Shown here: piece after piece, positions 1-26,183 of the stretch | How the letters are laid out: every line of letters starts with the position of its first letter | Position numbering within the stretch: the stretch's first letter is position 1 | From: a virus | Virus record (IMG/VR): IMGVR_UViG_3300046680_000326 | Span: 1-26,183 of that record | Strand: one strand, 5' to 3' | Length of the DNA stretch: 26,183 bases | Notes under the pieces: model-generated | Told to the model about the DNA's origin: nothing | Seen by the model: the letters and a program-made list of their open reading frames with translations, nothing else | Databases searched by the model: none | Translations under genes and position numbers: made by a program

Positions 1-2
1 AG

Positions 3-1289
3 CGTCTGTGGGAGGCCATCGCCGGCATCCCCGGCCAGACCGGTCTATCGGAGTTTGAGCACGCCATCGCGCTCATCCTCGCCGTGATGCAACGGCGCGG
101 GATGCTCCTCGACGTCGACTACACAACAGGTCTGGTCGACGGCCTACGGCGCGACGGCGACCAGTGGCGCGAGATCGCGCGCGGCCTCGGCCTCGACATG
201 GTGGGCTCGCCCGCCAAGGTGGCCGCCAAGTTGCTCGGCATGGGCGAGCGCTTGACCGAGCGGACCGACTCGGGCGCCTACAAGGTCGACCGGGCCGTCT
301 TGCTCAGCCTCGCCGACCTCGACATGCGTTGGAAGCGCATCGGTGCCCGCGAGCCCAATCCGGTCGCCGAGGCCGTGCTCCGGGCCAAGCGCGCCGACAA
401 GTGGCGCGTGACCTACGCCGAGGCGATGCTCACGGCCCGCGACGCCAACGACCGTATCCATCCCTCGCTCGGCGGGCTCATGGCGCGCACGGCCCGTATG
501 TCGGTCTCCAATCCGCCCCTACAGCAACTCCCCTCGGGCGACTGGACGATTCGGCGCGCGTTCATCGCCGACCCCGGCCAGCTCATGGGCGGTATCGACT
601 TTCAGGCCGTTGAGATGCGCGTCCTCGCCGCGCTCGCCAACGTCAAGGCGATGAAACAGGCCATCGCCGAGGGCCGAGACCTCCACTCGTTCACCGTGGC
701 CATGATCCGAGGGATGGACCCCGCCGAGGTTGAGCGGCTTGTGGCCGCCGGCGACCCCGCGCTCACCAAGGACCGGAAGATGTTCAAGGGGGTTGGCTTC
801 GGCAAGGTCTACGGCGGCGGCGCCAAGACGCTCGCCCGCCAGACCGGCGCGCCCCTCGACGCGGTCCAGTTGGCCACGGCCGCGTATGACTCGGTCTACC
901 CCGAGATCCGCCGGTACAGCAAAGCGATTCAGCGCGAGGCGCAGTTCGGCAAGCGCGAGGTGATCACGCCCACCGGCCGGCACCTTCCGATGGACCGTGA
1001 CCGCTCGTACGCCGGCCTCAACTACATGATTCAGAGCACGGCCCGCGACTTGCTCGCGCAAGCCCTCGTCAACGTCTGGGAGGCCGGTCTCCTCGACCAC
1101 GTCCTACTCCCCATTCACGACGAGTTGATCGTGCAGGCGCCCGCCGCCGACATGCCCGAGCTCATGCGCGCCGTGTCCGCGTGTATGGAAACCACTTTCA
1201 ACGGCGTGCCCATCGCCAGCGACGGCGAGGTGTTCGGCCGCACGTGGGCCGGCGGTTACAAGTGTCCGCCCGAGCTCTTGCCCGCGTGA
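3..1289 (+). CDS. polA: DNA polymerase I (family A), C-terminal part, 5' end outside window
   Basis: This is the polymerase domain of a family A DNA polymerase, which would replicate the phage genome. The reading frame is open from base 3, so the gene starts upstream of the window and the first internal ATG (base 84) is not the real start. Palm and fingers motifs are visible. Motif A is GIDFQAVEMR, with the catalytic Asp at about 597-599. The motif B helix is DRKMFKGVGFGKVYGGG around 775-830. Motif C is PIHDEL around 1110-1128. Any 3'-5' exonuclease domain would lie upstream and cannot be judged. The family call is firm. The symbol is used in the generic sense of polA-like and does not imply the host gene. 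A strong inverted repeat follows the stop codon. Confidence 0.93.
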   Translation, partial: RLWEAIAGIPGQTGLSEFEHAIALILAVMQRRGMLLDVDYTTGLVDGLRRDGDQWREIARGLGLDMVGSPAKVAAKLLGMGERLTERTDSGAYKVDRAVLLSLADLDMRWKRIGAREPNPVAEAVLRAKRADKWRVTYAEAMLTARDANDRIHPSLGGLMARTARMSVSNPPLQQLPSGDWTIRRAFIADPGQLMGGIDFQAVEMRVLAALANVKAMKQAIAEGRDLHSFTVAMIRGMDPAEVERLVAAGDPALTKDRKMFKGVGFGKVYGGGAKTLARQTGAPLDAVQLATAAYDSVYPEIRRYSKAIQREAQFGKREVITPTGRHLPMDRDRSYAGLNYMIQSTARDLLAQALVNVWEAGLLDHVLLPIHDELIVQAPAADMPELMRAVSACMETTFNGVPIASDGEVFGRTWAGGYKCPPELLPA

Positions 1290-1295
1290 CGCAAT

Positions 1296-1332
1296 ACGGC
1301 GCCATGACGCAATCACCGCGTCATGGCGCCGT
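1296..1332 (+). terminator. perfect 15-bp inverted repeat after the polymerase gene
   Basis: Arms 1296-1310 and 1318-1332 are perfectly complementary around a 7-base loop (AATCACC). Only a short TTT follows, at 1338-1340. It lies 6 bases after the polymerase stop and just before the next promoter-like block. A terminator is the simplest reading, but the weak T-tract leaves room for an operator or mRNA-end stabiliser. Confidence 0.6.
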
Positions 1333-1338
1333 TGGCGT

Positions 1339-1358
1339 TTCCCCCCACCAGACACGTA
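1339..1358 (+). promoter_or_regulatory. C6-GACACGTA box, copy 1
   Basis: The block TTCCCCCC-N4-GACACGTA recurs at 11672-11691 and 13035-13054, each time shortly before a gene cluster. Here it precedes the gene at 1390. Copies 1 and 2 are also alike downstream (a CCAAC...GAGAGGA leader). It may be a promoter or regulator site. No convincing -35/-10 pair is seen. Confidence 0.5.
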
Positions 1359-1389
1359 TACCGCGTCACCCCAACGAGAGGACGCCCGA

Positions 1390-1638
1390 ATGTCCTGGCG
1401 AATCACCGTCACGTCCGAGAGCCACGACCCACGTACGAACACGTGGCGCAAGCACACGACCAAGTACGGCCCCTATCTGACGCAGGACGGCGCGGTGGCC
1501 GAGGTGCGCGCCGCCGTCGAGCACCACCGCGAGGCCGCGCCCGGCGCTGCCCCTGCGCGCGTCGTGGCCGTCGTCGAGGAGCCCACCGCCGCGCACGTGG
1601 CCGAGGTCACAACGTTCCGGTTCTACGAGATCGCCTGA
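1390..1638 (+). CDS. hypothetical protein (82 aa)
   Basis: I do not recognise this small protein. It starts with MSWRITVTSESHDP, has a charged Lys/Arg/His-rich first third (WRKHTTKYGPY), a helical Ala/Glu/Val middle and ends in TTFRFYEIA. No membrane segment or metal-binding motif is seen. The ATG is supported by a GAGAGGA ribosome binding site about 8 bases upstream. It is the first gene after the C6-GACACGTA box and is followed 15 bases later by another small gene, so the two are probably co-transcribed. Confidence 0.75.
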   Translation: MSWRITVTSESHDPRTNTWRKHTTKYGPYLTQDGAVAEVRAAVEHHREAAPGAAPARVVAVVEEPTAAHVAEVTTFRFYEIA

Positions 1639-1653
1639 AAGGCACGCAAACCC

Positions 1654-1992
1654 ATGGAGACACTTACCGCACTCGTGCATCTCCTCGACGCGACCGCCGA
1701 GGACCGTTGGCGCGCCGGCCACCCCTCGACGCGTCCGCTCGCCTCGGCGGCCGACCGCGCACACGACTCGACGCGTCCGCCCGACCCCACGGCCGACGCC
1801 GTCACGGACCCCGCCCGGCTCCGCCTCGCCGAGGCGTGGCGCGCGGCCCTACGGCACGTGCAGTGGCTCGCCGGCCTCCACCCCGACGTGCGGCCCGGCA
1901 TGATCCGGCTCTGCGAGGGCGGCGAGACCTCGCGCCGGCTCGCCGCGCTCTCCGGTGCCTACTCCTGGTGGCTCGGCCCCGAGGGCTCCTGA
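1654..1992 (+). CDS. hypothetical protein (112 aa)
   Basis: This is an unrecognised, mostly helical protein. The N-terminus METLTALVHLLDATAEDRW is followed by a Pro/Thr/Ser/Asp-rich linker (residues about 25-55), where a short DNA stretch containing ACTCGACGCGTCCG is nearly repeated. The C-terminal half reads ARLRLAEAWRAALRHVQW and ends WWLGPEGS. Start ATG 1654 has a GAAAGG about 12 bases upstream, which is weak but usable. It lies directly after the 82-aa gene. A degenerate copy of the dispersed palindrome lies 17 bases after its stop. Confidence 0.7.
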   Translation: METLTALVHLLDATAEDRWRAGHPSTRPLASAADRAHDSTRPPDPTADAVTDPARLRLAEAWRAALRHVQWLAGLHPDVRPGMIRLCEGGETSRRLAALSGAYSWWLGPEGS

Positions 1993-2009
1993 CCCGACAG
2001 TCAGTAGCC

Positions 2010-2027
2010 ACGCCCAACGGCGCGCGC
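2010..2027 (+). promoter_or_regulatory. degenerate AACGTT-type operator, 3' of the 112-aa gene
   Basis: The sequence ACGCCCAACGGCGCGCGC keeps a perfect left half of the consensus (ACGCCCAACG) but has a degenerate right half. Its place just after a stop codon matches the copies after the capsid and tail tube genes. Confidence 0.4.
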
Positions 2028-2083
2028 AAAACCGGAACTGCGTTCACCTTACTTGACCTCAGAAAAAAGATCGGCCCCGGCGC

Positions 2084-2119
2084 TTGACCCGCCCATTACT
2101 CACGCCTAACGTTGGTCGT
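2084..2119 (+). promoter_or_regulatory. promoter with operator over the -10, sigma gene
   Basis: A -35 TTGACC (2084-2089) and a 17-bp spacer lead to a -10 TAACGT (2107-2112). The -10 is part of a variant palindrome ACGCCTAACGTTGGTCGT (2102-2119), in which a C-to-T change creates the TA of the -10. A repressor bound here would cover the -10. The inverted arms CCCCGGCGC (2075-2083) and GCGCCGGGG (2120-2128) flank the unit. Confidence 0.7.
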
Positions 2120-2210
2120 GCGCCGGGGTCCTGGTCGCAACCTCTTGCTTATCTCTCCCGCAGCTCGCGGGCTACTCAGCGTCCCCAAAATCAGTAAAGG
2201 AACCGACTTT

Positions 2211-3149
2211 ATGTCTACGCTCGTCACGCCCAACGTTGCACCCGACCTCATCGAAGACGAATTCGACATCTGGGCCGAGGCCGCCAAGGACGCTGAGAAG
2301 GTCATCGGCATCACGGCCGCCGCCATCCGCGACCTCTGGGGCGCCGAACACCCCGCCGTCGCCGGCGATGAGGCCGCCCTCGTCGAGCTCGCGCTCACCG
2401 GCGAGGACACGACGGCCCGCGAGGTGGCCCGCGAGACCTTGACGGCCGCGTACGTGGGCGGTCCGGTTAAGCGCATCATCGCTCTGCACACGCGCCGCGA
2501 GGACGCCGAGGACATCCGCCAGTCGGCGGCCGAGGGCATTTGGCGCGGGCTCAACGCGTTCAACCCCGCCAAGCACCGCCGGCCCGTGGCCACGATTCAG
2601 CGCGAGGTGTTGGCCGCCCTCGACGAGGTCCACGCGGCCCGGTTCGGCCTCAAGGTGCCCGAGGTTGACCGCCTCAAGTACGCCAAGGCGCGCGCCGAGG
2701 CCGCCAAGCGCATCGTGGCCGAGAACGGCGACGGTCGGGGCATCGAAGACCTCGCCGCCGAGATCGCCCCCGAGTTCGGTCTCTCGACGTCCGACTACTG
2801 GCACGTGGACCGCGTCGTTCACCTCGGCGAGGTTCAGGCCAACGGCGAGGCGCAAGAGGCCACGGCCCGCCGCGCGGCCGGCGAGGGCGGCGAGCCCTTC
2901 GACGCTATTTGGTCGGAAGCCACGCCCAACGTTGGGCACGATACGCTCGTCGAGGCGTTCCTCGGCTACCTCGACGACCGCGAGCGCGAGGTGATCGCCC
3001 GCCGGTTTGGCCTCGACGGATTCCCCGCGCACACCGAGGACGAGGCCGCCGCCGCGCTCAATCTGTCGGACCGTCGCATCCGCCAGATTCAGGCCGCCGC
3101 GCTCTCCAAGTTGCGCTCGACGGTGGGCGTGGCCGACGTCGAGGCGTAA
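2211..3149 (+). CDS. phage sigma-70 family RNA polymerase sigma factor
   Basis: A 312-residue sigma factor that would direct host RNA polymerase to phage promoters. Region 4 is clear near the C-terminus: LDDREREVIARRFGLDG, then the helix-turn-helix TEDEAAAALNLSDRRIRQIQ and a final AAALSKLR. A region 2-like part (REDAEDIRQSAAEGIWRGLNAFNP) lies around residues 105-130, followed by RRPVATIQREVLAALDEVH. The start ATG 2211 has AAAGGA 8 bases upstream; the open frame reaches further upstream but without a ribosome site. Two copies of the dispersed palindrome lie inside the gene, at codons 6-11 (TPNVAP) and again near 2922 (TPNVGH), between regions 2 and 4. The gene also has a palindrome over its promoter, so it is probably under the control of the same binding protein. 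Which promoters it reads is unknown. The C6-GACACGTA boxes are one candidate. Confidence 0.88.
   Translation: MSTLVTPNVAPDLIEDEFDIWAEAAKDAEKVIGITAAAIRDLWGAEHPAVAGDEAALVELALTGEDTTAREVARETLTAAYVGGPVKRIIALHTRREDAEDIRQSAAEGIWRGLNAFNPAKHRRPVATIQREVLAALDEVHAARFGLKVPEVDRLKYAKARAEAAKRIVAENGDGRGIEDLAAEIAPEFGLSTSDYWHVDRVVHLGEVQANGEAQEATARRAAGEGGEPFDAIWSEATPNVGHDTLVEAFLGYLDDREREVIARRFGLDGFPAHTEDEAAAALNLSDRRIRQIQAAALSKLRSTVGVADVEA
2226..2243 (+). promoter_or_regulatory. intragenic AACGTT-type site at sigma codons 6-11
   Basis: ACGCCCAACGTTGCACCC has a perfect left half and a changed right half. It is read as T-P-N-V-A-P in the sigma factor. Confidence 0.6.
2922..2939 (+). promoter_or_regulatory. intragenic AACGTT-type site in the sigma gene
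   Basis: ACGCCCAACGTTGGGCAC matches the palindrome except for the last two bases. It is read as T-P-N-V-G-H between regions 2 and 4. Confidence 0.65.
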
Positions 3150-3199
3150 TGCCCACGCGGCACACCCCGACCCCCTTACCGAATCAGAAAGGCTCGACC

Positions 3200-3364
3200 A
3201 TGTCCGACGCACCCCGATTCACCCTCGCCGACCTCGACCAGCGTTGCGAGTTCTCCGACCTCCCCTGTCCGTCCTGTCTGCACTGCCGCGAGGACGTCCA
3301 AGCCCGTCTCGCCGCTGACCCTGTGTTCGCCGCGTGGCTCGACGGCGCGGCCGACGAGACATAG
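3200..3364 (+). CDS. small cysteine-rich protein (54 aa)
   Basis: This is an unrecognised 54-residue protein, MSDAPRFTLADLD... with a CPSCLHC cluster preceded by another Cys (CEFSDLPCPSC), which could bind one zinc ion. The C-terminus DPVFAAWLDGAADET is acidic. The ATG at 3200 is backed by AGAAAGG 7 bases upstream. An in-frame ATG at 3149 overlaps the sigma stop codon (TAATG) and would give a 17-residue longer, translationally coupled form. I prefer 3200 because of the ribosome site. It is probably co-transcribed with the sigma gene. Confidence 0.7.
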   Translation: MSDAPRFTLADLDQRCEFSDLPCPSCLHCREDVQARLAADPVFAAWLDGAADET

Positions 3365-3432
3365 GCGCTTCAAATTGTCAGCGGGTCCCGATACGGTGAC
3401 CTCGTCTTTGCATCTCATGGAGGGGGATATCA

Positions 3433-3678
3433 GTGAGCTACCAACCGCAGGCCCAGGCACCCGCGCAGGCATACGCGCAGCAGCCGCCCGCCTACGGCTA
3501 CGCCCAGCAACCGGCGCCCGTCATCGTCAACGTGACGCAGAACGCCGGCGCGTTCGTGGGTCGTAAGCGTGTTAACCACCTGCTCCACTTCGCCATCACG
3601 ATTCTGACCGGCGGACTGTGGTTGGTCGTGTGGATTCCGCTCGCGCTCAAGCGCAAGCGGGTCGTGGTCTACCGGTAG
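3433..3678 (+). CDS. small membrane protein with Pro/Gln/Ala/Tyr-rich N-terminus
   Basis: An 81-residue protein. Residues 1-30 are Pro/Gln/Ala/Tyr-rich low-complexity sequence (SYQPQAQAPAQAYAQQ), followed by KRVNHLLHF and one strong membrane helix at about 50-72 (ITILTGGLWLVVWIPLAL). The C-terminus KRKRVVVYR is basic, so it probably faces the cytoplasm. Small proteins of this pattern are frequent in actinobacteria and their phages; their role is not established. The GTG start 3433 follows a strong GGAGGGGGAT. TACGGT (3392-3397) may be a weak -10. Confidence 0.8.
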   Translation: MSYQPQAQAPAQAYAQQPPAYGYAQQPAPVIVNVTQNAGAFVGRKRVNHLLHFAITILTGGLWLVVWIPLALKRKRVVVYR

Positions 3679-3699
3679 GGCGTGCGGCCGTCCGGTGCG

Positions 3700-3705
3700 T
3701 ATGCT
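3700..3705 (+). promoter_or_regulatory. candidate -10 for a leaderless transcript
   Basis: TATGCT ends 7 bases before the ATG at 3713, which places the expected transcription start at or next to the ATG. No clear -35 is seen. Confidence 0.4.
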
Positions 3706-3712
3706 CAGTGCT

Positions 3713-4093
3713 ATGACGCAGCACTACCGGACGGCAAGCCTTGAGACCGTCGCTGACGACCTCGGCGCGTTCGCCGCAGACCGAGACAGCCACGGTAAGC
3801 ACGAGCGCGCCGCAGGGGCGCGTGAGGCCGTGCGCGTCCTCGTCGAGGACGCCGCCTCGGTCACGTTCGAGCGTGTGACCTACAGCATCGGCGAGCCCGA
3901 GCGCTGGTCGGAATTCGAGGGCACGCAAGCCGAAGTGCTCGCCGAGCTCGACCGGCTCGGCCCCGGGTGGCTTCACCAAGACCGGCGAGATCTCGCCGTC
4001 GAGTGTGCGCGGGCGTATGGCGAGATCGAGCGTGGCGCCGAGGTGGCGCACGTCGGACACCTGCGCCTAAGGGTCGTTTGCAACGTTGCGTAA
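3713..4093 (+). CDS. hypothetical protein (126 aa), probably leaderless
   Basis: I do not recognise this acidic, mostly helical protein (MTQHYRTASLETVADDLGAF...). It contains a VTFERVTYSIGEPERWSEFE segment in the middle and has no membrane segment. I chose ATG 3713 over the in-frame ATG at 3695 because neither has a ribosome site and TATGCT at 3700-3705 would place the transcript start at 3713. Leaderless genes are common in actinobacteria. The last codons overlap the -35 region of the next promoter. Confidence 0.7.
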   Translation: MTQHYRTASLETVADDLGAFAADRDSHGKHERAAGAREAVRVLVEDAASVTFERVTYSIGEPERWSEFEGTQAEVLAELDRLGPGWLHQDRRDLAVECARAYGEIERGAEVAHVGHLRLRVVCNVA

Positions 4094-4105
4094 CAGGGGT
4101 ATGCT
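4078..4105 (+). promoter_or_regulatory. promoter with variant palindrome in spacer
   Basis: TTGCAA (4078-4083), a 16-bp spacer and TATGCT (4100-4105). The spacer region carries a CAACGTTG core (4081-4088), the same 8-bp centre as the dispersed palindrome, at nearly the same distance from the -10 as in the canonical promoters. The flanks of the palindrome are degenerate. Confidence 0.5.
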
Positions 4106-4111
4106 GCCGTT

Positions 4112-4205
4112 GTAGCTCAGATCACTGAGCTGCTACCGGCGCGGACTGTCCCCCCAGGACAGCGAAAGTCGCGCGATCTCCGCTCGTCGAGGTCGCGCGC
4201 TTCGC
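4112..4205 (+). ncRNA. structured 5' leader with three hairpins
   Basis: The 139-base stretch between the -10 at 4100-4105 and the ATG at 4245 holds three successive stem-loops. The first is GTAGCTCAG/CTGAGCTGCTAC (4112-4120/4125-4136, with a 2-base bulge). The second is CTGTCC/GGACAG (4146-4151/4157-4162). The third is a long stem 4162-4180/4189-4205 with an uninterrupted TCGCGCGA-type core. It could be an attenuating leader or small RNA. It is not a tRNA, since no T-arm is present. No known riboswitch class is recognised. Confidence 0.45.
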
Positions 4206-4244
4206 GTTTCCGGCGGGCGGTTCGCCGTTCCTGGAGAACTCCAT

Positions 4245-4565
4245 ATGATGACCCAAGCGGACACGGCCTCGGCCGTGGGAACGCCGCCGGACCGGGTGGA
4301 AACCCCGGCGACCGGCGGTCTCGGGCATGGCGACACCGACACACACCGACAGGTGGACACGCCGCCGGGCAAGATCCAAGAGAACGACATCTACCAGGCC
4401 GGACGCGAGTTCCGGACGGTCTCGCAAATCCTTCACTACCGCACGGGCGAGGTTGTGCTCTACTTCCGCGCTCCGTACACCGGTCGCGCCTTCCGCGTCC
4501 ACTTCCCCGCCGGCGCCCCGGACGCCACGGTCTACCGGCCGCGCGGGGTGCCTCGTGAAGCCTGA
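4245..4565 (+). CDS. hypothetical protein (106 aa)
   Basis: Unrecognised. The first 45 residues are a polar, probably disordered stretch rich in Thr, Pro, Asp and Gly. The C-terminal 60 residues look folded and beta-rich: GREFRTVSQILHYRTGEVVLYFRAPYTGRAFRVHFPAG. The start ATG 4245 (ATGATG) has GGAG 8 bases upstream. It overlaps the next gene by 11 bases, which suggests coupled translation. A long structured leader separates it from its promoter. Confidence 0.72.
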   Translation: MMTQADTASAVGTPPDRVETPATGGLGHGDTDTHRQVDTPPGKIQENDIYQAGREFRTVSQILHYRTGEVVLYFRAPYTGRAFRVHFPAGAPDATVYRPRGVPREA

Positions 4566-4896
4566 GCAGAGGGAATACCCGGAAATCAGGACCGGCGTCT
4601 CTCACGAGGAGGCGGGCGTTTTGCAGGGTTACGAGGTGCGCGCCTACTGGTCGACCGACGAGGGCGTGATCTGCCCTCGGTCCAAGACGTGGACGGTCGA
4701 GAGCGAGAGCGCGGCCGTCGATTCGGCTGTCTCAGTGCTCGACGGCTGTAGGCACCCGCTCGCGCCGGTCCGCGTGGCGGGCGTCAAGGTCAGGCCGGCT
4801 CGCGGTGGCGAGTGGCGTTGGGTGAGCAACGACCGCACTACCGTGCGCGCCGCGCCGAGCGCAACGAGGCCCGAACCCGGCGAGGCGTACATCTAG
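4555..4896 (+). CDS. hypothetical protein (113 aa)
   Basis: Unrecognised protein starting at GTG 4555 (VKPEQREYPEIRTGVSHEEA), inside the end of the previous gene, with GGGG shortly upstream. It contains a YEVRAYWSTDEGVICPRSKTW segment that looks beta-rich, then a polar tail. The open frame extends upstream through the previous gene, but the overlap start is the natural choice for a coupled pair. A strong terminator begins 17 bases after its stop and closes this transcription unit. Confidence 0.68.
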   Translation: MKPEQREYPEIRTGVSHEEAGVLQGYEVRAYWSTDEGVICPRSKTWTVESESAAVDSAVSVLDGCRHPLAPVRVAGVKVRPARGGEWRWVSNDRTTVRAAPSATRPEPGEAYI

Positions 4897-4913
4897 CCCG
4901 GCTCGGCCAGCGC

Positions 4914-4943
4914 AACCCCCCGCCTCGATCGGGGCGGGGGGTT
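4914..4943 (+). terminator. rho-independent terminator
   Basis: GC-rich stem with arms 4914-4926 and 4931-4943 (AACCCCCCGCC against GGCGGGGGGTT, extended inward) and a GATC loop, with TTT at 4942-4944. It separates the preceding pair of genes from the promoter at 4958. Confidence 0.8.
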
Positions 4944-4957
4944 TGCCGCTTGTCGAC

Positions 4958-4987
4958 TTGCGCCCAACGTTGGGCGTGGTCTAGAGT
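4958..4987 (+). promoter_or_regulatory. operator-promoter cassette 1
   Basis: TTGCGC (4958-4963), 18-bp spacer, TAGAGT (4982-4987). The perfect palindrome CGCCCAACGTTGGGCG (4961-4976) fills the spacer and overlaps the -35, so a bound protein would block RNA polymerase. The same architecture recurs at 6635, 7286, 7773 and 8129. Confidence 0.85.
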
Positions 4988-5004
4988 CTGGGCCACAAGC
5001 TCAA

Positions 5005-5016
5005 CCGACCAAGGAG
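5005..5016 (+). repeat. start-associated sequence CCGACCAAGGAG, copy 1
   Basis: The 12-mer contains the ribosome binding site and is repeated exactly at 6585-6596, 6682-6693, 7335-7346 and 7824-7835, with a relaxed copy near 8355. It lies 7-8 bases before the start codon of each cassette gene. Confidence 0.75.
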
Positions 5017-5024
5017 CGCACAAC

Positions 5025-5420
5025 ATGACCGGCAACCTCATCTCGAACCTCCGTATCGCCGGCTCGGCGGCCGTCACGCCCGAGGTGGGCATGGGCGCAA
5101 CCGTCTGCCACTGGAAGGACCGCAACGCGGCCACCGTCGTCGCCGTCCGCTTCAAGCGCGATGGCTCGGTCAAGGAGGTCGACATCCGTGGCGACAAGGT
5201 CACCCGGACCGACTCGAACGGCATGAGCGACGCCCAGAGCTACGACTACGCGCCCGGCGACGAGGGCTCGCCCGTGGGCACGTGGCGCCTCGACGGCAAG
5301 GGCCAGTGGCGCGCCGTGCACCTCGACAGTGCGACCGGCCGGTACCGCATGGAGCACGCCCGCTACGGCGCCAAGCTCGCCCTTGGCGTCCGCGAAGAGT
5401 TCTACGACTACTCGTTCTGA
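5025..5420 (+). CDS. conserved phage protein of unknown function (131 aa)
   Basis: A 131-residue beta-rich protein. It matches a pattern I know from many phages and plasmids: a GMGATVCHWKDRNAATVV opening, a TRTDSNGMSDAQSYDY centre and an LALGVREEFYDYSF end. Its biochemical role is not established. It is the only gene of its unit, driven by operator-promoter cassette 1, with a good ribosome site (AAGGAG) inside the start-associated repeat. A GC-rich hairpin follows. Repression by the palindrome-binding protein is likely. Confidence 0.85.
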   Translation: MTGNLISNLRIAGSAAVTPEVGMGATVCHWKDRNAATVVAVRFKRDGSVKEVDIRGDKVTRTDSNGMSDAQSYDYAPGDEGSPVGTWRLDGKGQWRAVHLDSATGRYRMEHARYGAKLALGVREEFYDYSF

Positions 5421-5429
5421 GCCCGCCAC

Positions 5430-5456
5430 GGGGCCGGCTAGACCGGTCGGCCCCGC
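5430..5456 (+). terminator. GC-rich hairpin, possible terminator
   Basis: CGGGGCCG (5430-5437) pairs with CGGCCCCG (5449-5456) across an 11-base loop. It follows the 131-aa gene by 9 bases. No T-tract follows, so termination is uncertain. Confidence 0.5.
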
Positions 5457-5473
5457 CGCCTACCCACGCCCGC

Positions 5474-5479
5474 TAGGCT
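5474..5479 (+). promoter_or_regulatory. candidate -10 for a leaderless transcript
   Basis: TAGGCT ends 6 bases before the ATG at 5486, which itself has no ribosome site. No clear -35 is visible. Confidence 0.4.
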
Positions 5480-5485
5480 TCCCAT

Positions 5486-5851
5486 ATGCGCCCTATCACC
5501 GTCCTGCACATACCAGCGGCGGCCGTCACGCTCGACGAGTGCGAGCGGCACACCGTGGCCGCCATCACGGACGTACAGCGCCTCGTCGGCGGGTACGTCG
5601 AGGAGTTCCGAGTTCCGGCGTCGGGCGGCGTCGTGATGTTCGGCGACGAGCGCGCCCGCGAGACCGGCCGAGAAACGAACATGCTCGCCACGCTCATCGT
5701 CGAGCACTACGGCGAGCGGGCCGGCGACCAGACGCTACGCCACGTCGTCGGCGACGTCGTGTTCTGCCATTACGACGACGCCGGACACGAGGGCGACGTG
5801 CCCGAGGCGTTCCTAGCCGAGGTGCGCGACCGCGTCCAACCGCTCGTCTAG
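5486..5851 (+). CDS. DUF3846 domain protein
   Basis: A 121-residue protein with the DUF3846 pattern. A short beta strand (ITVLHIPAAAV) is followed by DVQRLVGGYVEEFRV, an acidic FGDERARETGRETNMLATLI section and a VVGDVVFCHYD strand, ending in a helix. The family is common in phages and mobile elements of actinobacteria and firmicutes, and its function is not known. There is no ribosome site before the ATG, and TAGGCT at 5474-5479 suggests a leaderless mRNA. It ends shortly before the HicAB operator. Confidence 0.8.
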   Translation: MRPITVLHIPAAAVTLDECERHTVAAITDVQRLVGGYVEEFRVPASGGVVMFGDERARETGRETNMLATLIVEHYGERAGDQTLRHVVGDVVFCHYDDAGHEGDVPEAFLAEVRDRVQPLV

Positions 5852-5866
5852 TCCCCATAGACTCAC

Positions 5867-5908
5867 GTCTAGACCCCCTTGACCTTTGACGTCTAGGGGG
5901 TCTAGACT
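5867..5908 (+). promoter_or_regulatory. hicAB promoter with 13-bp inverted repeat operator
   Basis: TTGACC (5879-5884), 18-bp spacer, TAGACT (5903-5908). A perfect inverted repeat, GTCTAGACCCCCT (5867-5879) against its complement (5895-5907), embraces the -35 and -10. A further half-site GTCTAGTCCCC lies at about 5846-5856. This differs completely from the AACGTT palindrome and is best explained as the autoregulatory operator of the toxin-antitoxin pair. Confidence 0.75.
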
Positions 5909-5915
5909 TATGCTC

Positions 5916-6125
5916 ATGGCCAAGGAGATGAAATACCGCGAGATCAGCAAGAACCTGACCGCCGCCGGCGCGCGAGTCATCCGCGACGGTAAGGGCTCAC
6001 ATGTCGTGTGGGCGTGCTGCAACGCTCACTCGGTGGGCGTTCCGCAGCACAGCGTCAGCCCCGGCGTGGTCCGTCAGGTCGAGCGCGCGTTGATCTGCCT
6101 TCCGAAGGGAGCTGTTCAGAAGTGA
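5916..6125 (+). CDS. hicA: HicA-like mRNA interferase toxin
   Basis: A 69-residue protein with the HicA (YcfA) double-stranded RNA-binding-like fold. It has MKYREISKNLTAAGARVIRDG, then the catalytic region GKGSHVVW with His29, a strand SVGVPQHS and a C-terminal helix PGVVRQVERALI. HicA toxins cleave mRNA and are neutralised by HicB. I chose ATG 5916 because it lies 7 bases after the -10, giving a leaderless start; ATG 5910 or ATG 5928 are alternatives. The stop overlaps the start of the next gene (GTGA), as expected for a coupled toxin-antitoxin pair. Confidence 0.83.
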   Translation: MAKEMKYREISKNLTAAGARVIRDGKGSHVVWACCNAHSVGVPQHSVSPGVVRQVERALICLPKGAVQK

Positions 6126-6559
6126 AAGCCGCGCCAGGGTATCCACCCATGGCCGACGCCTACCGGGTCAGTGCGACCCGGTGGGCGCGCGGGTGGGAAT
6201 TGCACGTGATCGACTTGACGCACGGCGAGATTGGCGTGACGACCACCAAGGGGCGTGACCTCGCTGGCGCAACGGCCATGGTCCGCGATTACCTGACCGT
6301 CGTCTACGACCTCGACGACGCCGAGGCCGAGGCCGTAGTGATCGAGGTCTCGCCCGACCTCGGCGACGAGGCCGCCGACCTCATCGCCAACGCGCGTGAG
6401 CTCGCCGCCGCCGCTGTAGCCGCTCAGGCTGCCGCAGCGACCGCGAGTCGTGCTGTGGTGGCCTACCTCGACGCGGAAGGGCTCAACGGCCGCGAGATCG
6501 CCACCGTGCTCGACCTGAGCCCTCAGCGCGTGTCGCAGTTGCTCAAGCCCGCCGGGTGA
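6122..6559 (+). CDS. hicB: HicB-like antitoxin with helix-turn-helix
   Basis: A 145-residue protein. Residues 10-60 fit the HicB partial RNase H-like fold (YRVSATRWARGWELHVIDL, GVTTTKGRDLAGATAMVRDY). A long Ala-rich helix (about 85-115) leads to a C-terminal helix-turn-helix, LNGREIATVLDLSPQRVSQLL, which would bind the operator at 5867-5907. The GTG start 6122 overlaps the hicA stop and has GGGAG 10 bases upstream; ATG 6149 is a possible alternative. The acidic antitoxin would both bind HicA and repress the operon. Carriage by a phage suggests maintenance or defence against other phages. Confidence 0.8.
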   Translation: MKAAPGYPPMADAYRVSATRWARGWELHVIDLTHGEIGVTTTKGRDLAGATAMVRDYLTVVYDLDDAEAEAVVIEVSPDLGDEAADLIANARELAAAAVAAQAAAATASRAVVAYLDAEGLNGREIATVLDLSPQRVSQLLKPAG

Positions 6560-6568
6560 CGCGCGAGA

Positions 6569-6612
6569 CCGGACGGCGCCCATTCCGACCAAGGAGATAT
6601 GGCGCCGTCCGG
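6569..6612 (+). terminator. 12-bp hairpin with a ribosome site in its loop
   Basis: CCGGACGGCGCC (6569-6580) pairs perfectly with 6601-6612. The 20-base loop contains the start-associated sequence CCGACCAAGGAG, and an ATG follows at 6599. It may terminate hicAB, or be a remnant or regulated start for the 20-codon frame 6599-6661, which runs into the next promoter. Confidence 0.55.
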
Positions 6613-6634
6613 CCGCGCTCATCCTAGCGCGCAC

Positions 6635-6664
6635 TTGCGCCCAACGTTGGGCGTGGTGTAGAGT
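6635..6664 (+). promoter_or_regulatory. operator-promoter cassette 2
   Basis: TTGCGC (6635-6640), 18-bp spacer, TAGAGT (6659-6664), with the perfect palindrome CGCCCAACGTTGGGCG at 6638-6653. Confidence 0.85.
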
Positions 6665-6701
6665 TTCACTCGTCAGCCCAACCGACCAAGGAGCCCAGAC
6701 C

Positions 6702-6983
6702 GTGAACATCCTCCGCAGCGACATTGCCCAGACCCGCGCCGTCGTGATCACCGTCAACGCCCCGGGTGTCCGCAGTCTGCACGATGCGCGTCCGATGACC
6801 TTCGGCGTGGGCCGCGTGGTCACGGCGCACTGGAACCCCAACGACACCGTGTCGGTGTTCGTCGGCCTCGCGCTCCACTACGACGGCCCGCGCCCCGAGG
6901 GCATCGACACCTACACCTCGCGTGAGTTCTACGCGTGGGTGCGCGACCTCGCCACGGCGGCCGAGGGCCGCGAGTGCGACTGA
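6702..6983 (+). CDS. hypothetical protein (93 aa)
   Basis: Unrecognised small protein, apparently beta-rich in its first half (TRAVVITVNAPGVRSL, TFGVGRVVTAHW, TVSVFVGLALHYDGP) with a C-terminal helix REFYAWVRDLATAAE. The GTG start 6702 is set by AAGGAG within the start-associated repeat at 6682-6693. It is the first gene behind operator-promoter cassette 2 and is followed 32 bases later by the coiled-coil gene, so the two are probably one transcript. Confidence 0.75.
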   Translation: MNILRSDIAQTRAVVITVNAPGVRSLHDARPMTFGVGRVVTAHWNPNDTVSVFVGLALHYDGPRPEGIDTYTSREFYAWVRDLATAAEGRECD

Positions 6984-7015
6984 CCCCCAACCGACCTACC
7001 CGAGGAGACCACACC

Positions 7016-7279
7016 ATGCCCGTCAGCAACGAAACCGCCCGCCACGTCTGCGACCGAGCAGAGCGCGCGCTCGGCGAGGTGGAGGCGTTCTACACCTCGG
7101 CCCGCCGGGCGGCCGAGCAGGTCGAGACCGACGCGCCCGACGCCCTCCGGATCATGGTCGAGGGCGTCGAGGACGCTGCCCGCGAGGCGGCGGAAGCGCT
7201 CCGGTGCGCGTGGCAGCGCGCCGAACGACTCCGGCGCAACCTCACCACCGCCAACGCGCACCACGCCAGAAACGTCTAG
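7016..7279 (+). CDS. small helical, coiled-coil-like protein (87 aa)
   Basis: An 87-residue, almost wholly helical protein rich in Ala, Glu and Arg (CDRAERALGEVEAFYTSARR ... EDAAREAAEALRCAWQRAER), consistent with a coiled coil or helical hairpin. No function can be assigned. ATG 7016 has GAGGAG 8 bases upstream. It lies in the transcription unit of operator-promoter cassette 2 and ends 6 bases before cassette 3. Confidence 0.72.
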   Translation: MPVSNETARHVCDRAERALGEVEAFYTSARRAAEQVETDAPDALRIMVEGVEDAAREAAEALRCAWQRAERLRRNLTTANAHHARNV

Positions 7280-7285
7280 GGGGAC

Positions 7286-7315
7286 TTGCGCCCAACGTTG
7301 GGCGTGGTGTAAGCT
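7286..7315 (+). promoter_or_regulatory. operator-promoter cassette 3
   Basis: TTGCGC (7286-7291), 18-bp spacer, TAAGCT (7310-7315), with the perfect palindrome at 7289-7304. The downstream leader is nearly the same as that of cassette 4, including ACACCGACCAAGGAGA. Confidence 0.85.
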
Positions 7316-7352
7316 GTTCTCAACAGCAAGGACACCGACCAAGGAGACCGAA

Positions 7353-7727
7353 ATGTTCGCTCAGACCACCACCGCCCACTACCTCGCCGCCCTGCTCGCC
7401 GCTCAGGCCGCTGACCCGCGCATCGCGGGCGCGACCACTCCGGCGATGGAGCTCGACCTCGTGGGCGCGATGGTGTTCCTCTCGGCCGATGAGAACACCG
7501 GCTACGCCGTCAAGGCGTCCGGTGAGCTCGTGGGCGTGTTCTCCACGATCAAGGGTCGCGGTGACGCGATCGTGGCGGACGCGATCGTGAACGGCGCCAA
7601 CGCCCTCGACTGCTTCGATGGCTACCTTCCCTCGTTCTACGCCCGACACGGTTTCGTGGAGACCGCCCGCGCGGCAAACTGGACCGCCGGGGCGCCCGAC
7701 GTGGTGTTCATGGCGCTCGCCCGATAG
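7353..7727 (+). CDS. GNAT-like acetyltransferase-fold protein
   Basis: A 124-residue protein. The C-terminal half resembles the end of a GNAT fold: a strand GYAVKASGELVGVFS, a helix GDAIVADAIVNGANALDCF, then DGYLPSFYARHGFVETA, where FYARHGF matches the typical GNAT strand 5-helix 4 end. The usual acetyl-CoA pyrophosphate loop (Q/RxxGxG/A) is not obvious (only KGRGDA), so activity on acetyl-CoA is uncertain. The gene has its own operator-promoter and is followed by a strong terminator, so it is a self-contained unit. A role in modifying a host or phage protein is only a guess. Confidence 0.65.
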   Translation: MFAQTTTAHYLAALLAAQAADPRIAGATTPAMELDLVGAMVFLSADENTGYAVKASGELVGVFSTIKGRGDAIVADAIVNGANALDCFDGYLPSFYARHGFVETARAANWTAGAPDVVFMALAR

Positions 7728-7739
7728 GGCGTCGCGCGG

Positions 7740-7768
7740 AAGGGGTCGGCCAAACGGTCGGCCCCTTT
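7740..7768 (+). terminator. rho-independent terminator
   Basis: A 12-bp stem (7740-7751 against 7756-7767, two G-U pairs) with an AAAC loop, ending in CCCCTTT. It closes the GNAT-like gene unit. Confidence 0.8.
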
Positions 7769-7772
7769 CGAC

Positions 7773-7802
7773 TTGCGCCCAACGTTGGGCGTGGTGTAAG
7801 CT
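7773..7802 (+). promoter_or_regulatory. operator-promoter cassette 4
   Basis: TTGCGC (7773-7778), 18-bp spacer, TAAGCT (7797-7802), with the perfect palindrome at 7776-7791. Confidence 0.85.
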
Positions 7803-7842
7803 GTAGCCAGACAGCAAGGAACACCGACCAAGGAGACACACC

Positions 7843-8124
7843 ATGGACGCCAACCAGATCAACGCCACCGCCCTCGACCTCCTCGCCGCCGCCGACTCGC
7901 TCGACGCCGACGCCGCGCTCGTCGAGGTCGGCGATCAGGCGGCCGGCGAGGTCTACGCCGGTTACGAGAACGTGATCGAACTCCGCGCCGCGCTCATCGC
8001 GTTGGACATCAAGGCCAAGCCCGCCGGATTCCTCGCGCTCCTCCGCATCGCCGGCGACGCGCTCAACCGGGCCGACGACGCGCACCGCGCGGCCACCGGC
8101 GAGTACGTTCCGATCAACGCCTAG
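7843..8124 (+). CDS. hypothetical helical protein (93 aa)
   Basis: Unrecognised, acidic, almost wholly helical protein: INATALDLLAAADSLDADAA, then ENVIELRAALIALDIKAKP and LLRIAGDALNRADDAHRAAT. No membrane segment or catalytic motif is seen. ATG 7843 has AAGGAG 7 bases upstream inside the start-associated repeat. It is the single gene behind operator-promoter cassette 4 and lies directly before cassette 5. Confidence 0.75.
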   Translation: MDANQINATALDLLAAADSLDADAALVEVGDQAAGEVYAGYENVIELRAALIALDIKAKPAGFLALLRIAGDALNRADDAHRAATGEYVPINA

Positions 8125-8128
8125 GCAC

Positions 8129-8158
8129 TTGCGCCCAACGTTGGGCGTGGCATAGAAT
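8129..8158 (+). promoter_or_regulatory. operator-promoter cassette 5
   Basis: TTGCGC (8129-8134), 18-bp spacer, TAGAAT (8153-8158), with the perfect palindrome at 8132-8147. This copy has the best -10 of the five. Confidence 0.85.
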
Positions 8159-8190
8159 GAAGCCACGCCCAACCGGAAGGAACAACCCGC

Positions 8191-8295
8191 ATGATTACGT
8201 TCGTCATACTCGCCGCCCTCGCGTGGGCCCTCACCAACATCATCACGACGCTCCTCGCCGGCCAGGCCAAGGCCAAGGGGGAGCGCTCCGAGTAG
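8191..8295 (+). CDS. 34-residue single-span membrane peptide
   Basis: A short frame from ATG 8191 encodes 34 residues: MITFVILAALAWALTN, then IITTLLAG and the charged end QAKAKGERSE. Residues 3-23 are hydrophobic enough for one membrane helix, with a basic C-terminus that would stay inside. GGAAGGA about 11 bases upstream is a fair ribosome site. Operator-promoter cassette 5, with the best -10 of the set, has no other gene to drive before the next palindrome, which supports this as a real gene. Function unknown; phage micro-membrane proteins include holins and exclusion factors. Confidence 0.7.
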   Translation: MITFVILAALAWALTNIITTLLAGQAKAKGERSE

Positions 8296-8322
8296 GCGCC
8301 GCGCGCGCGTGCGCAGGACCGG

Positions 8323-8344
8323 CCACGCCCAACGTTGGGCGTGG
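8323..8344 (+). promoter_or_regulatory. perfect 22-bp palindrome without a promoter
   Basis: The dispersed element is extended here to a perfect 22-bp palindrome (core ACGCCCAACGTTGGGCGT at 8325-8342 plus CC/GG). There is no TTG -35 or TANNNT -10 around it, so it is an operator without a promoter of its own. It sits between the membrane peptide and the DUF2637 gene, where a bound protein could block read-through. Confidence 0.75.
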
Positions 8345-8374
8345 TCCCTCATTCCGACCCAAGGGAGACCACTC

Positions 8375-8992
8375 GTGAACGTGCTCAAGACTGCCAAGTT
8401 CAGCGCCTACACCATCGCTCTCATCGCGGGTGTCATGTCCTACGGCCACCAATCGACGTTGCTCCTCGACTCGCGCGCGGGCATCTACAGCTACGCCGTG
8501 CCCCTCACGGTCGACGTGCTCGCGTTCATCTCGGCCATGGTGCGCAACTCGGATCAGGTCGACCGGACCACGCGTAAGGCCGCAGCCGCTCTGCTCGTCC
8601 TCGCCGGCTCCATGAGCATCGCGGCCAACGTCGCCGTGGGCGAGAACGTGATTCAGCGCATTGTCGGTGTCTGGACGGTGGCCGCCTATCTGCTCGCCGA
8701 GTGGTTTGTCTCGCGTCTCAAGCCCGCGCCCGAGCCCGCGCCCGAGCCCGTCGAGGTCGAGGCGCCCGACGACGACCCCGCCGACGAGGTCGACGCCGAG
8801 GAGTTCGCCCGCCGCAGCGAGGCCGCCAAGCGCGGCGCAGCGACCCGCGCGGCCAACCGTGCGGCCAAAGCCAAGGCCGAGCGGTCCGCCGCCCGCGCGG
8901 CCCGCCGTGCGCCCGCCACGGCCGCCGACATGGCCGCGATAGAGGCTCTGCTCGCGCCCACGCACTCCCGCGCCGAGCCCGTCGCCGCCTAG
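8375..8992 (+). CDS. DUF2637-type (SpdB-like) membrane protein
   Basis: A 205-residue protein with four predicted membrane helices at about 9-23, 40-57, 70-89 and 94-112. It carries the conserved YTIALIAGVMSYGHQ start and PLTVDVLAFISAMV segment of DUF2637, a family known from Streptomyces plasmids (the SpdB spread proteins) and actinophages. The rest is a cytoplasmic tail: a PEPAPEPAPEP linker, an acidic stretch (EAPDDDPADEVD) and a basic Ala/Arg/Lys-rich tail (RAANRAAKAKAERSAARAAR) that could bind nucleic acid. The GTG start 8375 has AAGGGAG upstream. A terminator follows. Confidence 0.82.
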   Translation: MNVLKTAKFSAYTIALIAGVMSYGHQSTLLLDSRAGIYSYAVPLTVDVLAFISAMVRNSDQVDRTTRKAAAALLVLAGSMSIAANVAVGENVIQRIVGVWTVAAYLLAEWFVSRLKPAPEPAPEPVEVEAPDDDPADEVDAEEFARRSEAAKRGAATRAANRAAKAKAERSAARAARRAPATAADMAAIEALLAPTHSRAEPVAA

Positions 8993-9013
8993 TCTGTCCG
9001 CATTCGCTCACAT

Positions 9014-9050
9014 ACGCCTCGACCGTCGTCGGTCGGGGCGTTTTCTCTTT
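9014..9050 (+). terminator. rho-independent terminator
   Basis: ACGCCTCGACC (9014-9024) pairs with GGTCGGGGCGT (9031-9041) around GTCGTC, and a T-rich tract TTTTCTCTTT follows. It is a textbook terminator. Confidence 0.9.
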
Positions 9051-9101
9051 GAGGATCACGTATTGACAACCAGTCATCACCCTTGGCACGCTGTGCGAAT
9101 C

Positions 9102-9119
9102 GCGCCCAACGACGCGCGT
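9102..9119 (+). promoter_or_regulatory. degenerate AACGTT-type operator, upstream of membrane protein gene
   Basis: GCGCCCAACGACGCGCGT keeps the left half-site. A TTGACA lies at 9063-9068, but no good -10 matches it. Confidence 0.35.
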
Positions 9120-9142
9120 AGCACAACCCCACGGGAGCCCAA

Positions 9143-9781
9143 ATGTACGACCTCGATACGAAGCGCGAGCAGAACGACGCAGCGCTCACCTACCTCGACA
9201 CGGGCACTCTCGCGCTGGCCGACATCCTTGCGGCCATCGACGACGGACCGGCCGAGGTCGTCACGCTTAACGTAGGGCGCAACCATCGCCCGCCGCGCCG
9301 TGCGCTTCGCCTCGCGCGCTGGGGCGCGGGGTTCGCCGTGGTGGCCGTCGCCGGCGCCGTGGGCGGCCTGTTGCTCGCCCCGTCCGCCTCGGCCGCCTCG
9401 CCGTTCGACAATCCGCTCTACGTCGCCGTGCACGCCTCGAACAACTGGCAATGCTCCTCGCCGGCCCGCCTCGAACAGTCCTGCATCAGCCTCGACGGCA
9501 CCGTTCATAGCGAGGTCGTGGCCGAGGTGGGGACCGACGAAACGACGTTCGAGGCCACGATCACCAGCAAAGACAAGATCGTGCGGACTGAGATCACGGC
9601 GTTCGCCCCGGGCGCCGACGAGGCCGCCGATGTGGCAGGCCTGCGGAACGCGATGCGCAGTAACCCCGCCAGCTACCCGAACGTGCGCGAGGGCGTCGGT
9701 TGGCTGCTGTGGAGCACGGACAAGTATTCGGCGGACCACGTGGAAAGCGTTCTCACCGCCCGCCCCTCGACGGCGCCCTGA
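9143..9781 (+). CDS. membrane-anchored protein with exported C-terminal domain
   Basis: A 212-residue protein. Residues 1-57 are polar and cytoplasmic, with a basic stretch (HRPPRRALRLAR) just before one membrane helix at about 60-80 (GFAVVAVAGAVGGLLLAP). A 130-residue exported domain follows, with two cysteines (about 104 and 114) that could form a disulfide. I do not recognise the domain. The arrangement resembles membrane-anchored regulators or exclusion proteins, but there is no direct evidence. It lies alone between two terminators next to the integrase, the usual position of a lysogenically expressed extra gene. A degenerate palindrome (9263-9280) lies inside the gene and is read T-L-N-V-G-R. 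Confidence 0.75.
   Translation: MYDLDTKREQNDAALTYLDTGTLALADILAAIDDGPAEVVTLNVGRNHRPPRRALRLARWGAGFAVVAVAGAVGGLLLAPSASAASPFDNPLYVAVHASNNWQCSSPARLEQSCISLDGTVHSEVVAEVGTDETTFEATITSKDKIVRTEITAFAPGADEAADVAGLRNAMRSNPASYPNVREGVGWLLWSTDKYSADHVESVLTARPSTAP
9263..9280 (+). promoter_or_regulatory. intragenic AACGTT-type site, degenerate
   Basis: ACGCTTAACGTAGGGCGC resembles the TAGGG variants found at 21370 and 23603, with two changes in the left half. It is read in the same frame as the other coding copies (T-L-N-V). Confidence 0.4.
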
Positions 9782-9799
9782 GAATCTTTCAGCTTTCGC

Positions 9800-9834
9800 G
9801 CCCTCGCCATCCTCGCAGGTGGCGGGGGCTTTTT
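9800..9834 (+). terminator. rho-independent terminator
   Basis: GCCCTCGCCA (9800-9809) pairs with TGGCGGGGGC (9820-9829) with one G-U pair, and TTTTT follows. It ends the membrane protein transcript before the attP-like region. Confidence 0.9.
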
Positions 9835-9847
9835 CGTGTGCTATGTG

Positions 9848-9899
9848 ACTTTGTTGGTCCATCGATCATGCATATGCCTGTTGTTTGGTGCAACAAGGT
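9848..9899 (+). other. candidate phage attachment site (attP)
   Basis: An AT-rich 52-bp segment directly upstream of the integrase. Imperfect inverted arms ACTTTGTTGGTCCA (9848-9861) and TGGTGCAACAAGGT (9886-9899) match at 11 of 14 positions and flank a 24-bp centre (TCGATCATGCATATGCCTG region). Size, symmetry and position fit a serine-integrase attP. The crossover dinucleotide cannot be fixed from the sequence. Confidence 0.5.
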
Positions 9900-9904
9900 A
9901 CGCT
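9899..9904 (+). promoter_or_regulatory. candidate integrase -10 at the edge of attP
   Basis: TACGCT ends 11 bases before the ATG at 9916, so the leader would be about 5 bases at most. It abuts the right arm of the attP candidate, so integration would replace the sequence upstream of this -10. Confidence 0.4.
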
Positions 9905-9915
9905 AACCTGCGGCT

Positions 9916-11655
9916 ATGCATTCCGACCAACCCAACGTTGCGCGCAAGCATACGCCCAACGTTACGCAGAGTGATACGCCCAACGTTACGCCCCATCCCA
10001 AGGAGTGCGCCGCGCTCTACCTCCGGCGGTCCAAGAAATCCGCAGTGAACGACTACCGCAATCGATCCATAGCCGAGCAGGAAGGCGAGGGCCGCGCGTG
10101 GGCGGCCGACGAGCGCTTAACCGTCGTCAAGGTCTTCACCGAGGAGGAAGGCACCGGCGCCTCACGCCACTCGCGCAAGAAACGACCCGAGTGGGATACC
10201 GCCCTCGCCGAGCTCCGCGAGGGCTCCGAGTTCCGAACGCTCATCGTTCTTGAGGTCAGCCGCGCGGACCGCCGTGGCGCCGCCCAGATAGCCGCGCTCC
10301 TCGACGAACACCGCGTGACCGGCCGCCGGCTCTACATCGTCGATGACGGCCTCGACAGCGCCTCGGAGAACGACCGCCGCCGCATCATCGACAAGGCCGA
10401 GTCAGCGCGCGAGGAGTCCGAGCGTCTGTCGAAGCGCATTCAGCGCACCAAGCGCTACCGGCGCGCAGACGGCTACTTCATGGGCGGGCACGCTCCATTC
10501 GGCCTCAAGCAAGCCGTGCCCGAGGGCGAGACGTCCGCCGTCGCCCTCGCCGTCGACTCCGAGACGTGGCCCGACGCCCGCCGCCTCGCCGAGATGGCGC
10601 TACAGGGTATGACCGGCCCCAAGATCGCCGCTGAGCTCAACAGGCTCGGCATCAAACCCCCCGGCCGCGCCGAGGTGTGGCGCGATCCCACCGTGTACCA
10701 CCTACTCAAGTCGCCCTCGTGGGCCGGCTTGCAAACGGAGGACTCGCGGCGCGACGATTCCGAGGGCGGCGGGTGGCGCCGCTCGTGGGACGCCATGCTC
10801 AACGAGGACGGCTCAAACGTATTGCTCAAGGCCGTAGGTCCGGACGGCCTCGACGCCGAGCCCGGCTCGGCCCGCGTGATCACACCCGACGAGCGCACGA
10901 TGATTCTCGCCATGCTCGCCGCCCGCAGCGCAGTCACGACGTATATGCGAGCCAAGCAATCCGATGGCCTCGCACGCCGTGGCAAGCGCACGTCCACAAC
11001 CGTCCTCGCCGGAACGGACGGCCTCTTGCGCTGCCACACGTGCAAGGGCCGGACCGAGGCGACCGGCGCCGTGGGCAAGACGTTCTACCGGTGCGCCGCC
11101 ATCGGCGAGTGCGTCGGCTTCACTGCGCCCATGATGAAGATCGACACGTACGTGATCGGTCAGTTCATGGCCATGCTCCAATTCAGCCCCGATGACTCGC
11201 CCCTCGTCCGACTCGTCGCCGCGCGCCTCGGCGTACGCCAGAACCCCGGCGCCGCCAACGAGCGCGCCGAGGCAACCAAGGTGATCAGCCACGCTCGGGC
11301 CGAGGTCGAGCGCATCGAAGATCTGTTGATCGACGGCCGTATCGGCGACGCCGTGGCCGACCGCCGCCGCGCCGCCGCGCTTAACACGATCGCCGTGGCC
11401 GAGGCACGTCTCGCCTCGATCATCGAGCACGTGCCCACCGGCGCCGACCTACGGCGGCACTTGGCATCGTGGGACACGCTCGCACTCGACGACCAGCGCG
11501 CACTACTCGCCATGGCCGTAGACCGCATATATGCGGTCAAGGTCGGCCAGGGCCGCAAGACGACGCCCGGCGACCGCCTCGTGATCGAGTGGAACGAGGC
11601 CGCCACGCTCGCCGCCGTCGAGGCGTTCCGAGACGTAACGACGCGCACCGAGTAA
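9916..11655 (+). CDS. int: large serine recombinase (integrase)
   Basis: A 579-residue large serine recombinase that would integrate and excise the phage genome. The catalytic domain runs from about residue 32: AALYLRRSKKSAV with the probable nucleophile Ser39, then FRTLIVLEVSRADRRGAAQI. The recombinase domain includes GYFMGGHAPFGLK and MTGPKIAAELNRLGIKPPG. A zinc ribbon (LRCHTCKGR ... YRCAAIGEC) and a coiled coil follow. The N-terminus is odd. About 28 extra residues precede the catalytic strand, and they are encoded by three copies of the dispersed palindrome at exact 24-bp steps, giving QPNV, TPNV, TPNV. No ribosome site precedes ATG 9916, so translation is probably near-leaderless. An AAGGAG at about 9999-10004 has no good start codon after it. 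Confidence 0.93.
   Translation: MHSDQPNVARKHTPNVTQSDTPNVTPHPKECAALYLRRSKKSAVNDYRNRSIAEQEGEGRAWAADERLTVVKVFTEEEGTGASRHSRKKRPEWDTALAELREGSEFRTLIVLEVSRADRRGAAQIAALLDEHRVTGRRLYIVDDGLDSASENDRRRIIDKAESAREESERLSKRIQRTKRYRRADGYFMGGHAPFGLKQAVPEGETSAVALAVDSETWPDARRLAEMALQGMTGPKIAAELNRLGIKPPGRAEVWRDPTVYHLLKSPSWAGLQTEDSRRDDSEGGGWRRSWDAMLNEDGSNVLLKAVGPDGLDAEPGSARVITPDERTMILAMLAARSAVTTYMRAKQSDGLARRGKRTSTTVLAGTDGLLRCHTCKGRTEATGAVGKTFYRCAAIGECVGFTAPMMKIDTYVIGQFMAMLQFSPDDSPLVRLVAARLGVRQNPGAANERAEATKVISHARAEVERIEDLLIDGRIGDAVADRRRAAALNTIAVAEARLASIIEHVPTGADLRRHLASWDTLALDDQRALLAMAVDRIYAVKVGQGRKTTPGDRLVIEWNEAATLAAVEAFRDVTTRTE
9928..9993 (+). promoter_or_regulatory. three tandem AACGTT-type sites in the integrase N-terminus
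   Basis: Sites at 9928-9945, 9952-9969 and 9976-9993 share a CCCAACGTT core and begin exactly 24 bp apart. That equals eight codons and also a little over two DNA turns, so bound proteins would sit on nearly the same face. They start about 30 bp after the candidate -10 and probably form a road-block or repression cluster. Confidence 0.7.
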
Positions 11656-11662
11656 TAGCCCG

Positions 11663-11722
11663 TCAGTCTGCTTCCCCCCGGTTGACACGTAATCCGTGCC
11701 CAACCGAGAGGAAGCAGACTGA
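11663..11722 (+). promoter_or_regulatory. 13-bp inverted repeat masking a ribosome binding site, with C6 box copy 2 inside
   Basis: TCAGTCTGCTTCC (11663-11675) pairs perfectly with 11710-11722. The right arm contains the GGAAG of the ribosome site and the A of the start ATG at 11722. The loop holds the C6-GACACGTA box (11672-11691, partly in the left arm). In RNA the stem would hide the start. In DNA it could be an operator. Confidence 0.6.
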
Positions 11723-11946
11723 TGACAGAGTCCCCCGAGTTCCGCGCTGCTCGCCAGCGCACGCCCGACGAGTCCGCCGCGATCGTGCGTTCCATGCAAC
11801 GCCGAGCGTTCCGGTACATGGCCTCCAGCGTCGGCCGCTTCATCGTTCCGCCCGTCGACCTCACCTCGGCGCGCCGCGCTGTCGAGTCGTTCGCCCGCAC
11901 CTTCCCCGGCGTGCTCGACCGCGCGACTCCGGAGGTCGGCCAGTGA
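11722..11946 (+). CDS. hypothetical protein (74 aa)
   Basis: Unrecognised 74-residue basic protein (MTESPEFRAARQRTPDESAAIVRSMQRRAFRYM...), mostly helical, ending TFPGVLDRATPEVGQ. The ATG lies at the end of the 13-bp inverted repeat, with GAGAGGAAG upstream. It is the first gene of a four-gene run in which each stop overlaps the next start by the tetramer GTGA. Its expression may depend on opening of the inverted repeat. Confidence 0.72.
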   Translation: MTESPEFRAARQRTPDESAAIVRSMQRRAFRYMASSVGRFIVPPVDLTSARRAVESFARTFPGVLDRATPEVGQ

Positions 11947-12191
11947 CCCGCGCCGACGCGCTCGCCGCAGCGCTCAAGATCGTGGATGAGATCGCGCCAC
12001 GCAAGAACGATCGCGGATACGCGGACGGCACGATCCGGCCCGGTGAGCGCGTAGAGATCACGCTCCGCATCGCCGATTGGCTCCTCGCCGACGAGGCCGA
12101 CCTCGCCGCCGCCGTCAACCGTCTGACCGAGACCAATCCCGAGGCGGCGCGTGCGCTCGCCAGTCTGTTCCGAACGGAGCCCGCCCAGTGA
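11943..12191 (+). CDS. hypothetical protein (82 aa)
   Basis: Unrecognised 82-residue protein, VTRADALAAALKIVDEIAPRKNDRGYADGT, then ERVEITLRIADWLLADEAD and LTETNPEAARALASLF. Helical and acidic. The GTG 11943 overlaps the previous stop (GTGA) and has GGAGG 8 bases upstream, so translation is coupled. It is followed in the same manner by the dNMP kinase gene. Confidence 0.72.
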   Translation: MTRADALAAALKIVDEIAPRKNDRGYADGTIRPGERVEITLRIADWLLADEADLAAAVNRLTETNPEAARALASLFRTEPAQ

Positions 12192-12811
12192 CTCGACCCA
12201 TTCTCATCGGCCTCGCCGGCAAGGCTCGCGCCGGCAAAGACAGTGTCGCCGCCCACCTCATCGCCCGCTACGGCTTCGCCCGCTACGCGTTCGCCGACGC
12301 GCTCAGAGACGCCGCGCTCGCGCTCGACCCCATCATCGACAACACGATCGAGTGGATTGACGGCTCGGGCACGCTCCGTTTCCTCCGTCTGTCCGAGGTC
12401 GTCGAGGCGGACGGTTGGGAGGCCGCCAAGGAACACCCCGAGGTGCGCCGTACGCTCCAGCACTACGGCGTAGCCATCCGCGAGATAGAGCCCGATTTCT
12501 GGGTCCGCACGGCCATGCGCGAGGCGGCCAAGGAACCGCGTCCGGTCGTTGTGACCGACGTGCGTTTCCCCAACGAGGTCGACGCCATCCGCGAGGCCGG
12601 CGGCGTAGTCGTGCGCGTGGTGCGTCCCGGTGCCAACGGAAACGGCCACATCTCCGAGACCGCCATCGACCACATCGCCGCCGACTACACCATCCGCAAC
12701 GTCTACTCGCTCGACGACCTCGGCGCGGCCGTCGACCACGTGATCGAGGCCATCACGTACCGGCCCGACCTCGTGATCGAGATCTCGGCAGAATGGGACG
12801 CCGCCCAGTGA
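12188..12811 (+). CDS. deoxynucleoside monophosphate kinase
   Basis: A 207-residue P-loop kinase of the phage dNMP kinase type (T4 gene 1-like group), which would phosphorylate dNMPs to dNDPs for phage DNA synthesis. The P-loop is GLAGKARAGKDSVAAHL (residues 8-24; GxxxxGKD). Further family marks are FADALRDAAL, PEVRRTLQHYGVAIRE, the VVVTDVRFPNEVDAIREAGG segment and a late VRVVRP strand followed by HISE. The GTG start overlaps the previous stop (GTGA) with GGAG upstream. It fits with the family A polymerase as the replication supply of this phage. Confidence 0.88.
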   Translation: MTRPILIGLAGKARAGKDSVAAHLIARYGFARYAFADALRDAALALDPIIDNTIEWIDGSGTLRFLRLSEVVEADGWEAAKEHPEVRRTLQHYGVAIREIEPDFWVRTAMREAAKEPRPVVVTDVRFPNEVDAIREAGGVVVRVVRPGANGNGHISETAIDHIAADYTIRNVYSLDDLGAAVDHVIEAITYRPDLVIEISAEWDAAQ

Positions 12812-13029
12812 GCTCGATCATCATTCCGCTCGCCAAGACTGACCGGTGCGACTGCCGCGACTGCTCGGCCGAGGCGCGCGTACGCGTCGTGCGCGACGGC
12901 CTCGACCTCGTGTTCTGCGCGCACCACTTCGCCAAGCTCGCCGACGCTCTGTTCCTCGACGGTTGGGAGATCAACGACGACACGCGCTCTGAGCTCACGC
13001 TACGTCCGGCGGACGTAGACGGCCACTAG
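12808..13029 (+). CDS. small zinc-binding protein, DUF7455-like
   Basis: A 73-residue protein with Cys14, Cys16, Cys19 (RCDCRDCSAEARVRV) and FCAHH (Cys37, His39, His40), likely one zinc site. The layout (cysteine cluster, RVRVV strand, LVFCAHH, then a helix) resembles the actinobacterial DUF7455 family, of unknown function. The GTG start overlaps the kinase stop by GTGA. It is the last gene of the coupled run. A C6-GACACGTA box begins 6 bases after its stop. Confidence 0.7.
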   Translation: MSSIIIPLAKTDRCDCRDCSAEARVRVVRDGLDLVFCAHHFAKLADALFLDGWEINDDTRSELTLRPADVDGH

Positions 13030-13034
13030 CCGAT

Positions 13035-13054
13035 TTCCCCCCGCTAGACACGTA
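13035..13054 (+). promoter_or_regulatory. C6-GACACGTA box, copy 3
   Basis: TTCCCCCC-GCTA-GACACGTA, flanked by the inverted hexamers CACTAG (13024-13029) and CTAGTG (13056-13061). It lies 53 bases before the HNH gene. Confidence 0.5.
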
Positions 13055-13064
13055 TCTAGTGAAA

Positions 13065-13087
13065 GCCCTCGGCGTAGTGCCGAGGGC
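13065..13087 (+). promoter_or_regulatory. 9-bp hairpin before the HNH gene
   Basis: GCCCTCGGC (13065-13073) pairs perfectly with GCCGAGGGC (13079-13087) around GTAGT. No T-tract follows, so it is more likely a leader structure than a full terminator. Confidence 0.5.
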
Positions 13088-13106
13088 GTCTAGCGATAGG
13101 TCTCTC

Positions 13107-13403
13107 ATGGCATGGGCAAACGACTCTGCGCGCCGCCGAGACCTACCGCCAGATTGGCAAGTCCTCCGGGCACGGGTGCTACGTAGGGACCGATATCGCT
13201 GCCAACACCGAGACGAGCGAGGTGTGTCATGCGGTGCGCCTGCGTCCGAGGTAGACCACATCAGTCGTGGCGATGATCACAGCATGGCCAACCTAAGGGC
13301 ACTGTGTAAGCCACACCATGCGGCCAAGTCCAGTGCCGAGGGCGTGGCCGCGCGTGCGTCACGCTACCGCCCGCGCCGTCCGCATCCTGGCCTACGCACG
13401 TAG
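13107..13403 (+). CDS. HNH endonuclease
   Basis: A 98-residue HNH nuclease. The visible motif is LRRDRYRCQH (Cys32), a second Cys42 (SCGAP), EVDHI (Asp50-His51), SMANLRALCKPHH (Asn62, Cys67, His70/71). HNH proteins beside the terminase genes assist HK97-type terminases in cutting concatemers at cos. I chose ATG 13107 (MAWANDSARR). The open frame reaches GTG 13059, but that start would lie before the 13065-13087 hairpin. Neither has a good ribosome site. Its position just before the non-coding 13404-13654 stretch and the late operon supports a packaging role. Confidence 0.87.
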   Translation: MAWANDSARRRDLPPDWQVLRARVLRRDRYRCQHRDERGVSCGAPASEVDHISRGDDHSMANLRALCKPHHAAKSSAEGVAARASRYRPRRPHPGLRT

Positions 13404-13654
13404 GCCGTGTGCCTAGGTGGCCTAGGCATAGGGGCGCATAGGTGAGCAGGACATGTGACACGTGCACTCGCGTCGCTACGTGCGCGCCAAAAAGGCACAG
13501 TAACTTCGCTGTGTGTAATCATTGCTGGTCAAAGTGCACCTACAGTACCTGGGGCTGACTCCCCCTCAGGCCAGGACTAAGCCCGGTTGGCATAGCACCT
13601 TTCTGTACGTACGGGCAGCCAACTTTCCGTGACGAACCATCAGCGAGGCGCAGC
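13404..13654 (+). other. non-coding region, candidate cos/packaging site
   Basis: 251 bases without a convincing gene, less GC-rich than the surroundings, between HNH and the structural arm. It holds five TAGG tetramers in 13401-13442 and a perfect inverted octamer GGCCTACG/CGTAGGCC (13389-13396/13399-13406). Small hairpins CACAG/CTGTG near 13497-13514 and GGGG/CCCC near 13551-13565 follow. Genes on its left are of right-arm type and genes on its right are late genes, so this is where phage genome ends would be joined. No overhang sequence can be named. Confidence 0.35.
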
Positions 13655-13903
13655 GTGCTGCACGACGACCACCATTACGAGGCCCCCGAGGACATCCTCG
13701 GCCCCGACAACGACGACCGGACGGTATGGGGTTACCCGCTTGACCTCGCCGACTGGCAGTCGTTCATGATCGGGCATTTCCCGTGGCGATTCGCCGCCGA
13801 GACCCAAACCGCCTACGTCGCGCGCCTCGCGCCGGCGTACCCGGACCGTACGACCGAGGAGATAGCCGGATGGTTCGCCCACGCCAGCACGATTCCCGCG
13901 TGA
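13655..13903 (+). CDS. hypothetical protein (82 aa)
   Basis: Unrecognised acidic protein (VLHDDHHYEAPEDILGPDNDD) with a hydrophobic-aromatic middle (YPLDLADWQSFMIGHFPW) and a helical end (RTTEEIAGWFAHASTIPA). It probably starts at GTG 13655, with a weak GAGG 7-10 bases upstream. It is the first gene of the left, structural arm. Its stop overlaps the next GTG (GTGA), so the two are probably coupled. Confidence 0.6.
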   Translation: MLHDDHHYEAPEDILGPDNDDRTVWGYPLDLADWQSFMIGHFPWRFAAETQTAYVARLAPAYPDRTTEEIAGWFAHASTIPA

Positions 13904-14151
13904 GCCTACGGCTACGCGCGCGCCCGCACGGACGCGCCGCCGTCGCCCTCGGCGCCTCGGTCGCCGTCGTCCTCGCCGCCGCCTACGGCCCTCGCCGCTC
14001 CTCGCCGGCCGCGCCCCCGCCGCCGTCCGTCGTCTACGTGACGCCGGCCGCGCCGCCGGTTCTGCCCTCGGCCTCGCCGTCGCCCTCGACGACCGCCACG
14101 CCGAGCCACAAGGCCGCGCCGACCCGCTCGGCGAGCAAGTCCCACAAGTAG
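13900..14151 (+). CDS. membrane-anchored Pro/Ser/Thr-rich small protein
   Basis: An 83-residue protein: a basic N-terminus (VSLRLRARPHGR), one hydrophobic helix at about 12-29 (AAVALGASVAVVLAAAYG), then a Pro/Ala/Ser/Thr-rich exported tail ending in KSHK. This is the pattern of a membrane-anchored or secreted small protein, with no recognised domain. The GTG start overlaps the preceding stop. The strong codon-position GC bias supports coding, but the low complexity keeps confidence moderate. Confidence 0.55.
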   Translation: MSLRLRARPHGRAAVALGASVAVVLAAAYGPRRSSPAAPPPPSVVYVTPAAPPVLPSASPSPSTTATPSHKAAPTRSASKSHK

Positions 14152-14348
14152 ACGCCCGGACCATCGCGCCGCGCCCCGCCCGCCGACTCTCACGGCGTTG
14201 AGCGACGAGCGCGCCGACGCGGTCCGGCCGCCGTGCCCCTCGGCGGAATCAAGCGCGTGAGCTAGCCGCGCAGGGGGCCACATCGTTCCGGAGAGTGCCT
14301 TCACTCACTGCGCGCTGGTCTGCGCGCCCCACCGAGGCCGCCGGAACC
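14152..14348 (+). other. non-coding region with nested hairpins
   Basis: No gene is seen. Several stems can be drawn. CCGCCG/CGGCGG lies near 14229-14247. A larger unit is closed by GTTCCGG (14285-14291) and CCGGAAC (14341-14347). It encloses GAGTG/CACTC (14293-14297/14302-14306) and GCGCGC/GCGCGC (14310-14315/14322-14327). The closing stem is 7 bp, like a tRNA acceptor stem, but there is no T-arm. The unit abuts the tRNA-like gene at 14349. It could be a structured RNA or part of the packaging region. Confidence 0.35.
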
Positions 14349-14445
14349 TCGCGCGTACTCAACGGCTCACCATAGCCGCGCTCAATAGGCAGAGCGGCCC
14401 CGTCAGAAACCGGGGCGGTTGTCGGTTCGAATCCGACCGCGCGAG
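14349..14445 (+). tRNA. tRNA-like gene of unusual shape (possible pseudo-tRNA)
   Basis: TCGCGCG (14349-14355) pairs perfectly with CGCGCGA (14438-14444). The T-arm GTCGG-TTCGAAT-CCGAC (14421-14437) is perfect, the variable loop has 5 bases, and the D-arm GCTC-AATAGGCA-GAGC (14380-14395) is typical. Two things are odd. A 22-base insert with its own CGGCT/AGCCG hairpin (14358-14379) lies between position 9 and the D-arm. The anticodon arm CCCCG/CGGGG has an 8-base loop TCAGAAAC. No anticodon can be assigned safely. It may be a decayed tRNA or a non-standard one. No CCA is encoded. Confidence 0.45.
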
Positions 14446-14551
14446 CGTCAGGAAAGATGCCAACCCGTGTATAGAGGTCGGGGCATCCGCGCAGGCAGTG
14501 ACGTGGTTCGGCCTGCAACCATTCTTCCCTTAGGCACCGAGGAGCTTTCGC

Positions 14552-15052
14552 GTGCGCACGATCCGCCCCGGTGACTACGGTGTCTGCCGCATACACGGCC
14601 TGACCGGCTTTCTCATCAGGCTCGCCCAGTGGCTCAACGGCAACGGGTTCCGCAACTACGAACACGCGTTTCTCGTCCTCGACGACCAAACGGTGATCGA
14701 GGCCGAGCCCGGTGGCGCCCGCCTCACCCCGCTCTCGTTCTACCTCGACGCCCCGGCCGGCTCGGTCGCGTGGAGCACGGTCGAGCTGACCGACGAGCAG
14801 CGCGCCGCCATCGTGGCCGCCGGCCGTTCGTACGAACACACGCCGTATTCGTACCTCGAATACCCGGCCATCGCCGCGCGCCGGCTGCACCTGCCGTTCG
14901 GCCGTCTGCTGCGCCGCTACGTCAACTCGACGCGTCACCTCATCTGCTCGCAACTGGTCGCCATGGCCTACGCCGCCGCCGGCGTCCACCTCGGCGACCA
15001 GGACCCCGGCAACACGACGCCGGCTGACCTCGCCAACCTGATCACGCCGTAG
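14552..15052 (+). CDS. permuted NlpC/P60 (YiiX-like) papain-fold protein
   Basis: A 166-residue protein with the circularly permuted NlpC/P60 pattern. It opens with IRPGDYGVCRIHG, followed by NYEHAFLVLDD with a probable catalytic His38, an IEAEPGGARLTPL strand pair and a late ICSQLVAMAYAAAGV with a probable catalytic Cys132. Such proteins hydrolyse amide or ester bonds in cell-wall peptides or lipids. No signal peptide is seen. The GTG 14552 has GAGGAG 8 bases upstream. Being the first gene of the late run, just before the terminase, it might act in virion assembly or cell-wall passage; that is a guess. Confidence 0.75.
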   Translation: MRTIRPGDYGVCRIHGLTGFLIRLAQWLNGNGFRNYEHAFLVLDDQTVIEAEPGGARLTPLSFYLDAPAGSVAWSTVELTDEQRAAIVAAGRSYEHTPYSYLEYPAIAARRLHLPFGRLLRRYVNSTRHLICSQLVAMAYAAAGVHLGDQDPGNTTPADLANLITP

Positions 15053-15065
15053 GAGGTGAGGACGC

Positions 15066-15542
15066 ATGGCCCGAGGCACCGCACACGCGCCCAAACCCGA
15101 GGGCCAGCGTCGCCGCCGCAACGCGCCGACGACCGGTGAGCGACTGTTCGAGCGGACCGGCGCCGTCTACGGCCCCGACCTCGCCGCCGCCACCTTCCGC
15201 GACGACTGGGCCGAGCCCGTGCGCGCGTGGTGGGAGACGTGGCGCCGACAGCCTCAGGCCGCCTCGTTCGAGGGCACCGACTGGCAGCGCCTCGCCGACC
15301 TCGCGCCCCTGCGCACGATGCTCCTCGACGACGGCCTGTCGCCCGGCGAGCGAACCAAGATCCTCGGCGAGATCCGGATGAACGAGGAGCGCCTAGGCGC
15401 CACGTTCACCGACCGCCAGCGCGCCCGCATCCGCTTTACCGACGCCGACCCGTCCGAGGACGGCGAGCCCGGCATCGCCTCAGTCACCAGCATCACGGCC
15501 GCCCGCGCCCGGTGGGTCGACGAGGCCGACGACGACGACTGA
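15066..15542 (+). CDS. terS: terminase small subunit
   Basis: A 158-residue protein of the type found before the large terminase in actinophages. A basic N-terminus (PKPEGQRRRRNAPTTGER) leads to TFRDDWAEPVRAWWETWRRQPQAASFEGTD in two consecutive stretches, then WQRLADLAPLRTMLL, an EIRMNEERLGATFTDRQRARIR helix pair and an acidic tail WVDEADDDD. It would recognise the packaging site and load the large subunit. The ATG 15066 has GGAGGTGAGG upstream. The large-subunit gene follows after 44 bases. Confidence 0.82.
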   Translation: MARGTAHAPKPEGQRRRRNAPTTGERLFERTGAVYGPDLAAATFRDDWAEPVRAWWETWRRQPQAASFEGTDWQRLADLAPLRTMLLDDGLSPGERTKILGEIRMNEERLGATFTDRQRARIRFTDADPSEDGEPGIASVTSITAARARWVDEADDDD

Positions 15543-15586
15543 CGCACGGGCAGGCCCCGCGTCCCCACGACGAGGCAGGCCCCCGC

Positions 15587-17380
15587 GTGTCCCTTAAGGC
15601 AATCCGCACCCTCGACCGGTTCGACCCCGAGATTCCGACGCTCGGTTGGCTGGTCATCGAGTTCATCGAGACATGGCTCATCCAGCCGGACGGCGACCGC
15701 GCCGGCGAGCCGTTCGAGCTCACGCGCGAGCAGAAGAATTTCATCCTCTGGCTCTACGCCGTCGACAGCAACGGGCGATTTCGGTTCCGCCGCGCCGTGC
15801 TGCGCCGCGCCAAGGGATGGGGCAAGTCGCCTTTCCTCGGCGCGCTGTGCCTCGCCGAACTGGTCGGCCCCGTCGTGTTCGCCGGCTGGGACACCAACGG
15901 CGACCCGATCGGCCGGCCGCACGCCTCGCCGTGGGTCGTCATCGCCGGCGTCTCCGAGACGCAGACCGCCAACACCCTCGACGCCATCCGCGCGATGATC
16001 TCGGCCGAGTTCGCCGAGGAGTTCGGCCTCGACGTCGGTATCACGCGCATCTACGTCGCCGGCGGCGGCAAGCTGGTGCCGATCACGACCAATCCGGCCA
16101 CGCAAGAGGGCGCCCGCCCCACGTTCGCCGTCATGGACGAGGTCCACCACTGGACCACCGGCAACGGCGGAAAGAACCTCGCAAAGGTCATCCGCCGCAA
16201 CCTCGCCAAGGTCAAGGGCCGCTCGGTCGTCACGACCAACGCGCACAACCCCGCGCAGGACACGGTCGGGCGCGACTACTACGACGCCCACCTAGCCCAG
16301 GTCGAGGGCCGCACGCGCCGCGCTGACCTGCTTTACGACTCGACCGAGGCGCCGGCCCTGACTGACGAGGATTTCGCCAACGAGGAGACGCTACGGGCCG
16401 CGCTCAAGTGTGCCTACGGCGATGCCACGTGGGTCGAATACGACGACCTGATCAGCGAAATCTACTCGCCGGACACCCCGATCGAGGACTCGTGTCGGTT
16501 CTACCTCAACCAGATTGTGGACGCCGCCGACGCGTGGGCCACAGCCGGCGAGTGGGACGCTAACCACCTGCTCGACCTCGCGCCGCTCAAGTGCGCCGAG
16601 CCCGGCCGGTGGCGCAAGGGTGACACGGTCACCCTCGGCTTTGACGGCGGCCGTACGGACGACAGCACGGCTCTTGTGGCCGTGCGCGTGCGCGACGGCG
16701 CCCCGTTCATCCTCGGTCTCTGGGAACGCCCGGACGGCACCGCCGGTGAAGGCTGGGAGGTTGACCGCCTCGCCGTGCGCGGCGCCGTCGACCACGCGTT
16801 TTCGACGCTCGACGTGGTGGCGTTTTTCGCCGACGTCGCCGAGTGGGAGACCGACGTGGACGACTGGCGCGACCGCTACGGCGAGCGCCTGTTCCACAAG
16901 GCCACCGTGAAACACGCCGTGGCGTGGGACATGCGCGCGCACGGCGCCGACACGACTCGGGCCACCGAGGCGCTACACCGCGCCATCACCGACCACGCCG
17001 TTCCGCACGACGGCGACCCGCGCCTACGCCGCCACGTGCTTAACGCACGCCGCCGGCCCGGCCGGTGGGGAATCTCGTTCGGCAAGGAATCGCGCGAGTC
17101 GCGCCACAAGGTCGACGCTCTCGCCGCCATGCTGCTCGCCCGCATGGCCGCCACGCTCGTCACCGGAACCAACGCCCTCGCCCGCCGAGGTGGCGTTGGC
17201 ACCCTGACCGGCTACGGCCGTCGTAACCCCGCCCTCGCCGCGCAGCAGGCCGCCAAGTACGCCGCCGCCGTTGCCGTCGCCGAGGCCGGCGCGCGCAAGC
17301 CCGCCGAGGTCGACCCCGAGACCGCCAAATACCGACGCATGGCCGACGAGGCCCGCGCCAAAGCCAAGAGAGGAGAGTGA
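15587..17380 (+). CDS. terL: terminase large subunit
   Basis: A 597-residue packaging motor and nuclease. The ATPase has a slightly atypical Walker A, RRAKGWGKSPFLG (residues 73-85), and Walker B FAVMDEVHH (180-188), with an SVVTTNAHNP coupling motif near 213-222. The RNase H-like nuclease part starts with TLGFDGGRTDDSTALV (Asp353) and ends with the acidic site in KVDALAAMLLAR. A C-terminal Ala/Lys/Arg-rich helix closes the protein. I chose GTG 15587 (VSLKAIRTLDRFDPEIPTLG) although its ribosome site is weak, because the open frame upstream reads through the small-subunit gene without a plausible start. Confidence 0.92.
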   Translation: MSLKAIRTLDRFDPEIPTLGWLVIEFIETWLIQPDGDRAGEPFELTREQKNFILWLYAVDSNGRFRFRRAVLRRAKGWGKSPFLGALCLAELVGPVVFAGWDTNGDPIGRPHASPWVVIAGVSETQTANTLDAIRAMISAEFAEEFGLDVGITRIYVAGGGKLVPITTNPATQEGARPTFAVMDEVHHWTTGNGGKNLAKVIRRNLAKVKGRSVVTTNAHNPAQDTVGRDYYDAHLAQVEGRTRRADLLYDSTEAPALTDEDFANEETLRAALKCAYGDATWVEYDDLISEIYSPDTPIEDSCRFYLNQIVDAADAWATAGEWDANHLLDLAPLKCAEPGRWRKGDTVTLGFDGGRTDDSTALVAVRVRDGAPFILGLWERPDGTAGEGWEVDRLAVRGAVDHAFSTLDVVAFFADVAEWETDVDDWRDRYGERLFHKATVKHAVAWDMRAHGADTTRATEALHRAITDHAVPHDGDPRLRRHVLNARRRPGRWGISFGKESRESRHKVDALAAMLLARMAATLVTGTNALARRGGVGTLTGYGRRNPALAAQQAAKYAAAVAVAEAGARKPAEVDPETAKYRRMADEARAKAKRGE

Positions 17381-17383
17381 GGC

Positions 17384-18901
17384 GTGGCGACCATCAGCAA
17401 CCCCGCCGGCCTGGCCGTCGAGCTGATCGCCGAGCACGGCGCCACCGTTGCCCGCAACGGCCATCACGGCGTTGTCGCCCGCTACCTCGCCGGCGACCAC
17501 GACTTGCCATACATGCCGCGCGAGCACCGGGCCGAGTACGAAATCATGGCCATGCGCAGCGTGACCAACCTACTCCCACGTGTCTCGGACACGTTCGTCA
17601 AGCTGTTGTTTCTCGACGGCTACGCCGACACCGGCGCCAAGGACAACTCGCCCGCGTGGGACTACTGGCAAGCCAACAAGCTCGACGCCCGCCAGACCAT
17701 CACCCACCGAGGCGCGATCGAGTACGGCGCGAGCTACGTCCTCGTGCTGCCCGGCGACAAGTCGCCCGTGATCCGGCCCCTCGACCCGCTGCGCTCCATG
17801 GCGTGGTACGAGGACGAGGACGACGAATGGCCGCAGTACGGCCTACGCCACCGTGGCAAGGACTCGACCGGCGCGGCCATCTGGGAACTCATCGACGACG
17901 TGGCGGTCTATACCGTCGTGGGCACCGATGGTGCGTACCGGCTGGTCTCGACCGAGGAGCACGGCCTCGGCGTGACGCCGATGGTTCGCTTCCGCGACCG
18001 CCTCGACGGCAAGCCGACCGGCATTATCAAGCCGCTGATCATCGTTCAGGACCGCGTCAATGACACCGTGTTTGCCTTGACGATGGCCATGCATTTCGCT
18101 GCGTTCCGCCAGCGCTGGGCTACCGGCCTCGCCATTCCGGTCGACGAGAACACGACGATTTCGATTCCGAATCCGAGCTACGACCCGAACGGCTCGACGG
18201 ACCCCGAGGTCAACCCCGCAACGATCGACGTTCCCAATCCGAACTACGGTCAGCCGATCGAGACGTTCCAAGCGGCCGTAGATCGGTTGTGGGTCACCGA
18301 TCAGCAGACCGCGACGTTCGGCGAGTTCAACCAGACGCACGTAGACGGCCACCTGTCCGCCCTCGACGCCGCGATCGAGACGCTAGCGACCCTCGGTCAG
18401 CTTCCGTCCGGCACGCTCAAGGGCAACTTGATCAACGTGAGTGCCGAGGCGCTGGCCTCGCTCTACGACGTGACCAAGCGACAGGGCGACGTCTACAAAC
18501 TGCTGTTTGGCGAGGCGTGGGAACAGGTTTTCGCTCTCGCGGCCGTCGCCGCCGGCGATGAGCCCGACGACGGCGCGCAAGTGCGTTGGCGCGACACCGA
18601 CGCCCGCTCGTTCGCCGCCGTGGTCGACGCGCTCGGCAAGATGGTGCAGATGCTCGACGTGCCTCACGAGGCCGCGTGGGAGATGATCCCCGAGGTCACC
18701 GATCAGGACATCGCGCGTTGGCGCAAGATGGACCAGAACGGCGACGGCCTCGCCGCGCTCACGGCCGCGCTGACCAAACAGACGACGCTCGCCAAGGCCG
18801 CCACGACCGCCGTGGACACCGCCGAGGGCGTGAATCCGGGCGCACCGCCCGCGCCCGCCTCGACGCCTCCGCCGGCCCCGGCCGCCGGCAAGGCTAAGTG
18901 A
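17384..18901 (+). CDS. portal protein (SPP1 gp6-like)
   Basis: A 505-residue portal protein, which forms the dodecameric ring through which DNA enters the head. It has the Gp6-like layout: an N-terminal helical part (REHRAEYEIMAMRSVTNLLP), the wing with YGASYVLVLPG and IRPLDPLRSMAWYEDEDDEW, a long helical stem (QDRVNDTVFALTMAMHFAAF), a tunnel segment (ALDAAIETLATLGQLP) and a Pro/Ala-rich end. The GTG 17384 has GAGAGGAG upstream and lies 3 bases after the terminase stop. The end overlaps the next gene (GTGA), so they are coupled. Confidence 0.92.
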   Translation: MATISNPAGLAVELIAEHGATVARNGHHGVVARYLAGDHDLPYMPREHRAEYEIMAMRSVTNLLPRVSDTFVKLLFLDGYADTGAKDNSPAWDYWQANKLDARQTITHRGAIEYGASYVLVLPGDKSPVIRPLDPLRSMAWYEDEDDEWPQYGLRHRGKDSTGAAIWELIDDVAVYTVVGTDGAYRLVSTEEHGLGVTPMVRFRDRLDGKPTGIIKPLIIVQDRVNDTVFALTMAMHFAAFRQRWATGLAIPVDENTTISIPNPSYDPNGSTDPEVNPATIDVPNPNYGQPIETFQAAVDRLWVTDQQTATFGEFNQTHVDGHLSALDAAIETLATLGQLPSGTLKGNLINVSAEALASLYDVTKRQGDVYKLLFGEAWEQVFALAAVAAGDEPDDGAQVRWRDTDARSFAAVVDALGKMVQMLDVPHEAAWEMIPEVTDQDIARWRKMDQNGDGLAALTAALTKQTTLAKAATTAVDTAEGVNPGAPPAPASTPPPAPAAGKAK

Positions 18902-19563
18902 GTACCGAGCTCGCCGCCGAACAGCTCACGGACGCCCACCGCGTCGCGCAAGCGAATATCGCGCTCGACGCGGTGGGCAAGCTGACGGCGGTTTCGAAAG
19001 TGCTCCTCAAGCCGGCCAACCTCGACAGCTACGCCGATTACATGCGCGCCATGACGGCCGTAATTGAGGCCGGCCGCGACACCTCGGCGCACATGGCCGC
19101 CACCTACTACGACACGATCCGTGATCTGTTCGGCGTCGAGGGCGGATACGACTCAATCGCTTGGGACGTAGCGCCAATCGAGCAGATCCAAACCTCGCTC
19201 CTCGTGACCGGCCCGATCCGGGTGAAACAGGCGCTCGCCAAGGGCGATTCCATGGAAATCGCCATGGAGAAAGCGCTCCTCGCCTCGGCCGGCGCGACCA
19301 CGCGCCTGATCGCCGACGCCGGCCGCGACACCGTCCGCGAGAACGTCCACCGCGACTCTCGCTCGGTCGGATACCTGCGAGTGACCGATGGTCACCCGTG
19401 CTCATTCTGCGAAATGCTCGCCGGCCGAGGTGCGGTCTACAAGTCCGAGTACACCGCCGGCCGTGGCGCGCACGACCCGTATCACGACCACTGTCTGTGT
19501 ACGGTTCAGCCCGTTTTCTTCAAACACCCCTCGCGCGAGAAACGCCCGAGGCACGGTCGCTAG
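18898..19563 (+). CDS. MuF-like minor capsid protein
   Basis: A 221-residue protein, the usual partner after the portal gene. The N-terminal two thirds are helical. The C-terminus has the MuF-type zinc-like knuckle: HPCSFCEMLAGRGAVY (Cys168, Cys171) and then HDPYHDHCLCTVQPVF (His196, His198, Cys199, Cys201). MuF proteins sit inside the head near the portal and may be injected or act in assembly. The GTG start overlaps the portal stop. The C-terminus is short and basic (REKRPRHGR), with no extra toxin or protease domain seen. Confidence 0.87.
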   Translation: MSTELAAEQLTDAHRVAQANIALDAVGKLTAVSKVLLKPANLDSYADYMRAMTAVIEAGRDTSAHMAATYYDTIRDLFGVEGGYDSIAWDVAPIEQIQTSLLVTGPIRVKQALAKGDSMEIAMEKALLASAGATTRLIADAGRDTVRENVHRDSRSVGYLRVTDGHPCSFCEMLAGRGAVYKSEYTAGRGAHDPYHDHCLCTVQPVFFKHPSREKRPRHGR

Positions 19564-19575
19564 GAACGAATCACC

Positions 19576-19815
19576 TTGGCTTACAGCGCCGAATCGCATA
19601 CCAACGTCCTCCCGTACGACGCGACTATCTCGCTCAGTTCGGGGACCAATCTCGAATTCACGGTCGACCTCTACAACCCCGATGGGTCGCCGCTGTCCGA
19701 GGCCGACCGGGACGCCGTCTTTCAGACGTTCCTTACCAACGTCGCCGGTATCGCCGGCGTCACCGTCGTAAGCGCCACCAAGCGCGGGCAGTACGCCGCG
19801 ACCGTCACCCCGTAA
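19576..19815 (+). CDS. small structural-region protein (79 aa)
   Basis: A 79-residue unrecognised protein, probably starting at TTG 19576 with AGGAA 9 bases upstream. It reads AYSAESHTNVLPYDATISLS, then NLEFTVDLYNPDGSPL and VTVVSATKRGQYAATVTP, and looks like a small alternating strand-and-helix fold. It lies between the MuF-like and scaffold genes, so a head-associated role is likely but unproven. Confidence 0.65.
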   Translation: MAYSAESHTNVLPYDATISLSSGTNLEFTVDLYNPDGSPLSEADRDAVFQTFLTNVAGIAGVTVVSATKRGQYAATVTP

Positions 19816-19874
19816 CACCAACCTCCGCGCGCTGGCAGGTCTAGCGCGCGACCACGTCCAGGAGACGCCAGCAC

Positions 19875-20426
19875 ATGACCGACACCGCCCCCGCCGCCGA
19901 GCCCGGCTCGGCCCCCACTGACGCACCGGCCGCCACGCCCAACGTTGCGCCCGAAACGCCGCCGTGGGGCGACGACTTCGACCCCGCCCGCGCGTGGAAT
20001 CTGGTCCAGAACCTCCGCGCCGACAAGGAGAAGTTGACCGGGAAGGTCACCGATTTCGAGAAGGCAGCGCAGGACGCCGCCGACGCCAAGAAGTCCGACC
20101 TTGAGCGCGCCCTCGCGCGCGCAGAGAAGGCGGAAAAGGCCATCGCGGACCGCGAGGCCGCCGCAAAGCGCACTGCCGTGCTCGAAAAGCACGGCCTGAG
20201 CGCAGACGACGCCGCATTCCTCGCGGGCGTCTCCGATGACGACTTGGACGCGCGCGCGCAGGCGCTCGCCGCCCGTTTCGGCGTCGGCCAGTCCAAGCCG
20301 GACGCCGCCGAGGCGATCCCCGGCAAGCCAACCCCCAAGCTCACCGCCGGCCACGCGTCCAGTGACGCGCCCGACGCATTCGACCCGCTGGCGCTCGCGG
20401 AAAAGGTCCACAAGCGCCTCATCTGA
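19875..20426 (+). CDS. capsid scaffold protein
   Basis: A 183-residue acidic protein with the typical scaffold layout: a Pro/Ala-rich N-terminus, a long charged coiled coil (about residues 48-105: LRADKEKLTGKVTDFEKAAQ and onwards), then a short C-terminal part with KVHKRLI, the basic helix expected to bind the capsid protein. It directly precedes the major capsid gene. The ATG 19875 has CAGGAG upstream. One copy of the dispersed palindrome lies in the N-terminal linker, read T-P-N-V-A-P, exactly as in the sigma factor N-terminus. Confidence 0.85.
   Translation: MTDTAPAAEPGSAPTDAPAATPNVAPETPPWGDDFDPARAWNLVQNLRADKEKLTGKVTDFEKAAQDAADAKKSDLERALARAEKAEKAIADREAAAKRTAVLEKHGLSADDAAFLAGVSDDDLDARAQALAARFGVGQSKPDAAEAIPGKPTPKLTAGHASSDAPDAFDPLALAEKVHKRLI
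19935..19952 (+). promoter_or_regulatory. intragenic AACGTT-type site in the scaffold gene
   Basis: ACGCCCAACGTTGCGCCC has a perfect left half and a degenerate right half, read T-P-N-V-A-P. Confidence 0.6.
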
Positions 20427-20442
20427 AAGGCCTTAGGTCTCC

Positions 20443-21363
20443 ATGACCAACACTTTCAAGACAATCCTGGCCGACAACCTGTCGGCCACCGCGTCCGCGC
20501 TGGTGTCCAAGGACATGAGCATTGCGGGCATCGTCAACCGCTCGTGGTCGGCCGACTTCGCCGGCAAGCGAGGCGCGACCGTCAACGTCCGGATTCCGGC
20601 CGTGCTCCAGGCGTCTCAGCGTGCCCTCGACGCGTCCACCGCGCTGACCGTGGCGAACCTCGCCGAGACCACGCAGCCGGTCGCCCTGACGACCAACATC
20701 TACTCGGCCGTGGCGCTGTCCGACGAGGACCTGACGCTCCGGATCGAGGACGGTGTCTCGCAGGTGCTCGCGCCGCAGACCCTCGCCATCGCCGAGGCCG
20801 TCGAAAACATCGTCGTGGCCAAGCTCCAGAGCGTCACCGAGACCGCCGCGCTCGATTCGATCTACACGCAGGGCACCGTGGGTACCCTCATGCCGCTGTT
20901 CCTGCTCGCGCGCAAGACCCTGCGCGACATGAGCGCGCCGTCCACCGGCCTCTACGCGGCCGTGGGTACCAGCGTCTATCAGGACGTGCTCGCCCAGGTC
21001 GCCGCTGTCGGCGCCGAGGGCGGGGCGGACCCGTTCGCCAACACCGGCGCGGCCCGGATCGCCGGCTTCAACGTGATCGAGTCCAACCGGCTCGCTCCGA
21101 CCGAGGCGATTTTCTTCCACCGCGACTCGATCACGCTGGCGCTGCGTGCGCCGGTGATCCCGCAGGGCGTGCCCTACGGCGCCTCGATCCAGGCCGCCGG
21201 CGGCGTCCCGGTCCGGCTGATCCGCGACTACGACGCGCAGGCGCTCGGGGACCGTCAGATCCTCAACGTCTACGCGGGCGTGGCGCTGATGAACACTCAG
21301 GTCAGCTCGACCGGTACCCCGGTCAACTTCGTCCTGCGCGTGAACGACGGCGCCGGCGTCTAA
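20443..21363 (+). CDS. major capsid protein (HK97 fold)
   Basis: A 306-residue capsid protein. An N-terminal arm (MTNTFKTILADNLSATASAL) is followed by GKRGATVNVRIPAVLQAS, an E-loop-like region, the spine helix ALAPQTLAIAEAVENIVVAKL-type segment (split here around residues 108-130) and P-domain/A-domain strands such as AARIAGFNVIESNRL and IFFHRDSITLALRAPV. Position after the scaffold and the strand-rich C-terminus fit the P22/HK97-type coat proteins of actinophages. There is no N-terminal protease-cleaved delta domain, in keeping with a separate scaffold. The GAAAGG ribosome site is 14 bases upstream and weak. Confidence 0.9.
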   Translation: MTNTFKTILADNLSATASALVSKDMSIAGIVNRSWSADFAGKRGATVNVRIPAVLQASQRALDASTALTVANLAETTQPVALTTNIYSAVALSDEDLTLRIEDGVSQVLAPQTLAIAEAVENIVVAKLQSVTETAALDSIYTQGTVGTLMPLFLLARKTLRDMSAPSTGLYAAVGTSVYQDVLAQVAAVGAEGGADPFANTGAARIAGFNVIESNRLAPTEAIFFHRDSITLALRAPVIPQGVPYGASIQAAGGVPVRLIRDYDAQALGDRQILNVYAGVALMNTQVSSTGTPVNFVLRVNDGAGV

Positions 21364-21369
21364 TCAGTC

Positions 21370-21387
21370 ACGCCCAACGTAGGGCGT
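21370..21387 (+). promoter_or_regulatory. AACGTA-type operator just after the capsid gene
   Basis: ACGCCCAACGTAGGGCGT, 6 bases after the capsid stop, is identical to the site after the tail tube gene (23603-23620). It has one change in the centre. No promoter surrounds it. Confidence 0.65.
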
Positions 21388-21391
21388 AGGT

Positions 21392-21419
21392 GGGGTCGCT
21401 GTCCTCGGACGGCGGCCCC
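21392..21419 (+). terminator. hairpin after the capsid gene
   Basis: GGGG...CCCC ends enclose GCTGTC/GACGGC (one G-U pair) with a small loop at about 21404-21407. No T-tract follows. It may be a partial terminator that lowers expression of the downstream connector genes relative to the capsid gene, or an mRNA-end stabiliser. Confidence 0.5.
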
Positions 21420-21445
21420 GGCCGCCCTCAACCGAAAGGAACGGA

Positions 21446-21586
21446 ATGGCCGCCAACACCGGCACTCAGGCCGAGGTGGTGCGCGCGCTGCTCGAACTCA
21501 AGCGCGCTTTCATCGCCGGCGGGCCGGCGAGCATCACGGCCGCCCGCGCCGCGCTGACCGCCGCCCTCGCCGCATACGACGCGTAA
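21446..21586 (+). CDS. 46-residue small protein after the capsid gene
   Basis: A short frame from ATG 21446 encodes 46 residues: MAANTGTQAEVVRALLELKR and then AFIAGGPASITAARAALTAA, ending AYDA. It is one or two Ala-rich helices. GAAAGGAACGG lies directly upstream, a good ribosome site, and the gene fills the space between the capsid and connector genes with 15 bases to the next ATG. Function unknown; small head-region proteins of this kind occur in many actinophages. Confidence 0.7.
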   Translation: MAANTGTQAEVVRALLELKRAFIAGGPASITAARAALTAALAAYDA

Positions 21587-21601
21587 CCCGAGAGGCGCCC
21601 G

Positions 21602-22081
21602 ATGACTGCCCTACCTCCGCTTGCGACGATCGCCGACCTTGAGACCCGCCTCGGCCTGGCCGAGGGCGCCCTCGTTGACGCCGACCTCGCGCGCGCGACG
21701 GCCGCCATCGCGGACGCCTCCGAGCTCGTCCGCGTCGAGGGTCGCGTGCCGTGGGTCGACGCCACCGGCACCCCGACCGCCCCGCCGGCCGTCGTGGTTG
21801 TTGTGCTCCAAGTCGCCATGCGCGTCTACAACAACCCGAACGGCTACTCGTCCGAGACCGTGTCGGCGGATGGCGCGACCTACAGCAACAGCAACAACCA
21901 ACAGGCGCTCGGTATCTACCTGACCGCCGACGAGTTGCGCACCGTCCAGGCCGCCGCCGACCTCGCCAACCTCGGTACCGGCCCGCGCGCATGGCGCGGC
22001 ACCGGCTCGATTCTCACGCCCAAGCCCGACGTGCGCGGCCTGCCCGGCGGCACGTGGCCCTACTGGACGTGGCGCCCGTGA
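21602..22081 (+). CDS. head-tail connector (HK97 gp6-like adaptor)
   Basis: A 159-residue protein with the helical adaptor pattern: LPPLATIADLETRLGLAEGA (the common opening of the family), ARATAAIADASELVRVEG, a helix VVVVLQVAMRVYNNPNGYSS and a C-terminal part ending in TWPYWTWRP. Connectors of this type bind below the portal ring. GAGAGG lies upstream of ATG 21602. The last codon overlaps the next start (GTGA). Position in the head-tail junction block supports the call. Confidence 0.8.
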   Translation: MTALPPLATIADLETRLGLAEGALVDADLARATAAIADASELVRVEGRVPWVDATGTPTAPPAVVVVVLQVAMRVYNNPNGYSSETVSADGATYSNSNNQQALGIYLTADELRTVQAAADLANLGTGPRAWRGTGSILTPKPDVRGLPGGTWPYWTWRP

Positions 22082-22359
22082 AATTCCCTGACGACGTCAC
22101 GATCCTGCGCGCGAGCGCGCCCGACGCGTACGGCAACCCCGCCGCCGCCGGCTGGTCTGCGACCGGCCCGGCCGGCAAGGGCGCCGTACTGGGCACGTCC
22201 TCGCTCTTTCTGCCCGCCGCCGCCGACATCCGTGCGCTCGACCGCGTCAGCGTTCACGGCGGGCTCTACGCGGTCAAGGGCTTGCCGATTCCGCTCGGAC
22301 CGCCCGGTACGCGCGTCATGTGGGCCGTCACGCTCGAACGTCTCCCGGACGGTGCGTGA
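22078..22359 (+). CDS. head-closure (stopper) protein
   Basis: A 93-residue beta-rich protein (VKFPDDVTILRASAPDAYGN, then SLFLPAAADIRALDRVSVHG and GLYAVKGLPIP, ending in a TLERLPDGA strand). The sequence and position after the adaptor fit the SPP1 gp16-type stopper family. The GTG start overlaps the adaptor stop and its own stop shares one base with the next ATG, so translation is tightly coupled. The call is mainly by position and general pattern. Confidence 0.68.
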   Translation: MKFPDDVTILRASAPDAYGNPAAAGWSATGPAGKGAVLGTSSLFLPAAADIRALDRVSVHGGLYAVKGLPIPLGPPGTRVMWAVTLERLPDGA

Positions 22360-22625
22360 TGGCCGCCGGTGAGGTCAAGCTCGACCACGCGGGTATCGCG
22401 GCCCTGATCAAGACGCCGGCGTTCCACGCGGTCGTGAACGAGGCCGCCGCCGCCGTTCAGTCCGCCGCGCGCGAGCTGGTCGGCGACACGCCGGTTCCGG
22501 TCCACGAATTCACCACCGACCGCGCCGCCGCGTCCGTGTCCGTCCTCGCCCCCATGCAAGCCAAGCACGGCGCCTTGACCAAGGCCGCCGCAAACGTCGG
22601 TCTGGAGGTGAAGAGCAAAGCATGA
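22359..22625 (+). CDS. HK97 gp10-like neck/tail-connector protein
   Basis: An 88-residue protein (MAAGEVKLDHAGIAALIKTP, then AFHAVVNEAAAAVQSAARELV, a VPVHEFTTDRAAASVSV strand region and a C-terminal helix). The helix-rich start followed by strands with a DRAAASV motif is the pattern of the gp10 family placed between stopper and tail terminator. Start TGATG overlap at 22359; end ATGA overlap with the next gene. Confidence 0.7.
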   Translation: MAAGEVKLDHAGIAALIKTPAFHAVVNEAAAAVQSAARELVGDTPVPVHEFTTDRAAASVSVLAPMQAKHGALTKAAANVGLEVKSKA

Positions 22626-23035
22626 GCGACGTCCTATGGACTTTTGGCGACCCGCTCATCGGTACTCTCGCCGTCCTGCGCGCCGCTACGGCCCCGGGAG
22701 GCGCCGCGCCTACCTGGGGCACCCTCGACCCCGATACGGCCGCCACGGGCGGCCCTGGGCTGCCGCACGGCGTCATTGCGGCCGATGGCGAGTCGTCCTC
22801 GACGAACGCCGATGCCACGGCGACCGTGCGTGTGACCATCTGGGCCAACTCGCCGGCCGAGGCGCGCGCGCTCGCCGCGTGGGCGCGGGCCGTGCTGCTC
22901 GCCTCGCACGGCGACGGCGCCACCGTGCGCCACTACGGCCGGTCGACCGGCCTACTTCCGACCACCGACCCGAGCACCGGATACCCGCTCTGCTCGTTCA
23001 CCGTAGCGGCTCGTCTGCTACCTGTTTCGATCTAG
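22622..23035 (+). CDS. tail terminator / tail completion protein
   Basis: A 137-residue protein (MSDVLWTFGDPLIGTLAVLRA ... TATVRVTIWANSPAEARALA ... LPVSI). The alpha-beta layout with a long strand VRVTIWAN, a helix EARALAAWARAVLLAS and a C-terminal strand CSFTVAARLLPVSI fits the tail terminator family (lambda gpU group, DUF3168-like). It precedes the tail tube gene, the usual position. It starts by ATGA overlap. Confidence 0.75.
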   Translation: MSDVLWTFGDPLIGTLAVLRAATAPGGAAPTWGTLDPDTAATGGPGLPHGVIAADGESSSTNADATATVRVTIWANSPAEARALAAWARAVLLASHGDGATVRHYGRSTGLLPTTDPSTGYPLCSFTVAARLLPVSI

Positions 23036-23044
23036 GAGGGCGCC

Positions 23045-23593
23045 GTGAGTGGCGACCTGACGAATACCGCACTGTGGCAGAACGCTGATGTCTACATCGG
23101 CCCGTCCGGCACCCCCGGCCCCACCGACGTCTCCACCGCGTGGGCGTCCGGGTGGGACGCGGTCGGCCTGCTCGACGGCGACAAGGGGTTCACCGAGTCG
23201 CGCGCGGACAGCTCGAACGATTTCTACGCGTGGGGCGGAATCCTCGTCCGCACGACCAAGAGCAAGCAGAAGCGTTCCATCAAGTTCGTTGCCCTCGAAG
23301 ACAACGACATCGTGTTCAACCTGATCAACCCCGGCTCGACGCGCACCACGGCGGCCGGCCTGACGACCTCGACGGTAGCCGTCCCGGTCGGGGCCGAGTT
23401 CGCCATCGGTTTCGAGGTGCGCGACGGCGACAAGGTCCGGCGCCGCTCGGCCCTGCGCGCCACGGTCGACGCCGTGGGCGACGTGGTCGACTCCGAGGGC
23501 GCGCTCGTCGCGTACGAGGTCACCGTGATCATCTACCCGGACGCTGACGGCACGCTCTACACCGACATTGCCGGCACCCTCAGCGCCGGCTGA
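23045..23593 (+). CDS. major tail (tail tube) protein
   Basis: A 182-residue tail tube protein. It opens LTNTALWQNADVYIGPSGTP, has GWDAVGLLDGDKGFTESRAD and then KQKRSIKFVALEDNDIVFNL, followed by strands and the C-terminal VAYEVTVIIYPDADGTLYTD. These features and its place before the frameshifted chaperones and tape measure identify it. The GTG start has AGGAGG 5 bases upstream, a strong site for an abundant protein. An operator copy and a 15-bp hairpin follow. Confidence 0.88.
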   Translation: MSGDLTNTALWQNADVYIGPSGTPGPTDVSTAWASGWDAVGLLDGDKGFTESRADSSNDFYAWGGILVRTTKSKQKRSIKFVALEDNDIVFNLINPGSTRTTAAGLTTSTVAVPVGAEFAIGFEVRDGDKVRRRSALRATVDAVGDVVDSEGALVAYEVTVIIYPDADGTLYTDIAGTLSAG

Positions 23594-23602
23594 TAGCCAG
23601 TC

Positions 23603-23620
23603 ACGCCCAACGTAGGGCGT
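23603..23620 (+). promoter_or_regulatory. AACGTA-type operator just after the tail tube gene
   Basis: ACGCCCAACGTAGGGCGT, identical to 21370-21387 and in the same setting. The preceding AGTC is shared as well. Confidence 0.65.
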
Positions 23621-23629
23621 GCCGAGACC

Positions 23630-23670
23630 AGAGCTCGGAGCGCGGCCGTGGGAAGCGCGCTCCGAGCTCT
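23630..23670 (+). terminator. perfect 15-bp hairpin after the tail tube gene
   Basis: Arms 23630-23644 and 23656-23670 are perfectly complementary (AGAGCTCGGAGCGCG and its complement) with an 11-base loop. No T-tract follows immediately (CACCTTCCC). It probably trims or partly stops transcription, so that tail tube mRNA exceeds chaperone and tape measure mRNA. Confidence 0.7.
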
Positions 23671-23717
23671 CACCTTCCCGCATCCCCTTTCCACCTCAGT
23701 CCGTGGAGGACAACCCC

Positions 23718-23990
23718 ATGCCTACCGCCCGCAAGCCCGCCGCCAAGTCCGAGGCCATCGGTTCCGTCCTCGTCGTCGAGTACGACGGCGAGACCTACGC
23801 CATTCCGTCCACGAACGATTGGGACGTCGAGGCGCTGGAAGCGTTCGAGGCCGGCCGTGTCGTCGCCCTCGTGACGGCCCTGCTCGGCGAGGAGCAGTGG
23901 GCCAAGTTCAAGGCCCCGGGCCGCAAGGTCTCCGAGCTCGCCGAGCTGTTCAAGGCCATCGAGACCGCCACGGTCGGCCGGGGAAACTGA
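23718..23990 (+). CDS. tail assembly chaperone, short form (gpG-like)
   Basis: A 90-residue chaperone (MPTARKPAAKSEAIGSVLVV ... NDWDVEALEAFEAGRVVALV ... ELAELFKAIETATVGRGN) that coats the tape measure during tail assembly. The ATG 23718 has GGAGGA 7 bases upstream. The frame ends in CGG GGA AAC TGA, where G GGA AAC is a canonical -1 slippery heptamer directly before the stop, so a share of ribosomes should continue into the longer product. Confidence 0.87.
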   Translation: MPTARKPAAKSEAIGSVLVVEYDGETYAIPSTNDWDVEALEAFEAGRVVALVTALLGEEQWAKFKAPGRKVSELAELFKAIETATVGRGN

Positions 23991-24352
23991 CCGGGCTTGC
24001 CGGCGCCCTGCGAGATCACCCCGAGGCTCTTGAGGCCGACTTTCAGCGCTTCTACGGCGTCGACCTCGGTGATCTCTGGCGCGGCAAGCTCTCCATCCGC
24101 CGAGCGGCCGTCCTGCTCCATCACCTTCCGGTCGGGAGCGCCGTTTGGGCCGCTCAGTCCAAGGTCCCCTACGGCTGGTCGCTCGCCGAAATTCTGCTCG
24201 CCGACGTGTTCCACGCGCTGACCGGCGAGGCCCATCCGCTGCATCCGCGCAGCGGCACCGAGGCCACGGCCGCCGCGCAGGCCGACACCATCGCACGGCT
24301 CAAGGCCCAACGCGCGCGCCTCACGGCGGACCAGGCCGCCGAGTCCACCTAG
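23718..24352 (+). CDS. tail assembly chaperone, long -1 frameshift product (gpGT-like)
   Basis: The slip occurs at 23981-23987 (G GGA AAC), where the ribosome re-reads base 23987 and continues through 24352. The product is about 211 residues. The second part reads GALRDHPEALEADFQRFYGV, DLGDLWRGKLSIRRAAVLLH and PYGWSLAEILLADVFHALTG, the typical T-domain of actinophage chaperones. This part has no start or ribosome site of its own, which supports frameshifting. The lambda G/GT pair is the established precedent. Confidence 0.85.
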
Positions 24353-24361
24353 GAGGCACGC

Positions 24362-26183
24362 GTGGCAAACGTCGGCTACGCCACAATTTCGATCATCCCT
24401 GATCTCAAGGGGTTTCAGTCCAAGCTGAACACCGGGGTCGAGGAGGCCTCGGTCTCCGCCGGCCGCGAGGGCGGTAGCGGCCTCGGCTCGTCGCTCCTGG
24501 GCACGCTCGGCGGGCTCGGAATCGGCCTCGCGGTCAGTAAGTCGCTCGACATCGGTAAGGCCGTCCTCGACTTCGACAGCGGCATTCAGCAGTCCACCAC
24601 GGCCCTAACGACGCTGCTGCACAGCGCGCCGGCCGCGAATGCCCTCGTCACTCAGCTGGAAAACCTCGCCCAAGCGTCGAGCCTGCTCGACACCGGCCAG
24701 GCCGTCCACCTCGGTCAGGTGCTCCTCGGTATGGGCGTGCCCACCAAGGACGTCACGACCGACATGCAGGCACTCGCCGACGCCACGGCGGGTGTCGGCG
24801 GCACGCCGGACACGCTCAACAGCCTGTCTCTGGCGTGGGGTCAGATGGCCGCCAAGGGCAAGATCCAGTCTGACGAGATCTTGCAGATGACCGAGCAGGG
24901 CGTGCCCGCTCTGCAACTGCTCGCCAAGGCGTACGGCGTGCCCACGGCGACCATGCAGGCGATGATCTCCAAGGGTCAGGTGCTCTCGTCCGACGCCCTG
25001 CCCAAGCTCCGCGCGGAGATCGAAAAGAACTTCGGCGGCGCCGACGCCGCAGCCGGCGCACAGTCCATCGGTGGCGCGTTCGACCGGATTAAGGAGGCCG
25101 CCCTCGGCCTCGCCGGCTCGGCCGCCATGCCGCTCATCAAGGGTCTGACGCCGATCATCGCCAAGATGGCTGACGCCATGGGCTCGCCGAAGGTACAGGC
25201 GTTCGTCGACTCGATCGGCCCCAAGCTGTCCGGCCTGTTCAGCGGCCTAGGCGGCGCCGGCGGCGTACTGAGCGGCGCGATGGACAAGCTCGGCCCCACG
25301 TTCGATCTGCTGATCCAGTCCGGCGAAAGCCTTTTCCAGACGCTTGAGCCGATCTATTCGCAGATCTTTTCCGTGTGGGAAAAGGATATCGGGCCGAACC
25401 TGATCCCGACGCTTCAAAAGCTCATGCTCGTGATCTCCGACGCCATGTCGACGCTGAGTGTGGTAATCGACGCGCTTTGGTCGCTATTCGGCCCGACACT
25501 GCTCGCCGCCATCGACACCACGTATAAGACAATCGTGGCGATCGTGAATGAGGCCTTTGACATCATCGAGGGCCTGTTCAAGATCATCCAGGGGCTCTTT
25601 ACCGGCGACTGGTCGCTGCTCTGGGAGGGCGTTGAGCAGGTGTTCGGCGCCGTCTGGGACGCGATCAAGACCGTACTTTCCGCCGCCGTCGCTTTCATCG
25701 GCGAGGCGCTTTCCGCCGCTTGGATCGCCATTAAGGCGATTTTCGCCGGCGTGGCGAATTGGTTCGAGACCGAAGTGTTCGGCGCGGTCGAGCGACTGGC
25801 CAAGCTGTATTTCGACATGACCAAGGACGAGATAATCGGCGCGTGGACGGCCGCCAAGGCTGTTTGGGGCGCCGTGGCCGGATTCTTTTCCGGGCTCTGG
25901 GGAGACATCGAGGGCGGAGTTACCCACGCGTTCGACACCGTCAAAGGCGCGATCACCGGCGCTATCTCCTCGGCCAAGACGACCGTCTCGAACGACGTCA
26001 AGGACATCGTCGGATTCTTCACGGCGCTGCCCGGCGAGATCGGCGACCTCGGTTCAGAAATCGGAAACGAAATGGTCGCCGGCGTCAAGGCCATTTGGAA
26101 CGACACCATCGGCGGTATGGGTTTCACGATGCCCTCATGGGTGCCCGTAATCGGCGGTAAGGGATTCCACATTCCCATGCTCG
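24362..26183 (+). CDS. tape measure protein, 3' end outside window
   Basis: At least 607 residues, open to the end of the window. The GTG 24362 has AGGAGG 7 bases upstream. It begins VANVGYATISIIPDLKGFQS. The TMP-type N-terminal domain (KAVLDFDSGIQQSTTALTTL, LLGMGVPTKDVTTDMQALAD, then KIQSDEILQMTEQGVPALQL) is well conserved. Hydrophobic segments rich in Gly, Ala and Ile follow (about residues 230-560), with repeated long amphipathic helices. The protein sets tail length and enters the cell during infection. Any lytic domain further on cannot be seen. Confidence 0.92.
   Translation, partial: MANVGYATISIIPDLKGFQSKLNTGVEEASVSAGREGGSGLGSSLLGTLGGLGIGLAVSKSLDIGKAVLDFDSGIQQSTTALTTLLHSAPAANALVTQLENLAQASSLLDTGQAVHLGQVLLGMGVPTKDVTTDMQALADATAGVGGTPDTLNSLSLAWGQMAAKGKIQSDEILQMTEQGVPALQLLAKAYGVPTATMQAMISKGQVLSSDALPKLRAEIEKNFGGADAAAGAQSIGGAFDRIKEAALGLAGSAAMPLIKGLTPIIAKMADAMGSPKVQAFVDSIGPKLSGLFSGLGGAGGVLSGAMDKLGPTFDLLIQSGESLFQTLEPIYSQIFSVWEKDIGPNLIPTLQKLMLVISDAMSTLSVVIDALWSLFGPTLLAAIDTTYKTIVAIVNEAFDIIEGLFKIIQGLFTGDWSLLWEGVEQVFGAVWDAIKTVLSAAVAFIGEALSAAWIAIKAIFAGVANWFETEVFGAVERLAKLYFDMTKDEIIGAWTAAKAVWGAVAGFFSGLWGDIEGGVTHAFDTVKGAITGAISSAKTTVSNDVKDIVGFFTALPGEIGDLGSEIGNEMVAGVKAIWNDTIGGMGFTMPSWVPVIGGKGFHIPML

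Follow-up and report, generated by a model that had tools for sequence, protein, structure and literature searches.

Repressor c of phage phiC31 binds repeated inverted sites. In the phiC31 genome, a 16-bp palindrome with an ACGT centre, CTACTCACGTGAGTAG, is present in 11 copies in the right 27 kb (14-41.5 kb), with copies surrounding the repressor gene, preceding the sigma factor gene and following genes. The repressor gene lies in the order dNMP kinase, c, gp54, exonuclease, and the sigma factor gene is found directly after DNA polymerase. The L5/Bxb1 (cluster A) mycobacteriophages carry one type of site at promoters and in short intergenic spaces throughout the genome, oriented with transcription (PMC9283540), and short inverted repeats precede the right-end genes of Microbacterium cluster EG and mycobacteriophage cluster O phages (PMC7302621). 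The cluster AZ phage Powerpuff forms stable, homoimmune lysogens, and papers on AZ, EH and Zeta1847 phages state that no repressor was identified (PMC8758107, PMC7302621).

The DNA analysed here (the window) is a viral fragment of 26,183 bases. Its overlaps with a second contig, G003, differ at 6 of 5,752 and 2 of 592 bases, and the two are therefore parts of one phage, for which addition of the missing half from G003 gives a genome of ~40.8 kb. The closest isolates are Arthrobacter cluster AZ (Azeevirinae) and Microbacterium cluster EH phages, which have part of the gene order in common with it, including PolI, a sigma-like factor, a serine integrase and small right-arm genes. As judged by its serine integrase gene, the phage, known from a metagenome contig, is predicted to be temperate.

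Promoter array and its cassettes

The motif TTGCGC-N18-TANNNT has five exact matches in the window, all on the + strand, where 0.05 would be expected from shuffled sequence.

4958-4987, +: promoter 1, TTG, operator (4961-4976), TGGTC, -10 TAGAGT; genes 5025-5420 and 5486-5851
6635-6664, +: promoter 2, operator 6638-6653, -10 TAGAGT; genes 6702-6983 and 7016-7279
7286-7315, +: promoter 3, operator 7289-7304, -10 TAAGCT; gene 7353-7727 (phrog_2563)
7773-7802, +: promoter 4, operator 7776-7791, -10 TAAGCT; gene 7843-8124
8129-8158, +: promoter 5, operator 8132-8147, -10 TAGAAT; gene 8191-8295 (34 aa)

The positions and -10 versions agree exactly with those in the first-pass annotation, which had also assigned one or two small genes to each unit, as found here (5025 with 5486, 6702 with 7016, and 7353, 7843 and 8191 singly). 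The units have the layout TTG-[CGCCCAACGTTGGGCG]-N5-TAnnnT, or in fuller form ACTTG-[16-bp palindrome]-TGNNN-TAnnnT, in which the palindrome fills the spacer and, in keeping with the fixed place described for it, begins at the fourth base of every unit (5/5). The -35 and -10 hexamers are ~17-18 bp apart (TTGCGC-18-TAnnnT), a sigma-70-type spacing that is kept in relatives. The five units are best read as promoters of the host-sigma type that serve right-arm, probably early, cassettes.

The description of this region as a modular array under shared regulation, with the operator in the promoter spacer, is supported, and the same architecture is kept in relatives. However, duplication of the promoter block, which had been proposed as the probable route of spread, is not supported as a recent event. 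Identity between the cassettes is confined to two stretches, the promoter core of ~32 bp and a sequence like CCGACCAAGGAG that resembles a ribosome-binding site, and comparison of the cassette proteins with one another detected no relatedness. Furthermore, the promoter at 7286 and its gene (7353-7727) form an old pair, as three relatives (G001, G002 and G004) have both at the same position. The suggestion that several units end in a terminator was weakly supported: on inspection of the sequence, hairpins followed by short T-runs are visible immediately before 4958 and 7773, whereas a scan of 4.7-8.6 kb for intrinsic terminators found none.

Promoter architecture in related phages

Each of the 15 genomes scanned, which comprised cluster AZ, EH and other isolates together with the window's own lineage, has in its right arm a layout of TTG, a 16-mer beginning with CG, and TAnnnT, nearly always on the coding strand. 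The arrangement TTG-op16-N5-TAnnnT is shared by relatives within the lineage and by AZ, EH, Zeta-type and BaileyBlu phages. A palindrome scan of IMG/VR recovered the promoter at the same spacing in several contigs (e.g. L005, L009, L013, L017 and L019), and in several other contigs the capsid and tail genes are directly followed by perfect palindromes. The 16-bp operators are specific to lineages, being ~CGYAAG-NCGN-CTTRCG in the AZ type and CGTAAGACGTCTTGCG in IAmGroot. Given that the same layout carries other operators in other lineages, the architecture is older than the operator sequence.

The AACGTT/ACGT centre of the palindrome is compatible with several host regulator families, and the array could on that account be read by a host transcription factor, reporting on host physiology. 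This is very unlikely, as the operators vary between lineages, even among phages infecting the same genus, while their register is fixed, and the dispersed and polar copies described below fit a phage repressor better than a host factor.

Operator copies outside the array

The array had been described on its own, which is too narrow, since it belongs to a network of operators that spans the genome and also takes in the promoter of the sigma factor gene, that of the probable repressor gene itself and, behind structural genes, sites with a direction. With up to three mismatches allowed, the operator 16-mer occurs at 20 sites in the window (0.65 expected). In the whole phage ~25 operator-like sites were found. 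They are located at the five cassettes and behind the major capsid and tail genes, and they also cover the -10 of two genes, that for the sigma factor and a leaderless one beyond the window. Approximately 14 imperfect copies lie outside the five-promoter block.

2011-2026, +: imperfect operator before the sigma gene, with an intact upstream half
2084-2118, +: predicted promoter of the sigma factor gene, TTGACC (2084-2089), 17 bp, TAACGT (2107-2112)
2103-2118, +: operator CGCCTAACGTTGGTCG, centred on the -10 of that predicted promoter
2211-3149, +: gene for a phage sigma-70-like factor (Sigma70_r4, r2), with internal operator copies at 2227 and 2923
8326-8341, no strand assigned: sixth perfect operator, without promoter hexamers, upstream of a DUF2637-type gene (8375-8992)
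9929-9992, +: three imperfect operators (9929, 9953 and 9977), where the serine integrase gene (9916-11655) begins
19936-19951, +: imperfect operator CGCCCAACGTTGCGCC in the scaffold gene; the identical 16-mer is found in the structural part of relatives
21371-21386, +: stoperator-like site CGCCCAACGTAGGGCG, directly behind the major capsid stop codon
23604-23619, +: stoperator-like site CGCCCAACGTAGGGCG, directly behind the major tail gene stop codon

In several relatives the places after the capsid and tail genes are occupied by a perfect palindrome. A further dispersed element of the AZ and EH phages, GTTTACAC, is absent from the window lineage and is therefore outside the operator system there.

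In eight contigs of the window lineage, imperfect copies outside promoters were scored for which half-site is better preserved. The half-site first met by RNA polymerase was the better one in 59 copies and the worse in 6; with homologous sites collapsed the ratio was 32:5 (p = 7e-6), and for copies with one or two mismatches it was 17:0. Control palindromes with shuffled halves yielded on average 1.8 and at most 7 such imperfect copies in three genomes of the lineage. The bias is weaker in the AZ and EH phages (24:8, p 0.007). The dispersed imperfect sites keep the upstream half-site and are in this respect stoperator-like.

This polarity bears on whether the palindrome acts as an RNA hairpin in attenuation, processing or mRNA stability. 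The sequence could fold in RNA, and two copies are right behind the major capsid and tail genes. However, at the five promoters the palindrome is upstream of the predicted start and would not be transcribed, and the imperfect copies keep one half only, a decay that destroys a hairpin. An RNA role is thus extremely improbable, and the sites are treated below as candidate DNA operators.

A candidate repressor gene

The gene u7971 (L022 7971-8606; outside the window, on contig G003) is located between the lysin and exonuclease genes. Its product of ~200 aa has ~100 homologues in phage records, nearly all of them annotated as 'hypothetical', Powerpuff gp25 among them. In the window lineage, the u7971 -10 (TACGAT) forms the centre of the operator variant CGCCC-TACGAT-GGGCG, which stops one base before the ATG; hence, the gene is predicted to be leaderless. 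In AZ and EH phages, an operator-like 16-mer lies 5 bp before the u7971 -10, in the same register as at the right-arm promoters. A naive 16-mer count at this promoter was non-discriminating because GC-rich coding repeats dominate, and it was replaced by a leave-one-genome-out matrix trained on the right-arm promoters of the other genomes. With this matrix, the u7971 promoter was found to hold a site in 7/7 AZ genomes, at ranks 3-19 of ~43,000 positions, with per-genome P values of 0.003-0.014 that are not independent, as the genomes are related.

In the Streptomyces prophage Samy, a 'putative immunity repressor' is encoded between the dNMP kinase and exonuclease genes, and it matches the u7971 family (E 2e-3 with the window protein and 2e-9 with that of MaGuCo). 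High expression of the Samy gene has been reported for all conditions tested, including non-inducing conditions (PMC11302927). A profile-profile comparison of the u7971 family with relatives of phiC31 c gave a probability of 53% (E 1.3e-4, 92 columns), and the second structural match of the predicted u7971 model was the Nesbitt immunity repressor, itself a relative of c. Single-sequence comparison of either u7971 or the Samy repressor with phiC31 c gave no match, so that homology of u7971 with c is likely but not proven. Pfam and PHROG searches with u7971 returned no recognisable DNA-binding domain, and searches for its fold in the PDB returned generic helical matches with no clear fold match. 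Two homologues were found in bacterial genomes (Arthrobacter and Cryobacterium), with flanks too short to show the array. By position u7971 is the counterpart of the phiC31 repressor gene, and it is probably the true counterpart.

The phiAAU2 locus 'Aborting Lytic Development' (ald; Y11761) holds a u7971 homologue together with an AZ-type operator and a leaderless promoter; in this record, 'ald' is placed on a small ORF in another frame that overlaps the u7971 homologue. The name of this locus argues against activation, rather than repression, of these promoters by u7971, for which the weakness of the -35 element TTGCGC could be cited. A site that covers the spacer and overlaps the -10s of the sigma and repressor promoters also has the geometry of a repressor site, and activation is accordingly highly improbable.

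Another phage protein might bind the palindrome, most plausibly either the sigma-70-like factor encoded at 2211-3149 or some small regulator that escaped recognition, in which case u7971 would merely be one of the regulated genes. The sigma-like gene is kept throughout the lineage, with operators upstream and inside, and its product is as well conserved as u7971, which counts against u7971 as the repressor. However, sigma factors read -35 and -10 elements and not 16-bp palindromes repeated behind structural genes, phiC31 has a sigma factor (gp12) at the same place and yet a separate repressor c, and u7971 has relatives of the repressor type. Such a binder is therefore unlikely, and u7971 is retained as the leading candidate.

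HicB (6122-6559), part of HicAB (5916-6559), was the only obvious helix-turn-helix candidate for the regulator. It was rejected because relatives with the same operator (G001, G002, G004 and G005) have no hicAB in the parts searched.

Comparison with known systems

Like phiC31, the window phage has a multi-copy palindrome of ~16 bp common to its putative early promoters and the repressor region, and a candidate repressor gene between the lysis/dNMP kinase genes and the exonuclease gene. The phiC31 operator differs in sequence, and its copies were found to be near-perfect and non-polar. Repressor c has 683 aa, in contrast to the ~200 aa of the leaderless u7971, and, unlike in phiC31, the new lineages regularly have cassette arrays whose operators fill the spacer. 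L5 stoperators are marked by an orientation that follows transcription, which is seen here in the half-site polarity (32:5). However, the L5 site is 13 bp, asymmetric and bound by a monomer, whereas the consensus here is palindromic and 16 bp long, with decay of the downstream half at dispersed positions. The cluster EG and O repeats differ in being 17-18 bp long and in lying 14-22 bp upstream of start codons, outside the promoter spacer, and cluster EG has neither integrase nor repressor. By analogy, the system appears to work like phiC31-type repression with an added stoperator-like feature.

There is about an even chance that the Azeevirinae and their Microbacterium, Curtobacterium and uncultured relatives have one overlooked immunity system, in which a repressor of ~200 aa, encoded by a leaderless gene and devoid of any recognised DNA-binding domain, acts on promoter-spacer palindromes, and in which copies of these sites behind structural genes have become directional stoperators by loss of a half-site, linking the phiC31 and L5 types.

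Proposed regulation

The best explanation of these data, and one that we hold to be fairly probable, is phiC31-type repression of host-sigma promoters by u7971 through 16-bp operators in the spacer. We infer that one phage repressor, most likely the u7971 product, would bind the palindrome between -35 and -10 and so block each cassette promoter. If so, u7971 probably keeps this family of Arthrobacter and Microbacterium phages dormant. Powerpuff gp25 and its homologues in ~100 sequenced phages are thereby named as candidates, together with operators, and since one gene and its operators are now named, the repressor question is directly testable. If true, this would add a new family of repressors that comes with a wide natural range of operator specificities, offer a route to annotating lysogeny in these phages, and provide an example of palindromic sites that have a direction.

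With u7971 on all operators in the lysogen, the five cassette promoters would be closed, as would the sigma factor promoter via the operator on its -10, and with it any promoters read by the phage sigma factor. Through the operator on the -10 of u7971, the repressor would modulate the activity of its own promoter, and the half-site-conserved copies behind structural genes would serve as a directional roadblock that catches leak-through transcription. Upon induction, the cassettes and the sigma factor would be turned on. A second repeated motif, TTTCCCCCC-N4-GACACGTAT, precedes the replication genes, and the sigma factor may then read it.

Intergenic repeats and dispersed elements

A second family of repeats, TTTCCCCCC-N4-GACACGTAT(C), lies between genes and precedes the replication and other genes, with 0.03 expected in the window.

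Copies of the second intergenic repeat
Window: 1338-1359, 11672-11692 and 13034-13055
L010: 518, 2222 and 4215
L022: 9005, 9924 and 10049

Comparable places in the Arthrobacter phages of cluster AZ hold a different repeat, CTGGCTCCCTCTC..TGTC, and those in the Microbacterium phages of cluster EH hold GGCGGTCTTCT. The repeats of the window lineage are possibly promoters read by the phage sigma factor, which is sigma-70-like.

Most AZ, EH and Zeta-type phages (L030, L031 and other AZ/EH genomes) also carry about 14-33 copies per genome of a GTTTACAC/GTGTAAAC element, placed immediately 3' of the -10 in AZ phages and within the spacer in EH phages. BaileyBlu, phiMiGM15 and the window lineage lack the element. 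A second regulator, besides the one proposed to bind the operator (the 16-bp palindrome of the cassette promoters), may lie behind it.

Toxin-antitoxin pair

The HicA/HicB-like toxin-antitoxin pair (window 5879-6559) has its own strong sigma-70-type promoter, TTGACG-17-TATGCT, at which there is no operator. Given these two features of its sequence, the pair would perhaps be expressed in the lysogen.

Candidate repressor u7971 and its homologues

In Arthrobacter phage phiAAU2 (L043, Y11761; 278-788), the conserved frame of the u7971 family begins with the ATG at 278, 5' of the annotated ORF II. Family-like sequence then carries on in a second frame, and the ORF annotated as 'ald' occupies a third. 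Homologues on the large contigs of Arthrobacter sp. EPSL27 (L094) and Cryobacterium sp. BB307 (L095) are likely to belong to prophages. Between the u7971 and exonuclease genes, L022 8600-8790 holds repeated GGGTCGCA(A) units.

Integrase start and tRNA call

Three operators lie within the coding sequence at the start of the serine integrase gene (window 9916-9995), and as a result this part of the gene encodes repeated PNV motifs. ARAGORN called a tRNA with a four-base anticodon at window 14349-14446, possibly a false call.
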